NCBI RefSeq assembly: GCF_018101125.2
Contig: NZ_JAELVF020000001.1
Coordinates: 3,584,386-3,648,385 of the forward strand
From: Streptomyces tardus
GTDB lineage: Bacteria > Actinomycetota > Actinomycetes > Streptomycetales > Streptomycetaceae
Reading direction: 5' to 3'
DNA: 64,000 nt
Below, in pieces: positions 1 to 64,000 of this stretch. The notes under the pieces are model-generated. The model was not told the DNA's origin. It saw nothing but the letters and a program-made list of their open reading frames with translations, and made no database searches. Positions within the stretch are counted from its first letter, which is position 1; every line of letters begins with the position of its first letter. The position numbers and the translations under genes were made by a program.

Positions 1-1
1 G

Positions 2-244
2 TACGACGGGCTGCGAGCACACGCCCCAGCAGTCCGCCGAATCCTGGCCGGGTCTGTCCTCGTACAAGCTGGCCTCCTGGACGGTCACCGGGTAATGGGC
101 GCGCTCGACGCTGGCGTTCGCGGGGAAACTGTCCCGCTCGCAGCACTGCACGGTCTGGTGGCAGCCGAGCTCTGGCTGGCACTGCTGGCGCTCGACCGCT
201 CAGCGTGGTGGGAGCAGACACACGAAACCCGAGTGGCAGCGTGA
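2..244 (+). CDS. Lasso-peptide cyclase (asparagine-synthetase-like C protein), C-terminal fragment
   Basis: Only the last 80 codons lie in the window; the 5' part is off the left edge. The visible tail (LAALHGLVAAELWLALL, then RSAWWEQ) has the form seen at the end of lasso-peptide macrolactam synthetases, which are asparagine-synthetase homologues that adenylate an Asp/Glu side chain and close the N-terminal ring. The stop codon TGA at 242-244 overlaps the GTG start of the next gene by 4 bp (GTGA), so the two are translationally coupled. The identity rests on the tail plus the fused B protein and exporter that follow; the ATP-binding domain cannot be checked here. Confidence 0.7.
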   Translation, partial: YDGLRAHAPAVRRILAGSVLVQAGLLDGHRVMGALDAGVRGETVPLAALHGLVAAELWLALLALDRSAWWEQTHETRVAA

Positions 245-957
245 CTGCCGCACGGATCTGTGCCACCGACACCAAGGACGGAGTGGCCGTGATCGACCTG
301 CGGACCACTCGCGGAAAGTGGAGATTCCTCGACCCAGTGGGGGCCGACCTATGGCGGAAAGTCGTTTCCGGAACACCACGAGAACACGCGGTGGAGGAGC
401 TGGTTGCCTATTGGGCACAGCGCGGTGCCGATCCGGAGCAAGTGCGCGCCGACATGAACGCTCTGGGCTACCGGCTGGACGCCGAGGGCCTGTTCACCGC
501 CGCACTCCACCCGCCAGCGAGGAAGACCACCCAGGTCCGGTACGTCGATTCCGAGCCCCGCCCGAGCGCGAGGGTGCGCGCGGCCGGGCACGTCGGGCTG
601 GCGACGGCGCTAGTGCTGTTGCGCTGTCTGCCGGTCCGGCTGGTCGTACACGCCGCCCGGCTCGCGGCTCGCCTGCCGGGCCGGACCGCCTCGCCCGAGG
701 AGGCCGACGCGGTGTGCGTAGCAGTACGAGGGGCGGTTGGGTGGTGGCCCGGCAGGGCGGCGTGCCTGGAAGAGTCGCTTGCCGCCTACCTGGCCGCTGC
801 CCTTACTGGCCGCCGAGTGACGTGGGTGTTGGGTGCCCGGTTCGTACCGCAGGGCGCGCACGCCTGGATCGCCACCGCCGACGCCGTGCACGGGCAGGAA
901 CCCGCCGACCGGGTGTGGCCGTACCGGGCTGCCCTCTCGGTGGAATCGTCGAACTAG
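241..957 (+). CDS. Lasso-peptide leader protease, fused B1-B2 (PqqD-like RRE + transglutaminase-like protease)
   Basis: 238 residues from GTG 241, chosen because it overlaps the upstream stop; an in-frame GTG at 205 would lie inside the upstream gene. Residues ~1-85 look like a PqqD-type RiPP recognition element (WRFLDPVGADLWRKV, then a helical tail), which binds the leader peptide. The C-terminal half is the transglutaminase-like B2 protease: Cys175 in RAACLEESLA, His207 in GAHAWIAT and Asp214 fit the Cys-His-Asp triad that removes the leader before cyclisation. In many actinobacterial clusters B1 and B2 are separate proteins, so the fusion is notable. Gene order C-B-exporter is classical; the precursor gene must be upstream, outside the window. 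Confidence 0.85.
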   Translation: MTAARICATDTKDGVAVIDLRTTRGKWRFLDPVGADLWRKVVSGTPREHAVEELVAYWAQRGADPEQVRADMNALGYRLDAEGLFTAALHPPARKTTQVRYVDSEPRPSARVRAAGHVGLATALVLLRCLPVRLVVHAARLAARLPGRTASPEEADAVCVAVRGAVGWWPGRAACLEESLAAYLAAALTGRRVTWVLGARFVPQGAHAWIATADAVHGQEPADRVWPYRAALSVESSN

Positions 958-1013
958 AATTCGCCACCCCTCGCCACCACAACCACTCGTATGGGTGACG
1001 CGTTGCGCCCGGT

Positions 1014-2960
1014 ATGAAGACGCACGACGATCAGCCCATGCACCGCGCGCTATGGCCGTGGCGGCGGCGCCCCCGCCCCGCCGCCACGGATGATGCTCTC
1101 CCGCAGTACGCGGTGAGCGCCGAACGCCATGACAACGCCCTAAGCGACTCCTTCTTCACCATGGCCCGGCGTCTGCCCGCCCTGTCGGCCACGGCCCTGC
1201 GTCTGGCCTGGCAGGCCGACCGGCCCGCACTGATACTCACCGCACTGCTCCAAGTTGGCACCGGCATCGTCACTGCGATCGGCTTGTACGCCACGAAGAG
1301 CGCGTTGAGCCCGCTGTTCGCCTCCGGGCCAGCCGCCGAGCGGCTGCACGATGCACTCCCTGCGATCATCGTCATCATGGTGGCCTCCGCCGTCCGCTCC
1401 CTGATCGGCGCCGCCACTCTGGCCACCACCGCCCGGATCGGGCCACGCGTCGACGCTATCGCTGAACTCCGCTATCTGCACGCTGCGACGAGCGTCCCGC
1501 TCGCCTCGTACGACGACCCGGCCTGGTGCGACCGCAGCGAGGCCGCGAACCGGGCGTCGAAAGACGCCCACCTGATGGTCGAGGCGCTCACCGTCGTCAG
1601 CACCGCCCTGATCGGTCTGCTTGCTTCGGCTGGTATCCTCGCCGCTCTCCACCCCCTTCTTGTTCCCCTGCTTCTCCTAGCCGTGGTGCCTCGCGCGGCG
1701 GCGGCCGTACAGGCTGCCCGCTCGGCACACCGCGCGGAGCGCCACACTCTGGCCGACCGTCGCCTGCGTCACACCCTCATCTACAACACCTCAGGGCGGC
1801 CGACCGCTCTGGACGTGCGCGCCGCGACCATGCGGCCCTGGTTGCTGAGCCGATTCACCGAGGTCACCGAGCGGCTGACTAAGCACGCAGCTCGGGTGGG
1901 TCGGGAGACCGGCCGCTACCAGCTCCTGGGCGACGCGATGGCAGGCGCCGCCGCGATGCTGGTATACGCGGCGCTTGCCGCGCTGGTGGTCGCCGGCCGG
2001 GTGCCGCTGGCGGCAGCAGGTACAGCGGTGGTGGCGGTGCAGGCCAGCCGCATGATGCTCGCCGAGCTCGTGAGCGGGATGAACACCACTTACAAGACCG
2101 GCCTCTACCTTGGCGACTGGGTTGACTTCGTCGCAGACGGAGAACGACAGGCGCTGGCCAAGGAGTTCACCGGCACGATCCCGGCGGAGCCGGACGTGCT
2201 CCGTGCCAAGGGCGTCACCTTCCACTACCCCGGGCACACCTCGCCAGCGCTGGACCGAGTGAGCGTAACCGTCCGACGCGGCGAGACACTGGCGATCGTG
2301 GGGGCAAACGGCTCGGGCAAGTCGACCCTAGCCAAGCTGCTGGCCGGCCTGTACGAGCCGACTCAGGGAACTGTTGAGTGGGGCGGAGTGGACTTGGCGA
2401 CCGTCGAACCGGCATCGGTATGGGCAAAATTGGCGATGCTGCCGCAGGACATCGCCCGCTGGCCCGTGTCCGCTCGGGAGAACATCACTCTAGGACAGGG
2501 AGACCGCGACGACCAGGCTGTGCTGGAAGCCGCAAGGCTCGCTGGCGCAGAGATGGTGATCGAGCAGCTTGCCGACGGGCTGGACACCAACCTCGCGCCG
2601 TCGCAGTGGGGCGGCCGGGACCTGTCAGGTGGACAGTGGCAGCGTCTGGCTGGCGCACGGGCTTTCTTCCGGAAGGATGCGCCCGTGCTGATCTGCGACG
2701 AGCCGACTTCCGCGCTTGACCCACGAGCCGAGGAAGCGATGTACGAACGCATTCGGGCACTCGGCGCGGGACGCACGGTCATCCTCATTACCCACCGTCT
2801 GGGCTCAACCCGAGGCGCTGACCGCGTCGTGGTGCTCGACCGCGGACGGCTCATCGAGGAGGGCACCCACGAATCCCTGCTTGACTTGGACGGTGAGTAC
2901 GCGGCCATGTGGCGCACGCAGGCCCAGACTTACGGGGAGAAGTTGCAGCCTCAGCAGTAG
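1014..2960 (+). CDS. ABC exporter, fused permease-ATPase (lasso D-type)
   Basis: 648 residues. The N-terminal half has about six hydrophobic segments (e.g. ALILTALLQVGTGIVTAIGL), the C-terminal half is a nucleotide-binding domain: Walker A GANGSGKST at ~430-438, Q loop LPQDIARWP, signature LSGGQWQRLAGAR at ~537, Walker B VLICDEPTSALD, H-loop THR. It starts 56 bp after the B gene, so it is probably cotranscribed and exports and/or confers immunity to the lasso peptide. The WQRL signature variant is shared with the second exporter at 3710-5746, suggesting paralogues. No N-terminal C39 peptidase domain, as expected when the B protein cleaves the leader. Start ATG 1014 has a weak ribosome site; an in-frame ATG at 1038 is an alternative. 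Confidence 0.88.
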   Translation: MKTHDDQPMHRALWPWRRRPRPAATDDALPQYAVSAERHDNALSDSFFTMARRLPALSATALRLAWQADRPALILTALLQVGTGIVTAIGLYATKSALSPLFASGPAAERLHDALPAIIVIMVASAVRSLIGAATLATTARIGPRVDAIAELRYLHAATSVPLASYDDPAWCDRSEAANRASKDAHLMVEALTVVSTALIGLLASAGILAALHPLLVPLLLLAVVPRAAAAVQAARSAHRAERHTLADRRLRHTLIYNTSGRPTALDVRAATMRPWLLSRFTEVTERLTKHAARVGRETGRYQLLGDAMAGAAAMLVYAALAALVVAGRVPLAAAGTAVVAVQASRMMLAELVSGMNTTYKTGLYLGDWVDFVADGERQALAKEFTGTIPAEPDVLRAKGVTFHYPGHTSPALDRVSVTVRRGETLAIVGANGSGKSTLAKLLAGLYEPTQGTVEWGGVDLATVEPASVWAKLAMLPQDIARWPVSARENITLGQGDRDDQAVLEAARLAGAEMVIEQLADGLDTNLAPSQWGGRDLSGGQWQRLAGARAFFRKDAPVLICDEPTSALDPRAEEAMYERIRALGAGRTVILITHRLGSTRGADRVVVLDRGRLIEEGTHESLLDLDGEYAAMWRTQAQTYGEKLQPQQ

Positions 2961-2969
2961 CGGCGAACA

Positions 2970-2998
2970 CACCTGGGCAGGACCCTCCTGCCCAGGTG
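2970..2998 (+). terminator. Hairpin after the lasso exporter
   Basis: Perfect 12-bp inverted repeat (2970-2981 with 2987-2998) around a 5-nt loop, 10 bp after the exporter stop. No T-run, as is usual in Streptomyces. The right arm covers GTG 2996, the only plausible start of the following exonuclease remnant. Confidence 0.75.
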
Positions 2999-3544
2999 CC
3001 GCTCAACCGCGCACTGTTCGCCGTCGACGTCGAGGGCAACGGCGTCAGCCCGCCCGACCTGGTTGGGGTGGCCGCACCTGGTGTGCGCGACGGTCGACCA
3101 GACAAGAGCACCGCAAGAGCATGGTTGACACGGCCTAAGCGCCCCGTCACGCCCTTCGCCGCTCATGTGCACGGACTCACCACCAAGGACCTCGAAGACA
3201 AGCCGGGCTGGGACGAGACCAAGGGTGCGGTCCATGAACTACTCAGTGCAGCGTGGATCGCAGCCCACAACGCTCACTACCGCGTCCTGTCGGCGCGCCT
3301 GCCGCAGAGGAAACCGGCCGGGGTCATCGACATGCTCTGACTGGCCAAGGCCACCTACCCCGAACTAACGAAGTACAGCCTCGACGCCCTGCTGAAGCAC
3401 ACGACGCCGGGCCTGGGCGAAGCCCCCGCTCAGCGGCGCCACCGCGCGACCTCGTACGAGAGCTGGGGTCAACTCGTGGCTGCCGCCCTCCCACCCGGCC
3501 TCCCCGGCGCCCCCGAACCAGAACAACAGCCCTGCCTTTGGTGA
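2996..3544 (+). pseudogene. DnaQ-like 3'-5' exonuclease remnant, interrupted by a nonsense codon
   Basis: Reading from GTG 2996, FAVDVEGNG fits the Exo I motif (D-x-E) of DEDD exonucleases and IAAHNAHYRVL fits Exo II, although the expected Asp after AHN is absent. The frame meets TGA at 3338-3340 (VIDML-stop) and then continues with LAKATYPELTKYSLDALLKH, the usual continuation in this family, to TGA at 3542-3544. A CGA-to-TGA transition (Arg in relatives, from memory) would explain the stop. The start lies in the terminator stem and there is no ribosome site, so the gene looks dead. It sits between two convergent exporter genes. Confidence 0.65.
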
Positions 3545-3709
3545 AGGGTGTTCATTCCGCCTGCGAGCATCTACTGATGCGTCACGACTCCAGTTCGAGT
3601 TGTCCGCGGACCAGTGCCTACGGTGCACGGGACGAACAGCGATCTCGGACAGACTGGGGGCAAGGGTGAGCACCAGCCCGGCAAGACCGGTGAGCGCTAC
3701 GGAGCTGCG

Positions 3710-5746
3710 TCAGTGCCGCCCCTCCTCGTTCGTTCTCGGCGACCTTGCATGGTCACCCGGGGTCTCGGGCTCAGGGGCCACGCCCTTGCGGGGTGCAGGA
3801 ACTTCGTTTGCGGGGCCGACTTTGTACTGGGCGGCCTGTGCCTGGTACATCCCGTGATACAGGCCGCCGGCGGTCATGAGCTGGTCGTGGGTGCCGTTTT
3901 CGGCGACGTGTCCGTGGTCCATGACGTAGATGTGATCGGCGGATGCGGTAGCGGCGAGTCTGTGGGTGATCAGCACGACCGCGGTGCCGTCGCCGGCCAG
4001 GGTCCGCAGCTGCTCGAATGCTTCGATTTCGGCGTGGGGGTCGAGGGCGCTGGTGGGTTCGTCAACCAGCAGGAACGGGGCGTTGCGGTATCGGCTGCGT
4101 GCGTTGCCGAGTTTCTGCCACTGTCCGCCGGAGAGCTGCACGCCGCGTTCGTAGCCCTTGACGACCATCGAGTTCCATCCGTGTTCCAGGTCCTCGACAA
4201 GGGACCTCGCGTCGGCTGACTGTGCGGCGTCTTCGACCTTCTCCATGTTCCGCGGGCGGTCGCCGGCGCCGACGGCGACGTTGGCTGCGGCCGTCATCTG
4301 CCAGTGCGGGAAGTCCTGTGCCAACAGGCCGACGGAGTCAAAGACTTGCGAGCGGTCGGCTTCACGTACTTCCACCCGTTCACCGTCGGGGCCCACCCAC
4401 CACACGGCGCCGCTGCCGGGCAGCAGGAGCCCAGCCAGGATCTTGGCGAGTGTGGTCTTGCCGGAGCCGTTCGCTCCCACGAGCGCGGTGACCTCGCCTC
4501 GGCGGATGGTGACGTTGACACCGTTCAACGAGGGTGTTGTCGCGCCGGGGTAGGTGAAGGTGGCGTTCTCGACCTGGATGGCGTGGGTTGGGGTCGGGAG
4601 CGGTGTCCCTGTCGTGGGGATGGCGTGTTTCGCTGCGAGTTCGATGGCCCTCTCGGTGTCGGACAGCATCAACATCTCCTCGTACATGCGGTTGACCTGC
4701 TGCACCAGGGAAGTGAGCCGAGCAGTGGAGGTGCGAATCGCGACGACGGCAGTACCGCCGACAGCCAGCGGGAGTCCGCCGCTGGTCAGCAGCGCCCACA
4801 GGACCCCGTAGCAGCCCACAGAAGCCAGGCCGGAGAACGCGCCGGCGACGAGGTCGGTGTGCGCCTGTGCGCGGGCCAGTCGACGCTGTTCGGTCTCCAT
4901 CAGCTCCGACATCTCGGCGTACCCCCGCAGCAGGAGGGCGGACGCCTTGTGGACGCGGAGTTCTCCGGCCGCGTGCGGCATCGTCAGGTACTGCACAAGC
5001 GTGGCCACCGCGCGCCGGTGGTCGATCCAGTGCAGTCGCGAGATGTACTCGCGGCGAGCGGAGCGTACGGCACCCCAACCCTTTGGCAGCGCGATGACCA
5101 GCAACATCGGTAGCAGCGCAGGGTGTAGCGAGGCGAGTACGACAGCGGCCGCAATCATGCTGATCAACACGTTCGCGACGCCGACGGACAGGCCGAGCAT
5201 GCGCCGGGCGGAAGCCGTCCCGAACTTGCCTGCCTCCAGGTGGCGTTGCACTTCCGGCTGTTCGGTCGCCTCCATCTCGACCTGTGTGACGGCTCGGTAG
5301 TACCGCGCAGAGACAGCCCGTTCGACTCGAGGCTCCAACCGCCCCGTCATGGCGGTCGACCACGCCGACAGCACGGCTGCTCCGATGGAGACGACCGCGA
5401 GCACCAGCAGCGCGGGCAACGACTGCCGCAGCTTGTCGGCAGTCGGGCCGTCTGCGAACAGGCTGGTCAAAACGCTGTTGACCGCGGCCAGCCCCACCCC
5501 GGTGGTCAAGCCGAGCCCGACCTGTGACACCACCAGACCGGTCAACGCCCGCGGGTCCGCGCTCCACCCGGCCCGTAGTACCAGGCCCACCATGCGTGGC
5601 AGAGCAGCAGCCATCTGCCCGAAACGCATGCGCGTGAGGGCGCCTTCGTGCTCGATGTATGACTGTCGCCACCGCAGTCGGCCTCCGAACAGCTCCCGTT
5701 CGACCGCCGAGACCTCCGCCTCCGTGGCTTCCTCGCGCCTCTTCAC
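3710..5746 (-). CDS. ABC exporter, fused permease-ATPase, second copy
   Basis: 678 residues from GTG 5746, preceded by GGACGGAG. About six membrane segments in the first ~340 residues, then an ATPase domain with Walker A GANGSGKTT, Q loop LLAQDFPHWQ, signature LSGGQWQKLGNARSR, Walker B LLVDEPTSALD and THR H-loop. The architecture and the WQ-containing signature match the exporter at 1014-2960, but the genes converge and the sequences have diverged, so this is not a recent duplication. A hydrophilic, Pro-rich C-terminal tail of ~35 residues is extra. Likely a RiPP or small-molecule exporter of the same island; substrate unknown. Confidence 0.82.
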   Translation of the reverse strand: MKRREEATEAEVSAVERELFGGRLRWRQSYIEHEGALTRMRFGQMAAALPRMVGLVLRAGWSADPRALTGLVVSQVGLGLTTGVGLAAVNSVLTSLFADGPTADKLRQSLPALLVLAVVSIGAAVLSAWSTAMTGRLEPRVERAVSARYYRAVTQVEMEATEQPEVQRHLEAGKFGTASARRMLGLSVGVANVLISMIAAAVVLASLHPALLPMLLVIALPKGWGAVRSARREYISRLHWIDHRRAVATLVQYLTMPHAAGELRVHKASALLLRGYAEMSELMETEQRRLARAQAHTDLVAGAFSGLASVGCYGVLWALLTSGGLPLAVGGTAVVAIRTSTARLTSLVQQVNRMYEEMLMLSDTERAIELAAKHAIPTTGTPLPTPTHAIQVENATFTYPGATTPSLNGVNVTIRRGEVTALVGANGSGKTTLAKILAGLLLPGSGAVWWVGPDGERVEVREADRSQVFDSVGLLAQDFPHWQMTAAANVAVGAGDRPRNMEKVEDAAQSADARSLVEDLEHGWNSMVVKGYERGVQLSGGQWQKLGNARSRYRNAPFLLVDEPTSALDPHAEIEAFEQLRTLAGDGTAVVLITHRLAATASADHIYVMDHGHVAENGTHDQLMTAGGLYHGMYQAQAAQYKVGPANEVPAPRKGVAPEPETPGDHARSPRTNEEGRH

Positions 5747-5806
5747 ACGGACTCCGTCCCCACGGGGCCACCGTGCAGCGCGGAGGCGCTTCGAGCGGGA
5801 CCAGGA

Positions 5807-5931
5807 TGACTACTGCCGAGATCCACTTCGTGCCGCGTCCGGCGGCGGGCGGCGTCATCTCGATGTCGCAGAGACGGCGCCAGCAACCTGCGGAGGCTGT
5901 GGTGTTCGACTGGTTCGGGAGTGAGCGCTGA
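5807..5931 (+). CDS. Candidate 41-residue peptide ORF
   Basis: ATG 5807 to TGA 5929-5931, divergent from the second exporter (60 bp from its start). The product begins MTTAEIHFVPRPAAGG, has a basic centre (QRRRQQ) and ends VVFDWFGSER. Third codon positions are mostly G/C, in line with coding use. The ribosome site is weak (GGGACCAGG). It does not match the lasso leader pattern I know (Thr at -2 before a Gly/Ala core). It could be a RiPP precursor, a small regulatory peptide or chance. Confidence 0.3.
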
Positions 5932-6088
5932 CTGTGGGCGGCGAGTCACGATGTCCTCCGTACGGATGGAAAAGTGGTACAGGTGCTCTAGAAACGGCAC
6001 CCACGGGTGCGTGGTAACGGGTATCTCGCGAATCTGTGTGCGAGGGGGCGGGGTTGGCCCGTGTTCAGCGGGGTGCGAGCAGTGCAGT

Positions 6089-6492
6089 TCATTCGAACGA
6101 GTTCGGAGCCACTCGGACGGGCGATTGCGCAGGTGCGAATGTGAGGGCAACCGGCGGCGGCAGGCGTAGGCGTACGGCGAGGCGGGCTCGATCTGAGATG
6201 GGGTCGCCGAAGACGGCGAGTTCCCAGTCCAGCAGGAGCCGCAGACCGCCCGCGGTGCGGAGGAGGTGCCCGGGTTGGAGGTCGTGGTGGAGCAGCCGTG
6301 GCTCGATGTCGAGTTTCACTCGGTTGAGGTCTCGGCGAAGGGTCGCTGCGGCGGCAGCGAGATTGGGTGCTGTGGCCGTGTAGAGGTTCAGGCGGTCGTG
6401 GAGGTAGGCGCGCCACGTGGGGTGATGGGTGGCTCCGGCGAGCCGCCCGAAGTGGGTTCCGCCGCTCAACCGGTGAACGCCGTTAATCTGCC
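6089..6492 (-). pseudogene. Aminoglycoside-phosphotransferase-like kinase, C-terminal remnant
   Basis: In this frame the sequence reads FGRLAGATHHPTWRAYLHDR, then RLLHHDLQPGHLL and LLLDWELAVFGDP: the catalytic loop H-x-D-L-x-P-x-H and the DxE metal-binding segment of the APH/choline-kinase fold. The N-terminal lobe (ATP loop, Lys) is missing: upstream of ~6492 the frame loses similarity and runs into the divergent NUDIX promoter region. There is no start codon close to the preserved part. A truncated relic, probably left by rearrangements in the island. Confidence 0.6.
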
Positions 6493-6554
6493 GGTGGCTT
6501 GGGCGCCGCGTGCTACGTTCACGAGACCTGATGTAGTGGCGCCCAAGGAGATCG

Positions 6555-6983
6555 ATGTCGTATGCGCCGCCACTCTGGCCGGTCTCGGTCAAGGGAGTGG
6601 CCTTTGACTCGGCCTGCCGTGTGCTGCTGCTGAAGAACGAGCGAGCAGAGTGGGAACTGCCGGGCGGCCGGCTGGAAGTCGGCAACGCGGCCACCGGGCA
6701 GGTTGCCGACTGTAGCTGTGAAGTGGCGCTGGCGCGAGAGGTCGAGGAAGAGACCGGCTGGCAGGTCAAGGCCGAGGATCTGCTCGACACATGGGTGTAC
6801 GAACCCCTGCCGGGCCGCCGCGTCCTGATCGTGACTTACGGATGCATCGTGCTGACGCCCGACCGCCGGCCCGCAGTCAGCCACGAACACAAAGAGGTCG
6901 GACTCTTCACCCTCGACGAGGTAGGAGACCTGACCATGCCCGAGGGCTACAAGAACTCCATCACCGCGTGGCATGCGCGATAG
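6555..6983 (+). CDS. NUDIX hydrolase with an insertion inside the Nudix box
   Basis: 142 residues; ATG 6555 preceded by CAAGGAGATCG. Hydrolyses nucleoside diphosphates linked to another moiety; the substrate cannot be read from sequence. The Nudix box is recognisable as WELPGGRLEVG (33-43) and ALAREVEEETGW (58-69), keeping the REVEEE metal ligands. The canonical spacing between the GG-x-x-E part and the RE part is exceeded by about nine residues, filled by NAATGQVADCSCEV with two Cys. The rest (YGCIVLTPDRRP, EVGLFTLDEVGDL) is typical. It may still fold, because the insertion falls in the loop before the catalytic helix. It lies alone between an APH remnant and a transposase scar. Confidence 0.8.
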   Translation: MSYAPPLWPVSVKGVAFDSACRVLLLKNERAEWELPGGRLEVGNAATGQVADCSCEVALAREVEEETGWQVKAEDLLDTWVYEPLPGRRVLIVTYGCIVLTPDRRPAVSHEHKEVGLFTLDEVGDLTMPEGYKNSITAWHAR

Positions 6984-7022
6984 GACACTCTCTAGCAGTA
7001 CCACCGCCGGCGGTGTGCGCAG

Positions 7023-7484
7023 TCAGGGCTTCCTGGCCACCGCCCCGTACATGGCGATGTCGCGGCCGTCGATGCCCTCCTGCTCGGGACCCGGCCGCCA
7101 CAAGTGCACTTGGGTGACGCCCGGGTTCTGGATCTCCAGGCCCTCGAAGAACGAGGTGGCGGTGGCCAGATCGCGCAGCTCCATGGGCATGCCCTGCTGC
7201 TGGTACTCCTCCGCCACGCGCCCGACCTCCTCGGACGCGAAGTCCCCGGTGCCGATGGTCATCGCCACGTAGCTGCCGGACGGCAGCGGCTCCAGCAGCC
7301 GCCGTACCAGCCGCTTGTCCTCCGGGGGCATGACGAAGTGCAGGATGCCGATCACCATCAGTGCGACCGGCCGGTCCAGGTCGATGAGGTCCCGGAACTC
7401 CTGGCTGTCCAGGATCGCGTCGGGGTCGTGCATGTCGGCGTCCACGTACGCGGTGGCGCCCTCCGGTGAGCTCTGCAGCCGGAT
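7023..7484 (-). pseudogene. SAM-dependent methyltransferase (PF04672-type), C-terminal fragment
   Basis: The frame reads LQSSPEGATAYVDADMHDP, LMVIGILHFVMPPEDKR, SGSYVAMTIGTGDF and ends HLWRPGPEQEGIDGRDIAMY...ARKP, characteristic of the actinobacterial S-adenosyl methyltransferase family often found near AbaA-like regulators. Only the C-terminal ~150 residues remain. At about 7485 the frame abruptly turns into an out-of-frame reading of a transposase gene, so the N-terminal SAM-binding part was lost when the IS fragment arrived. Confidence 0.7.
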
Positions 7485-7883
7485 CTTCCAGTTCGTCCCC
7501 CGCCGTCGCCGCTCTTTTGCGGGCGCCGGCGGCGTGCTGGTGGGCCCGGTTGATCGTGGAGTCCACCGACACCGTCCATTCCACGGCTCCGACCGAGTCG
7601 TCGCGGACCTGGACCTGTTCGAGCAGACGGGCCCAGGTGCCATCCGTTTCCCAGCGGGCGAACCGTTCATAAGCGGTCTGCCACGGCTCGTAGCGTTCCG
7701 GCAGGTCACGCCACGGGGCACCGGTCCGCAACCGCCACAACACCCCGTTGATCACCTGCCGATGATCTCGCCCCTCCCGCCCACGACCGTCAACACCCGG
7801 CAACAGGGGCGCTATCCGCTCCCACGCCGCATCCGCCAACTCACCACGACCCACCACAAGATCAATTATCAGACAGGTCCTAG
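7485..7883 (-). mobile_element. Truncated IS5-family insertion sequence (5' part of transposase)
   Basis: Minus-strand ORF starting at 7857 (WERIAPLLPGVDGRG, GVLWRLRTGAPWRDLPERY, then VSVDSTINRAHQHAAGARK) is the first ~125 residues of an IS5-family transposase with the first catalytic Asp (VDST). The remainder including the other two acidic residues is gone, replaced by methyltransferase sequence. The outer end is near a CTAG at 7880-7883, the target type also used by the complete IS at 23156-24454. Cannot be autonomous. Confidence 0.75.
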
Positions 7884-8610
7884 GCGATCATGGCGTTTGG
7901 CGCCAATGAACCTCGCAAAAACCTACCGCTGACGGCACGGGAATTCTGCCTCCGTTCGCATCAGCTGGAGCAGAAGGCCGAATCGCTCACGGCAGAAGGG
8001 CGAAGCGCCCTGAGGGCTGGATCCGCCGTGAAAGCCATGGCAATCTGCAACCTCGTCGCACACCCTGTAGATCTGCATCGGTCCGTATGGGGCCGTGTCC
8101 TTCGCTTGTCGGCCTTCGAGCAGTGTGATGGAGCACTGACACTGAGATCCGCAGGGCCGCCCGTGCAGTGGCTCGAAGGTGCAGCTGACTCGCAGGTCCC
8201 ATTCCTGGTCGCAGCTGCTGCGTCCTGCCCAAAAACCTCTGGCTGATTCCCTAGCCTACGAACACGGGGCGGAACATAGCCCGCAATCGCCGGTGTGTGA
8301 AATCGAGGACAGTGTCAGACCGTCATGAGAGTTCGCATCTGGGTGCGTTGCTGGTAGCGCCCGGGCTGAACGCATTGGCCGCGACAATCAAGCGTAGGAG
8401 GGTGAACCGCGGTGGGCGGTGCTAGGGATAGCACCTAGGGGTGGGCTCGACGCTTCTGTAATGCGTTGAAGTAAGTTATCTCACTGTTCGTCGCACCGGG
8501 TGAACCTCCTGTAAGGGGTCTATTCGAATGCTTCTATTCGCGAGGTCGGTCTGGCGAATCCGTCGCAAAGGGGCGGGCTCGATGTATTTGCTCCGCGTAG
8601 GGGTGAGGGT
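7884..8610. other. Stretch without a convincing gene
   Basis: Short ORFs exist on both strands (e.g. 7890-8246 plus, 7987-8232 minus) but show no recognisable motif and contradict each other. Visibly more A/T-rich than the chromosome to the right. It contains a 7-bp perfect hairpin (8418-8435) and a repeated TCTATTCG shortly upstream of the xis gene, so the promoter for xis-int is probably here. Confidence 0.5.
8418..8435. promoter_or_regulatory. Small inverted repeat upstream of xis-int
   Basis: GGTGCTA, GGGA loop, TAGCACC: perfect 7-bp arms about 180 bp upstream of the excisionase start. Could be an operator for the element's repressor or a small transcript hairpin; nothing distinguishes these. 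Confidence 0.3.
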
Positions 8611-8808
8611 GTGGCGCTAGTGGTTCGGTCTGCGACCAAGCTCACTGTTGACGAGGTGTGTGCCGAGCTGAGTGTGGCGAGAAGCACATTCTATGAATGG
8701 CGTCAGAAAGGTAAGGGGCCACGCTGTATTCGCCTACCTAATGGCTCCCTGAGGGTGCGGCGCAGTGATTTCGAAAATTGGTTGAGTGATTGCGAGGATC
8801 TCTCTTGA
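8611..8808 (+). CDS. xis: Excisionase-like helix-turn-helix protein
   Basis: 65 residues from GTG 8611, preceded by GGGTGAGGGT. KLTVDEVCAELSVARSTFYEW followed by RCIRLPNGSLRVRRSDFENWL is the AlpA/MerR-type winged HTH of actinomycete excisionases and directionality factors. Its stop (8806-8808) overlaps the TTG start of the integrase by 4 bp, the usual xis-int arrangement in tRNA-integrating elements. Probably bends attachment-site DNA and promotes excision. Confidence 0.8.
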   Translation: MALVVRSATKLTVDEVCAELSVARSTFYEWRQKGKGPRCIRLPNGSLRVRRSDFENWLSDCEDLS

Positions 8809-10202
8809 CGAGTGAAGGTTCGCTGAATGTTCGTTTCTATTCCATTGAGACGAATAAGCGAGTCAAAGGGAAAAGTTACACTGTGCGCTGGAAAGTAGCT
8901 CACAGGAAGCATAGTAAGACCTACAAGAATTTCGTTGCGGCGGACGATGAACGTTCGAAGCTTCTGGAGGCGCATCGGAGGCGCGAGCTATTCGACATCG
9001 AAACGGGTTTCCCGGTCTCGTGGACCTCCAAGGCGGCCGAAATGACCTGGTTTCAATTCGCTGTCGAGTATGTCGACTGGAAATGGCCCCGTTCCTCCGG
9101 CAATACGCGCAAGAATATGGCCAAGGCTCTGACGACGGTGACCATTGCCTTGCTGCGTACGCCAATGCCAGCGCACTTCGACCCTGTCAAGGTTCGACGG
9201 GCGCTCCGGGAGTACGCCTTCAACGTCAACCGGCGCTGTGACCCCGGGAAACCCGTCCCGAGTGAAGTTCAGTCGATCCTTGACTGGTTCAAGCGCAACT
9301 CCCAGCCGATGAGCGCCTGGGAGAAGACCGAGAACGTGGACAAGGTCATCGCCGCGCTCGGTGCCCTCCTGGATGGCACTCCGGCAGCTGCCAGCTCGGT
9401 GACGCGCAACGATCGGATCATGAACCTCGTCATGGGGTACGCCATCAGGCGCAACTACTTGACGATCAATCCGCTCCCGAAGGGCAAGGGGGAGCGCAGT
9501 GCTCCAAGGGTGGCCCAGGCTATCGACAAGCGATGCCTTCTGAGCCGTGACTTGGTCGCGAGGATGCTGGACTGGATAGGTGAGCGTCCTCGGCGCGGAC
9601 GCTTGTACCAAGCCTTCTTCGCCACGCTCTACTACGCCGGTCTTCGCCCTGAGGAGGCAGTCGGCCTCCGAGTCGGGGACGCGGCGCTGCCGAGCACTGG
9701 CTGGGGCGAGTTCCTCGTGCACGAGGCTCAGCCCGAGGTCGGCAGCCAGTGGACCGATACAGGTGAGGTACACGAAGGGCGAGGGCTCAAGGGGCGAGGG
9801 GAAGGCGACACGCGCACCGTCCCGATTCACCCTTCTCTGGTCGTGATCCTCCGAGGGGCGATCCAGAAGTACGACCTGAAGCCGACTGACCTTCTCTTCC
9901 CCGGGGAGAAGGGTGACATGCTCGCAGGGTCAGTCTTCCGGCGAGTCTGGGCCAAGGCGCGTAAGCAGGTGCTGCCCGAGCCAGAACTTAAGTCGCCGAC
10001 TGGTCGACGCGTGTACGACCTGCGCCACACCTGCCTCACGACGTGGCTCAACAGCGGTATACCGGCAGCTGAGGTCGCCGATTGGGCAGGCAACAGCGTG
10101 CAGGTCCTCTTGGCAACGTACGCGCGCTGCATCGTCGGCCAGCGCGACGACTACCTCAAGCGGACCGAGGAGGGGCAAGACCTCCCGCAGGTGGCGGCGT
10201 GA
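8805..10202 (+). CDS. int: Tyrosine-recombinase integrase
   Basis: 465 residues from TTG 8805 (TTGA overlap with the xis stop; GAGGA 8 bases upstream); an in-frame TTG at 8790 is the alternative. N-terminal SAM-like DNA-binding part, then the catalytic domain with the first Arg in FFATLYYAGLRPEEAVGL, the H-x-x-R box in VYDLRHTCLTTWLNSGI and the nucleophile Tyr in VLLATYARC. All expected catalytic residues are present, so it is probably active. The gene ends 206 bp from the 3' end of tRNA-Arg(UCU), the likely attachment site. Codon use is less GC-biased than in the core genes, especially in the first third, consistent with transfer. Confidence 0.92.
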   Translation: MTSEGSLNVRFYSIETNKRVKGKSYTVRWKVAHRKHSKTYKNFVAADDERSKLLEAHRRRELFDIETGFPVSWTSKAAEMTWFQFAVEYVDWKWPRSSGNTRKNMAKALTTVTIALLRTPMPAHFDPVKVRRALREYAFNVNRRCDPGKPVPSEVQSILDWFKRNSQPMSAWEKTENVDKVIAALGALLDGTPAAASSVTRNDRIMNLVMGYAIRRNYLTINPLPKGKGERSAPRVAQAIDKRCLLSRDLVARMLDWIGERPRRGRLYQAFFATLYYAGLRPEEAVGLRVGDAALPSTGWGEFLVHEAQPEVGSQWTDTGEVHEGRGLKGRGEGDTRTVPIHPSLVVILRGAIQKYDLKPTDLLFPGEKGDMLAGSVFRRVWAKARKQVLPEPELKSPTGRRVYDLRHTCLTTWLNSGIPAAEVADWAGNSVQVLLATYARCIVGQRDDYLKRTEEGQDLPQVAA

Positions 10203-10408
10203 ACTGGCCCTCTCCGTGCGGGCGTGGAGGGGCTCTGCGGAGCCTGATTTTCGTGGGACGCATGTGGGACGGATAGCCGTAGGGGCCCGGTTCTTCTCAG
10301 CGTCAGCCGGACTCGAGCCCATGTGGAGCTGGTAAGTCCGGATCATCGCGCAGGTCAATCATGCGTAGTATGACCTGCGAAAACGTCGCCCAGCTGTCGC
10401 GATGTCGG

Positions 10409-10484
10409 TGGTGCCCCCGGCAGGACTCGAACCTGCGGCCAAGCGCTTAGAAGGCGCCTGCTCTATCCGCTGAGCTACGGGGGC
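10409..10484 (-). tRNA. tRNA-Arg (anticodon UCU)
   Basis: Read on the minus strand, 7-bp acceptor stem GCCCCCG/CGGGGGC, D-stem GCTC/GAGC, anticodon stem GGCGC/GCGCT around CTTCTAA (anticodon TCT), T-arm GCAGG/CCTGC with TTCGAGT, discriminator A at 10412 and an encoded CCA at 10409-10411. Its 3' end faces the integrase gene, as expected for an attB site inside the tRNA 3' half. Confidence 0.95.
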
Positions 10485-10783
10485 CGGCCTGGCCTCGGAC
10501 GGGCGGAACCCCGGTGTGGCCTTGCACGGCAGCAAGGATAGAGGCCCCGTTCGTCACTCTTGTTCGCGTCACCGCCGCAGCATGCTGTGGAGGTTCCGTG
10601 AAGCGCTCCGATAATCGCAGGCGAGCGCTGCTCACGCATTGATTTGCGCGACCACTGCGGCGGGTGTTGTGCAGTCGTTATGCCGCAGGGCTGTCGGTGA
10701 GCCCTCGCGACATGGGGGCAAAACGGGTTGTTACCGGATGAATAAGCTTCAAAAACGCGCTCAAATTGGGCATTCTTCCCCAT

Positions 10784-12439
10784 GTGGCGATCTTGGAAGC
10801 ACGCACCGAACTGCTCGACTCGCTGGTCGCGTTGCGCGATCGCGTCGCAGCCGCCAGCTTTCCGCTGCCGTTGACCGGCGCCCCGTACGCGCGGCGGTGC
10901 CGGTCCGAGCTGCTGGCCCAGCTCGACGACTACCTCGTGCCCAGGCTGCGAGATCCCGACGCGCCGCTGCTCGCGGTCGTCGCCGGATCGACCGGCGCAG
11001 GCAAGTCGACGCTCGTCAACTCCCTGGTGGGGCGGCGAATCACCGAGGCCGGCGTGCTCCGGCCCACCACCAGAACCCCGGTGCTGGTGTGCCACCCCGA
11101 CGACGCCCACTGGTTCGAGGGCCGTCGGGTGCTGCCGCGCCTCGCCCGGCTCAGCGCCGACCGCGAGCCGGGCACCGTCCTCCAACGGGCCGCCGACCGC
11201 ACCGACCCCTCGCCGCAGCCCGCAGGCACCCTCCAGCGCCCGCCCGCGGGCGAAAGCGGACCGGCGCTGCGGCTGGAGACCGACGAGGCGCTGCCCACCG
11301 GACTGGCGCTGCTCGACGCACCCGACATCGACTCCCTGGTTGCCGAGAACCGCGATCTCGCGGCCGAGCTGATCTGCGCCGCCGACATCTGGATCCTGGT
11401 CACCACCGCCGCCCGGTACGCAGACGCGGTGCCCTGGCATCTGCTGCGCGCGGCAAGGGAGTACGACGTCACGCTGGCCACCGTGCTCGACCGGGTGCCG
11501 CACCAGATCACCCATGAGGTCACCCGCCAGTACACCGCACTGCTGGAGCGGGCCGGGCTCGCCGGCATCCCGCGCTTCACCGTCCCCGAACTGCCCGAGT
11601 CGGCCGCCGGGAGCCGGGGGTTGCTGCCCGGCAGCGCCGTGGACTCGCTGCGGCACTGGCTGACCCACCTGGTCACCGATCCGCTCGCCCGCGAGGAGGC
11701 GGTGGGCCGTACGGCGGCCGGCGCGCTCGCCTCGCTGCGTTCTCGCGTCCCCGAACTCGCCGCCGGCGCCGCCGCACAGCATTCCGCAGCGCTGCGCCTC
11801 TCCCATCAGGTCGAGCTCGCCTACGCCGACGCCGGTCAGCGGGCGAAACTCCGGCTGAGCGAGGGCCGGTTGCTCGCCGGTGAGGCCTGGACGCACTGGC
11901 GCGGTTTCCCCACGGACACCGCGGGCGAGGAGCTGATGACCGCCTGCACCGACGGGTTGGCCGATCTGCTGGCGAACGCCGTGGGCGCCGCCGAGGAGCG
12001 GATCGTCGACTTCTGGCGGCGCGAACCGGGCGCGGTCGGACTGCCCGAGGACCCCTGCCTGGGCGCCGCGCCGACGGTGGAACGGATGGGCGTGGCCGTA
12101 CGCCACTGGCGGCGCTGCGTCGAGGAACTGGCCGAGGAGGCGTACCGGGCCGACGGCCGCGGCCCTGCGAACGGCGAGGAGACCGCGGCCCTGTTGGCCA
12201 CCACGCTGCTCGGCGGTGCCCAGGGGATCGCGGCGGGCGAGGCGTTGGCCGCGATCCTCACCGTGCCGCCGGCCGCCGCGTTGCGCGAACGCGGCGCCGA
12301 ACTGCTCACCGAGTGCGTGGATCGCGCCCTGCACGGCGAGCGGGACCGCCGACTCGCGCCGCTCCGGAAGCTCGACGCGGGACCGGAGCAGCAGGCCCGG
12401 CTCATCGCCGCACTGTCCGTACTGCACAAGGAGAGGTGA
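10784..12439 (+). CDS. dynA: Dynamin-like GTPase, first of pair (DynA-like)
   Basis: 551 residues from GTG 10784, where similarity to relatives appears to begin (TTG 10766 is an upstream alternative; neither has a clear ribosome site). G1 loop [17 protein letters not shown], switch region [14 protein letters not shown]3-like [10 protein letters not shown] and a degenerate G4 (TVLDRVP) mark a P-loop GTPase of the dynamin/YfjP class; the rest is mostly helical. In S. venezuelae the paired proteins DynA and DynB stabilise FtsZ ladders during sporulation septation; I assign this by architecture and pairing, not by search. The next gene starts 4 bp after the stop, so they form an operon. Confidence 0.7.
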
Positions 12440-13288
12440 CACGGTGTCCGGTTCGCTCGGCGACGTCCGTATCGAGGAACAGCACAGCGGCCAGAGCGCG
12501 GAGAGTGTCGGCGAAGAGCCGGACACCGCGACAGCGGCGCACGACCGGGAGACCGCCTCCTCGGGCGGGCCCGCCGGGCCGGGCGAGGACCCCCGGGGCC
12601 AGAACGCGTCGGCTGAGGTCGCGCGGGGCGAGGAGGGCGCGTCGGGGGGTGTGCGCCTGGCCTCCGGTTCCGACGTACCTCGCGTCGACGTACCTTGCGC
12701 CCCCGACGCACCGGGCGCACCCGACGTCCCGGCGGCCCTCGGTGTCCGCGTCGAACCCGCTGCTTCGGGAGCGGGCGTGTCCGTGGCGCGCGGGAGCGGT
12801 GACGCGGAGCGCGCCGGGCAGGCGGAGACGGAACACACCGTGGCCCGGCGGGAGGTACGCGCGGTCGCCGCGGGCGGTGCCCGGATCTCGGGCGGTGCTC
12901 CGGCATGGGACGACGGACTGATCGCCCGCCGCGCACGACCCGGTCCGGAGGAGACGCGGTCGCGGCCGGCCGCCGAACCGGGCGGGCGCGAGCAGGCGTC
13001 GGTGGCCGTGGGCCGGGTCGACGAGCCGGTTCAACTCCCGCTCGTCGAGGGAGAGGTGGGGCTCGGCGCGCCGGAACGGCCGACCGCGTCCGGCACCGGT
13101 ACGGCGCGACTCCCTTCCGCCGTACGCGGCCGAGTGCGGTCGCTGACCACGGAAGCGGCCCCGTACACCCCGGCGGTGGGCCCGCTGCCGCACGCCGCCG
13201 CCCCGGCTGACCCGGCGCGGGTGACAGCCGCGGCCCCGACGCACCCGTACCGCCCTGGCCCGGGCGGTACGGCGGATCTGGACCGCCC

Positions 13289-13380
13289 GGACCTGGGCCT
13301 TCCGGACGCGAGCCGCCCGGACTCGGGCCGCACGGTGGACCTGGGCCTTCCGGACGCGAGCCGCACGGACGCGGGCCGCC
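13289..13380 (+). repeat. Tandem repeat in the DynB low-complexity region
   Basis: Two adjacent ~48-bp units encode DLGLPDASRPDSGRTV and DLGLPDASRTDAGRPV. Natural-looking low-complexity expansion, in frame, and unrelated to the inverted repeat downstream. Confidence 0.75.
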
Positions 13381-13691
13381 CGGTGCACCCACCGCAGCAG
13401 GACCGCCGGGCCGTGACGGCCGTGGAGACGATCGTCGAGGGCGTGGGTTCCGAGGAGGCCCCCGTCGCGAACCCGGTTTCGCCGGACGCGACTTCCGGGC
13501 GCCCCGTCGTTGCGGACGAGACGGTGGCGCCTGCGACGGCCCCAGTGTCCGGGCCGGACCCCGCGGCACATCCGGCACCTCCGGCCCGTCCAGGAGACCC
13601 GGCCCCTCCGGAGACGCCCGCGTCGGCGGGAACGCCCGCGCGTCCGGAGGCGTTGCCCGGTCTCGAGGCGCCTACCGGCGGAGGCCTCCGG

Positions 13692-13818
13692 GTGCCGCCG
13701 CGTGCCCGTCGCCGCGCGCACCTGCGCGAGGGGAGCCATCGAGAGCTCGGCGGGCTCGTCCTCCTCGACCTGCCCGACCACGACTCGCTCGCCGAGGGCC
13801 ATCGTCAACAGGTCGACC
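13692..13818 (+). repeat. 127-bp direct copy of 14996-15122 inside dynB
   Basis: Identical by eye to 14996-15122 (offset 1304). It ends in the palindrome GGTCGACC (13811-13818), where the inverted arm starts with no spacer, so 13692-13937 is a 246-bp perfect palindrome. Confidence 0.9.
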
Positions 13819-14416
13819 TGTTGACGATGGCCCTCGGCGAGCGAGTCGTGGTCGGGCAGGTCGAGGAGGACGAGCCCGCCGAGCTCTCGATGGCTCCCCT
13901 CGCGCAGGTGCGCGCGGCGACGGGCACGCGGCGGCACGCCCAGGCGCTCCAGCAGGCCGTCGGCGCCACCGGTGCGTTCCGAGGTCTCCCACACGCACGC
14001 CACCGGCGTCGCCGTCGTCGGCCGGCGCACTCCCGCCTCCGAGAGTTGGGCGCCGGCCAGCGCGTTGAAGAGCGTCGACTTGCCGCACCCCGTCGGTCCG
14101 GCGACCGCCACCGTGGTGTGGGCGCGGGAGAGCCTGCCGCGCGCCGAGGCCTCGTCGAGCACCCGTACCGCCTCGGCAAGGCTGTCCGGCTCCAGTCGAG
14201 TCCTGGACAGCCCCACCAGTTCACGCAGGGCGAGGAGCCGGCGGCCGAGCCCCCGCTCGCCGCCCGGCGCCGCGGGACCCGCCCGACGCCCCGCCCGTGC
14301 GGGGGCTTCGGCGGGCATTTCGGGAACGGAGATCGACTGCGCGAACGGGGCCGTCAGCCGCTGCTCCTCGTCCTCCGCGGACTCGGCCGCAGGCGCCCTC
14401 TCCCATGCGTACGGGG
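13811..14416 (-). repeat. Left arm of a 606-bp inverted repeat in dynB
   Basis: Reverse complement of 14517-15122 (paired positions sum to 28933). Both arms encode the same first ~155 residues of a spurious ORF in opposite directions. The 100-bp centre 14417-14516, read on the minus strand, continues the DynB frame (PEPEVTLPERPV, VARDPYAGELSPLSG), so it is dynB sequence whose forward copy is missing. Confidence 0.92.
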
Positions 14417-14516
14417 CCGCTCCCGACAGGGGGGAGAGCTCCCCCGCGTACGGGTCGCGGGCCACCTGCTCCCGGACCGGGCGCTCGGGGAGGGTCACCT
14501 CGGGCTCGGGAGCGGA

Positions 14517-15122
14517 CCCCGTACGCATGGGAGAGGGCGCCTGCGGCCGAGTCCGCGGAGGACGAGGAGCAGCGGCTGACGGCCCCGTTCGCGCAGTCGA
14601 TCTCCGTTCCCGAAATGCCCGCCGAAGCCCCCGCACGGGCGGGGCGTCGGGCGGGTCCCGCGGCGCCGGGCGGCGAGCGGGGGCTCGGCCGCCGGCTCCT
14701 CGCCCTGCGTGAACTGGTGGGGCTGTCCAGGACTCGACTGGAGCCGGACAGCCTTGCCGAGGCGGTACGGGTGCTCGACGAGGCCTCGGCGCGCGGCAGG
14801 CTCTCCCGCGCCCACACCACGGTGGCGGTCGCCGGACCGACGGGGTGCGGCAAGTCGACGCTCTTCAACGCGCTGGCCGGCGCCCAACTCTCGGAGGCGG
14901 GAGTGCGCCGGCCGACGACGGCGACGCCGGTGGCGTGCGTGTGGGAGACCTCGGAACGCACCGGTGGCGCCGACGGCCTGCTGGAGCGCCTGGGCGTGCC
15001 GCCGCGTGCCCGTCGCCGCGCGCACCTGCGCGAGGGGAGCCATCGAGAGCTCGGCGGGCTCGTCCTCCTCGACCTGCCCGACCACGACTCGCTCGCCGAG
15101 GGCCATCGTCAACAGGTCGACC
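14517..15122 (+). repeat. Right arm of the 606-bp inverted repeat in dynB
   Basis: Forward-oriented copy that continues into the intact 3' half of dynB. At the inner junction a 9-bp microhomology CGGGAGCGG is shared between the end of the inverted segment and the true upstream sequence, with one extra A at 14516. Confidence 0.92.
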
Positions 15123-16658
15123 GGCTCCTCCAGTTGGTCGACGCGGTGATCTGGGTCGTCGACCCGGAGAAGTACGCCGACGCGGTGCTCCACGAGCGCT
15201 ATCTGCGACCGCTGGCGGGACACGCCGAGGTCACCTACGTGGTTCTCAACCAGGTCGACCGGCTGCCGGAGGAAGCCGCCGGTGAACTCCTCGACGACCT
15301 GCGCAGACTTCTCGACGAGGACGGCATGGCGCTCGGGGAGCACGGCGACCCGGGAGCGCAGGTGCTCTCCCTGTCCGCGCTCAGTGGCCAGGGCGTGTGC
15401 GAACTGCGCGAGGCGCTGGGCGAATTGGTGAGTCACCAGCTCGCCGCGGCCCGCCGGTTGGCCGCGGACGTGGACCGGGTCGTCGACGAACTGCGCCCGG
15501 TCTGCACGGGCGAGGGCAACGCGAGGCCGGAGGGGCTCACCGCCGAAGTGCGGGAGTCGTTCGAGGAGCGGCTGGCGGTGGCGGTCGGCGCGGCAGCCGC
15601 TGGACGCACCGCGGAACGGGCGTGGCTGCGTCAGGCCGATCTCGCCTGCGGCACCTCCTGGGCGGGACTGGCGCGTTGGCAGGTACGGCGCGCGGGAGCC
15701 CGCCGGGGCGAGAAGCCGGACGGCTGGGCGATGGGCGAGCAGCCCGCGAAGGACCGTACGAAGGCGGGCCGCCAGGGTCGGTCGGCGGCGCTTGCGGCGG
15801 TGGCACCGGCAGGAGGCGGGAGAGCGGAGGGCCCAGCAGGGGGCACGGAGCGACCGGGAGGCGGCAGCGTCGGTGGTGCGGGGGACCCCGGACCACAGCT
15901 GTCCGAGCACGGGCGTTGGGCGGCGGACCGTGGGTCCGCGTGCCAGGAGGCTACGGGTGGTTCCCCGGCCGACCGTGAGCTGTGGGAACCGCGTGGCGAT
16001 CGGCAGAGCACGGCCTGGGAGCAGCACACCGGCAGGCCGGTGGTCGAACAGGCGGTGCGCGGTTTGATGGACGACACCACGCGAGGGCTGCCCGCCGCGT
16101 GGGCGCGCGCCGTGTGGCACGCCGCTCGTACGGGTGGCGGAGGGCTGCCGGGCGCGCTCGACCGCGCGGTGGCGGGTGCGCGGCTGCCGGTGCGTCCGGT
16201 GCGTCCGCGCTGGTGGACGGCTGCTGCGGTCGGTCAGGTCCTGCTGCTGGCGTTTCAGCTGATCGGCGTGTGCTGGTTGCTCGGCGGGCTGCTGGCGGGC
16301 GGCATGGGCGCCGAACGGTGGCTCCCCTTCGGGCTGTTGGTCGCGGGTGCGCTGGGCGGGCCGGCGCTCGCCTGGGGTTGCCGGGTGGCGGCGCGCGGCC
16401 CGGCCAGGGCGTTCGGACTGGAGCAGGAGTCGCGATTGCGCCGTCTCGCGGCGGACTGCGGCCGAGGTCGGGTCCTGGAGCCGGTGGCGGCCGAGCTGTT
16501 GCGCTACACCGAGGCCCGGGAGCAGTACGTGGTGGCGGCGGGCGGGCCGGAAAGTGTCGGGCCGATGCGCTGAGCGCAGGGCGTCCCAGCCGGGAGACGG
16601 CTTAGCCCCCTGTGAGAACAGCGGGAAGCCGCGGGAGCAGTAGGAATCGGTGAGAGCG

Positions 16659-16707
16659 GCGGGAAGCCGTGGCAGATCGTCCTCACGGGCCTGCCACGGC
16701 TTCCCGC
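16659..16707 (+). terminator. Terminator hairpin after dynB
   Basis: Perfect 17-bp arms (16659-16675 and 16691-16707) around a 15-nt loop, 86 bp after the dynB stop. Confidence 0.8.
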
Positions 16708-17586
16708 TGTGGTGTCTGCTTCCACCGTGGTGCGTTCGCCGTCTCACCCGGGCCGGTGGAGTGGCAGGAACAGGCCCGTGGTCGTCCGGGGGAACGGTCT
16801 CCGATCGCGCGGGGAACGGGCCGGCGGGCGCTGACGAGTCGTCCGGACGCCGCCCCGCTGTCGCCCGCTCTCCGGCGCGGTGCTGCGGCCGACACGGTCC
16901 CTGCTGCCGACACGGTCCCTGCGGCCGAGGCGAACCAGGGGGAGTCCACCGGCAGCAACCGCACGGGTCGGGAGCGGCGTCAATTCCTCGTGAGAGTGGT
17001 CGAGTTGTGCACAACCGGCCAGTAGTCCACAGGCGCGAGCGGAATTCTCGCGAAGGCGGCAGCATGGTGCTGTCGGCGGCGCTGACCGCCTCGCAGCACC
17101 TCGCGGTGTCGGGGCCCGCGTCGCCGACAGGCGTGCTTCGGACTGCCGGATGTTGAGGAGCGGGCATGAGTGAGACCACCGCGACTGCCGAGGGAAGGGT
17201 GGCCGCCGGGGGCCGACGGCGAACCGGCCCCGGTGCGGGGCGCGTTGAGAGACGGGTGGAGAGCATGTCGCGAGCGGCGCGGGGGTGCTGGGGCTCTCGC
17301 CCCGTGCAGCCGAGAGGCCGCGGTCGGATCGGGAGCCGCGGCGCACAGATGTGTCTTTCGGGTGAAGGGCCGACAAAGCCCGCGAAGCCCACAAAGCGGT
17401 GTGTGGCGGCGAGTTGGTGCGGCGTCGCGAAGGTCCGGGTTCGCGGCATTCGGCGATAACGATTCTGATTCGGAAGGCGAAGTGATCGTGAAAGTCGGTG
17501 GTCGCGACATTTTCCCTCTCTACGATCCCGGGCAGGCTTGCTGGGTTCGTCCCAGTCGTCGATGTGGGGATGACGAGGGGAAGAGG
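16708..17586. other. Long leader/intergenic stretch without a convincing gene
   Basis: The frame of the next gene is open back to 17170, but that part has no clear start. A 97-codon ORF at 17166-17459 has a good ribosome site (GTTGAGGAGCGGGC) but no recognisable content and mixed codon use, so it is left as a doubtful candidate. A 17-bp unit GCCGACACGGTCCCTGC occurs twice around 16889-16923. A 12-bp palindrome GTTGTGCACAAC lies at 17004-17015, close to TAGTCCACA at 17022, both one base from a DnaA box. The more A/T-rich 17455-17520 probably holds the promoter of the surface-protein gene. Confidence 0.4.
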
Positions 17587-19362
17587 ATGATCTCGATACG
17601 CGGCCGGGCAGCCGTCTCGGGTCGCGGGGCCAGGGCCGTTGCGTTCGGTCTGACGATGGCTTTCGCGCTGACCGCGACGGCGCCGGGTGCGAGCGCCGAG
17701 GAGCTGGCCCCCGAGGACTCCGGAGGAGGTGCGGTCGCCACCCTCGACGGACTCGCGGTGCACGGCAAGGCGATCATCCACGAGGAGGGCGAGCGCATCC
17801 CGACGGGTGCAGGGCTCTTCGAGATGGCAGTCGCCGGCGGCGGCAGCCTCCAGACCTACAGCGTCGACATGCTCGGCACCACGCAGGAGCAGGCGCAGTA
17901 CCAGGAGTCCTCCTGGCGTGCGTCCTCGCTGCACGACAACCCCGACGCGGGCAAGATCCGCTGGATCCTCAAGAATTCCTACCCCCAGGTCAACGACCTC
18001 TCCGCGCTTGCGCGCAAAGCGGGCGCGGGCAAGCTCACCCCGCAGGCTGCCGCGGCAGGCACCCAGGTCGCGATCTGGCGCTACTCCGAGCACACCGAGG
18101 TCACCGCGGTCGACAAGAGCGCGCAGAAGCTGGCCTCCTACCTCTACAAGGAGGCGAGGAAGGAAGCCGAGCCCGGATCCTCCCTCGCGCTGAGCCCCTC
18201 CTCGCTGGCGGGCAGGCCTGGTGATCGGATCGGTCCGATCACCGTGCGCACCGCAGCGCAGAGCGCCACCGTCAGCACCGCGCCCGACGCCGGCGAAGGG
18301 GTGCGGATCACCGATCGCAAGGGCGAGACGGTCACCTCCGTGAGCCACGGCGACAAGGTCTATCTGGAGATCCCGGCGGACACCGAGGACGGCGCCACGG
18401 CGCTCAGCATCCAGGCGGCGACGACCGTTCCGGTCGGCCGGGTCTTCACCAGCCAGGGATCCGAGACGACCAGCCAGACGCAGATACTCGCCGGCTCCAG
18501 CGAGGCGACCGCAGCCGCGACGGTGAACGCCGTCTGGGCTGCGGAAGGGGCGATACCCGCAGTCACCGCGCGCAAGGACTGCGGCGGCGGTGCGGTCAAC
18601 GTGACCGTCGACAACAGCCGCGGTGACGCTCCCTTCGAGTTCACCCTCGGCAAGGAAGAGCACCGGGTGGCGGCAGGAGCCGCCGACAGAGTGGCGGTGC
18701 CCGTCAAGGAGGACCAGGCCTACCGCATCGGCATCGCCGTGCCGCAGGGCCGCTCGGAGACGTTCAGCGGTGTGCTCGACTGCGCCCCGAAGTCCCAAGT
18801 GCCCGCCGAGACGCCCGGGTTGAGCGTCCAGACGGAGCCGGTGACCGTCGGCGGCAGCGACTCCGAGCCGAACCTCGCCGAGACGGGGAACACCAGCAAC
18901 GTGCCGCTCCTGATCGGCATCGCGGCGGGAATGCTGGTCCTGGGCGCCGTGGCGCTCCTGATGGTCCGGCGCACCAAGGCGGAATCGGACGACCTCGCGG
19001 CCGACGACGCCGAAAGCGACGCGGACGACGACACATCCGACGATGCCCCCGCGGCTCGGAGCGCCGACGCAGGGAAGAGTCGCTCCGAGGGCGAGGACAG
19101 CCCTGCCGGCGGCGCACAGTCCGGTGTTGGCGGCAGCGGCAGCGGTGGCGAGGGCGCCGCGGCAGCGGCCGGTGGCAGCTACAAAGCCGGCGACGACGAC
19201 GTCTCTCGCGCCGACGCTCCGGGTGACGCGGCGTCGGCAGCAGGCAGCCCGAAGGGCACCGATCCGGCCGACGAGTCGGACGCCGAGTCGGACCCCGAGC
19301 CCGAGCCCGCTCCGAAGTCCCGCGGCGGCGACGGAGACAAGGGCCCCGCGTCCGGGGAGTGA
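17587..19362 (+). CDS. TQXA thioester-domain surface protein with LAETG sorting motif
   Basis: 591 residues from ATG 17587 (GAGGGGAAGAGG just upstream). Signal peptide 1-37 ending ASA/EE. Residues ~55-170 match the TQXA domain of actinobacterial thioester adhesins: KIRWILKNSYPQ and the TQVA motif at 159-162. The Cys expected in TYCID is Ser92 (TYSVD), so the Cys-Gln thioester cannot form. LAETG at 430-434 followed by a ~22-residue membrane span (VPLLIGIAAGMLVLGAVALL) and RRTK is a class-E sortase signal, but instead of stopping, the chain continues with a ~128-residue acidic, Gly/Ser/Asp-rich tail. If sorted, that tail would be cut off; if not, it would remain inside the cell. Confidence 0.85.
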   Translation: MISIRGRAAVSGRGARAVAFGLTMAFALTATAPGASAEELAPEDSGGGAVATLDGLAVHGKAIIHEEGERIPTGAGLFEMAVAGGGSLQTYSVDMLGTTQEQAQYQESSWRASSLHDNPDAGKIRWILKNSYPQVNDLSALARKAGAGKLTPQAAAAGTQVAIWRYSEHTEVTAVDKSAQKLASYLYKEARKEAEPGSSLALSPSSLAGRPGDRIGPITVRTAAQSATVSTAPDAGEGVRITDRKGETVTSVSHGDKVYLEIPADTEDGATALSIQAATTVPVGRVFTSQGSETTSQTQILAGSSEATAAATVNAVWAAEGAIPAVTARKDCGGGAVNVTVDNSRGDAPFEFTLGKEEHRVAAGAADRVAVPVKEDQAYRIGIAVPQGRSETFSGVLDCAPKSQVPAETPGLSVQTEPVTVGGSDSEPNLAETGNTSNVPLLIGIAAGMLVLGAVALLMVRRTKAESDDLAADDAESDADDDTSDDAPAARSADAGKSRSEGEDSPAGGAQSGVGGSGSGGEGAAAAAGGSYKAGDDDVSRADAPGDAASAAGSPKGTDPADESDAESDPEPEPAPKSRGGDGDKGPASGE

Positions 19363-19368
19363 CCTGCG

Positions 19369-19404
19369 CCACCGGGGGCCGTCGCGGACGGCGGCCCCCG
19401 GTGG
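19369..19404 (+). terminator. Terminator hairpin after the surface-protein gene
   Basis: 13-bp GC-rich perfect arms (19369-19381 and 19392-19404) with a 10-nt loop, starting 7 bp after the stop. Confidence 0.75.
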
Positions 19405-19490
19405 GGCCGGGACGCCCGGATTTCATCGCAGACGGCTAGTACGGCAGGATGGGAGCATCTGCCCACTACCACACTGCCGGACGGTTTCTC

Positions 19491-21155
<1,665 letters not shown>

Positions 21156-21163
21156 GCGCGCGG

Positions 21164-21201
21164 GCCGGTCGCCGGGAGACGTGTCTCTCCCGGCGACCGG
21201 C
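21164..21201 (+). terminator. Terminator hairpin after ettA
   Basis: 16-bp perfect arms (21164-21179 and 21186-21201), 6-nt loop, 9 bp after the stop and about 50 bp before the next start. Confidence 0.8.
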
Positions 21202-21252
21202 GCCAAGGGGCCGCCGTTCTGTGACGGGCCCCGGAACCGGGACGGGGAATCC

Positions 21253-21690
21253 ATGCGCCACCTCTACGAGTGTCCGATGCGCTGGTCGGACATGGACGCC
21301 TTCGGGCACATCAACAACGTCGTCTTCATGCGGTATCTGGAGGAGGCGCGGATCGACCTGATGTTCCGGCTCGCGCGTCGTGCCGACTCCGGTGCCTTCA
21401 CCGGGGGTTCGGTCGTGGCCCGCCACGAGGTGGACTACCTCCGGCCGCTGGTCCACCGGCACGAGCCGGTCACCATCGAGACCTGGGTCGACAAGCTGGG
21501 CTACGCCTCGGCGACGCTCGCGTACGAGATCAAGGACCCCGACGTCCTGTACGTCCGGGCCAAGACCGTCGTGGTGCCCTACGACCTGGAGGCCGCCCGC
21601 CCCCGTCGGCTCACCGACGAGGAGCGCACATTCCTGGAGGCGTACGTCGATGACAGCTTCAACAACCGTGCGTCGACTGACGTTCGCTGA
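21253..21690 (+). CDS. Acyl-CoA thioesterase, 4HBT hotdog family
   Basis: 145 residues from ATG 21253 after GGGACGGGGAATCC. MRWSDMDAFGHINNVVFMRY is the 4HBT/FadM-type motif with the catalytic Asp and the conserved His-Ile-Asn-Asn, followed by ARIDLM, SVVARHEVDYLRPL and VRAKTVVVPYD. Single-domain hotdog of usual length, cytoplasmic, hydrolysing acyl-CoA of unknown chain length. Its last 41 bp overlap the start of the next gene, pointing to cotranscription. Confidence 0.9.
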   Translation: MRHLYECPMRWSDMDAFGHINNVVFMRYLEEARIDLMFRLARRADSGAFTGGSVVARHEVDYLRPLVHRHEPVTIETWVDKLGYASATLAYEIKDPDVLYVRAKTVVVPYDLEAARPRRLTDEERTFLEAYVDDSFNNRASTDVR

Positions 21691-22354
21691 CCCCGGCGAG
21701 GCAGCCGGCTTCGCGGCGCTGCTCCAGAGGCTGGTGCGCTGGGAGAAGAACGCCTCGGTGCGGGTGAAGTCGGGCGGTGGCCACAGCGACACCGGCGAGA
21801 GCGGTGTGGTGGGCGTCTTCGCCAAGCCGGCGCGCTTCGAGGTGCTGGCGATCCGTACCGCGCGGCTGCTGCGGCCGACCGAGCTGGACAGCACGGTCGC
21901 CGCGGGCGAGCTGCTGGAGTCGGTGGACGAGGGCGCCGAGGCGATGACGGTACCGTCCCCGGTCACCGGCCCCTCGTGGGCCGGGGTGCTCCCGCCGAGG
22001 AGCGGCTGGCAGCCGCTGGGCGAGCTGCCGACGGACTCCGTCCGCACGGTGGCGGCAGCCACGGTCAAGGAGTTCCGGGAGCGTGCGGAGCGGCTGACAC
22101 AGCGCGACCGCGGCACCCTGGACGAGCTGGCCGAGGAGATCTGGTCGCGCCCGCTGGGGCGGACCGAGCTGCCGCTGAGGGCCGTCCACGCCGCGCACGC
22201 GCTGGGGTTTCTGCACGGGCAGCACCCGACAACACTGCTGAGCGCGGGGAGTTGGCTGCGGCTGCGCACCCGCTACGGCTCGGTGGCGGTGCGGACCTCG
22301 GTCGGTCCAAGCCTCTCGGTCACCCCGACCGGGGCGGGCAGCCACGGTTCGTAG
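21650..22354 (+). CDS. Conserved actinobacterial hypothetical protein
   Basis: 234 residues from ATG 21650, which lies inside the thioesterase gene in another frame; later starts are possible but the N-terminus TVRRLTFADPGEAAGFAALL looks genuine. No signal peptide or membrane span. Features visible: KNASVRVKSG, FEVLAIRTARLLRP, a Pro-Ser-Pro hinge and a helical second half (ERAERLTQRDRGTLDELAEEIW). I do not recognise a catalytic motif. Its 41-bp overlap with the thioesterase implies coupled translation. Confidence 0.75.
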   Translation: MTASTTVRRLTFADPGEAAGFAALLQRLVRWEKNASVRVKSGGGHSDTGESGVVGVFAKPARFEVLAIRTARLLRPTELDSTVAAGELLESVDEGAEAMTVPSPVTGPSWAGVLPPRSGWQPLGELPTDSVRTVAAATVKEFRERAERLTQRDRGTLDELAEEIWSRPLGRTELPLRAVHAAHALGFLHGQHPTTLLSAGSWLRLRTRYGSVAVRTSVGPSLSVTPTGAGSHGS

Positions 22355-22486
22355 GCGCGCACTGCTTGCCGCACCGAACCCCCGTCCGCCCGCCGGGCGG
22401 ACCCACCGCAGAGCCGCAGAGTCGCGCCACATCCGCCCTGCCCACAGCCCGCCGCACCGCCTGCCGTGCGGCGGGCAACCGCGTGT

Positions 22487-22888
22487 TCAGCCCGGAGCGT
22501 TGATCATGGAGCGGGCCGCGTAGACCATGTAGTTCCACAGCTGCTGCTCAAGCTCCGGAGCCAGTTCGAGACTGTCGACGGCCGCTCGCATATGAAGCAA
22601 CCAGGCGTCGTGCGCAGCCTGGTCGACGGTGAACGGCGCGTGCCTCATCCGCAACCGGGGGTGGCCCCGCTCGTCGCTGTAGGTCCGAGGCCCGCCCCAG
22701 TACTGCATCAGGAAGAGCGCCAGTCGCTCCTCGGCGGGGCCGAGGTCCTCCTCCGGGTACATGGGCCGCAACAACGGGTCGTCGGCGACGCCCTCGTAGA
22801 AGACCCGGACGAGCCGACGGAACGTCTCCTCGCCCCCGACCTGCTCGAAGAACGTCTGCTGCTGCAAGCTGCCGCGCGGAATCTCCAT
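22487..22888 (-). CDS. glbO: Truncated haemoglobin, group II (GlbO type)
   Basis: 133 residues from ATG 22888 (GTG 22891 is an alternative). The fold is visible as TFFEQVGGEETFRRLVRVFYE, PMYPEEDLGPAEERLALFLMQYWGGP with the group II Trp in the G helix, and HPRLRMRHAPF with the proximal His. Group II truncated globins bind O2 tightly and associate with lipids or respiratory components in actinobacteria. Convergent with the upstream gene; a strong hairpin lies 25 bp upstream of the start, so the promoter is confined or overlaps it. Confidence 0.93.
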   Translation of the reverse strand: MEIPRGSLQQQTFFEQVGGEETFRRLVRVFYEGVADDPLLRPMYPEEDLGPAEERLALFLMQYWGGPRTYSDERGHPRLRMRHAPFTVDQAAHDAWLLHMRAAVDSLELAPELEQQLWNYMVYAARSMINAPG

Positions 22889-22913
22889 CACGTCACCATG
22901 GTCGCAGATCCCC

Positions 22914-22965
22914 GCGTCCCCGGGCCCGGCTCGGAGCGATCACTCCGAGCCGGGCCCGGGGACGC
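22914..22965 (-). terminator. Strong hairpin between glbO and the IS
   Basis: 23-bp perfect arms (22914-22936 and 22943-22965) with a 6-nt loop. It lies upstream of glbO, so it most likely terminated the minus-strand ABC-2 operon (stop at 24455) before the IS separated the two. Confidence 0.75.
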
Positions 22966-23051
22966 CGCTCGGGCGGCCGGGGAGCGCGGTTGCTCCTCGC
23001 AACTGCCCGCGCGTTCCGTACCTGCGCGCCCGCGCATTCGTACCCACGCGC

Positions 23052-23116
23052 GCCCGTACGCCCGTAGGCCGCCCGTCCGTGCCTGCCCGTACGCCCGTAG
23101 GCCGCCCGTCCGTGCC
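23052..23116. repeat. 33-bp tandem repeat, two units
   Basis: Positions 23052-23083 and 23085-23116 are identical; the motif CCCGTACGCCCGTAGG recurs. Noncoding stretch between the hairpin and the IS. Confidence 0.8.
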
Positions 23117-23188
23117 CGCACGCGCTCGCGCGGACACGGGAAGCCCGGGGGCTAGGCCGTGTTTTAGAACTGGTCTCCGGGTCTTGCC

Positions 23189-24079
23189 TTGCGGCGTGAT
23201 GATCATGGTGTGGGGCGAGGGGATCTTTCTGATGAGCAGTGGTCGGTGCTGGAGCCGTTGTTGCCGGCGGTGAGGTTGGGTCGTCGGCCGCAGAACCGTC
23301 GGCGTTTGATCGACGGGGTGCGGTGGCGGGTGCGGACCGGTGTTCCCTGGCGTGATCTGCCGGGCGAGTACGGACCCTGGCAGACCGTGTATGGGCTCTT
23401 CCGCCGGTGGCAACGCGAGGGTGTGTGGGTTCGGCTGCTGGCCTCGCTCCAGGCGCGGGCCGATGCGGCCGGGCTGGTCACGTGGGAGGTGAACGTCGAC
23501 TCCACGGTCTGCCGGGCTCATCAGCACGCCGCTGGTGCCCGCCGAGACGGGGTCGGGCAGAAGGAGCCGCCCGGCGGGGTCGGCCAAGAGCCGGACGATC
23601 ACGGCCTGGGACGGTCCAGGGGCGGGTTCAGCACGAAGATTCATCTGGCCTGCGAGCAGGGCCAGAAGCCGCTGTCGCTGCTGGTCACGGCAGGACAGCG
23701 GGGTGACAGCCCGCAGTTCGAACCGGTCCTCGAAGCGATTGGGGTGCCCAAGGTCGGTGGCGGGCGCCCCAGGCGCAGGCCACTGCGGGTGCGGGGTGAC
23801 AAGGCGTACTCGTCTCGCGCGAATCGTGCCTACCTGCGCAGACGCGGGATCCGGTGCACCATCGCCGAGCCGGCCGATCAGATCCGCCACCGCAAGCGTC
23901 GAGGCCGTGTGGGCGGCAGGCCACCGGCCTTCGATCGGGAGGACTACAAGGCCCGACATGCGGTCGAGTGCGGGATCAGCCGGCTCAAGCAACACCGGGC
24001 GGTGGCGACGCGTTACGACAAGCTGGCGGTCCGCTTCGAGGCCACCGTGCAGATCGCGGCGATCCACCAGTGGCTGTGA
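23189..24079 (+). CDS. IS5-family transposase (DDE)
   Basis: Up to 296 residues from TTG 23189; GTG 23210 is an alternative start just before GRGDLSDEQWSVLEPLLP. Domains: N-terminal DUF4096-like DNA-binding part (GVRWRVRTGVPWRDLPGEYG), then the DDE catalytic core with Asp in EVNVDSTVCRAHQHAAG, Asp in RVRGDKAYSS and Glu in HAVECGISRLKQHR. All three acidic residues are present and there is no frameshift, so the enzyme is probably functional. It shares the DST-RAHQHAAGAR core with the truncated copy at 7485-7883, but they are different elements. Confidence 0.92.
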   Translation: MRRDDHGVGRGDLSDEQWSVLEPLLPAVRLGRRPQNRRRLIDGVRWRVRTGVPWRDLPGEYGPWQTVYGLFRRWQREGVWVRLLASLQARADAAGLVTWEVNVDSTVCRAHQHAAGARRDGVGQKEPPGGVGQEPDDHGLGRSRGGFSTKIHLACEQGQKPLSLLVTAGQRGDSPQFEPVLEAIGVPKVGGGRPRRRPLRVRGDKAYSSRANRAYLRRRGIRCTIAEPADQIRHRKRRGRVGGRPPAFDREDYKARHAVECGISRLKQHRAVATRYDKLAVRFEATVQIAAIHQWL

Positions 24080-24149
24080 CCCATCGGCTGGTCGTCCGGC
24101 CGTGCCATCCTGGCCACCGGTTCGATCAGCACGCACATGGGGAGGACCT

Positions 24150-24446
24150 GTGGCCGCCGGGCACTACTGCGCCGACAGCGAGAACGGCGACCACGTCGAC
24201 GACCCGTCCGAGGATGCCCTATTCATGCTGATCAGCGATCTGAACGACAGCGACAACACCTTCATCGTCATCCAGCCCGACGAGGACGAGCCAGCCTGGT
24301 TCGCCTCTGTCTCCGTCCTAGACGAGGACGGATTCGAGATCGTCCGCCACGACACCACCTGCCGCGAGCACGACATCGCCATCGAGAACCATCGTGACCG
24401 GATCGCGGGCGACCTCACCAAATGGCTGGCCGCCCGCGACTTCTAA
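24150..24446 (+). CDS. IS passenger: small acidic hypothetical protein
   Basis: 98 residues from GTG 24150, preceded by GGGGAGGACCT, a good ribosome site. The product is strongly acidic (SEDALFMLISDLNDSDN, IQPDEDEPAWFASVSVLDED) and ends ENHRDRIAGDLTKWLAARDF; the stop TAA lies within the right inverted repeat, so the gene belongs to the element. It recalls small acidic immunity-type or regulator proteins, and I have a weak memory of similar ORFs beside Streptomyces transposases, but I assign no function. It could regulate transposition or be a cargo gene. Confidence 0.6.
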   Translation: MAAGHYCADSENGDHVDDPSEDALFMLISDLNDSDNTFIVIQPDEDEPAWFASVSVLDEDGFEIVRHDTTCREHDIAIENHRDRIAGDLTKWLAARDF

Positions 24447-24454
24447 AACACGGC

Positions 24455-25564
24455 CTAGACGGCTTCCCAGCGGAACAGCTTGCCTGCGATCAGCGTGAGC
24501 ACCGCGGCGAACAGCAGCAGCCCGCCCATCACCGGCAGCGCGGTGCCCCAGCTCTCGCCCCGGCTCAGTACGCCCTGCATGGCGTCCGAGAGGTGCTTGA
24601 GCGGCAGGAAGTCCGACAGCGTGCGGACCCAGGCCGGCGCGAGGTCCAGGGGGAAGAAGGAGCCGGAGAGGAAGGCCATCGGCAGCACGATCAGCTGTGC
24701 CATGCCGTTCGCCGCCTCCTCGGACTTCGCGAGTGCTCCCACCACCAGGCCGATCGACATGAACGCCAGGGTGCCGGTGACCACGAGCGGCAGGCACAAC
24801 CACCAGTCGCCGCTCAACTTGAGCCCGTAGTAGGGCAGTACGGCGATTCCGAGGAAGATCGCGGTCTGCACCAGGGCGAGCCCGAGGTTCACCCCCACCC
24901 GGGCGCTGACCACCGAACCCGCGCCGACCGGGGCCAGCCACAGCCGCCGCAGAATGCGCTTCTTCCGCCAGGCCACCAGGTTGTACGCGGTGCCGAAGAC
25001 GGCTCCCATCGCGACCGCCCAGCCCAGCAGCCCGGGGGTCAGGAACTGGATCTGTTTGACGGACTCGTCCTCGACCCGGTCGGTGGCAAGCGCGTAGGCG
25101 GGCGGTTGGCCGGTCGCCTTCTGGTTGGCCTGCTGGAGCACGGAGTCCACAACGCTGCGCACGCTGCCGGCCTTGGCGCTGTCGGCGCCGGAGACTCGCA
25201 GTTCGACCTGCTCGGTCGGGCCCGATCCCGCGCTCTTGCCGGCGGTCTCGGGTGCGTAGATGACACCGTCGGCATCGCCCTTGCGCACATCGGCGAGCGC
25301 CTGGTTCAGCGCGGCGCGCGAGCCGTCGGTCTTGTCGACGACCATGACGTCGCGCAGCTGCTCGCGCTGCTCGGCGGGTATGTCGTCGAAGACGGCCACA
25401 TCGCCGACCTGCACCACCTTCACCTGAGGCGCGGAGGTGTCCTTGAAGAGGGCGCCGAACAGCACCAGGAACATCAACGGGAAGATCAACATGAAGAAGA
25501 CAGCCGCCCGGTCCCGCAGCAGGCCCAGCGTCATCGTCTTCGACAGAGTGAGGAACGCCTTCAC
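24455..25564 (-). CDS. ABC-2 type exporter permease
   Basis: 369 residues from GTG 25564 (GTGA overlap with the ATPase stop). One N-terminal span (AAVFFMLIFPLMFLVLFGALF), a large extracytoplasmic domain (~45-180), then five spans, e.g. LVQTAIFLGIAVLPYYGLKL and LIVLPMAFLSGSFFPL with the E-E-A-A-N-G motif of ABC-2 permeases. Exports an unknown substrate with the ATPase encoded upstream. The IS is inserted precisely in its stop codon: the last codon GTC is followed by TAG formed by the CTAG duplication, so the protein is unchanged but its original 3' untranslated region is now 1.3 kb away. Confidence 0.9.
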   Translation of the reverse strand: MKAFLTLSKTMTLGLLRDRAAVFFMLIFPLMFLVLFGALFKDTSAPQVKVVQVGDVAVFDDIPAEQREQLRDVMVVDKTDGSRAALNQALADVRKGDADGVIYAPETAGKSAGSGPTEQVELRVSGADSAKAGSVRSVVDSVLQQANQKATGQPPAYALATDRVEDESVKQIQFLTPGLLGWAVAMGAVFGTAYNLVAWRKKRILRRLWLAPVGAGSVVSARVGVNLGLALVQTAIFLGIAVLPYYGLKLSGDWWLCLPLVVTGTLAFMSIGLVVGALAKSEEAANGMAQLIVLPMAFLSGSFFPLDLAPAWVRTLSDFLPLKHLSDAMQGVLSRGESWGTALPVMGGLLLFAAVLTLIAGKLFRWEAV

Positions 25565-26301
25565 TCGCGGAACTCCCGTCCGGTCAGGCTGAGGAACACG
25601 TCCTCCAGCGAGTCCACGCCCAGCTCGCTGATCAACGCGTCGGGAGCGTCGACCCGCAGCACCTTGCCGTGGTCCATGACCGCGACCCGGTCGCACAACT
25701 GCTGCGCCTCGTCCATGTAGTGGGTGGTCAGCACGACGGTGCGGCCCTCCTTGTTGAGGTCGCGCAGCAGGTCCCAGAGGTTGCGCCGGGCCTGCGGGTC
25801 GAGACCCGTGGTCGGCTCGTCGAGGAAGACCACCTCAGGGTCGTGCACCAACGCGCAGGCGATGGACAGCCGTTGGGCCTGGCCGCCGGAGAGCTGATCG
25901 TCGCGCACGCCCGCCTTCTCGGTCAGCCCGAAGCGGTCGAGCATGGCGTCCGCGTCCTTCGCGCCGATGCCGTACAGCGAACCGAAGGTCCGGATCTGCT
26001 CCCTGGCGGTGAGCCTCTCGAAGAACGCGGAGGCCTGGAGCTGCACACCGATGCGCGGCAGCAGCCGGTGGTTGCGCGGCCAGGAGGACTCCCCGAGGAT
26101 GTGCGCGCTGCCCTCGTCGGGCTCGCGGAGTCCCTCGATGATCTCCATGGTGGTCGTCTTCCCCGCGCCGTTCGGCCCGAGGATCCCGTAGAACTCGCCC
26201 CGCTTCACCTGCAGAGTCACCCCGTCGACGGCCTGCACGTCGCCGTACCGCTTGCGGAGGTTCTCGGCCGAGATCGCGAAAGCGTCGGCACTGATCGTCA
26301 T
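25561..26301 (-). CDS. ABC-2 type exporter ATPase
   Basis: 246 residues from ATG 26301. Walker A GILGPNGAGKTTTMEII, Q loop VQLQASAFFERL, signature QLSGGQAQRLSIACAL, Walker B VVFLDEPTTGLDPQ, H-loop TTHYMDEAQQL: a CcmA/DrrA-type drug or lipid exporter subunit. Overlaps the permease gene by 4 bp, so the two form an operon. Divergent from the methyltransferase gene with 179 bp between, containing a repeated TCCGAGCCGGTGTGCG. Confidence 0.93.
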   Translation of the reverse strand: MTISADAFAISAENLRKRYGDVQAVDGVTLQVKRGEFYGILGPNGAGKTTTMEIIEGLREPDEGSAHILGESSWPRNHRLLPRIGVQLQASAFFERLTAREQIRTFGSLYGIGAKDADAMLDRFGLTEKAGVRDDQLSGGQAQRLSIACALVHDPEVVFLDEPTTGLDPQARRNLWDLLRDLNKEGRTVVLTTHYMDEAQQLCDRVAVMDHGKVLRVDAPDALISELGVDSLEDVFLSLTGREFRE

Positions 26302-26480
26302 ACCGGGACGCTATCGGCTATCCGTTCGGTGCGGGAGTCCGTTGCCGGGACCGACAATCGGAGCAGACGTCCGGCACGACCGCGGTCCGAGCCGGTGTGC
26401 GAGTCGCCGTCCGAGCCGGTGTGCGGCCCGTCCCTCGCCCTGCCCTCGCAGGAACCGCCGGCACCGATCACAGTGGAGGG

Positions 26481-27431
26481 ATGGGAAGGCAAGCCCTGCT
26501 CGACGCCCTGGTCGCCGCGGGCGCGCTGAAGGACCCTGACTGGCGCGAGGCCTTCGGTGCGGTACCGCGCGAGACCTTTGTGCCGTACTACCTCATCGGC
26601 ACCGCCGGTGGCGGCGAGCGGCGGTCGCGCGCCGACCCCGACCCGGCCGCCCGGGCGCGCTGGCGGGAGGGCGCGTACGAGGACGTACCGCTGGCGATCC
26701 GGCTGCACGAGGGCGAGTTGATCTCCTCCAGCAGTCAACCGTCGCTGATGGCGGCGATGTTGGAGGCTCTGCGGGTGGGCGAGGGCATGAACGTGCTGGA
26801 GATCGGCACCGGCAGCGGCTGGAACGCCGCGCTGCTCGCGCACCGCCTGGGCTCCGACCGGGTCACCACCGTCGATGTCGACCCGGAGATCACCGAGGCC
26901 GCGCGCGCCCACCTCGCCGCGGCCGGCTACCGGCCGACTGTCGTGACCGGCGACGGGGCCGGGGGCCACGCCCGCAACGCCCCCTACGACCGGGTGATCG
27001 CGACCTGTGCGCTGCGCCGCGTGCCCTGGCCCTGGGTCGCGCAGTCCGCGGTGGACGGGCTGATACTCGCGCCGCTCGCCACCGGCCTGATCGCCCTGCG
27101 CGTACGCCCGGTCGGCTGGGCCGAGGGGCGCTTCCTGGAGACCCCGGCCTACTTCGTGCCGCTGCGCGGCGCGGACCAGTTGCGGGAGGCGCCGAGGCGG
27201 CCGGCCGGGGTGCCGGCCGGGGCACGGGCGCAGGACGCGTTCCGTTTCCTGCTGACGCTGAGCGCGGACGTCCTCGACCCCCGCGAGGCGTACGAGCTGT
27301 GGCGGCGCGAGGGCGAACCAGGACGGGAACGCTTCGGCCTCACGGTCACCGAGAGCGGGCAGTGGGTGTGGCTGGACACTCCGGAGGGCCCGCATCGCTG
27401 GGCCCTTCCCGCACACGTGCCGCACGGCTGA
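26481..27431 (+). CDS. Protein-L-isoaspartate O-methyltransferase-like protein
   Basis: 316 residues from ATG 26481 (CAGTGGAGGG upstream; in-frame starts back to 26397 lie in a repeat-rich divergent promoter region). RETFVPYYLIG, then ISSSSQPSLMAAMLEAL and the SAM-binding glycine loop VLEIGTGSGWNAALLAHRLG, with VTTVDVDPE as the acidic strand 2, match the PCMT family used in repair of isoaspartyl residues. Actinobacterial PCMT-like proteins of this length carry an extra C-terminal domain, here ~225-316; in lanthipeptide clusters similar enzymes make isoaspartate, but no RiPP genes are adjacent here. Confidence 0.85.
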   Translation: MGRQALLDALVAAGALKDPDWREAFGAVPRETFVPYYLIGTAGGGERRSRADPDPAARARWREGAYEDVPLAIRLHEGELISSSSQPSLMAAMLEALRVGEGMNVLEIGTGSGWNAALLAHRLGSDRVTTVDVDPEITEAARAHLAAAGYRPTVVTGDGAGGHARNAPYDRVIATCALRRVPWPWVAQSAVDGLILAPLATGLIALRVRPVGWAEGRFLETPAYFVPLRGADQLREAPRRPAGVPAGARAQDAFRFLLTLSADVLDPREAYELWRREGEPGRERFGLTVTESGQWVWLDTPEGPHRWALPAHVPHG

Positions 27432-27488
27432 ACTCCCGTCCCCGCACGGCGCGTACGGCCCGCGCACCAGCTGCGACGGTGCGGGCGT

Positions 27489-28679
27489 TCAGCCGCGGTG
27501 GAGGGTGATGGTCGTCCAGGCGCCCACGTGTACGCGGTCGCCCTCCTGGAGCGTGACCGGGATGAAGGGCTGTATCGGGTCCTCGGCGCCGTTGAGCGTG
27601 GTGCCGTTGGTCGAGTCCTGGTCCACCACGGCCCAGCTCCCGTCCGGCTGTTGGACCAGGAGCGCGTGCTGGTGCGAGACGCCCGGGTCCTCGGGTGCGC
27701 GTCCGAGGTCGATGTCCGGCGCCTCGCCGGTGGACTGGCGGCGGCGGCCGATGGTGATCTGGTGGCCGGTGAGCGGGAGCTGTTGGCCGGGCCCGGGCTG
27801 CGGGATCTGGAGGCCGGCGCCCTCCGGGCCGCTGCGCTCCATCATCGCCTGGAAGTACTCCGGGTCCTGCGTGATGATCACTCGCCACGCGCCGGGCGGG
27901 CCCTGCTGCTGTCCGGGCATCTGCTGACCCGGAACCTGCTGACCCGGAACCTGCTGGCCGTACGGCTGCTGGTACGGCTGCTGGCCCTGGGGCGCGAACT
28001 GCTGGGGCCGGCCGTGCTGTTCGCCCTGCTGCGGGTGCTGCGGGTGCTGCGGGTGCTGGTGCGGCGGCGGTGCCTGCGGCGCGAACTGCTGCGCCTGCTG
28101 CGGAGCGCCGGTCTGCTGCGGCGGGTAGCCGTACTGCGGCTGCTGCTCCGGCGGGTACTGCTGCGCAGGCGGCTGCTGGCCCTGGGTGTACGACTGCTCG
28201 GGTGCGCCGGGGTACTGGGGCGCGCCGCCCTGGACGTGCCCGGTGCCACCGCCGAAGGGCTGCTGGCCCTGGCCGGGGTAGGGGCCCTGCGGCGGCTGCT
28301 GGCCCTGCGGGTAGGACTGCTCGGACGGGCTCGGATGCTGCGGCGAGGGGGGTTGCCGGTTGTACTGCGGAGCGGGAGCACCCGCGCTCGGCGGTGCGAG
28401 GTTCCAGGACGTCTCCGCGCCCTGGCCCGCGCCCGGAACCTGGCCCGTACCCGGCGGTATCCGCTCGGCGGTCCGGTTGGTGCGGCCGGAGTCGGTGTAG
28501 TCCAGCGGCGCTGCACCCGACTGTGGGGGATAGCCGCCGGGCGGCGGCCCCGGAGTCGGGTACGGGGTGGGCTGGCCGGTCAGGAAGTTGTACCGGCACT
28601 CCTCGCAGAAGTGCGCCTGCGTCTCGCGCTGGGTGCCGCACTGCGGGCAGTGCTCCCCGGTGCCCCCTCCGTAACCGCT
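27489..28679 (-). CDS. FHA-domain phosphopeptide-binding protein, start codon missing
   Basis: Open frame of 396 codons immediately after the vWA gene. It begins with a zinc-ribbon (CPQCGTQRETQAHFCEEC), then ~220 Pro/Gln-rich residues (PGQQVPGQQMPGQQQ) and a C-terminal FHA domain: ITIGRRRQ, VSHQHALLVQ and DSTNGTTLNG are the phosphothreonine-binding Arg, Ser-His and Asn-Gly motifs. No ATG, GTG or TTG occurs in frame before ATG 27920, which would give only the 143-residue FHA part. From memory, homologues have another zinc-ribbon segment at the N-terminus, so the 5' end seems deleted at the vWA junction. In mycobacteria PknG acts through the FHA protein GarA; this may be the operon's phosphothreonine reader. 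Confidence 0.75.
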   Translation of the reverse strand, partial: SGYGGGTGEHCPQCGTQRETQAHFCEECRYNFLTGQPTPYPTPGPPPGGYPPQSGAAPLDYTDSGRTNRTAERIPPGTGQVPGAGQGAETSWNLAPPSAGAPAPQYNRQPPSPQHPSPSEQSYPQGQQPPQGPYPGQGQQPFGGGTGHVQGGAPQYPGAPEQSYTQGQQPPAQQYPPEQQPQYGYPPQQTGAPQQAQQFAPQAPPPHQHPQHPQHPQQGEQHGRPQQFAPQGQQPYQQPYGQQVPGQQVPGQQMPGQQQGPPGAWRVIITQDPEYFQAMMERSGPEGAGLQIPQPGPGQQLPLTGHQITIGRRRQSTGEAPDIDLGRAPEDPGVSHQHALLVQQPDGSWAVVDQDSTNGTTLNGAEDPIQPFIPVTLQEGDRVHVGAWTTITLHRG

Positions 28680-30036
28680 ACTTCTTCACTCGAACCGTTT
28701 TGGTCGACCGGGTTTCCAGTGTCATCTCGTCGGCGTCAGTCACCCGAGCCTTGAGCCGAACAGTACCCGCAGCGGCGTCCACCACGTCCACCACCTTCGC
28801 GAGCAGCTTGGCGGTGTCCTCGTTGCCGGAGGCCGATGCCAACTGCACGGCACGGCCCAGTTTGGAGGTCGCTCCGTCCTCGTCGCCGCTCTTGCGCAGC
28901 TCCAGCCCCTGCTGGATGACCCTGGCAAGCTCGGCCTGCCCGGTGTAGTGAGCCACCTGCGGGTTCAGGGTGGTGCCGGCAGCCACATCGTCCGTCCACA
29001 CCGCCTTGATCAGCCCCTGCGCCAGGGACGGTGAAGTGCCGTCCGGCTGCGGGCGGGTGAGGGAGATGCGGGCCGCGAGCATCTCCTGCCCCACCGAAGC
29101 AGCGGGCACCCGTACGCACACGTGGTAGTCCCGGGACTCGTCGCCCCAGGAGCCGGTCGGGTAGTCGCCGGTGCGCGGACCAGTGTCGGTCCTGCGGGCG
29201 GAGAGGTCCTCCACCGTGGGCGCGACCTGCTTGACGTACCGGATCTCGGCGCCCTGGGGAGTCCACAGACGCAGGTTGACGTCGGCGACCTCCTTGCCCA
29301 TCGCCTCCGCCATCATCCGTGTGAAGTCCTCCGCCAGCCCCTCGGAGTCGGCGACGATGTCCGCCGTGCCGAGCAGCGCGGAGGCGATGGAGGTGACTTC
29401 CCGCACCTCCCAGTCGGTGCCCACTCCACGCGCGTCACACGTGAAGCGGCCCGCGCACTCCTCCAGCGCGGTGCGCAGCTCCACGGGCTCCTCGTGCTCG
29501 TTCTTCCCGTCCGTGAGCAGGACGCCGTGTTTTATCGGCGCCTCGCTGGTGGCCAGCAGCCGGTCGGCGCACCGCAGCCAGGTGCTGATGGCCGTGCCGC
29601 CGCCCGCGGTGAGGCCGCGCAGGGCGGTCTTGGCCGCGCTTCTGGTCTCCTCTCCCGCGACGGCGAGTCGGCCGTCCCCGGGGTAGATCTCGCGGACCTT
29701 GTGGGTGCCGGCGACCACCGCGAAGGAGACCCCGTCGTGCAGGGTGTCGACGGCCGCGGCGGTGGCCTCCCCGGCGTTGCGGAGCTTCGCCTCGGGGTAG
29801 TTCATGGACCCGGAGCAGTCGACCATGATCACCACGGCGGCCCGCGAGGCGCTGACCCTGCCCGCGCTGTGCACTCCGGAGGCGTCGCTCACCAGGGGAA
29901 CCCCACCGCTCGTACCCCCTCCCGTGGAGGTGACGGTGACGATCGCGTTGACCTCCTCGGCGCCCTCGGGCAGGAACTTGTTCTGGTACACCTCGGCCGA
30001 GAAGCTCGGCACGTTCTCCTTGGTGAATCTCGCCAT
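28678..30036 (-). CDS. von Willebrand factor A domain protein
   Basis: 452 residues from ATG 30036 (ARFTKENVPSFSAEVYQNKF); the longer open frame upstream is shadow. The vWA domain carries the MIDAS motif VVIMVDCSGSMN, later GGTAISTWL and HGVLLTDGKNE, followed by a beta-rich C-terminal half ending STKTVRVKK. Cytoplasmic, no signal peptide. Metal-dependent protein-protein interaction partner; in Streptomyces such proteins sit with PP2C and FHA genes in Ser/Thr-phosphorylation operons, as here. Starts ~100 bp after the PP2C stop on the same strand. Confidence 0.9.
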   Translation of the reverse strand: MARFTKENVPSFSAEVYQNKFLPEGAEEVNAIVTVTSTGGGTSGGVPLVSDASGVHSAGRVSASRAAVVIMVDCSGSMNYPEAKLRNAGEATAAAVDTLHDGVSFAVVAGTHKVREIYPGDGRLAVAGEETRSAAKTALRGLTAGGGTAISTWLRCADRLLATSEAPIKHGVLLTDGKNEHEEPVELRTALEECAGRFTCDARGVGTDWEVREVTSIASALLGTADIVADSEGLAEDFTRMMAEAMGKEVADVNLRLWTPQGAEIRYVKQVAPTVEDLSARRTDTGPRTGDYPTGSWGDESRDYHVCVRVPAASVGQEMLAARISLTRPQPDGTSPSLAQGLIKAVWTDDVAAGTTLNPQVAHYTGQAELARVIQQGLELRKSGDEDGATSKLGRAVQLASASGNEDTAKLLAKVVDVVDAAAGTVRLKARVTDADEMTLETRSTKTVRVKK

Positions 30037-30833
30037 CCGCGTATGTCCCTCTTCCCCTCGGTACGCGTACAACCGGCCGCCGTGGCAGCGGAGTTCGGAA
30101 GAAGGGTCCGGCGCTTCCCCCGAGTGTCGGTCCGTCAGGCCGATCCTGCCCGCGTCCGCGGGCGCGGGAACGGCAGGAGCGCCACCGTTACGTTGTCGTG
30201 GCCCCCGCTGCGCAACGCGAAGTCGACCAGGTGCCGGGTGGCGGCGTACGGCGCGGTACGGGCGTCGCCCGGGACGGCGGCGGCCATCTCCGCGGCGGAC
30301 TCGGCGTAGTTCCACAGCCCGTCGGTGCAGACGACGACCACGCCGGTGCCCTCCGGGCTGAACGAGGCGGTGTGCGGCTCGACCTCGTAGGCGTCGGCGC
30401 CCAGCCAGCCGGTGATCGCGTGCGCGCGCGGGTCGGCGTACGCCTCGCTCTCCGGCATGAGGCCGGCGGCCACCATCTGCGCGGCCCAGGAGTCGTCCTC
30501 GGTCAGCCGGGAGGCCGGCGCGGAACGGTCGTCCGGGACCCAGTAGACACGGCTGTCTCCGACCCAGCCGACGGTGAGGACGTCCTCCACCACCACGGCA
30601 CCGACCAGGGTGCAGGCCGGGGAGTTCTGTTCGGGGTTGCGGTCGGACTCGGCGAGGGAGTTGACGGCGGCTCCGGCGCGCAGAATCGCGTCGTGCATGG
30701 CCTGCTCGGGCCGCGCTCCGGACGCGAGGTCGCCGCGCAGCGAGGCGCAGGCCGTACGTGCCGCCGCGGCCGACGCCTCGTCGGGCCGGGTCGAGGAGGA
30801 GACGCCGTCACAGACGACGGCGACGACTGCGTC

Positions 30834-31009
30834 CCGGCCGGTGGGCGTGACGCTGTGGGTGGCGGCGAAGAAGTCCTCGTTGCGGTGGTGGCGGTGGCCG
30901 CGGTCGCTGACCACGCAGACGCCGTCCAACTGCTCTTCCATGTGGTCCCGTTCGCGTGGCTGGGCATGGCCGCACCGCTCGCAGTAGCCGTCGCGGTGGA
31001 TTCCGGAAT
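30834..31009 (-). repeat. Source copy of the PP2C scramble
   Basis: 176-bp segment whose reverse complement occurs at 31262-31437 (paired positions sum to 62271). Its part 30887-31009 is also repeated directly at 31149-31271 (offset 262). It ends in ATTCCGGAAT. Confidence 0.9.
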
Positions 31010-31148
31010 GGTTGCAGGCGGGGCAGACGGTGCCACCGGCCGGTGGCGCGGTGGGAGCGGCGACCGGCCGGCCCTGCGGGGGTTCGGCGGGAGCCGACGC
31101 GGCCGACGCTGTGCCTGCGGGTCGGGGCCCGCCGGGGGAGTGGCACCC

Positions 31149-31473
31149 GGTGGCGGTGGCCGCGGTCGCTGACCACGCAGACGCCGTCCAACTGCTCTTC
31201 CATGTGGTCCCGTTCGCGTGGCTGGGCATGGCCGCACCGCTCGCAGTAGCCGTCGCGGTGGATTCCGGAATCCACCGCGACGGCTACTGCGAGCGGTGCG
31301 GCCATGCCCAGCCACGCGAACGGGACCACATGGAAGAGCAGTTGGACGGCGTCTGCGTGGTCAGCGACCGCGGCCACCGCCACCACCGCAACGAGGACTT
31401 CTTCGCCGCCACCCACAGCGTCACGCCCACCGGCCGGTGGCACCGTCTGCCCCGCCTGCAACAATTCCGGAAT
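31149..31473. repeat. Direct plus inverted copies inside the PP2C gene
   Basis: 31149-31271 is a direct copy of 30887-31009 entered through GGTGGCGGTGGC; at the palindrome ATTCCGGAAT (31262-31271) it turns into the inverted copy to 31437; through CCGGCCGG it jumps to an inverted copy of 31011-31042 (to 31462) and turns again at a second ATTCCGGAAT (31464-31473). A 48-bp direct repeat (31113-31160 and 31580-31627) flanks the set. Confidence 0.88.
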
Positions 31474-32111
31474 GGTTGCAGGCGGGGCAGACGGTGCCAC
31501 AGGCCGGTGGCGCGGTGGGCCGAACTGCCCGGCCGGCCGTCCCGCGGGGGGCGCGCCCCCGGTCTCACGGGGGCGCTTCGCCTGCGGGTCGGGGCCCGCC
31601 GGGGGAGTGGCACCCGGTGGCGGTGGCGGCGGCGGTACCGGCCCTCCGGCGCGGCCGGCCGCGGAGGGCGCGGGACCGTACCCGCCGGACTGCCCGCGGT
31701 CCGGCGGGTGTTGTTCCGCCGGCCGGTCCACCGGACCGTGTCCGCCGGGCTGTCGGTGCTGCTCGGGATGCGGAGGCTGCGCCCGGTGCTGCTGCGGTGA
31801 GGCCGGGGCCGCGCTCGGGCGAGGCGGGTGCGGTGGTGTGCCCGGCGCGTCCGGCGGAACCGAGAAATCCGTCAACGTCGGTGTGGGAACGCCCGGTTGG
31901 GGCGGGCCGGGCCCGGGCGCGGGGCGCGCCCCCGACGGCTGCGGAGCCTGCACGGGTGTCCCGGAGGCGGGTGTCGGTGGAACGGGTGTTCCGGAGGCGA
32001 CCGGGCGGGGCGCGGTCAGATCGGTGCCGCAGACCCCGCAGAAGCGGTCGCCCTCTTCGAACGGCTCGGCGCAGCTGGGGCAGGTGGAGACTTGTTCGAG
32101 CTGCGGCATCG

Positions 32112-35072
32112 TCACACCCATGTCCTGGGGCGGAAGCGGTTGGCGCGTTCCACCCATTCGATCCTTTCGGTACCGCTTGTCGCCAGTCGGGCGAGAGTGC
32201 GGCAGGACTTCTCCAGTCCGAGCCGCAACCCCTCCTGCTCCAGCGGACAGCCCAGCACAGAACGGATCTGCCCGGGGCCGGGGTTCGGGGGAGCGCCGTG
32301 TCGCCCCGCGAGAACCCAGTCAAGCGCACTGCCCAGCACCTCGGTCGTCAGCCGCTCCCGACGGGGCGCGTCCACACCGAGGGCGTCCAACTCCTCGACC
32401 TGCTCCGCCGCCGCGTACAGATCGGTCAGCAGGTCGTCCTGCGGGTCGCGTTCGCGCAGTCTCGCGGCCACGGCGGCGACCCGTGCAGAAAGATAGTGGA
32501 TGGAGGTCTGCGGCACCGACTCCAGAGCGGCCACGGCCCCCTGCCGGTCGCCGGAGGCCAGCAGCACCCGCGCCCAACCGAACGCGCTGCTCACGTAGTT
32601 GCGGTTGGCGGACCACACCAGACGGTAGTACTCGGCGGCGTTGTCGAGCTGGCCGAGCATCTCGGCGCAGACCGCGAGCGCGAGCTTGGGCGCCGGCTCG
32701 CCGGGGAACGCGTCGTAGACCGCGTCGAAGGAGTGCGCGGAAGTGTCCCGGTCGCCCTTGGTCAGGGCGACCAGACCGCGGTACCACACGACCCGCCAGT
32801 CCTCCCCGTGCTCGCTCTCCAGATCGGCCACGATCTCGTTCACCGCGGCGGCGGACTCCGGGTCCCGGTCGGCGAGTTCGAGCCGGGCCCGCAGCCGGCG
32901 CAGCTGCACCTCCAGCGAGTCGACCGGGACCTCCTCCAACGCCGGGAGCACGTCGTGCGGTTCGGCGTTCAGCAGCCCCAGCACAAAGGTGGCGCTGGGG
33001 TCCCGCATGTCGATACGGGGCACCGGCAGCGCGAGAGCGGTGGCGCGGATGCGCAGCGGGACCAGGGGCGGCGCGCCCGCGACCGGCTCCCGCGCGACGG
33101 GCGAGGAGGCGCGCAGCTGGTGGGGGAGGCGTACGTGGGCCGGGGTCTGGCCGTAGGAGTACGTCGCCGGATCGTCGGCGGTCGTCGGATCGGCGGACTC
33201 GGGCGCGGGTGACTCGGGTGCGGGCTCTGGTGCGGGCTCGGACGCGGCGAAGTCCGGTGCGCCGGGCGGGTGTTCGGACGGCGCGAGCGCCTTCTCGCCC
33301 ACCGGCTGCAGCTGCTCGCCGCCGCCCCCGCCGGGATGCTCGGCCGGGCGCCCGGAGACCGGGACCCCCGTTGCCGCCGCCTGCTCGGAGGACTGGGCCG
33401 GCACACCACCGGACGGGATCGCCTGCCGCTCGGCCGACTGCGGGAGCGAGCCGGTCGCCTCGGCCCGCGGGGACGCGCCGGCGGGCAGCTCCGCGGAGGC
33501 GGCGGCGCCCGGCGACTGGGCCGCCGGCGTCGGTGCCAGCTCCGGGCGGTCGGCCCGCCGCCAGCCGAACCGTCGCCGGGAGCGCTGCACCCGGGAGCCC
33601 AGCGTCGAGGCGTCGCCGCGGGGCGGGCTGAGCAAGTCGGTGTCCACCAGGCGGGTCTCGGGGCCGAAGAGCCGGGAGGCGGCGGGCCTGGGCTTGCCGG
33701 TCTGGAGGGCCACGACCTCGCGCAGCACCCCGGTCAGCTGGTCGGCCATCTCCTCGGCGGAGGCGAACCGCCGCCCGGGGTCGGGGTCGGTGGCACGCGC
33801 CAGCAGACGGTAGAACGACTCGTACCGCTGGAAGATGCCGATGCTCTCCGGCGGCGGCAGGCTGTCGCGGTAGACCGTGGTGAAGCCCTGGAAGTCGAAG
33901 GTCAGCACGGCCAGGGTGCGCGCGACGGTGTAGAGGTCGGAGGCGACCGAGGCGCCTTGCTCGGCGACCTCGGGGGCCTGGTAGCCGACGGTGCCGTATA
34001 TCGCGCTGTCGTCGTCGCCCGTCCGCCGGACCGCGCCCATGTCGATCAGCTTGAGCTGGTGGTTCTGCTGGATCGCGTTGTCGACCTTGAAGTCGCAGTA
34101 GAGCAGTCCGCGGCTGTGCAGATAGCCGAGCGCCTCCAGCGCGTCGATGCCGTAGGCGCAGGCCTGCTCCACCGGCAGCGGCTCCCGGCGACCCTCGGGG
34201 GTGAGACGTTCGTTGGCGAGCTGCTTGAGGGACTTGCCGCCGATGTACTCCATGACGATGTAGCCGTCGACGCTGCCGGTGCGCGGATCGTGGTGCTCCA
34301 CGAAGTTGTACACCCGCACGATGCTGGAGTGCTCGATCTCCGAGAGGAAGTGGCGTTCGGAGATCGCGACCGCCATGGCGTCCTGGTCGGCGGTGTCCAG
34401 CAGGCCCTTGAGCACGACCCAGCGGCCGTTCAGCGGGCGGTCGATGGCCAGATAGATCCAGCCGAGACCGCCGTGCGCAAGACAACCGGCGATCTCGTAC
34501 TGCCCGTTGATCACATCGCCGCGGTTCAGTTTGGGGGTGAAGGAGTACGGCTGGCCGCACTTGGTGCAGAAGCCCTCGGTACGCCCCGGGCGGCCCTTGC
34601 GCGACCGGCCCACCGAGCTGCCGCACTCGCCGTTGCTGCAGAAGCGCTTGCGCTCGGGCACCTCGGGGTCGGCCATCACCTCCGTCGTCGGGACGGGGGC
34701 CGGCACTTCCGGCACGGTCACCAGCCCCGCGCCCAACCGTTTGCGCGCCGAGGACGAGCCGTCGGTGGTGCTGCGGGAGCCGCGCACCGAGACGGCCGGT
34801 ACGGAGCCCGCGCCGCTCGACGAGCCCGACAGCCGTCCGGAGACCGAACGGTGCGAGGAGGACCCGGGTCCCGTCCCCGTCGACGCCGACGAGCCGGTCC
34901 TGCCGGTACCGGCCCCCTCCGCCACCACTCCGGTCGCGGGCGAGCCGAGCGCGCCGAGCCCGGAGACCGGGGGTGGGAACCCGCAGACGTCGCAGTACTG
35001 CTCGTCGTCCCCGAAGTCCTCGTAGGAGCCCTCGCAGTGGGATTGCTGGCAGCCCGTCGACAGTGAGCTCAT
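32112..35072 (-). CDS. pknG: Serine/threonine protein kinase PknG
   Basis: 986 residues from ATG 35072 (ATGA overlap with the upstream stop). N-terminal ribbon (Cys8, Cys27, Cys30), Ser/Gly-rich linker, then a rubredoxin-like centre with Cys145, Cys150, Cys169, Cys172 (GFCTKCGQPYSFTPKL), kinase domain ~190-460 with GCLAHGGLGWIYLAID, Lys222 in VVLKGLLD, catalytic LLYCDFKVDN (Asp327) and IDMGAVRR (DFG equivalent), and a C-terminal TPR region (~700-986, e.g. WRVVWYRGLVALTKGD). This order is specific to PknG; the lack of the usual HRD is typical of it. A Pro/Ala-rich insert of ~230 residues lies between kinase and TPR. In mycobacteria it is soluble and controls glutamate/2-oxoglutarate metabolism through GarA. 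Confidence 0.95.
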   Translation of the reverse strand: MSSLSTGCQQSHCEGSYEDFGDDEQYCDVCGFPPPVSGLGALGSPATGVVAEGAGTGRTGSSASTGTGPGSSSHRSVSGRLSGSSSGAGSVPAVSVRGSRSTTDGSSSARKRLGAGLVTVPEVPAPVPTTEVMADPEVPERKRFCSNGECGSSVGRSRKGRPGRTEGFCTKCGQPYSFTPKLNRGDVINGQYEIAGCLAHGGLGWIYLAIDRPLNGRWVVLKGLLDTADQDAMAVAISERHFLSEIEHSSIVRVYNFVEHHDPRTGSVDGYIVMEYIGGKSLKQLANERLTPEGRREPLPVEQACAYGIDALEALGYLHSRGLLYCDFKVDNAIQQNHQLKLIDMGAVRRTGDDDSAIYGTVGYQAPEVAEQGASVASDLYTVARTLAVLTFDFQGFTTVYRDSLPPPESIGIFQRYESFYRLLARATDPDPGRRFASAEEMADQLTGVLREVVALQTGKPRPAASRLFGPETRLVDTDLLSPPRGDASTLGSRVQRSRRRFGWRRADRPELAPTPAAQSPGAAASAELPAGASPRAEATGSLPQSAERQAIPSGGVPAQSSEQAAATGVPVSGRPAEHPGGGGGEQLQPVGEKALAPSEHPPGAPDFAASEPAPEPAPESPAPESADPTTADDPATYSYGQTPAHVRLPHQLRASSPVAREPVAGAPPLVPLRIRATALALPVPRIDMRDPSATFVLGLLNAEPHDVLPALEEVPVDSLEVQLRRLRARLELADRDPESAAAVNEIVADLESEHGEDWRVVWYRGLVALTKGDRDTSAHSFDAVYDAFPGEPAPKLALAVCAEMLGQLDNAAEYYRLVWSANRNYVSSAFGWARVLLASGDRQGAVAALESVPQTSIHYLSARVAAVAARLRERDPQDDLLTDLYAAAEQVEELDALGVDAPRRERLTTEVLGSALDWVLAGRHGAPPNPGPGQIRSVLGCPLEQEGLRLGLEKSCRTLARLATSGTERIEWVERANRFRPRTWV

Positions 35073-36358
35073 CGGCCCGCCTCCCCGGCTGCGGTACCCG
35101 CGCCCGAGCTCGCCGCGACCGCCTCCGCCGCCGCCCGCTGGAACCGGGTCACCGCGGCCTCCGCCGCCCGCAGATCGCAGGGTGCGCTCCACAGCATCCG
35201 CCGCGCCGCGTCGTACGGTTCGATGAGCATCGGCTCCTCCTCCAGGCCGAGTTGGGAGACCTTCGCCTGGTACGCGTCCAGCCTGCCGCGCAGCTCCGCT
35301 CGCACTGCCAGTGGCGCGGTGACGTCCGAGAGCGCGGCACGGGCCCGGTACAGCTCCTCCTCCGCGCGGTCCTCGAGCCCGTCGAGCAACGGCGACAGCC
35401 GGTGCCAGCGGCCCGCCCTGCGGTACTCCGCCGCGGTGGCGAGCTCCTCGTGCAGCACGGTGGAGGGACCGCTGACCGCGGGCACCTCGAAGGCCGCGAT
35501 CTTCGCCAGCACCTCGCCGCGCGCCGTACGTGCCTCGGCCAGCGTCCGGTCCGCCCGCGAGAGGGTGTCGCGCACCCCGTGCAGCCGCTCGTCCGCGTCC
35601 TGACGCACCGCCAGCACGGCGTCGACCTCGCGGCGCACGTCCTCCAGGGCGCGGGCGGCGCGGTCGTAGCGCCCGGTGTCGGGACGGCCACTGCCGGGTG
35701 TGCTGCTGCCCTGGGTCGGCAGCCAGAAGTCCAGGGGGTCGGTGACCACCTCCCGGCGCAGCGCGACGAGTTCGTCGGTGATCTGCTCCAGCTCGTCACC
35801 GGCCGGATGCTCGCCCGCGCGCACGCCGACCGAGCCGGCGAGCGAGTGCACCCGGCGCAGCTCGGCGGCGAGCAGATCGATCCGGGCCGGCAGCGCCGAC
35901 CACACCGAGTCCGCCGCGGCGACGACGTCCAGGGCCCGGGCGTACCCGGTGTTCATCCGCTCCACCAGCCGGTCCAGGCTGACCTGCTCGGCGAGCCTGC
36001 CGCTGGAGGCCGCACCGGCACCGACCGTCAGGCCCTCGCCGCGGAGCAGCGCGGTGAGTTCGAGGAGTTCCTCGCGGTTGGGCCAGCGCCGTCTGCCGCG
36101 GATCGCCCTGGCGGCGGTCAGTGCCCGGCCGTACGTCTCGAACTGCGTCCACAGCAGCGAGATCGTGTGTTCGGCGGTCGCCCAGCGGTGTCTGGTGGTG
36201 CCGTTCAGCTCGGCGCCCTCCAGCAGCCGACGCCCCGCGTGGTCCTGGAGGGAGTACAGGGACGACTCGATCGCCTCCCACTCCGCACCGAGACGGGCGA
36301 GCGTCCTGTCCACCTCCTCCCGGTTCATCACCGGGCCGGCGGGTCCTGGGGACCCCAT
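35069..36358 (-). CDS. Hypothetical helical protein of the pknG operon
   Basis: 429 residues from ATG 36358, with ATG 36328 (MNREEVDRTLARL) as a credible alternative. Almost entirely helical and charged (EELLELTALLRGEG, DELEQITDELVALRREV, ALEDVRREVDAVLAVRQDADERL), likely coiled coil. No signal peptide, membrane span or catalytic motif seen. Overlaps the pknG start by 4 bp, so it is made with the kinase and may be a scaffold or activity partner; the mycobacterial pknG-glnH-glnX locus lacks it as far as I recall. Confidence 0.8.
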   Translation of the reverse strand: MGSPGPAGPVMNREEVDRTLARLGAEWEAIESSLYSLQDHAGRRLLEGAELNGTTRHRWATAEHTISLLWTQFETYGRALTAARAIRGRRRWPNREELLELTALLRGEGLTVGAGAASSGRLAEQVSLDRLVERMNTGYARALDVVAAADSVWSALPARIDLLAAELRRVHSLAGSVGVRAGEHPAGDELEQITDELVALRREVVTDPLDFWLPTQGSSTPGSGRPDTGRYDRAARALEDVRREVDAVLAVRQDADERLHGVRDTLSRADRTLAEARTARGEVLAKIAAFEVPAVSGPSTVLHEELATAAEYRRAGRWHRLSPLLDGLEDRAEEELYRARAALSDVTAPLAVRAELRGRLDAYQAKVSQLGLEEEPMLIEPYDAARRMLWSAPCDLRAAEAAVTRFQRAAAEAVAASSGAGTAAGEAGR

Positions 36359-36500
36359 CGATCACCTCACTGCTCGTACGGGCTGCGGTCACTGGCTGCT
36401 GGTGCTGCTGGTGCTGCTGGGCACGGGCCCTCGTCGCGGGCCACGTCGCAGGAGGGCTTCGCGGCCCCGAAGAGTCAACGAGGCTGTGCGGCGGGGGTGT

Positions 36501-37580
36501 TCAGTCCCGGTAGAGCGGTTTCGGCGGTGTGGCCGACTCGCCGTCCAGTACCTCGTCGAGCCACTCGCGGTAGGACTTCTGCCACTGGCTTGACTCACCT
36601 CCCTCGCGGAACTCCTCCAACACGTGGTTGACGCGGCGCACCAGGTCCTCGTCCTCCTGGCTCATCGCCACCCCGTACAACTCGGAGGTGAGCGGTTCGC
36701 CGACCAGCCCGACCGACGGGTCCTGTGCGGCCTGGCCCGCGGCGAGCGCGTTGTCGGTCACCACACCGTCCACCCGGCCGAGTTGCAGCAGCACCAGGCA
36801 GTCGAGCTGGTTGGCCACCCGGACTGTCCTGGCGCCGTGGAAACCACGTCCGAGCTCCTTGTCGCCGGTGGACGAGCTGGCCGTGCAGAGCTTCTTGCCC
36901 TTGGCCGAGGAGTCGAGCCCGGTGATGCGGGAGCGTTGGGGCACCAGAAGCTGCTGGCCGGCCTCGAAATAGGCGGTGGAGAACGCGACCTTCTTGTCGA
37001 GGTGTTCGCACAGGATCGTCATGGTGCGCACGACCAGGTCGACGCTGTTGTCCGCCAGGGCCTCGGCGCGCTGGTTGGTCGAGATCGCCTTGTACACGAT
37101 CCGGGCGGAGGGCCCCAGCAGATCCTCGGCGATGGCATTGACCAGATCGATGTCGAAGCCCACCAGCTCACCGCTCTGGGGGTCCCGGTGGCTCCAGTTG
37201 TAGCTGTTCTGGTCGACGCCGACCTTCAGAAAGCCGCGCTTGTCGATACGGCGCACGGCCTCGCCAGTCGCGGTGGCCGGCTTGAGGCTGGCCGCCGGGT
37301 CGCTGCCGTCCTTGCACTCCTTCTCCCGCTCGGGTGCGGTGGGGCGCCGCTCGGGTGCGGCCGGCCGCACCGGCTGGGCGGTCGTCTCCTCCTGGCGTGC
37401 CTCAGCCGTACCGCCACCGGGAGCGGGGGTCCAGACCGGGTGCAGCAGCACGGCCAGCACCATGGTCAGTGCCGCCGCGGCCGTGGCGAGGAAGCCCCGG
37501 TCGAGCCTGCGTGTCCGCACGGAGGAATCGGGGTCGGTGCCGCCGAACCGTCGTCTGTCTGTCATGTCCGCCCCTGTCAC
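36501..37580 (-). CDS. glnH: Glutamate/aspartate-binding protein, GlnH-like (SBP_bac_3)
   Basis: 359 residues from GTG 37580 (GTGA overlap with glnX) or ATG 37565. N-terminal hydrophobic segment FLATAAAALTMVLAVLLHPVW, Pro/Glu linker, then a family 3 solute-binding domain: FLKVGVDQNSYNWSHRDP, LVGFDIDLVNAIAEDLLG, VVTDNALAAGQAAQ, LYGVAMSQEDEDLVRRVN. No ABC permease is present, so it is a sensor rather than a transporter. No lipobox Cys follows the hydrophobic segment, unlike the mycobacterial lipoprotein, suggesting a membrane-anchored form. Expected to present ligand to GlnX. Confidence 0.85.
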   Translation of the reverse strand: MTGADMTDRRRFGGTDPDSSVRTRRLDRGFLATAAAALTMVLAVLLHPVWTPAPGGGTAEARQEETTAQPVRPAAPERRPTAPEREKECKDGSDPAASLKPATATGEAVRRIDKRGFLKVGVDQNSYNWSHRDPQSGELVGFDIDLVNAIAEDLLGPSARIVYKAISTNQRAEALADNSVDLVVRTMTILCEHLDKKVAFSTAYFEAGQQLLVPQRSRITGLDSSAKGKKLCTASSSTGDKELGRGFHGARTVRVANQLDCLVLLQLGRVDGVVTDNALAAGQAAQDPSVGLVGEPLTSELYGVAMSQEDEDLVRRVNHVLEEFREGGESSQWQKSYREWLDEVLDGESATPPKPLYRD

Positions 37581-38983
37581 CGGTACTCGGCCAGCCTGCG
37601 GCCGATGCCGGCGACCGCCCCTGCGGCGCCCACCAGCACCAGCACCACCGCGCCCACCGGCAGCGAGTCCAGGGCGTTTCTGCCCCGCTCCGCGGCGGTG
37701 GTGAACTGCGTCTGCTCGTGCTTGATCGCCCTGCTCAGACCACCGTTGACCTTGTCGAAGGTCTCACCCGTCGTACCGCGTGAACCTATGACCATGGCGA
37801 CCGCCTGGCTGTACTCACCGCCGGCCTCCCGTTTCCGTACCTCTCCGTTGCGGTAGTGCCAGAAACCCGCGTTCCGCAGCGCGGACCTGACCGGCTCCCT
37901 GCCCGCCTCGTCGTCCGCCAACTGCTCCGCCTCGCGCAGCAGTCCGCCGTCGCCGTCCTCGGGGCTGCTGCCGGCCAGGTCCTTCATGTTCTTCTCGTAC
38001 TCGCTCGTGTACTGGTCGCCGGCGCCTCGCGAGACCAGCGCCATGCCCTCGTTGCCGCGCGCCTTCAGCGCGGCCACCAGCGCCGAGTTGAGCCTGTCCA
38101 GCGAGAGGGTGCCGTTTCTGTTGGCCTCGTCGAGGTGGTGCTGCGCCAGCAGCCCGCTGCCCAGCACCCAGACCAGCAGCAGTGCGGCGGCACAGGTCGC
38201 GGCGACCAGACCGCGGTTGAAGACGCGGTTGGTGCGCAGGAAGTGGCGTCGCTGCAACCACACCAGCAGCGCCAGGACCGCGACGCCCCACAGCAGGGCG
38301 AGCCACGGAAGCGACCGGGCGCTCTCGTGCTCCTCGTTGAGCTGCTCGGACTGTGCGTCGTAGAGCTTTTCGGCCGTGGGCAGCAGATCTTCGCGCATCA
38401 TCTCGTCGGCGTGCCGCAGATACGCGCCGCCGACCGGCAGACCCTGCCGGTTGTTGGCGCGCGCGGTCTCCACCAGACCGGTGTAGACCGGGAGTTGCTC
38501 GGTGAGCTCGCTGAGCTTGGCCCTTGCTCTGTCGGAGGCTCTGCCGTTGGCCGCGGCATCGGAGAGGGATTCGGAGGCGAGCCCGATCTGCTGGTCGTAC
38601 CGGTCCCGTATCTTCTGGTTCTCGTTTCCTCCGGTGAGGAAGCCGCTGGCGGCAGTGGTGTTGGCGTCCGCCAGCGAGCGGTAGATCTGCGCGGCGTGCA
38701 TGCTCAGCGGTTGGCTTCCGTCGATCACCGCGCTGGTGCTGTCCCGGCGTTCGGACATCTGCCAGGACGCCAGCAGACCGAACACGAGGAGCGCGGCCAC
38801 CGCCGCTGCCCCGAGCAGCCGCAGCCTGCCGGGCTCGATGTGGAAGGCGGCGCGGAGTCGGGCGACGGCTTCGGCCGCGTCCGAACGGCGGGGAGGCCGC
38901 GCCTCGGGCTCCGAATGTGCGACGACTCCGGCTGCGCCCGTCGTCGTCGACGGTGCCACGGCCTGTTGTTCGGTGACCGACAC
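37577..38983 (-). CDS. glnX: Membrane sensor protein GlnX-like
   Basis: 468 residues from GTG 38983, preceded by GGGGGAGGGCC; the open frame continues upstream to 39673 without coding character. Four spans: RLLGAAAVAALLVFGLLASW (~56-74), PWLALLWGVAVLALLVWLQ, VAATCAAALLLVWVLGSGLL and VGAVVLVLVGAAGAVAGIG near the end, with two helical extracytoplasmic domains rich in Asp/Glu between spans 1-2 and 3-4, resembling methyl-accepting sensor domains. Matches GlnX of the PknG-GlnX-GlnH pathway in size and topology; passes the amino-acid signal across the membrane to PknG. First gene of the operon. Confidence 0.85.
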   Translation of the reverse strand: MSVTEQQAVAPSTTTGAAGVVAHSEPEARPPRRSDAAEAVARLRAAFHIEPGRLRLLGAAAVAALLVFGLLASWQMSERRDSTSAVIDGSQPLSMHAAQIYRSLADANTTAASGFLTGGNENQKIRDRYDQQIGLASESLSDAAANGRASDRARAKLSELTEQLPVYTGLVETARANNRQGLPVGGAYLRHADEMMREDLLPTAEKLYDAQSEQLNEEHESARSLPWLALLWGVAVLALLVWLQRRHFLRTNRVFNRGLVAATCAAALLLVWVLGSGLLAQHHLDEANRNGTLSLDRLNSALVAALKARGNEGMALVSRGAGDQYTSEYEKNMKDLAGSSPEDGDGGLLREAEQLADDEAGREPVRSALRNAGFWHYRNGEVRKREAGGEYSQAVAMVIGSRGTTGETFDKVNGGLSRAIKHEQTQFTTAAERGRNALDSLPVGAVVLVLVGAAGAVAGIGRRLAEYR

Positions 38984-39450
38984 GGCCCTCCCCCTTGTCG
39001 CCCTCGTCGCCCGCGATGTTCGGTTACGTGCTGACTCCCGCTGTTCGTCCGGCAGTTGGAGCGAACCCCTGTCAGCAGTATGGCGTGCCGGGTGCTCGAT
39101 CACACTGCCCCCGGCCGGGAATTCCGCTCCGAACACGATCACGCCCCGGCGGGCGCGAAGTCGCCGCGCGCGGGCGGGAGTTCGACTGTCGTGCGGGATG
39201 ACGCCCGGGTGACGGCGGACGGTTCCCCGACGGATCGTCAGCGGCGTGCGCGGAAGTGCGTCCGCCGGGCGCGCAGCGGCGTACGCCGTGCTCCGTCGGC
39301 GGCCTGCCCCCGCCGGGGCCGCGGGGCGGGGCGGGCGGGGCGCGGTGTCGCGCCGGGCCGTGACGCGCGGGGTGTGACGCGCGGGCCGTGACGCGCGCGG
39401 ACGATGCGGCCCGGCTCCGGTCCCGGTCCCGGAACGACGAAGGCCCGGTC
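38984..39450. other. Intergenic region upstream of glnX
   Basis: No convincing gene. The glnX side should hold the operon promoter; 39300-39420 is extremely GC-rich with three GTGACGCGCG-type units (about 39358-39400). No hairpin of note for the HNH gene that ends at 39451. Confidence 0.5.
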
Positions 39451-39990
39451 TCAGGCAGGCGTTCTGCCGTCGATCCGGGCCAGGGCGTCGTCCGCGCCGT
39501 AGGGCCTCAGGTAGGGCATCCAGCGCGGGTCGCGGTGGCCCGTACCGATGATGCGCCACGCCAGGCCGGCGGGTTGCGCGGGTTGATGGCGCAGTCTCCA
39601 GCCCAGCTCGGTGATGTGGTGGTCCGCCTTGACGTGATTGCACGCCCGGCAGGCGGCGACGACGTTCTCCCACGCGTGCTGCCCTCCCCGGCTGCGCGGG
39701 ATGACGTGGTCGACGCTGGTGGCGGCCCCGCCGCAGTAGGCACAGCGTCCGCCGTCCCGGGCGAACAGCGCCCGCCGGGTCAGTGGCACGGGGCCGCGGA
39801 ACGGCACCCTCACGAAGCGCTTGAGCCGAACCACGCTGGGTGCGGGGATGGCGCAGCTCGTACTGCGCATCAGGGCGCCCGAATCCTCCAGGCTGATCGC
39901 CTTGTCGTTGAGGATGAGGATGAGCGCGCGACGGAGCGGTACGATGCCGAGCGGCTCGTACGACGCGTTGAGGACCAGGACATGCGGCAC
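39451..39990 (-). CDS. HNH endonuclease family protein
   Basis: 179 residues from GTG 39990, preceded by AAGGAGGCACC. The N-terminal VLVLNASYEPLGIVPLRRAL is typical of the conserved actinobacterial McrA-like HNH protein. The HNH/zinc domain reads RCAYCGGAATSVDHVIPRSR, GGQHAWENVVAACRACNHVK and keeps the paired Cys and the catalytic His. Such genes are single-copy and core in Streptomyces; target DNA is unknown. Confidence 0.9.
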   Translation of the reverse strand: MPHVLVLNASYEPLGIVPLRRALILILNDKAISLEDSGALMRSTSCAIPAPSVVRLKRFVRVPFRGPVPLTRRALFARDGGRCAYCGGAATSVDHVIPRSRGGQHAWENVVAACRACNHVKADHHITELGWRLRHQPAQPAGLAWRIIGTGHRDPRWMPYLRPYGADDALARIDGRTPA

Positions 39991-40215
39991 GGTGCCTCCT
40001 TGTACGTCTGCGGCGCGTGGCTCGCGCCGGGACGATCTCCCCCAGTGTGTCCCCAGGTCGGCCCGCTGGCCACCACGATCAGGTAATGGGCCTCGCGTGT
40101 TTTCGGACACAGGGAGAGGGCCTCTGGTCAAATCTCCGGCCAAACCCACAGCAATCCGGCCAGCTCGCGACCATCCCCGGGGTTACGGCACATTTCCCCG
40201 GCCTAGGGTGTCGGC

Positions 40216-41148
40216 GTGAACTCGATGGAGGATGCCCAGGTGCGCGCGAACGACTTCGCCGGCTGGGTGCAGAACAACTGGGAGGGCTGGCTCGCGGCCG
40301 GTCTGCGCATCGCGCTGATCGTGGTGATCGCGCTGGTGCTGAAAACGGTCGTCCGCCGTACGATCACCCGCCTCGTCGCCCGGATGAACCGCTCCGCCGA
40401 CAACGCGGGGAACACGTTCGGCGGACTGCTGGTCAACGCCGAGCGCCGGCGTCAGCGCTCGGAGGCGATCGGCTCGATCCTGCGCAGCGTCTCCTCCTTC
40501 CTCATTCTCGGCACAGCCGCGCTCACCGTGCTGTCGGTCTTCGAGATCAGCCTGGGCCCCCTGCTGGCCAGCGCGGGTGTGGCCGGTGTCGCGCTCGGCT
40601 TCGGTGCGCGCAACCTGGTCACCGACGTGCTGACCGGAATGTTCATCCTGCTGGAGGACCAGTACGGCGTCGGCGACCGGATCGACGCGGGTGAGGCCAC
40701 CGGCGTCGTCCTGGAGATCGGGCTGCGGGTGACCAAGCTCCGCGGCGACGACGGCGAGGTCTGGTACGTCCGCAACGGGGAGATCCGGCGGGTCGGAAAC
40801 CTCAGCCAGGGCTGGTCCACCGCCGCCGTCGACGTGGAGGTGGGCGCGGGGGAGCCGCTGGAGAAGGTGCGCGAGACGATCGAGTCCGCCGGCCGCGACT
40901 TCGCCGCCTCGCCGCCGTGGGACGAGAAGCTCTGGGACCGGGTCGAGATGCTCGGACTGGAGTCGGTCACCCTCGACTCCATGGTCGTGCGGGTCTCGGC
41001 GAAGGTGATGCCGGGCCAGGTCAAGCCGGTGGAGCGGGAGCTGCGCTGGCGCATCAAGCACGCGCTGGACGCCCAGGGCGTACGCGTCGTCGACGGCGAG
41101 GCGGTGCGGCTGCGCAAGCTGGTCGACGAAAGCGTGGACGGCCGCTGA
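40216..41148 (+). CDS. MscS-family mechanosensitive channel
   Basis: 310 residues from GTG 40216 (ATG 40225 is an alternative). Three spans: AGLRIALIVVIALVLKTVV, SFLILGTAALTVLSVFEI, and the pore helix LASAGVAGVALGFGARNLVTD followed by LTGMFILLEDQYGVGDRID, the MscS signature at the membrane-cytoplasm border. The soluble domain contains VWYVRNGEIRRVGNLSQGW. Opens under membrane tension to release solutes. Single gene between divergent HNH and the sugar operon. Confidence 0.93.
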   Translation: MNSMEDAQVRANDFAGWVQNNWEGWLAAGLRIALIVVIALVLKTVVRRTITRLVARMNRSADNAGNTFGGLLVNAERRRQRSEAIGSILRSVSSFLILGTAALTVLSVFEISLGPLLASAGVAGVALGFGARNLVTDVLTGMFILLEDQYGVGDRIDAGEATGVVLEIGLRVTKLRGDDGEVWYVRNGEIRRVGNLSQGWSTAAVDVEVGAGEPLEKVRETIESAGRDFAASPPWDEKLWDRVEMLGLESVTLDSMVVRVSAKVMPGQVKPVERELRWRIKHALDAQGVRVVDGEAVRLRKLVDESVDGR

Positions 41149-41350
41149 ACCGCTCAGCACGGGCACGGGACGGACGCTCAGCACGGGACGGCCGCTGGGC
41201 GCAGGAGACGGCCGCTTGGCGGCACGGCCTGGGTAAGGTCTAGACAACTGGGGCCCGGATGCGGTGCGGTGGCCCTGTGTACGGCGCGAGACCACGGCCC
41301 GGCTCGACAGCGGCGGGCGCGCTCCGTACCCGGACGGGAGCCAAGTACCC

Positions 41351-42634
41351 ATGAAACTCGCGGTGGTGGGCGGCGGGTCCACCTACACCCCGGAACTGAT
41401 CGACGGCTTCGCCAGGCTGCGCGGAACTCTGCCGATCAGCGAGCTCGTCCTCACCGACCCCCACGAGGAGCGACTGGAGCTCGTCGGTGGACTGGCCCGG
41501 CGCATCTTCGCCCGTCAGGACCACCCCGGAGTCGTCCGCACCACGACCGATCCGGACGCCGCGGTGGCCGATGCCGACGCCGTGCTCCTCCAACTCCGGG
41601 TCGGCGGCCAGGCCGCACGGCAGCAGGACGAGAGCTGGCCGCTGGAGTGCGGCTGCGTCGGGCAGGAGACGACGGGCGCCGGCGGGCTCGCCAAGGCGCT
41701 GCGTACCGTTCCGGTGGTGTTGGACATCGCCGAGCGGGTCCGCCGGGCGAACCCGGACGCCTGGATCATCGACTTCACCAACCCCGTCGGCATCGTCACC
41801 AGGGCGCTGCTGGAGGAGGGGCACAAGGCCGTCGGGCTGTGCAACGTCGCCATCGGCCTCCAGCGCAAGTTCGCCGGGCTGCTCGGTGTCGGCCCCGAAC
41901 GGCTCCGGCTCGGGCACTACGGACTGAACCATCTGACCTGGGAGTTCGGCGTACAGCTCGCCCCCGAGGGCGGCGGTGCCGGCGGCCGGGACGTACTGCC
42001 CGAACTGCTGGCCGCGCACGGCGAGCGGCTGGCCGAGGACCTGCGGCTGCCCAGGCCGCTGCTGGACCGCCTCGGCGTCGTTCCCTCCTACTATCTGCGC
42101 TACTTCTACTCCCACGACGCGGTGGTGCGCGAGCTGCACGACAAGCCCTCCCGGGCGGCCGAAGTCGCCGCCATGGAGGCCGAGTTGCTGCGGATGTACG
42201 CGGACCCCGAGCTGGACGAGAAGCCCGAGCTGCTCGCCAAGCGCGGCGGCGCGTTCTACTCCGAGGCCGCCGTCGCGCTGGCCGCCTCGCTGCTCGGCAC
42301 CCAGGACGGCGGCGCCGGTGTGCAGGTCGTCAACGTGCGCAACGACGGCACCCTGCCCTTCCTGCCCGACGACGCCGTCGTCGAGGTCCCGGCCGAGGTG
42401 TCCGCGCGAGGGGTCGTTCCGCTGCCCGCGCCGGACATCGACCCGCTGTACGCGGGGCTGATCAGCTCCGTCACGGCGTACGAGCGCCTGGCGCTGGACG
42501 CGGCGTTGCGCGGAGGGCGCGACCGGGTCTTCTCCGCGCTGCTCTCCCATCCGCTGATCGGCCAGTACGACCGTGCCGAGACCCTGACCGACCGGCTGCT
42601 GGCGCACAACAAGGAACATCTGCCGTGGCTGTGA
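41351..42634 (+). CDS. GH4 family glycosidase (6-phospho-beta-glucosidase type)
   Basis: 427 residues from ATG 41351 after GGACGGGAGCCAAG. NAD-binding loop LAVVGGGSTYTPELIDG at the N-terminus, DFTNPVGIVT, the metal-ligand Cys in GLCNVAIGLQRKF and His in YGLNHLTWEFGV mark glycoside hydrolase family 4, which uses NAD+ and Mn2+ in a redox-elimination mechanism on 6-phosphoglycosides. Coupled to a GlcNAc-type kinase, so the substrate is perhaps a phosphorylated amino-sugar disaccharide; no transporter is adjacent. Overlaps the next gene. Confidence 0.92.
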   Translation: MKLAVVGGGSTYTPELIDGFARLRGTLPISELVLTDPHEERLELVGGLARRIFARQDHPGVVRTTTDPDAAVADADAVLLQLRVGGQAARQQDESWPLECGCVGQETTGAGGLAKALRTVPVVLDIAERVRRANPDAWIIDFTNPVGIVTRALLEEGHKAVGLCNVAIGLQRKFAGLLGVGPERLRLGHYGLNHLTWEFGVQLAPEGGGAGGRDVLPELLAAHGERLAEDLRLPRPLLDRLGVVPSYYLRYFYSHDAVVRELHDKPSRAAEVAAMEAELLRMYADPELDEKPELLAKRGGAFYSEAAVALAASLLGTQDGGAGVQVVNVRNDGTLPFLPDDAVVEVPAEVSARGVVPLPAPDIDPLYAGLISSVTAYERLALDAALRGGRDRVFSALLSHPLIGQYDRAETLTDRLLAHNKEHLPWL

Positions 42635-43734
42635 GCGATCGTCCGTCGGCCGCGTCGGCCGCGTCGGCCGCGTCGGCCTCGTCCGTCTCGGGGCCGGTCG
42701 CCCCGGAGGCGACGGCGGCGGCCGTGCTCGCGCTGGACGCGGGCAACACCAAGACCGACGCCGCCGTGATCGCCGCGGACGGGACGCTGCTCGCGGGCGC
42801 CCGCGGCGGCGGGTTCCGTCCGCAGGCCGTCGGTACGGAGGCCGCCGTCGACGTGCTCCAGGGCATCGTGGAACGCGCTCTCACCGAGGCCGGCGGGCCC
42901 GTGATCACGGGTGTCACCGCCTGCCTCGCCAACGCCGATCTGCCGCAGGAGGAGGTAGCCCTGCGCGACGCCCTGGCGGAACGCCGTTGGGGCGCCCGTA
43001 CGGAGGTCGCCAACGACACCTTCGCGATCCTGCGTGCCGGACTGGACGACGACGGCCGCCCGCCGCAGGGCGTCGCGGTCGTCTGTGGCGCCGGTATCAA
43101 CTGCGCGGGGCAGCGCGCCGACGGCAGGGTCCACCGCTTCGCCGCGCTCGGCGCGCTCTCCGGCGACTGGGGCGGAGGGGGCGGTCTCGCCGACTCCGCG
43201 ATCTGGCACGCCGCCCGCGCCGAGGACGGCCGGGGCGCGGACACCGTGCTCGCCCGCGCCCTGCCCGCGCACTACGGCCTGACCACGATGGCCGAGCTGA
43301 TCGCCGCCTTCCACCTCGGTGGTCTCGGCGCCGAGCGGCGGCACGAGGCGGCGCCGGTGCTCTTCGACGTCGCGGCGCAGGGTGACCGGATCGCCCACGG
43401 GATCGTCCTGCGCCAGGCCGAGGAGTTGGTGGCGCTGGTGACCGTGACGCTGGACCGGTTGGAACTGAGCCGGGTGCCCACCCCGGTGCTGCTCGGCGGC
43501 AGCGTTGTCGCCGCGCGCCATCCGCTGCTGCACGACGCGTTGTTGGAGCGACTCGCCGAGCGGGCCCCGTACGCCTCCGCCCGCGTCGTCACCGCGCCCC
43601 CGGTCCTCGGCGCCGGGCTGCTCGCCCTGGACGCGGCGGGCGCCGAGGCCGCCGCGCACGGCCGACTGCGGACGGCGTACGGGGACACCGCCTCCGAGGG
43701 CCCCCAGCCCGGGGGTGCCGCGCGCGGGGCGTAG
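42625..43734 (+). CDS. N-acetylglucosamine kinase-like (BadF/BadG ATPase family)
   Basis: 369 residues from GTG 42625 (AAGGAA 8 bases upstream) or GTG 42631, which overlaps the GH4 stop as GTGA. After a short Ala/Ser repeat (SAASAASAAS), the ATPase phosphate loop LALDAGNTKTDAAV, VVCGAGINCAGQ, GDWGGGGGLADSA and VLLGGSVVAARHPLL follow the ASKHA fold of NAGK/BadF kinases. Probably phosphorylates the sugar produced by the GH4 enzyme or its cleavage product. Translationally coupled to the GH4 gene. Confidence 0.88.
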   Translation: MAVSDRPSAASAASAASASSVSGPVAPEATAAAVLALDAGNTKTDAAVIAADGTLLAGARGGGFRPQAVGTEAAVDVLQGIVERALTEAGGPVITGVTACLANADLPQEEVALRDALAERRWGARTEVANDTFAILRAGLDDDGRPPQGVAVVCGAGINCAGQRADGRVHRFAALGALSGDWGGGGGLADSAIWHAARAEDGRGADTVLARALPAHYGLTTMAELIAAFHLGGLGAERRHEAAPVLFDVAAQGDRIAHGIVLRQAEELVALVTVTLDRLELSRVPTPVLLGGSVVAARHPLLHDALLERLAERAPYASARVVTAPPVLGAGLLALDAAGAEAAAHGRLRTAYGDTASEGPQPGGAARGA

Positions 43735-43750
43735 GCAGCCTCGTCGGTCA

Positions 43751-43776
43751 CGTCCGGGACGGTGTCGTCCCGGACG
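43751..43776 (+). terminator. Hairpin after the sugar kinase gene
   Basis: 10-bp perfect arms (43751-43760 and 43767-43776), 6-nt loop, 17 bp after the stop. Confidence 0.7.
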
Positions 43777-43826
43777 GGCTGCCCGGGCTTGCGCCCCGCC
43801 CCCGACTCGGCGTCGTTGTCCGGCAG

Positions 43827-43857
43827 TTGACTTCAACCGAAGTTCAACTTCTAGCGT
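43827..43857 (+). promoter_or_regulatory. Promoter with 19-bp spacer and AAGTTCAACTT palindrome
   Basis: TTGACT at 43827-43832 and TAGCGT at 43852-43857 are separated by 19 bp. The spacer contains the imperfectly repeated TTCAAC, the palindrome AAGTT-C-AACTT over 43840-43850, and GTTGA-CT-TCAAC at its left edge. About 65 bp upstream of the MarR-like gene, so autoregulation is plausible. Confidence 0.55.
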
Positions 43858-43921
43858 GGAACCCGGATCGAGTCACCGCGGCCCCGCAGCGCGGGAGTGC
43901 CGCAGATCGAGAGGGGCGACC

Positions 43922-44506
43922 ATGAACGCCGTCAACGCCGCGGCCGTCTCCGGGGGCTTCCCCGCGAAGCCCGCGGCGAGCTCCGGGGAGGGCCCGGCCG
44001 GACGCCTCCCCGCGAGTGCCGCGGGAGAGTTCGCCGAGACGTTCTCCGATGCCGAGCTGCTGGGCCAGCCCATGGGCTACTGGAGCGGCGCCGCCTCCGC
44101 GGCGATCGTCGCCCGGATCAACCGTGCCGTCGGGCGGTTCGGTCTCGCGCAGCGCAACTGGTGGGTCCTCTACCGGGCCGGAGCCGAGGGCGCGGCGGAG
44201 GGAGGGGGTCTCACGCGTGAGGAGATCGTGCGGGTGATCGCCGAGAGCCGCCCCTTCCTCGACGACGCCGTGCTCGGCCCGGCGGTCGACGAGGTCGTGG
44301 CGGCCGGGCTGCTGGAGGAGGTCGAGGGCCGGCTGGTGCTCACCGCCCGGGGTCGGGGGCTGCGCGCGAAGCTGATGGGCGAGGTCATTCCGGCGACTCT
44401 CGCCGAAGCCCGGGCGGGCGTCAGCGACGAGGAGTACGTGCTGACCCTGCGGGTGCTGCGGCGCATGATCGCCAACACGGGCGGTGACACCTCCTTCGCT
44501 CCGTGA
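43922..44506 (+). CDS. MarR-like winged-helix transcriptional regulator
   Basis: 194 residues from ATG 43922 after GAGAGGGGCGACC. After a ~35-residue Ala/Gly-rich N-terminus: LLGQPMGYWSGAASAAIVARI, LAQRNWWVLYRAG (helix 2-3 of the wHTH), GLTREEIVRVIAESRPFLDD, LVLTARGRGLRAKLMGEVIP (wing) and DEEYVLTLRVLRRMIANTGG (dimerisation helix). This is the actinobacterial MarR-like group whose genes are often self-regulated. No divergent partner gene; its target could be its own promoter and the small ORFs downstream. Confidence 0.83.
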   Translation: MNAVNAAAVSGGFPAKPAASSGEGPAGRLPASAAGEFAETFSDAELLGQPMGYWSGAASAAIVARINRAVGRFGLAQRNWWVLYRAGAEGAAEGGGLTREEIVRVIAESRPFLDDAVLGPAVDEVVAAGLLEEVEGRLVLTARGRGLRAKLMGEVIPATLAEARAGVSDEEYVLTLRVLRRMIANTGGDTSFAP

Positions 44507-44756
44507 CCGGCCGGATCCGCTCCGTGGGGCGCGACCGCTGCGCCTCTCTCCTTCCGTCGCCGGACGACTTCGTTCCGAGGGGGCACAACCCCCGCCACTG
44601 TCAAGGAGGTTGCGCACGGTCACCGCCCAGTGCTGCTGAGTGGGCAGGAGTTCGATGGTCGAAGCACGTAAAATCTTCGTGCAGAAGCACTGTTTGCCGA
44701 ATGCTCCGGCGGTTCTCGTTGGCCTGAACCGGCAATTCGCCGCCAAGGAGGAGAAC

Positions 44757-44804
44757 GTGACGTACGACACCTTCTGGTCCGGATATTCGCCGGATCGAGG
44801 ATGA
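44757..44804 (+). CDS. Candidate 15-residue micro-ORF with consensus ribosome site
   Basis: GTG 44757 is preceded by AAGGAGGAGAAC, the best Shine-Dalgarno sequence in this stretch, and reads MTYDTFWSGYSPDRG to TGA 44802-44804. It ends 59 bp before the repeat peptide gene. The surrounding 44640-44700 is comparatively A/T-rich (GTAAAATC at ~44669), like a promoter. Could be a leader peptide or an unannotated peptide product, or the ribosome site may have belonged to a lost gene. Confidence 0.35.
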   Translation: MTYDTFWSGYSPDRG

Positions 44805-44863
44805 GCGGGTGAGCATTGGGTAGTCAGCTCTTGTCCTTCACCGTCAACGAACGGAGGCCCGTC

Positions 44864-45166
44864 GTGGCCGCGTCCGCCGAACTCCTCGTCTCCACCGTCG
44901 TTCCGCTGCCGAAACAGGCCGGCAAGGCCGAGGACGGCGACCCCTCCAAACGCCTGCTCGCCGAGCTCCTTCCCAGCTACGACTCCGGCCTCGAGGGCAC
45001 CTCCTACGGTGACTGGGCCGACGCACCCCTCACCTCCGAGCCGCCGCTCGCCGACGAGGCGCCGCTGACCAGCGAGTCGCCCATCGCCGAGCTTCCGCTC
45101 ACCAGCGAGCCGACCGGCGCCGCCCTCTACTCCGACGGGCGCGGCAGCATGGACGCCGCTTACTGA
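44864..45166 (+). CDS. Small acidic protein with APLTSE repeats
   Basis: 100 residues from GTG 44864 (AACGGAGG 6 bases upstream; TTG 44816 is the longer option). N-terminal half: ASAELLVSTVVPLPKQAG and KRLLAELLPSYDSGLEGTSY. The second half repeats APLTSEPPLADE, APLTSESPIAEL, PLTSEPTG and ends YSDGRGSMDAAY. No Cys, signal peptide or membrane span. I do not recognise the family. A conserved helical leader followed by Thr/Ser-Glu repeats would be compatible with a RiPP precursor such as a graspetide, but no ATP-grasp gene is nearby. Confidence 0.6.
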   Translation: MAASAELLVSTVVPLPKQAGKAEDGDPSKRLLAELLPSYDSGLEGTSYGDWADAPLTSEPPLADEAPLTSESPIAELPLTSEPTGAALYSDGRGSMDAAY

Positions 45167-45414
45167 GACAGCAGGCGCCGCCCGTCCGCGTCGCGCCGCT
45201 TCTCCTCCCGCTCTTCGCGACCACCACGTCCGCTCGTCCGGGCGCGGTGGTCGCAGCTGTGTGTACACGCCCCCGCCGCCGGTGCGCGGCGGGCCGAGGC
45301 TCCGGCGCGCTGCCGTGCCGGCGTCTGCCAGGGTGTGGCCGCCTCGCTCGACGCCGCCTGCCCCAGGGGTACCCCGGCGGTGCGGCGCTCTGGGGCGTTC
45401 GCTAGTTTGGAACC

Positions 45415-45648
45415 GTGGTCAACAAGAATGCTGTGCGAGCCGGAGCCGTCACCGTCGGTACGACGCTGATGCTGCTGATGTCTTCCCCCACCGCCCTGGC
45501 CGCCAGGCCGGACGACGGCGACGACCCGGGTGCCGGGCTGAGCATCGCCGAGACGGTCGGTCTGTTCGTGGTGGCCCCCGTGCTCCTCTTCCTGTTGATC
45601 GCGGGCCTCACCATGCTCGGTGACAAGTCCCGCAAGAAGACCGGCTGA
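45415..45648 (+). CDS. Small secreted/membrane protein
   Basis: 77 residues from GTG 45415. Signal peptide (RAGAVTVGTTLMLLMSSPTALA) followed by an acidic Asp/Gly segment, one membrane span (IAETVGLFVVAPVLLFLLIAGLTML) and a basic tail GDKSRKKTG. No ribosome site; a TAGTTT box 6 bp upstream of the GTG suggests a leaderless transcript. Common small actinobacterial membrane protein; function unknown. Confidence 0.75.
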   Translation: MVNKNAVRAGAVTVGTTLMLLMSSPTALAARPDDGDDPGAGLSIAETVGLFVVAPVLLFLLIAGLTMLGDKSRKKTG

Positions 45649-46071
45649 CCGCGTACACCTGCTGACGCCGCCGGCCGGCATCGGCCGACCGTGCGCGGCC
45701 GTCGCCGACCGCCCGGAACGCGGCTGATCGCGTACGCCGGTCGGCCACGCACCGGCTGTCGGCGTCCGGTGTCCCGGCCACGCCTCACGGGATCACCCCT
45801 CGCGCGCCCCGCAGACCCAAGGGTCGGCGTCGGCGCGCGTTGTGCTGCCCGCCCCGCCCGCCTGCCGTTCGCGCTCGCCGGGCGGAAGGCGCCACAGCTC
45901 CCGCCGCCGCCTTGCGCTGACCGCGGGCCGCCCGCCGATCGGATCGCCGGGCGCACTGGTCACTGACCGCCGCCGGCCGCTCGGAACGCGACGGCGGCCC
46001 GGAACGCGACGGGCGCGGTACCGGCCGGAACTCCGCCCCGTACCGCGCCCGTCGCTCTCCCGGTCTCCCGG
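45649..46071. other. Intergenic region before pepN, nothing recognised
   Basis: GC-rich, convergent genes on both sides, CGGNCGG-type simple repeats; ORFs here are frame shadows. No long perfect hairpin seen, though the pepN and small-protein transcripts must end here. Confidence 0.5.
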
Positions 46072-48660
46072 TCAGCCGCTGTGGTCAGCCGCTGCGGCGT
46101 CGGCGGCCTGCGCCTTCAGCGCCCGCTCCACGCCGGCCCTCGATTCGGTGACCAGCCTGCGCAGCCCCGCGTTGGCCTCGCCCTGGGCGCGCAGCCACTC
46201 GTCCGTCGCCTCCAGCGTGCTCGGCGACACCTGCACGGTCGGGTAGAGCCCCACCGCGATCTGCTGGGCCATCTCGTGGCTGCGCGACTCCCAGACTCCG
46301 CGCAGCGACTCGAAGTACCGGTCCGCGTACGGCGCCAGCAGCTCGCGCTGGTCGGTCTGGACGAAGCCGCCGATCACCGCCTCCTGGCGCGAGTTGGGCA
46401 GCTTGTCGGAGTCCACCACCTGCGCCCAGGCCTCGGCCTTGGCCTCCGCGGTGGGACGGGCGGCCTTCGCGGTCGCGGCGTGCAGCTCACCGGCCGAGGT
46501 GGGGTCCCGCTCCAGTTCGGCGGCGATCGCCGCGTCGTCGGCCCGGCCGGTCGCCGCGAGACGGACCAGGAGCGTCCAGCGCAGGTCGGTGTCGACCGCC
46601 AGGCCGTCGAGAATTTCGCTTCCGTCGAGCAGCCCGGCGAGCAGGGCAAGCTGCTCGTCGGTGCGGGCCGTCGCCGACAGCGCCCGGGCCCAGGCCAGTT
46701 GGTGGTCGCTGCCCGGGGAGGCCGCGCGCAACTGATCGAGCGCCACTCCGCTCCAGCGGGCCAGGCCCTCCTCGCGCCACTCCGGCGCCGCGTACAGGTC
46801 GAGTGCGAGCTTGACCTGCCGCAGCAGGGTCTGCACCACACCGATGTCGGTCTCCTTGGCGATACCGGAGATCACCAGCTCCAGGTAGTCCCTGGTCGCC
46901 AGTTCGCCGTCCCGGGTCATGTCCCAGGCGGACGCCCAGCACAGTGCGCGCGGCAGGGACTCGGCGAAGTCGCCGAGATGCTCGGTGACCACGGCCAACG
47001 AATCGGCGTCCAGGCGGACCTTGGCGTACGAGAGGTCGTCGTCGTTGAGCAGGACGACCGCGGGGCGGGCCCGGCCCACCAGCTGCGGCACCTCGGTCGA
47101 CTCGCCGTCCACGTCCAGCTCGATGCGGTCGGTGCGCACCAGCTTGCCGTCCCGGAGCTCGTAGAGGCCCACGGCGATGCGGTGCGGGCGCAGCGTCGGG
47201 GTGCCCTTGGCGCCCTCGGGCAGCGCGGGTGCCTCCTGGCGGACCGCGAAGGAGGTGACGGTGCCGTCCGCGGCGGTTTCGATCTCCGGCCGCAGCACGT
47301 TGATGCCGGCGGTCTCCAGCCACGCCTTCGACCAGGCCGACAGATCGCGGCCGGAGGTCTCCTCCAGCGCGACCAGCAGGTCGTTCAGCCGGGTGTTGCC
47401 CCAGGCGTGCCGCTTGAAGTAGGCCTGCACGCCGCGGAAGAACTCATCGGTGCCGACGTAGGCCACCAGCTGCTTGAGCACCGAGGCGCCCTTGGCGTAG
47501 GTGATGCCGTCGAAGTTGACCAGCACATCGTCCAGATCGCGGATCTCGGCCATGATCGGGTGCGTGGAGGGCAGTTGGTCCTGCCGGTAGGCCCAGGTCT
47601 TCATCTGGTTGGCGAAGCTGGTCCAGGCGTCCGGCCAGCGGCTGCCGGGGGCGTACGCCTGGCAGGCGATGGAGGTGTAGGTGGCGAACGACTCGTTCAG
47701 CCACAGGTCGTTCCACCACTCCATGGTGACCAGGTCGCCGAACCACATGTGCGCCAGCTCGTGCAGGATGGTCTCGGCGCGCACCTCGTAGGCGGCGTCG
47801 GTCACCTTGGAGCGGAAGACGTACTGGTCACGGATGGTCACCGCGCCCGCGTTCTCCATGGCGCCCGCGTTGAACTCGGGGACGAAGAGCTGGTCGTACT
47901 TCTCGAAGGGGTAGGGGAAGTCGAACTTCTCCTCGAACCAGTCGAAGCCCTGCCGGGTGACGTCGAAGATCGCCTCGGAGTCCAGGAACTCGGCGAGCGA
48001 GGGCCGGCAGTAGATCGCCAGCGGCACGCTGCGACCGCTGCCGTCGGAGGCCTCCCAGCTGCTGTGCACCGAGTGGTACGGGCCGAGGATCAGTGCGGTG
48101 ATGTAGCTGGAGATCCGCGGGGTGGGGGCGAACGCCCAGACGCGGTCGGCCGGTTCGGGCGTCGGCGAGTTGGAGATCACCGTCCACCCCTCGGGGGCGG
48201 TGACGGTGAAGCGGAACGTCGCCTTGAGGTCCGGCTGCTCGAAGTTGGCGAAGACCCGCCGGGCGTCCGGCACCTCGAACTGGGTGTACAGATAGGCCTG
48301 CTGGTCCACCGGGTCGACGAACCGGTGCAGCCCCTCACCCGTGTTGGTGTACGCGCAGTCGGCCACGACCGTCAGCTCGTTCGGCCCCGTCTGTACGGAC
48401 GGCAGCGCGATCCGGGAGTCGGCGAAGACGGTGTCCGCGTCCAGCGGCGCTCCGTTGAGCACGACCTCGCGCACCGAGGGCGCGACCAGGTCGATGAAAG
48501 TGTCGGCGCTCTCGCCGGCCTCGAACCGGACCCGCGTCACCGAGCGGAACGTGCCGCCCTCCTGCGCGCCGGAGAGGTCCAGCTCGATCTCGTACGCGTC
48601 CACGGTCAGCAACCGGGCGCGCTCGCGGGCCTCGTCGCGGGTCAGATTGGTGCCAGGCAC
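46072..48660 (-). CDS. pepN: Aminopeptidase N, first copy (M1 family)
   Basis: 862 residues from GTG 48660 (PGTNLTRDEARERARLL), the usual actinobacterial PepN start and length. M1 motifs: substrate loop EFNAGAMENAGAVT, zinc site ETILHELAHMWFGDLVTMEWWNDLWLNE (His, His, Glu), catalytic Tyr in the NFDGITYAKGASVLKQL region, and the C-terminal ERAP1-like helical domain. Cytoplasmic zinc aminopeptidase completing peptide turnover. A second complete copy lies at 52005-54623. Divergent from the phosphoesterase gene. Confidence 0.95.
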   Translation of the reverse strand: MPGTNLTRDEARERARLLTVDAYEIELDLSGAQEGGTFRSVTRVRFEAGESADTFIDLVAPSVREVVLNGAPLDADTVFADSRIALPSVQTGPNELTVVADCAYTNTGEGLHRFVDPVDQQAYLYTQFEVPDARRVFANFEQPDLKATFRFTVTAPEGWTVISNSPTPEPADRVWAFAPTPRISSYITALILGPYHSVHSSWEASDGSGRSVPLAIYCRPSLAEFLDSEAIFDVTRQGFDWFEEKFDFPYPFEKYDQLFVPEFNAGAMENAGAVTIRDQYVFRSKVTDAAYEVRAETILHELAHMWFGDLVTMEWWNDLWLNESFATYTSIACQAYAPGSRWPDAWTSFANQMKTWAYRQDQLPSTHPIMAEIRDLDDVLVNFDGITYAKGASVLKQLVAYVGTDEFFRGVQAYFKRHAWGNTRLNDLLVALEETSGRDLSAWSKAWLETAGINVLRPEIETAADGTVTSFAVRQEAPALPEGAKGTPTLRPHRIAVGLYELRDGKLVRTDRIELDVDGESTEVPQLVGRARPAVVLLNDDDLSYAKVRLDADSLAVVTEHLGDFAESLPRALCWASAWDMTRDGELATRDYLELVISGIAKETDIGVVQTLLRQVKLALDLYAAPEWREEGLARWSGVALDQLRAASPGSDHQLAWARALSATARTDEQLALLAGLLDGSEILDGLAVDTDLRWTLLVRLAATGRADDAAIAAELERDPTSAGELHAATAKAARPTAEAKAEAWAQVVDSDKLPNSRQEAVIGGFVQTDQRELLAPYADRYFESLRGVWESRSHEMAQQIAVGLYPTVQVSPSTLEATDEWLRAQGEANAGLRRLVTESRAGVERALKAQAADAAAADHSG

Positions 48661-48998
48661 GTGGTGTCTCCATCCTTCGGGCGGTTGCCAGCGGTGCCGG
48701 CCATCCTTCCACGCCACCCCCTCGAACGGTCCTTGCCAGTGCCACAGGCACATCTGTGCAGTCCCTCTCGGCGCCGCCGTCCCCGGGCCCGCCCCGCCGC
48801 GCCGTTCCACCCCCTGCGCGCGGGCCGTGGGCAGGCTGCACGCAGGCCGTGATCGCGGGGTCTGCCTGCCGCCGGGCGCGCAGACAGATGGCACGCTGAC
48901 GTTCCCGTCGAGTTCAACGCAGCGCCACCGCCGAAGCCAAGCATGCGAAAGGGGGGCAACAGCCCTCTGCCAGCTGCCGCTTCGTACCGGAGAGCGAC
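48661..48998. other. Divergent promoter region of pepN and phosphoesterase gene
   Basis: No gene supported. Contains the start-proximal leaders of both divergent genes; GGAGAG precedes the ATG at 48999. No clear -10/-35 pair or operator stands out. Confidence 0.45.
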
Positions 48999-50540
48999 AT
49001 GCCTCGCAGCCAGAACAGCCCCGAGCCCCTCAACCGACGCACCCTGTTGACCGCCGGCGCGGCGGTCGCGGACGGCGTCCGGGGGGACGGCAGCTACCGG
49101 AGGCTCACCGAAGGCCCGGGCTGGACGCGGGAGGTGCGCGAGGAGCTCGCCCCGGCGGGCGGCGGGCGCGAGGAGAGGCGTACGACCCTCGCCGCCTTCG
49201 TGCAATTCACCGACCTGCACATCGTCGACACCCAGCACCCGCTGCGGCACGAGTACCTGCGCGCGGAGACGGCGAGCGCCTGGCGTCCGCAGGAGACCCT
49301 CTCGGTGCACGGAGCCCTCTCGCTGATCGACCGGGTCAACGCGCTCCGCCACGGCCCCGCCACCGGCGCCCCGCTGGACTGTGTGGTCACCACGGGCGAC
49401 AACACCGACAACAACTCCCGGGCCGAGCTCGACTGGTACCTCACCGCGATGAGCGGCGGTCGCATCACCCCCAACACCGGTGATCCGCGCGGCTACGAGG
49501 GCGTCCAGAACTCCGGCCTGCCGCTCTACTGGCACCCCGAGAGCACGCTGGGGGACGCCGACAAGAAGCTCGGCTACCCCCGCGTCGACGGGCTGCTGAC
49601 CGCCGCGACCCGCCGGCTCACCAGCCCCGGGCTGACCATCCCCTGGTACTCCACGGTCGGCAACCACGACACCCTGCCGGGCGGTTGTTACGCCTCGGGG
49701 GACGGCTTCTTCGCCGATCTCGCCGTCGGCGACCGCAAGTTGATGGAGCTGCCCCGGGAGGTCAGCGCCACACTCTGGCGCCGGGTGCGTGAGGGCGGCG
49801 ACCCGCGCGGTGAGCAGTTCACCGCGCTCCTCAAGGAGTACGCCCGCAACGCCCGTACGGTGACCCCCGATCCGGCGCGCGCCCCCTTCACCGCCGCCGA
49901 GTACGTACGTGCCCATCTGCACAGCCGGTACACCGGCGCGGGGCCGCGCGGACACGGCTACACCGAGGCCAACCTCGCCGAGGACCGGCTCTACTACTCC
50001 TTCCGGATCAGCGACGACCTGATCGGCATCAGCCTGGACACCACCCGCCCGGGCGGGCACTACACCGGCGCTGTCGGCGCTGCCCAACTGCGTTGGCTCG
50101 AACGCGAGTTGCGCGCGCACCGCGACACTCCTGTGCTGGTCTTCAGCCACCACACCAGCGCCAGCACGCCGGACGGCGGCGACCAGCTCCTGGAGCTCCT
50201 GGGTCGGCATCCGCACGTGCTGGCCTGGGTCAACGGGCACAGCCACAAGAACGCCGTCACCGCGCACCGCGGCTTCTGGGAGGTGTCCACCGCCTCGCAC
50301 GTGGACTTCCCCCAGCTCGCGCGCGTCGTGGAGGTCACCGACAACCGCGACGGGAGCTACTCGCTGTTCACCACGCTCATCGAGTCCGCCGCACCTGCCC
50401 GGACCACGACCGGCACCTCGAACCGCGTCGAACTGGCCTCGCTCTATCGGGAGTTGGCGCACAACGCACCCGGCGCGCGCAGCACGCTCGCCGGCAGCGC
50501 CACCGACCGCAACACCGAACTCCTGATCCGCCGCAGCTGA
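48999..50540 (+). CDS. Metallophosphoesterase, TIGR03767-like
   Basis: 513 residues from ATG 48999. Calcineurin-type metal motifs in order: FVQFTDLHIVD, VVTTGDNTDNN, STVGNHDTL, LVFSHHTSA and WVNGHSHKN, i.e. D-x-H, GD-x-x-D-like, GNHD and GHSH. The size and the long insert between GDNTDNN and GNHD (LDWYLTAMSGG, NSGLPLYWHPES) fit the secreted actinobacterial TIGR03767 group. The N-terminus has RRTLLTAGAAV like a Tat signal but the hydrophobic stretch is unusually short (ends ADGVRGDG), so export is doubtful or the 5' end has been shortened. Confidence 0.85.
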   Translation: MPRSQNSPEPLNRRTLLTAGAAVADGVRGDGSYRRLTEGPGWTREVREELAPAGGGREERRTTLAAFVQFTDLHIVDTQHPLRHEYLRAETASAWRPQETLSVHGALSLIDRVNALRHGPATGAPLDCVVTTGDNTDNNSRAELDWYLTAMSGGRITPNTGDPRGYEGVQNSGLPLYWHPESTLGDADKKLGYPRVDGLLTAATRRLTSPGLTIPWYSTVGNHDTLPGGCYASGDGFFADLAVGDRKLMELPREVSATLWRRVREGGDPRGEQFTALLKEYARNARTVTPDPARAPFTAAEYVRAHLHSRYTGAGPRGHGYTEANLAEDRLYYSFRISDDLIGISLDTTRPGGHYTGAVGAAQLRWLERELRAHRDTPVLVFSHHTSASTPDGGDQLLELLGRHPHVLAWVNGHSHKNAVTAHRGFWEVSTASHVDFPQLARVVEVTDNRDGSYSLFTTLIESAAPARTTTGTSNRVELASLYRELAHNAPGARSTLAGSATDRNTELLIRRS

Positions 50541-50753
50541 ACGCCGTACGTGCCCGCCCGCCCGTACGCTGCCGGTCCGCCCGCCGCCGGCCCGTATCCG
50601 CGTCCCCACCCTTGTCCGACCCCGCAGCCGTACGGTTCCGGCGTCGTCCCACCACCCGGCATCCGGCCACGGCGCACGGCCACGGCGCACGGCCACGGCG
50701 CACGGCCGCCGGGTCAGGTCGTACGCGGCGGGCCGGTCGGCGGGCCGGCCGGG

Positions 50754-51764
50754 TCAGCGGGGCAGTACCAGCACCTCCGCGGCGCTCCCGCGCTCGTGCG
50801 CCGTCATCAGCGCGGTGCGCAGCACGGCGGCGAGCTGCCGCGGCTCCTCGCGCAGCCGGTCGGGCGTCAGACCGAGCACCGTGACTCCCAGCTCAGAAGC
50901 CGTTGTGCGCTGCCGGGTGCGCGGGGGCCACAAGGTGCTGCCGGCCCGGTCGCGGGCCGGCCCGCAGGCGTCGAGCTCCACGGCCACCCGGTGCTCCGGC
51001 CAGTACGCGTCGAACGCCCCGAGGGAGGGCCCGCCCGGCTGCCGCAGCTCCACGTTCCAGCACGGCTGCGGCAGCGCCCCCTCGCGCACCAGCGCGTACA
51101 GCCGGCTCTCCGCGACCGCGCGGCCCTCGGCAAGCAGGGTGTCCACAGCGTCGACCACCTGGGGCCGGGCCAGCAGCCGGCCGCGCCGCAACTCCCGTAC
51201 GATCTCCGCCGATTCGCAGTGCCGTGCGCGCACCGCCTCGGCGAGCAGCCGATGCACCTCGGCCGGCTCGGTGAGCCCGGCGACCGCGTCGGCGAGGGCC
51301 CTGGCCACCGGGGCGAGGGGCAGCCCTTCCACCTCCTGGGCCGGGGGCAGCCGGGGCACGTGGACGATCCGCGCCCATCCCGAGGAGCGTGCGCGCCTGC
51401 TCCGCGGCACCAGCACCTCGATCCGCTCCAGCGCGGCGATCGGCGGCGCCGAGCGGAAGCCGTACAGCGCGAGGGCGGCCAGGCCGCTGAGGACCGGCCG
51501 CCCGCCCTGCTCCGGTACCCGTGAGCCGTCGCCCTCCGCGTAGAGCAGCACCGCGCGCAGTCGTTCCTGTTCGGTGGGTTCGTCCGGGTGCAGGAGGTAG
51601 ACGCCGGGCAGCGGCGCCTGCCACGGGCCGCCGGTGCGGCAGAGGTCGCGCACGGCGGCGGCGCTGACGCCCTGGGCGCGCAGCACGGCCGCGGTGACGA
51701 CGGTGGTGTCGTCGTTGCGGGGCCGGTTCGCGGAGCGGGGAGGGAGCGGGGTCTCGTGGGCCAT
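50754..51764 (-). CDS. AbiEi-like HTH plus Vsr/DUF559-like endonuclease-fold protein
   Basis: 336 residues from ATG 51764. N-terminal part VLRAQGVSAAAVRDLCRTGGPWQAPLPGVYLL (shown here in pieces: LRAQGVSAAAVRDLC, PWQAPLPGVYLL) is the AbiEi antitoxin-type winged helix; the middle is helical; the C-terminal part AESRLYALVREGALPQP, SLGAFDAYWPEHRVAVELD resembles the DUF559/Vsr PD-(D/E)XK fold with Asp and the E-x-D strand. No toxin partner (AbiEii) is next to it, so it is probably not an active abortive-infection module. Widespread single genes of this type occur in Streptomyces. Confidence 0.7.
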   Translation of the reverse strand: MAHETPLPPRSANRPRNDDTTVVTAAVLRAQGVSAAAVRDLCRTGGPWQAPLPGVYLLHPDEPTEQERLRAVLLYAEGDGSRVPEQGGRPVLSGLAALALYGFRSAPPIAALERIEVLVPRSRRARSSGWARIVHVPRLPPAQEVEGLPLAPVARALADAVAGLTEPAEVHRLLAEAVRARHCESAEIVRELRRGRLLARPQVVDAVDTLLAEGRAVAESRLYALVREGALPQPCWNVELRQPGGPSLGAFDAYWPEHRVAVELDACGPARDRAGSTLWPPRTRQRTTASELGVTVLGLTPDRLREEPRQLAAVLRTALMTAHERGSAAEVLVLPR

Positions 51765-51880
51765 GACTGTGCGATGCCCGCGTGCACACCGGCCCTCTCG
51801 CGCTGTTACAGATTCGTCAACGAACCCGGACCTCCCTGTCCTCAAGCTGCCCGGAACACGCCCTGACCCTCCGCCGAAAG

Positions 51881-51916
51881 CACTCAACTCCCGTACGCAC
51901 GTACGGGAGTTGAGTG
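51881..51916 (-). terminator. Terminator hairpin after second pepN
   Basis: 16-bp perfect arms (51881-51896 and 51901-51916) with a 4-nt GCAC loop, 89 bp downstream of the second pepN stop on the minus strand. Confidence 0.8.
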
Positions 51917-52004
51917 GGTGATCAGGGGGACGCCGGCGCCGCGCGCCCGAACGCCGCGCTGCCGGCGCTCTGCTGCCAGGGCGCCCGGACGCCGCGTCGG
52001 TCCG

Positions 52005-54623
52005 TCAGACGGCCGAGGCGTCGCACCGGCGGGCGCGCAGCGCACGCGCCAGATCGTCCCGCGACTCCCACACCAGCCTGCGAAGCGCCGGCGCCGCACT
52101 GCCCTCGGTCTCCCGCAGCCAGGCGTCCGTCGCCGCGAGCGTCGCCTCGTCGCCCTGGGCCATCGGGAACATGCCGCGTACGACGGCCATCGCGATCTCG
52201 ATGGAACGCTCCGCCCACACCTTCTCCAGCGCGGCGAAGTACCGCGGTACGAAGGGGGCCAGCAGCTCCCGCTGTCCGCCCGGGTCGAAGCCGGCGAGGG
52301 TGGCGCCGACGAGCGCGTTGGACAGCGCGTCCGAGTCGACCACCGCCGACCAGGCCTGTTCCTTGACCTCTGCGGATGGCCGCGCCGCCAGGCAGCGCAC
52401 CTGGTGCCGCTTGCCGGAGGCGGTGTCGTCGCGGGACAGCTCGGCTGCGATCTCCGCCTCGCCTGCCGCACCCTCGGCGACCAGCGGGCTCAGGAACGCC
52501 CACCGCAGCTCCTGGTCGACCTTCAGGCCCGCCACCTTCTCCTTGCCGTCCAACAGCCCCCGCAGCAGGCGCAGTTCCTCCGGCCCGCTCGCCACCGAGG
52601 CGAAGAACCGGGCCCAGGCCAGCTGATGGCCGCTGCCGGGGTCGGCCTCGCGCAGCAGCCGGAGCGCGCCCTCGGAGAGCTGCCGCTCGGCAGTGCCCCG
52701 GTGCTCCTGCGCCGTGTAGTGGCCCAGCGCGGTACGGGACCAGGCGTGCAGCATCTGGAGCACTCCGATGTCGCTCTCCCTGCCGCCGAAACGCAGCACG
52801 AAGCCGAGGAACTCGCGGGCCGGCATCAGCCCGTCCCGGGTGAGGTTCCACAGCGCCGACCAGCACAGCGCCCGGGCCAGCGGGTCGCTCACCGAGCCCA
52901 GCCGGTCCACCAGCGTCGCCAGCGAGACCTCGTCCAGCCGGGTCTTGGCGTAGGTGAGGTCCTCGTCGTTGACCAGGACCAGCTCGGGGCGCTCGGCGCC
53001 GGCCAGCTCCGCCACCGCCGTACGGGCGCCGACGACGTCGACGCCGGCGCCTGCGTACCGCACCAGCGCCCCGCCCTCGGTGCGGTAGAGCCCGACCTGG
53101 ACGCGGTGCGGGCGCAGCACGGGGTCCATTGCCTCGCCCTCGGCGGGCGCCTGGAGCACGGCCAGCTCGGTGATCCGGCCCTCTGCGTCGCAGGAGACCT
53201 GCGGCGTCAGGGTGTTGACGCCGGCGGTCTGGAGCCAGGCGCGCGACCACTCCTCCAGATCGCGGCCCGAGGTCTCGGTCAGCGCGGAGAGCAGGTCGGT
53301 CAGCCGGGTGTTGCCCCAGGCGTGCCGCTTGAAGTAGCGCCGGGCGCCCTCCAGGAACGCCTCCTCGCCCACGTAGGCCACCAGCTGCTTGAGCACCGAG
53401 GCGCCCTTGGCGTAGGTGATGCCGTCGAAGTTGAGCTTGGCCGCCTCCAGATCGGTGATGTCGGCGGTGATCGGGTGGGTGGAGGGCAGCTGGTCGGCGC
53501 GGTAGGCCCACGCCTTGCGGTTGTTGGCGAAGGTCACCCAGCCGTTGTTGAAGCGGGTGGCGCCGACCAGGGCGAAGGCGCCCATGAAATCCGCGAAGGA
53601 CTCCTTGAGCCACAGGTCGTCCCACCAGGCCATGGTGACCAGATCGCCGAACCACATGTGCGCCATCTCGTGCAGGATGACGTTCGCACGGCTCTCGTAG
53701 GAGGCCTGGGTGACCTTGCCGCGGAAGACGAACTCCTCGCGGAAGGTGACACAGCCCGGGTTCTCCATGGCGCCGATGTTGTACTCCGGCACGAACGCCT
53801 GGTCGTACTTCCCGAAGGGATACGGGTAGTCGAAGTGGTCGTGGAAGAAGTCCAGGCCCTGCTTGGTGACCTCGAAGATCTCCTCGTGGTCGAAGTGCTT
53901 GGCCAGGCCCTTGCGACAGAGCGCGCCGAGCGGGATCTCCAGCGTGCTGCCGTCGGGGAAGGAGCGCTTGTAGCTGTCGGTGACCCGGTGGTACGGCCCG
54001 GCGACCACGGCGGTGATGTAGGTGGAGATCGGCTGGGTCGTGCCGAAGGTCCAGCGTGCGGTGTCCCCGCTGTCGCCGCCGTCCAGAGGCTCCGGCTCGC
54101 CCACTCGCTCGCTGTTGCTGAGCACCGTCCAGTGCCGGGGCGCGATCACGGTGAAGTCGAACGGCGCCTTGAGGTCGGGCTGCTCGAAGTTGGCGAAAAC
54201 CCGGCGGGCGTCGGCCGGTTCGTACTGGGTGTAGAGGTAGGTCTCGCCGTCCTCCGGGTCGACGAAGTGGTGCAGGCCCTCGCCGGTGCGGCTGTAGGCG
54301 CAACGGGCGTCCACCGTCAGCTCGTTGACCGCGGCGAGGTCGTCCAGCCGGAGCCGGGTCCCGTCGAAGGCCCGGTCGACGTTGAGCGACTTGCCGTTGA
54401 GCGTCGCCGAGTGGACGTGCGGAGCGACCAGATCGACGAAACTGGAGGCGCCGGGCAGCGCGCTGCGGAAGCGGATCGTGGTCGTCGAACGGAAAGTCCG
54501 CGGCCCCTCGGCCGGCGGCGGCGCCACGGCGGCGCCCAGGTCGAGCACCACCTCGTACCCGTCCACACTCAGCAGCTCGGCCCGCTTCCGGGCCTCGTCA
54601 CGGGTCAGGTTCTCTCCGGGCAC
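52005..54623 (-). CDS. pepN: Aminopeptidase N, second copy (M1 family)
   Basis: 872 residues from GTG 54623 (PGENLTRDEARKRAELL). GAMEN loop EYNIGAMENPGCVTF, zinc site NVILHEMAHMWFGDLVTMAWWDDLWLKE, NFDGITYAKGASVLKQL and ERAP1-like C-domain are all present, so it should be active. It differs from the first copy in the zinc motif (HEMAH/KE versus HELAH/NE) and through most of the C-domain, consistent with an old duplication and different substrate preference. Its own hairpin downstream indicates a separate transcript. Confidence 0.95.
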   Translation of the reverse strand: MPGENLTRDEARKRAELLSVDGYEVVLDLGAAVAPPPAEGPRTFRSTTTIRFRSALPGASSFVDLVAPHVHSATLNGKSLNVDRAFDGTRLRLDDLAAVNELTVDARCAYSRTGEGLHHFVDPEDGETYLYTQYEPADARRVFANFEQPDLKAPFDFTVIAPRHWTVLSNSERVGEPEPLDGGDSGDTARWTFGTTQPISTYITAVVAGPYHRVTDSYKRSFPDGSTLEIPLGALCRKGLAKHFDHEEIFEVTKQGLDFFHDHFDYPYPFGKYDQAFVPEYNIGAMENPGCVTFREEFVFRGKVTQASYESRANVILHEMAHMWFGDLVTMAWWDDLWLKESFADFMGAFALVGATRFNNGWVTFANNRKAWAYRADQLPSTHPITADITDLEAAKLNFDGITYAKGASVLKQLVAYVGEEAFLEGARRYFKRHAWGNTRLTDLLSALTETSGRDLEEWSRAWLQTAGVNTLTPQVSCDAEGRITELAVLQAPAEGEAMDPVLRPHRVQVGLYRTEGGALVRYAGAGVDVVGARTAVAELAGAERPELVLVNDEDLTYAKTRLDEVSLATLVDRLGSVSDPLARALCWSALWNLTRDGLMPAREFLGFVLRFGGRESDIGVLQMLHAWSRTALGHYTAQEHRGTAERQLSEGALRLLREADPGSGHQLAWARFFASVASGPEELRLLRGLLDGKEKVAGLKVDQELRWAFLSPLVAEGAAGEAEIAAELSRDDTASGKRHQVRCLAARPSAEVKEQAWSAVVDSDALSNALVGATLAGFDPGGQRELLAPFVPRYFAALEKVWAERSIEIAMAVVRGMFPMAQGDEATLAATDAWLRETEGSAAPALRRLVWESRDDLARALRARRCDASAV

Positions 54624-54809
54624 AACGGGGCTCCTCGTCTCGCATCGCGAACATCCGGGGTCAGCATGTCATGGCGTCCGACCGCTGCCGAGGTGGCCTT
54701 GAACCCCTGCGACCGGGCCGGCGCGAGGTCCGTTCGAGGGCGCCGGCGGCCTTCTCCCGGGGTGGCGCCGGATACTTCCGGCGCGGCGGGAATGACCGTG
54801 CGGGCGGCG

Positions 54810-54826
54810 GTTGTTAGTCGTACAAC
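54810..54826. promoter_or_regulatory. Inverted repeat between second pepN and DsbA-like gene
   Basis: GTTGT-TAGTCGT-ACAAC, a 5-bp dyad with a 7-bp spacer in the divergent promoter region, 60 bp upstream of the DsbA-like start. Could be an operator; no regulator is identified. Confidence 0.35.
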
Positions 54827-54886
54827 TGTTGTGAGACAGCCGTGACGAGTCCGAGTCTTCGTGATGTTCCCTCCGAAGGAGAGATC

Positions 54887-55561
54887 GTGGTCCAGAGTGC
54901 AGTCGGCGCCGAGAGCGCAGCCGGTTCGGCAGACACCGGGAAGGTCCCCGCGGATTTCTGGTTCGACCCCCTGTGCCCGTGGGCGTGGCTGACCTCCCGG
55001 TGGATGCTGGAGGTGGAGCAGGTCCGCCCGGTCGAGGTCCGCTGGCACGTGATGAGCCTGTCCGTGCTCAACGAGGACCGGCTGGAGGAGATGCCCGAGC
55101 GCTACCGCGCCCTGATGGCAGAGGGCTGGGGCCCGGTGCGGGTGTGCATCGCCGCCGAGCAGAAGTACGGCAGCGAGGTCCTCGGCCCGCTGTACACCGC
55201 GCTCGGCACCCGCATCCACAACGAGGGCCAGGGTCGCGGCCGTGAGATGGTCGCCGGCGCGTTGCAGGACGTGGGCCTGGACCCGGAGCTGATCGAGGCG
55301 ATGGAGTCGACCGAGTACGACGCGGCGCTGCGCGAGTCCCACCGTCGCGGCATCGAGCTGGTCGGCCAGGACGTCGGCACCCCGGTGATCGCCGTGCCGG
55401 GCGCGGACGGCGAGCAGCTCGCCTTCTTCGGGCCGGTCGTCACGCCCGCGCCCCGCGGTGAGGCGGCGGCCCGGCTGTGGGACGGCACCCTGCTGGTCGC
55501 CGGCACCCCGGGCTTCTACGAGCTGAAGCGCACCCGCGACGCAGAGCCGTCCTTCGACTGA
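54887..55561 (+). CDS. DsbA-family oxidoreductase, Rv2466c (mycothiol-dependent nitroreductase) type
   Basis: 224 residues from GTG 54887, chosen for GAAGGAGAGATC; the earlier GTG/ATG starts lack a site. DFWFDPLCPWAWLTSRWML is the thioredoxin-fold active site (Cys30), followed by a helical insertion with MPERYRALMAEGWG and cis-Pro region VGQDVGTPVIAVPG. The mycobacterial relative Rv2466c has CPWC and uses mycothiol; here the second Cys is Ala, giving a one-Cys active site. Cytoplasmic (no signal peptide). Divergent from pepN, and convergent with sodF through a bidirectional hairpin. Confidence 0.85.
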   Translation: MVQSAVGAESAAGSADTGKVPADFWFDPLCPWAWLTSRWMLEVEQVRPVEVRWHVMSLSVLNEDRLEEMPERYRALMAEGWGPVRVCIAAEQKYGSEVLGPLYTALGTRIHNEGQGRGREMVAGALQDVGLDPELIEAMESTEYDAALRESHRRGIELVGQDVGTPVIAVPGADGEQLAFFGPVVTPAPRGEAAARLWDGTLLVAGTPGFYELKRTRDAEPSFD

Positions 55562-55958
55562 GTTCTCCCACTGATCCGTCCGCGGGGGGCGAGGGACTGC
55601 CCGGCCCGCGGGGGAGGCGGCACGTGCCTGTGAGGGGGTGCGTTCCGCCTCCGTCGCGCGTCGGGCTTCCCGGCTGCCCGCAGAGTGCTGGGACTGCTTC
55701 AGAACCGGTCGCTCGCGGAAAGCGCAAAGGCCGCGGCAGGCCTCTCGGCCCCGCCGAGGGCGTGCCCGGCCGGGCACGACGAAGGGGACCCCCGGAGCTT
55801 TCCGGGGGTCCCCTTCGCGGATGTTCCGGTCACCGCGGTCACCGCGTTCGAGGCGTCCGCCTGTTCGGCGCGGTGTCCGAGGATGCCGCCGTGCGGCGTC
55901 CCGTCCGCCGTGGGCCACGCCCAGCCCCGGCAGACGGGCAGCGCCGTCGCGGGCGGTG
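55562..55958. other. Convergent intergenic region
   Basis: Apart from the strong hairpin at 55780-55817 no gene or operator is supported; the overlapping ORFs are shadows. Confidence 0.5.
55780..55817. terminator. Bidirectional terminator between DsbA-like gene and sodF
   Basis: 17-bp perfect arms (55780-55796 and 55801-55817) with a 4-nt GCTT loop in the convergent intergenic region. Confidence 0.85.
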
Positions 55959-56600
55959 TTACGGCGCGATGATCAGGCTGTTCGCGCGCTGCTTCGCCGC
56001 GCTGTAACGGGCAGAGACGTCCTGCCAGTTGACGACGGCCCACATCGCGTCGATGAAGTCCACCTTCTGGTTCCGGTACTGGAGGTAGAAGGCGTGCTCC
56101 CAGGCGTCGAAGACCAGGATCGGGACAGAGCCCTGGCCGACGTTGCCCTGGTGGTCGTAGACCTGCTCGACGATGAGACGGCCGCTGACCGGCTCGTAGG
56201 CGAGAACGCCCCAGCCCGAACCCTGCGTGGTGGCAGAGGCCTTGGTCAGCTGGGCCTTGAACTTGGCGAAGGAGCCGAACGACTCGGCGATGGCGTCGGC
56301 CAGCTCGCCCGTGCCGTCCTTGTCCAGCGGCTCGCCGCCGCCGTCACCGGTCATGTTCTGCCAGTAGATGGAGTGCAGGATATGACCGGAGAGGTGGAAG
56401 GCCAGGTTCTTCTCCAGGCCGTTGATCGCGCCCCAGGAGTCCTTGTCCCGGGCCTCCGCCAGCTGCTCCAGGGTGTCGTTGGCACCCTTCACGTAGGCGG
56501 CGTGGTGCTTGTCGTGGTGGAGCTCGATGATCTCTCCGGTGATGACCGGCTCCAAGGAGGAGTAGTCATACGGGAGCTCGGGCAGCGAATAGGTGGCCAT
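55959..56600 (-). CDS. sodF: Superoxide dismutase, Fe/Mn family (SodF)
   Basis: 213 residues from ATG 56600. Metal ligands fit [10 protein letters not shown] (first His), [11 protein letters not shown] (second His) and [12 protein letters not shown] (Asp and His); [11 protein letters not shown] is the central strand. Standard length for Streptomyces iron-zinc SOD, cytoplasmic, converting superoxide to peroxide and oxygen. In S. coelicolor sodF is repressed by the nickel sensor Nur when the nickel enzyme SodN is made; a Nur-like box is present upstream here. sodN itself is not in this window. Confidence 0.96.
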
Positions 56601-56624
56601 GCGCTTGTTCCCCTCCGAACGTTA

Positions 56625-56641
56625 ATGCACATCGCTTGCAG
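56625..56641 (-). promoter_or_regulatory. Candidate Nur operator upstream of sodF
   Basis: On the sodF strand CTGCAA-GCGAT-GTGCAT, resembling the tGCaa-N5-TTGCA form reported for Nur sites at sodF. Centre is 32 bp upstream of the ATG, in the likely promoter/leader. Assignment rests on memory of the consensus. Confidence 0.5.
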
Positions 56642-56782
56642 GGCGACGTTATCAGCAGCAACGCCGACGGCAGCGGGGCGACCCCTCGGTGAGGTGTCGC
56701 CCCGTCACCCGGACGGTGAGTCGGCCCGAACGGTCTACTGCGCACGTACGCGGGGGAGTTGGCCGCCGCGTACGCGCGGGTG

Positions 56783-58273
56783 TCAGTCCCGCTCCTGCGG
56801 GGCCGGCGGCTCTTCGACGGCCTGCGCATCCCCGCCACCGACGGTCCGCACGCGGGCTGCGCGGCGCTGGCGCACCCAGCCCGTGACGGCGAGCGCGACC
56901 GTCAGGCCCGCGGTGCAGAAGAGCTGTACCCGGGTCTCGCCGTCGCGGAGCATCAGCAGCAGTACGCCGGCCATGCCGACGATCGCCACCCAGGTCAGCA
57001 CGGGGAACGCCCACATGCGCACCACCAGCTTCTCCGGCGACTCGCGCTCCAGCCGCCGCCGGGTGCGCAGTTGGGAGAACGCGATGAAGCCCCACACGAC
57101 CAGCACCGCGGCGCCGACCATGTTGAGCAGCCAGGTGAAGACCGTCTCCGGCCACCAGTAGCTGAGCAGCACCGCGAAGAAGCCGAAGGTGGAGGAGGCC
57201 ACGACCGTGCGCCGCGGCACCCCGCCGCTGATCCGGCCCAGGAACGCCGGGCCCTCGCCGCGCGCGACCAGCGAGTACGACATCCGGGAGGCGCCGTAGA
57301 TGTTGGCGTTCATCGCGGACAGCAGGGCGATCAGCACCACGACCTTCATGATCTCGCCGGCCGCCGGGATGTCGAGGTGGTCCAGCACCGCGGCGTACGG
57401 TCCCTCCAGCACGGATGCGTCGTCCCACGGGATCAGGCTGACGATGACCAGCATCGAGCCGACGTAGAACACGGCGATCCGCCACATCGCGGTGCGCACG
57501 GCCTTGGCGACGCCGCGCACCGGGTCCTCGGACTCGGCCGCGGCGATGGTGACGGTCTCCAGACCGCCGTAGGCGAAGATCGACGCCAGCAGGCCGACGA
57601 TCAGTCCGTCGGTTCCGTTGGGGAAGAAGCCGCCCTGACCGGTGAGGTTGGTGCTGCCGGGGGAGTCGCTGCCCGGCAGCAGCCCCGCGATGGCCAGCAC
57701 CCCGAGCACCAGGAACGAGACGATCGCGAAGACCTTCAGCGCGGCGAACCAGAACTCGTACTCGCCGAAGTTGCGGACCGAGGCGAGGTTGGTCGCACAG
57801 AAGACCGCCATGAACAGCGCCACCCACATCCAGGAGGCGGTGTCCGGGAACCACGTCTGCATGATGTCCGCCGCCCCGATCGCCTCCACGGCGACGGCGA
57901 CGCACAGCAGCATCCAGAAGATCCAGCCCGCGGTGAAGCCCGCCCAGGGCCCGAGTGCGCGTTCGGCGTGCACCGAGAAGGAGCCGGAGGACGGATGGGC
58001 GGCGGACATCTCGCCGAGCATCCGCATCACCAGCATGACCAACAGCCCGGAGGCGGCGAAGGCCAGCACGATCGAGGGGCCGGCCGCCGCGATGCCGGCG
58101 CCGGACCCGACGAACAGGCCTGCGCCGATCACGCCGCCCAGCGCGATCATCGACAGATGGCGCTGCTTGAGTCCGTGGGTGAGCGCGGACGAGTCGCCCG
58201 CTCGGTTGCCTTGGGGCGGAACGCCGTCAGGGCCGGTGGAGCCGTTCCGACTCCGGGCCTGCGAGGGAGACAT
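56783..58273 (-). CDS. Amino-acid permease (APC superfamily, GABA permease-like)
   Basis: 496 residues from ATG 58273 (SPSQARSRNG); the open frame extends upstream without coding character. Signature SALTHGLKQRHLSMIALGGV, GVIGAGLFVGSGAGIAAAGP and ~12 spans (e.g. WIFWMLLCVAVAVEAIGAA, VVLIALLSAMNANIYGASRM) place it in the AAT/GABA permease group, proton-coupled uptake of amino acids at the cytoplasmic membrane. Monocistronic. Substrate cannot be inferred. Confidence 0.93.
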   Translation of the reverse strand: MSPSQARSRNGSTGPDGVPPQGNRAGDSSALTHGLKQRHLSMIALGGVIGAGLFVGSGAGIAAAGPSIVLAFAASGLLVMLVMRMLGEMSAAHPSSGSFSVHAERALGPWAGFTAGWIFWMLLCVAVAVEAIGAADIMQTWFPDTASWMWVALFMAVFCATNLASVRNFGEYEFWFAALKVFAIVSFLVLGVLAIAGLLPGSDSPGSTNLTGQGGFFPNGTDGLIVGLLASIFAYGGLETVTIAAAESEDPVRGVAKAVRTAMWRIAVFYVGSMLVIVSLIPWDDASVLEGPYAAVLDHLDIPAAGEIMKVVVLIALLSAMNANIYGASRMSYSLVARGEGPAFLGRISGGVPRRTVVASSTFGFFAVLLSYWWPETVFTWLLNMVGAAVLVVWGFIAFSQLRTRRRLERESPEKLVVRMWAFPVLTWVAIVGMAGVLLLMLRDGETRVQLFCTAGLTVALAVTGWVRQRRAARVRTVGGGDAQAVEEPPAPQERD

Positions 58274-58703
58274 GGACTTCCAGGTGGGGGAGGCGCGGGA
58301 AGGGGAGACGAGACGGAGGCGATGGCTCCGGATCACCGGCCAGTGTGGCCGGAGATGTGTGGACCTATCAATGACACAGCTCACTGTCCCCGCACCCGGA
58401 CCACACCGCATGCTCCGAACGCACGGCCCGCCGCGGCCCGTCGGCCCGCTGCCGCACCGCCCGCCGCGCTCACCCCGGTCCCGGCCGTCCCGTACGGCTC
58501 CCCCTCCCGCACCTCTGCCGCAGGCCATCCGATAACTCGAGCCGATAACGCGAGCGCCGGCGCTTTGTCGGGGACCCGCGCTCCGTACGCGCGCCCGACC
58601 CGCTAGCGTCGGTCACGATCCGACCGGTCCGCCCCGCACGTCCCCGAACCACCGGGTGGGCCGGCATCGGCCACCGACCGCAACCGCATCCCTCGGAGCC
58701 CTC
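58274..58703. other. Divergent region between permease and bioY
   Basis: No gene supported. Must hold both promoters; TAGCGT at ~58603 resembles a -10 box for bioY. No biotin-repressor-like palindrome is evident to me. Confidence 0.45.
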
Positions 58704-59315
58704 ATGAGCGCCAGCGCCCTGACGACCGCAGCACCGATACGGCCCGGAGCCGTGCTCGCTGATCTGCTTCCTGCGACCACCTCACCCCGCACGCTGCTGC
58801 GGAACGTCGCGCTGGTCGTCGGCGGTGCTGCCCTCACCGGCGCCGCCGCCCAGATCGCACTGCCCATCCCCGGCTCCCCGGTGCCGGTGACCGGCCAGAC
58901 CTTCGCCGCACTGCTGCTCGGCGCCGGACTCGGCACCAGTCGAGCCGTTGCCTCCCTCTCGCTCTACGTCGTCGCCGGCGTCGCAGGGATGCCGTGGTTC
59001 GCCGAGATGTCGCACGGTGCCGCGATGCCGTCCTTCGGCTATCTGCTCGGCATGCTGCTCGCCGCCGCAGTGGTCGGCTCGCTGGCCCGGCGCGGGGGCG
59101 ACCGCAGCATGTTGCGCACGGTCGGCACGATGGCGGTGGGTACGGCGATCATCTACAGCGTCGGTGTCCCCTACCTCGCGCTGGCGACCGGCATGGGGCT
59201 GACCGAGGCGCTCGCCGCGGGTCTGGTGCCGTTCCTGATCGGCGACGTGTTGAAGGCGGCGCTGGCCATGGGCGTGCTGCCGACCGCCTGGAAGCTGCTC
59301 GGCGACCGCGGCTGA
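58704..59315 (+). CDS. bioY: Biotin transporter BioY
   Basis: 203 residues from ATG 58704 after CTCGGAGCC. Six predicted spans with the BioY signature ALPIPGSPVPVTGQTFAALL, VASLSLYVVAGVAGMPWFAE and LVPFLIGDVLKAALAMGV. S-component that captures biotin; it can act alone or with an ECF module (BioMN or shared), which is not encoded here. The first ~40 residues are more variable. Confidence 0.93.
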   Translation: MSASALTTAAPIRPGAVLADLLPATTSPRTLLRNVALVVGGAALTGAAAQIALPIPGSPVPVTGQTFAALLLGAGLGTSRAVASLSLYVVAGVAGMPWFAEMSHGAAMPSFGYLLGMLLAAAVVGSLARRGGDRSMLRTVGTMAVGTAIIYSVGVPYLALATGMGLTEALAAGLVPFLIGDVLKAALAMGVLPTAWKLLGDRG

Positions 59316-59459
59316 CCGCCCCCGCCCGGACGGGCCACCGAACGAGGCCCGGCCGACCCGGTCGAGGCGCTGCGCGCCGGGTGCAGACGGCCCGTACGCC
59401 CGCCCGCCGAGCCCGCGGGCAGGCGCGCGCACGTGGGCCGCGGGTACAGCGTGAGACAC

Positions 59460-59503
59460 ACGAAGGCCGGTACGACGGCAACTCCCGTCGTACCGGCCTT
59501 CGT
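59460..59503. terminator. Bidirectional terminator between bioY and valS
   Basis: 19-bp perfect arms (59460-59478 and 59485-59503), 6-nt loop, 20 bp from the valS stop. Confidence 0.88.
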
Positions 59504-59522
59504 TCGATCCTGCCGCGCTCGC

Positions 59523-62156
59523 TCAGCCCTGGGGCAGGTTCTCCAGCTGGGTCCGGATGCGTGTGATGTCGGCGCCCGCCGCGGCCTGCCGGTCGCGGAT
59601 CTTGTCGACGACCTGCTCGGGCGCCTTGCCGAGGAAGCCCTCGTTGCCGAGCTTCGCGGTGGTCTGCTTCAGCTCCTTCTCGGCGGCGGCCAGGTCCTTC
59701 TCCAGCCGCTTGCGCTCGGCCGCGAAGTCGATCGCACCGGAGAGGTCCAGCTCGACCAGAGCCTTGGCGACCGGCAGAGAGGCCGTCACCGAGAAGTCCT
59801 CGCCGGCCGGCTGGAGCCGCAGCAGTGAGCGGATGGCCTCCTCGTGTGCCGCCAGCGCCGTGCCCTCCAGCGTCATCCGGGCCGGCACCCGCTGGCCGGG
59901 CTGGAGGCCCTGGTCCGCGCGGAAGCGGCGCACCTCGGTGACTGCCTCCTGCACGTCCGCGAGCTCCTGCTCCGCTTCCCCGTCCCGGAAGCCGCTGTCC
60001 TTGGGCCAGTCGGCGATCACCAGCGACTCCCCGCCGGTCAGCGTCGTCCAGAGCGTCTCGGTGACGAACGGCATCACCGGGTGCAGCAGCCGCAGCAGCA
60101 CGTCCAGCACCTCGCCGAGGACCCGCCCGGAGACCTCGGCCGGACGGCCGCCGGCAAAGAACGTCGTCTTGGAGAGCTCGACGTACCAGTCGAAGACCTC
60201 GTCCCACGCGAAGTGGTAGAGGGCGTCGGAGAGTTTGGCGAACTGGTAGTCCTCGTACTGCGCGTCCGTCTCGGCGACGACCGAGTTCAGCCGGGAGAGG
60301 ATCCAGCGGTCCGCGGCCGACATCTCCTCGGGCGCGGGCAGCGGTCCGCCCACGGTGGCGCCGTTGATCAGGGCGAAACGGGTGGCGTTCCAGACCTTGT
60401 TGGCGAAGTTCCGCGAGGCCTGGACCCAGTCCTCGCCGATCGGCACGTCCACACCGGGGTTGGCGCCGCGCGCCAGCGTGAAGCGCAGCGCGTCCGAGCC
60501 GTAACTGTCCATCCAGTCCAGCGGGTTGACCGCGTTGCCGAACGACTTGGACATCTTCTTGCCGAACTGGTCGCGGACCATGCCGTGCAGCACGATCGTG
60601 TGGAACGGCGGGGTGCCGTCCATCGCGTACAGACCGAACATCATCATCCGGGCGACCCAGAAGAAGAGGATGTCGTAGCCGGTGACCAGGACCGAGTTCG
60701 GATAGAAGCGGCCGAGGCTGTCGGTCTGCTCCGGCCAGCCGAGCGTGGAGAACGGCCACAGCCCGGAGGAGAACCAGGTGTCCAGCACATCGCTGTCCTG
60801 GTACCAGCCCTCATCGCTCGGCGGCTCCTCGTCCGGACCGACGCAGACGACCTCGCCGTCCGGCCCGTACCAGACCGGAATCCGGTGGCCCCACCACAAC
60901 TGCCGCGAGATGCACCAGTCGTGGAGGTTGTCGACCCAGCCGAAGTAGCGGGACTCCATCTCCTTGGGGTGGATCGCGACGCGGCCGTCGCGCACCGCGT
61001 CGCCCGCCGCCTGCGCCAACGGACCGGTCTTCACCCACCACTGGAGCGAGAGCCGCGGCTCGATCGTCGTCTTGCACCTCGAGCAGTGGCCCACCGAGTG
61101 GTTGTACGGGCGCTTCTCCGCGACGATCCGGCCCTCGGCACGCAGTGCGCCGACGATCGCCGAGCGCGCCTCCAGTCGGTCCTGGCCCTGGAACGGGCCG
61201 GGCGCGGTGATCACCGCGTGCTCGTCCATGACGGTCAGGTTCGGCAGGCCGTGCCGGCGGCCGATCTCGAAGTCGTTCGGGTCGTGCGCCGGGGTCACCT
61301 TGACCGCGCCGGTGCCGAACTCCGGGTCGACGTGGCTGTCCGCCACGACCGGGATGGCGCGGTCGGTCAGCGGCAACTTGACGGTCCTGCCGACGAGATG
61401 GGCGTACCGCTCGTCGTCCGGGTGCACCGCGACGGCGGTGTCGCCGAGCATCGTCTCGGCGCGGGTGGTGGCGACGACCAGCGAGTCCTCGCCCTCGCCG
61501 TACCGGATCGAGACCAGCTCGCCGTCCTCGTCGGCGTACTCGACCTCGATGTCGGAGATCGCGGTCAGGCAGCGCGGGCACCAGTTGATGATGCGCTCGG
61601 CGCGATAGATCAGACCGTCGTCGAAGAGCCGCTTGAAGATGGTCTGGACGGACTTGGAGAGTCCCTCGTCCATGGTGAAGCGCTCGCGCGACCAGTCGAC
61701 GCCGTCGCCGAGGCGGCGCATCTGCCCGGAGATCTGCCCGCCGGACTCCGCCTTCCACTGCCAGACGCGCTCGACGAACGCCTCGCGTCCCAGATCGTGG
61801 CGGGAGGTGCCCTCCTTGGCGAGCTCCCGCTCCACCACGTTCTGGGTGGCGATGCCCGCGTGGTCCATGCCGGGCTGCCACAGCGTCTCGTACCCCTGCA
61901 TCCGCTTGCGGCGGGTGAGCGCGTCGATCAGCGTGTGCTCGAAGGCGTGGCCCAGGTGCAGGCTGCCGGTGACGTTCGGCGGGGGGATGACGACGGTGTA
62001 CGGGGGCTTGCTGCTCGTGGCGTCAGCCTCGAAGTAGCCGCGCTCCACCCAGCGTTCGTACAGCTTCCCCTCTACCTCGGCCGGCGCGTACTGGGTCGGC
62101 AGATCTGCGGGGTCGCTGTTGGCGCCCTGGGGGCGCTGCTGAGTCTCGTCGGTCAC
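59523..62156 (-). CDS. valS: Valyl-tRNA synthetase
   Basis: 877 residues from GTG 62156 ([15 protein letters not shown], then [20 protein letters not shown]); further upstream frame is not coding-like. Class I signature [19 protein letters not shown], editing domain with [47 protein letters not shown], anticodon-binding helices and the C-terminal coiled-coil arm ([20 protein letters not shown]). Charges tRNA-Val and edits Thr-tRNA-Val. Complete and typical length. No T-box leader seen upstream. Confidence 0.97.
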
Positions 62157-62382
62157 GACGGCAGTGTAATGGCGTGGATGTAGCAGTCTCGAATCGGTTT
62201 GGTGCCCGGTGTAGGACGCCGGGCCGTCGTCCGGAAGGATGTGTGGGGACGGCCGTGTACGCGTCATCGCGCGGCTCGTTCCGCAGGGAAGTTCCGACCA
62301 CCGACATCCGCATCACAGAAGACGGCGTGCGCGCGCGTCGTGGACACGCATGCCCCGCTGCATGCCCAGGGAGGGAAGCGCC

Positions 62383-63336
62383 ATGAGTTTCAACCAGCCG
62401 CCGCCGGGTCCGTACGGTCAGCAGCCGCAGGGGGGCGCGCCGGGGCAGCCGGGGTACGGCTACCCGCAGCAGCCGCAGGCGCCCGGCCCGTACGGCCAGC
62501 CGCAACAGGGCGGTTACGGCCAGCAGCCCGGCCCGTACGGCCAGCAGCAGCCCGGTCCCGGCTACCCGCAGCAGCCCGGCCCGTACGGTCAGCAGCCCTA
62601 CGGCCAGCAGCCGGGCCCGTACGGCCAGCCCGGCCCGTACGGTCAGCCCGGTGTCCCGACGCCGCCTCCTGCCGGCGGTGGCAAGGGCAAGACGATCGGC
62701 ATCGTGATCGGCGCCGTGGTCGTGGTCGGAGCCATCATCGGCGGCATCGTGCTCGCCACCGGCGGCGACGACGAGGGCGGCGGCGGCAGCAGCGCGGTCG
62801 AGGACGACGGCGCGCACAAGCTCCAACTGCCCCAGTCCGTCGGCGAGTTCAAGCAGCAGCCCGGCGGCTCCGAGGGCGCTTCCGCGGTGCAGAAGGAGGC
62901 GGAGCGGATCGGCGTCAAGAACGCCCAGGCCGTGTCGGGCAGTTACTCCAACCTCGACCCCGGCAGCCCGCCCGACCCGAGCTCGGCGGGGAACATGGCA
63001 GTGATCCAGTTCGACGGTGCCTGGGGCGAGATCGACGACCCCGCCACGGCACTGGACAAGCTTCTGAAGGACGACACCGCGGGCAAGCAGGGCGTCCAGC
63101 TCGAGGGCAGCCCGAAGGAAGCCAGCCCCGACGGGCTCGACGGCGCGGTGATGAAGTGCCAGACGGCGAAGTTCACCCAGCAGGAGGCGGCGGGCAGCAC
63201 CGCCGTCATGTGCGGCTGGGCCGACAAGAGCACCGTCGGGCAGGTGGTCATGCTGCGGCCGGGCGGTTCCGTCAGCCAGGAGGAGACTGCCAAGAACGCC
63301 GCCGAGCTGCGCAAGGCCGCGCGCGTCAAGCAGTGA
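62383..63336 (+). CDS. Pro/Gly/Gln-rich single-span membrane protein, first paralogue
   Basis: 317 residues from ATG 62383 (GAGGGAAGCGCC upstream). Residues 1-~100 are PYGQ/PGQ repeats (e.g. QPGPYGQQPYGQQPGPYG), then GKGKTIGIVIGAVVVVGAIIGGIVLA as the membrane span and a folded extracytoplasmic C-domain (HKLQLPQSVGEFKQQ, MAVIQFDGAWGEIDDP, MKCQTAKFTQQ, VMCGWADKSTVGQVVML) with two Cys that could pair. Common actinobacterial type of unknown function; the proline-rich head may bind cytoplasmic partners. The following gene is a paralogue. Confidence 0.85.
   Translation: MSFNQPPPGPYGQQPQGGAPGQPGYGYPQQPQAPGPYGQPQQGGYGQQPGPYGQQQPGPGYPQQPGPYGQQPYGQQPGPYGQPGPYGQPGVPTPPPAGGGKGKTIGIVIGAVVVVGAIIGGIVLATGGDDEGGGGSSAVEDDGAHKLQLPQSVGEFKQQPGGSEGASAVQKEAERIGVKNAQAVSGSYSNLDPGSPPDPSSAGNMAVIQFDGAWGEIDDPATALDKLLKDDTAGKQGVQLEGSPKEASPDGLDGAVMKCQTAKFTQQEAAGSTAVMCGWADKSTVGQVVMLRPGGSVSQEETAKNAAELRKAARVKQ
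62404..62503 (+). repeat. 100-bp sequence repeated at 63506-63605
   Basis: Identical by eye at offset 1102, encoding the same PYGQ-type stretch in both paralogues; a recent conversion or duplication between the two genes. Confidence 0.85.
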
Positions 63337-63430
63337 ACGAAGACCGACCGACCCCGTCCGCAACGATGCCGCGACCAGACGCGTCGGGCGGCAGCGCGTC
63401 GCCGACACCCGCACAGAGAGCAGCCACCTC

Positions 63431-64000
63431 ATGAGTTTCAACTCCCCGCCGCCGCAGGGCCCGTACGGGCAGCAGCCGGGCCCGTACGGTCCGCCGCAGG
63501 GCCAGCCGGGTCCGTACGGTCAGCAGCCGCAGGGGGGCGCGCCGGGGCAGCCGGGGTACGGCTACCCGCAGCAGCCGCAGGCGCCCGGCCCGTACGGCCA
63601 GCCGCCCCAGGGCGACTACCCGCCGCCGAAGTCCGGCGGCAACACCAAGGCGATAGCCATCGCGGTCGGCGCCGTCGCGCTGGTCGCGGCGATCGTCGCC
63701 GGCGCCGTCATCGCCACCGGCGGCAAGGACGGATCCGAGGACGGGAACAAGGCGGAGTCCGGCAACTCCGCGGGCACGGACGGTTCGGACGGCTCCAAGG
63801 GTGCCGACGCGGCGGCCGTGGACGACGGTCCGCACAAGCTGGAACCGCCCACCACTCTGGGCGAGTTGACTCGCAGCCCGCAGAGCGAGTCCCGGTTCGG
63901 CGGCCCGAGCGACAACTTCGAGGACACCGTCAAGCAGTCCGGCGTGCAGAACCCGCAGTTCGCCGCAGGCTTCTACCAGTCGGAGGGCATGTCCGACCCC
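63431..64000 (+). CDS. Pro/Gly/Gln-rich single-span membrane protein, second paralogue (partial)
   Basis: 190 codons from ATG 63431, cut by the window end. Same layout as the preceding gene: SFNSPPPQGPYGQQPGPYG head, NTKAIAIAVGAVALVAAIVAGAVIA membrane segment (given as AIAVGAVALVAAIVAGAV), an acidic Gly/Ser linker, then HKLEPPTTLGELTRSP, the counterpart of HKLQLPQSVGEFKQQP. No good ribosome site (CAGCCACCTC). Tandem duplication with the upstream gene is likely. Confidence 0.83.
   Translation, partial: MSFNSPPPQGPYGQQPGPYGPPQGQPGPYGQQPQGGAPGQPGYGYPQQPQAPGPYGQPPQGDYPPPKSGGNTKAIAIAVGAVALVAAIVAGAVIATGGKDGSEDGNKAESGNSAGTDGSDGSKGADAAAVDDGPHKLEPPTTLGELTRSPQSESRFGGPSDNFEDTVKQSGVQNPQFAAGFYQSEGMSDP

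Follow-up and report, generated by a model that had tools for sequence, protein, structure and literature searches.

The window analyzed here, a 64,000-nt stretch of the Streptomyces tardus contig NZ_JAELVF020000001.1, carries on its minus strand a PP2C phosphatase gene of the pknG operon that contains a mosaic of repeated segments, which we verified base for base in the sequence file. Read along the minus strand, the gene runs from a first zinc ribbon and a proline-rich linker (start at 32157) through a second zinc ribbon to the PP2C domain (PP2C_2). The start-side frame (from 32157) is offset by one base from the phosphatase frame (30135-31229), as the initial annotation had claimed, and omission of 31065-31533 does give a single 518-aa frame with no internal stop. 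This join is one possible join among others and is not proven. The living bacterium most likely has one uninterrupted PP2C gene. The features of the locus are as follows.

30135..32157, minus strand: assembled form of the pknG-operon gene for the PP2C phosphatase (Pfam PP2C_2, PP2C)
30834..31009, plus strand: segment A, continuous with the phosphatase domain and ending in the palindrome ATTCCGGAAT (31000-31009)
31010..31055, plus strand: segment B, which follows A without a break and is the first half of the second zinc ribbon
31056..31112, plus strand: linker piece U, uncopied elsewhere in the locus except for the short word CCGGCCGGCC
31113..31160, plus strand: segment C, an exact 48-nt copy of 31580-31627
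31149..31271, plus strand: second direct A (equal to 30887-31009), joined to C via the 12-nt GGTGGCGGTGGC
31262..31437, minus strand: inverted A (reverse complement of 30834-31009), with the turn at ATTCCGGAAT
31427..31462, minus strand: inverted B (31011-31046), joined to inverted A via the 11-nt CCACCGGCCGG
31464..31519, plus strand: second direct B with the palindrome (55/56), another turn at ATTCCGGAAT
31520..31579, plus strand: linker piece V, without significant alignment to U
31580..31627, plus strand: segment C, in the copy that runs on into the start side of the gene

Within the mosaic a 176-nt segment of the gene is duplicated, 123 nt of it in direct orientation and all 176 nt inverted, and flanking pieces of 36-59 nt are likewise copied. 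With P denoting the palindrome ATTCCGGAAT, the order on the plus strand is A, B, U, C, A again, inverted A, inverted B, P, B again, V, C and the remainder of the gene. Segment A (30834-31009) is found inverted at 31262-31437 with 176 of 176 nt identical, its portion 30887-31009 is directly repeated at 31149-31271 (123/123), and 31149-31384 forms a perfect palindrome of 236 bp without a spacer. The smaller pieces are 31011-31046, inverted at 31427-31462 (36/36), 31000-31055, directly repeated at 31464-31519 (55/56), and 31107-31165, repeated at 31574-31632 with 95% identity. The copies share joining words of 10-12 nt, two of which are the palindrome itself: GGTGGCGGTGGC at 31149-31160, ATTCCGGAAT at 31262-31271 and again at 31464-31473, and CCACCGGCCGG at 31427-31437. 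All three products that can be formed around P, namely A-P-B, A-P-A' and B'-P-B, are present at this locus.

The segments agree with the initial annotation, as do most of its junction words, but its description of the copies as alternately direct and inverted does not strictly hold, since the order across the mosaic is direct, direct, inverted, inverted, direct. It had further taken 31071-31112 to be unique and the original arrangement to be uncertain; the uncertainty stands, while the copy-free extent is larger, with no copy found elsewhere for 31065-31112 or for 31520-31533. The original linker is therefore unreadable from the sequence. A reconstruction by aligning U with V was rejected, as the alignment is no better than those of shuffled sequences and both pieces keep the frames one base out.

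Homologous loci in other genomes

Protein and DNA searches provided 132 homologous loci outside the S. tardus genome, a few of which are repeat fetches of one genome. In six-frame translation 128 of these show a single occurrence of the zinc-ribbon motif and the other four show no match to the motif used, compared with three occurrences in the assembled window. The PP2C mosaic was found in none of the 132 loci, and inverted repeats are not conserved among them. The nearest relatives found, with 78% DNA identity over this stretch, are of other species. The initial annotation had named homologues with the same mosaic as what would refute its reading, and such sharing with relatives was rejected (0 of the 132 loci).

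The homologous loci of other species, 0.86 Mb in total, contain two inverted repeats of at least 40 nt. One lies in the draft of Streptomyces sp. sk2.1 (L087:3857-3950), which has a 70-nt inverted copy of its own zinc ribbon between two single Ns; this copy sits in the same PP2C linker together with a 22-nt inverted piece, and it resembles the S. tardus mosaic as an apparent assembly fault of like kind in a different genome. The other, exact over 84 nt, lies where a contig in the draft of Streptomyces sp. A0958 begins (L101:1-244).

Recurrence across the assembly

Two further structures of S. tardus are listed here, the first of them in the window.

13692..15122, no strand assigned: the second such mosaic, lying within a GTPase gene, with 127 nt direct and inverted arms of 606 nt
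L143:14402-15167 (contig C2 54402-55167): 766-bp perfect palindrome without a spacer

The inverted arms of the GTPase-gene mosaic are exact over their 606 nt with a 100-nt spacer between them, and the mosaic includes a perfect 246-bp palindrome that turns at GGTCGACC. Relatives have a single copy at this locus, and the longest match spans the forward copy and its right-hand flank. Joining 12216-13691, the reverse complement of 14417-14516, and 14517-16573 produces one frame of 1210 aa. Since this frame is restored from unique pieces in order, the flanking gene is undecayed. Elsewhere in the window, 62403-62503 and 63505-63605 form an exact 101-nt direct repeat about 1.1 kb apart.

At the level of the genome, 19 clusters of exact inverted repeats of at least 40 nt occur in 1.46 Mb of S. 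tardus sequence. The frequency of scrambling is approximately 1 per 80 kb sampled, which extrapolates to some 80 inverted insertions per genome. Exact inverted repeats of at least 60 nt number 21.4 per Mb in S. tardus vs. 0 in the 0.8 Mb taken from four other Streptomyces, where none was found within 1.5 kb. It is clear from this absence that the PP2C mosaic is not a chance structure; mosaics recur at unrelated sites of the same assembly and not in comparable genomes. The clusters lie in or adjoin unrelated genes (transporters, PhoX, an ABC exporter, GTPase and PP2C) as well as spacers, their copies are mostly 100% identical at all sites, and the perfect palindromes without a spacer include ones of 766 bp and 630 bp. 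Even if the copies may lie as far as 30 kb from each other, the longest arm is 763 nt, so that arm length is limited to the scale of fragments. The G+C fraction of the clusters (0.747 vs. 0.711) exceeds that of 2000 random draws.

The junctions are also alike from site to site. Overlaps of 10-12 nt make up 17 of 33, with both the median and the mode at 10 nt, and the turning points show short palindromes or small loops. Several clusters follow a plan in which X-hairpin-X' is succeeded by Y'-hairpin-Y with an overlap of 10-13 nt between the two (contig C2, 1211123-1212435 and 1286718-1288852, for example), and the PP2C locus shares this plan, A-P-A' and B'-P-B being joined over 11 nt. At such sites it is adjacent sequence, inverted, that is joined at short inverted repeats or palindromes. 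The segments reported by the initial annotation are present in the assembly. What it lacks is that the mosaic is no peculiarity of the PP2C gene: fold-back mosaics occur across the assembly (the second at 13692-15122) and barely elsewhere, which points to an origin in how the sequence was made and not in the PP2C gene.

Origin of the mosaics

On the strength of these sequence comparisons, the PP2C mosaic is very probably artefactual, produced by library making or amplification in combination with assembly. G+C-rich single strands whose ends fall on or close to a short palindrome or inverted repeat would fold back and prime themselves, and in this manner a true A-P-B, with P being ATTCCGGAAT, would yield the fold-back molecules A-P-A' and B'-P-B. 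At places of low true coverage, these fragments may have been chained during assembly or gap filling via chance overlaps of about 10-12 nt (CCACCGGCCGG and GGTGGCGGTGGC), and the outcome in the assembled gene would be added direct and inverted pieces and a break of the frame. The copies, their junction words, the recurrence across the genome and the absence from homologues are observed; the folding back in vitro and the joining in assembly are inferred, as is which step acted here.

An artefact is the most likely origin since the mode of 10 nt for the junction words, arms of at most 763 nt, the high G+C and the recoverable frames (including the 1210-aa frame restorable in the second mosaic of the window) all fit, and since all three products around P coexist at the PP2C locus. 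It is further favored by the contrast between 19 clusters in 1.46 Mb here and no repeat of at least 60 nt in four other Streptomyces, by the 128 of 132 homologous loci with one zinc-ribbon motif and none with the mosaic, by the inverted copy beside Ns in L087 and the repeat at a contig start in L101, and by published precedents. Fold-back chimeras have been described at short inverted repeats and palindromes in library preparation (PMC10908179), chimeras from MDA are 85% inverted with priming words of 2-21 nt (PMC1855051), and palindromes from amplification have found their way into an assembly (PMC6218980). The library chimeras of the PDSM model resemble the S. tardus mosaics in being local inverted copies at short inverted repeats or palindromes and in having small mismatches near the junctions, but they were seen in human short reads whereas ours stand in a bacterial assembly consensus, with arms of up to hundreds of nt and several turns chained (PMC10908179). 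The MDA chimeras and WGA palindromes are likewise mostly inverted, local and primed by short complementary words, and the latter were reported as inverted duplications in an assembly; the junction words in S. tardus differ in peaking at 10-12 nt (PMC1855051, PMC6218980). Our search of the literature on such a fault in Streptomyces assemblies found nothing fitting. Against an artefact, fold-back chimeras usually make up a minor share of the reads, which leaves unexplained why the consensus follows them at about 80 places (extrapolated), and linker pieces U and V are not accounted for as copies.

The junction chemistry, with priming over 10-12 nt and turns at palindromes, would look identical if template switching had folded back at short palindromes in vivo, recently and genome-wide, leaving dozens of inverted insertions of which one breaks PP2C; the clusters are indeed numerous and all local. 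We consider such switching, whether by hairpin-primed replication or by a microhomology-mediated route, unlikely. Mostly identical copies would require dozens of events to have occurred together very recently, the ceiling on arm length below 0.8 kb is expected for fragments and not for chromosomes, the copy in L087 presents a like case next to assembly Ns, and some 80 fresh perfect insertions (extrapolated) in or by unrelated genes would be extraordinary. Perfect palindromes of 766 bp and 630 bp without a spacer would be difficult to maintain, which also speaks against an origin in the cell; in SbcCD+ recA- E. coli a length of 246 bp is already lethal (PMC3315005). In favor of such an origin, the chromosome of E. 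coli tolerates an interrupted palindrome of 246 bp (PMC3315005). In E. coli sbcDC recA mutants the copying of hairpin-capped ends gives palindrome-centered inverted duplications, a likeness to the S. tardus mosaics, although in those repair mutants the duplicated stretches of chromosome are large while here the arms are below 0.8 kb, there are many per genome, and the SbcCD genes are open (PMC3315005). The absence or breakage of the hairpin nuclease SbcCD, by which long palindromes might persist, was rejected on the latter grounds: sbcD scores above its cut-off with an open frame of 517 aa, and the adjoining sbcC-like gene is one open frame of 1255 aa that scores under the curated cut-off, which is also true of 13 of 14 controls. 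It is unlikely that dozens of fresh insertions from fold-back template switching, primed over 10-12 nt and including palindromes of several hundred bp, are real in a Streptomyces strain whose SbcCD genes are open, and that one of them inactivates PP2C in the pknG operon.

An older or functional local rearrangement of the PP2C zinc ribbon, programmed or selected as in phase variation, could draw on the slight differences between copies (95-98% for B and C) but is hardly credible given that identity is 100% in the copies of 176 and 123 nt, that the same structure stands in unrelated genes and spacers genome-wide, and that every homologue is without it. Searched against the entire genome, the mosaic returned no copy beyond the locus, which counts against such a rearrangement and led us to reject a mobile element or repeat family as well.

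If the mosaics are artefacts as we favor, a genome scored as 100% complete and 0% contaminated contains about 80 false inverted insertions (extrapolated), which break genes and create false open frames, and this matters to users of the genome. The mosaic itself is then of low importance except as a warning on the S. tardus assembly; assemblies of this kind can be flagged simply by scanning for exact inverted repeats of at least 60 nt within 1.5 kb. Were the mosaics real, they would represent extreme template switching and palindrome tolerance.

N runs and contig ends

The N runs in the S. tardus assembly may be scaffold gaps or operator masking. An enrichment of clusters near them was rejected as too weak, with 3 of 16 clusters within 2.5 kb vs. 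about 0.9 expected from simple arithmetic, a comparison in which N may stand for masking. Long inverted repeats are present at one of the six readable contig ends checked, and the tiny contigs read N. At that end, the start of contig C5 (L252:217-3537), there are exact inverted repeats of 459, 146, 67 and 36 nt, which lie in a polyketide-synthase-like region and may be natural.
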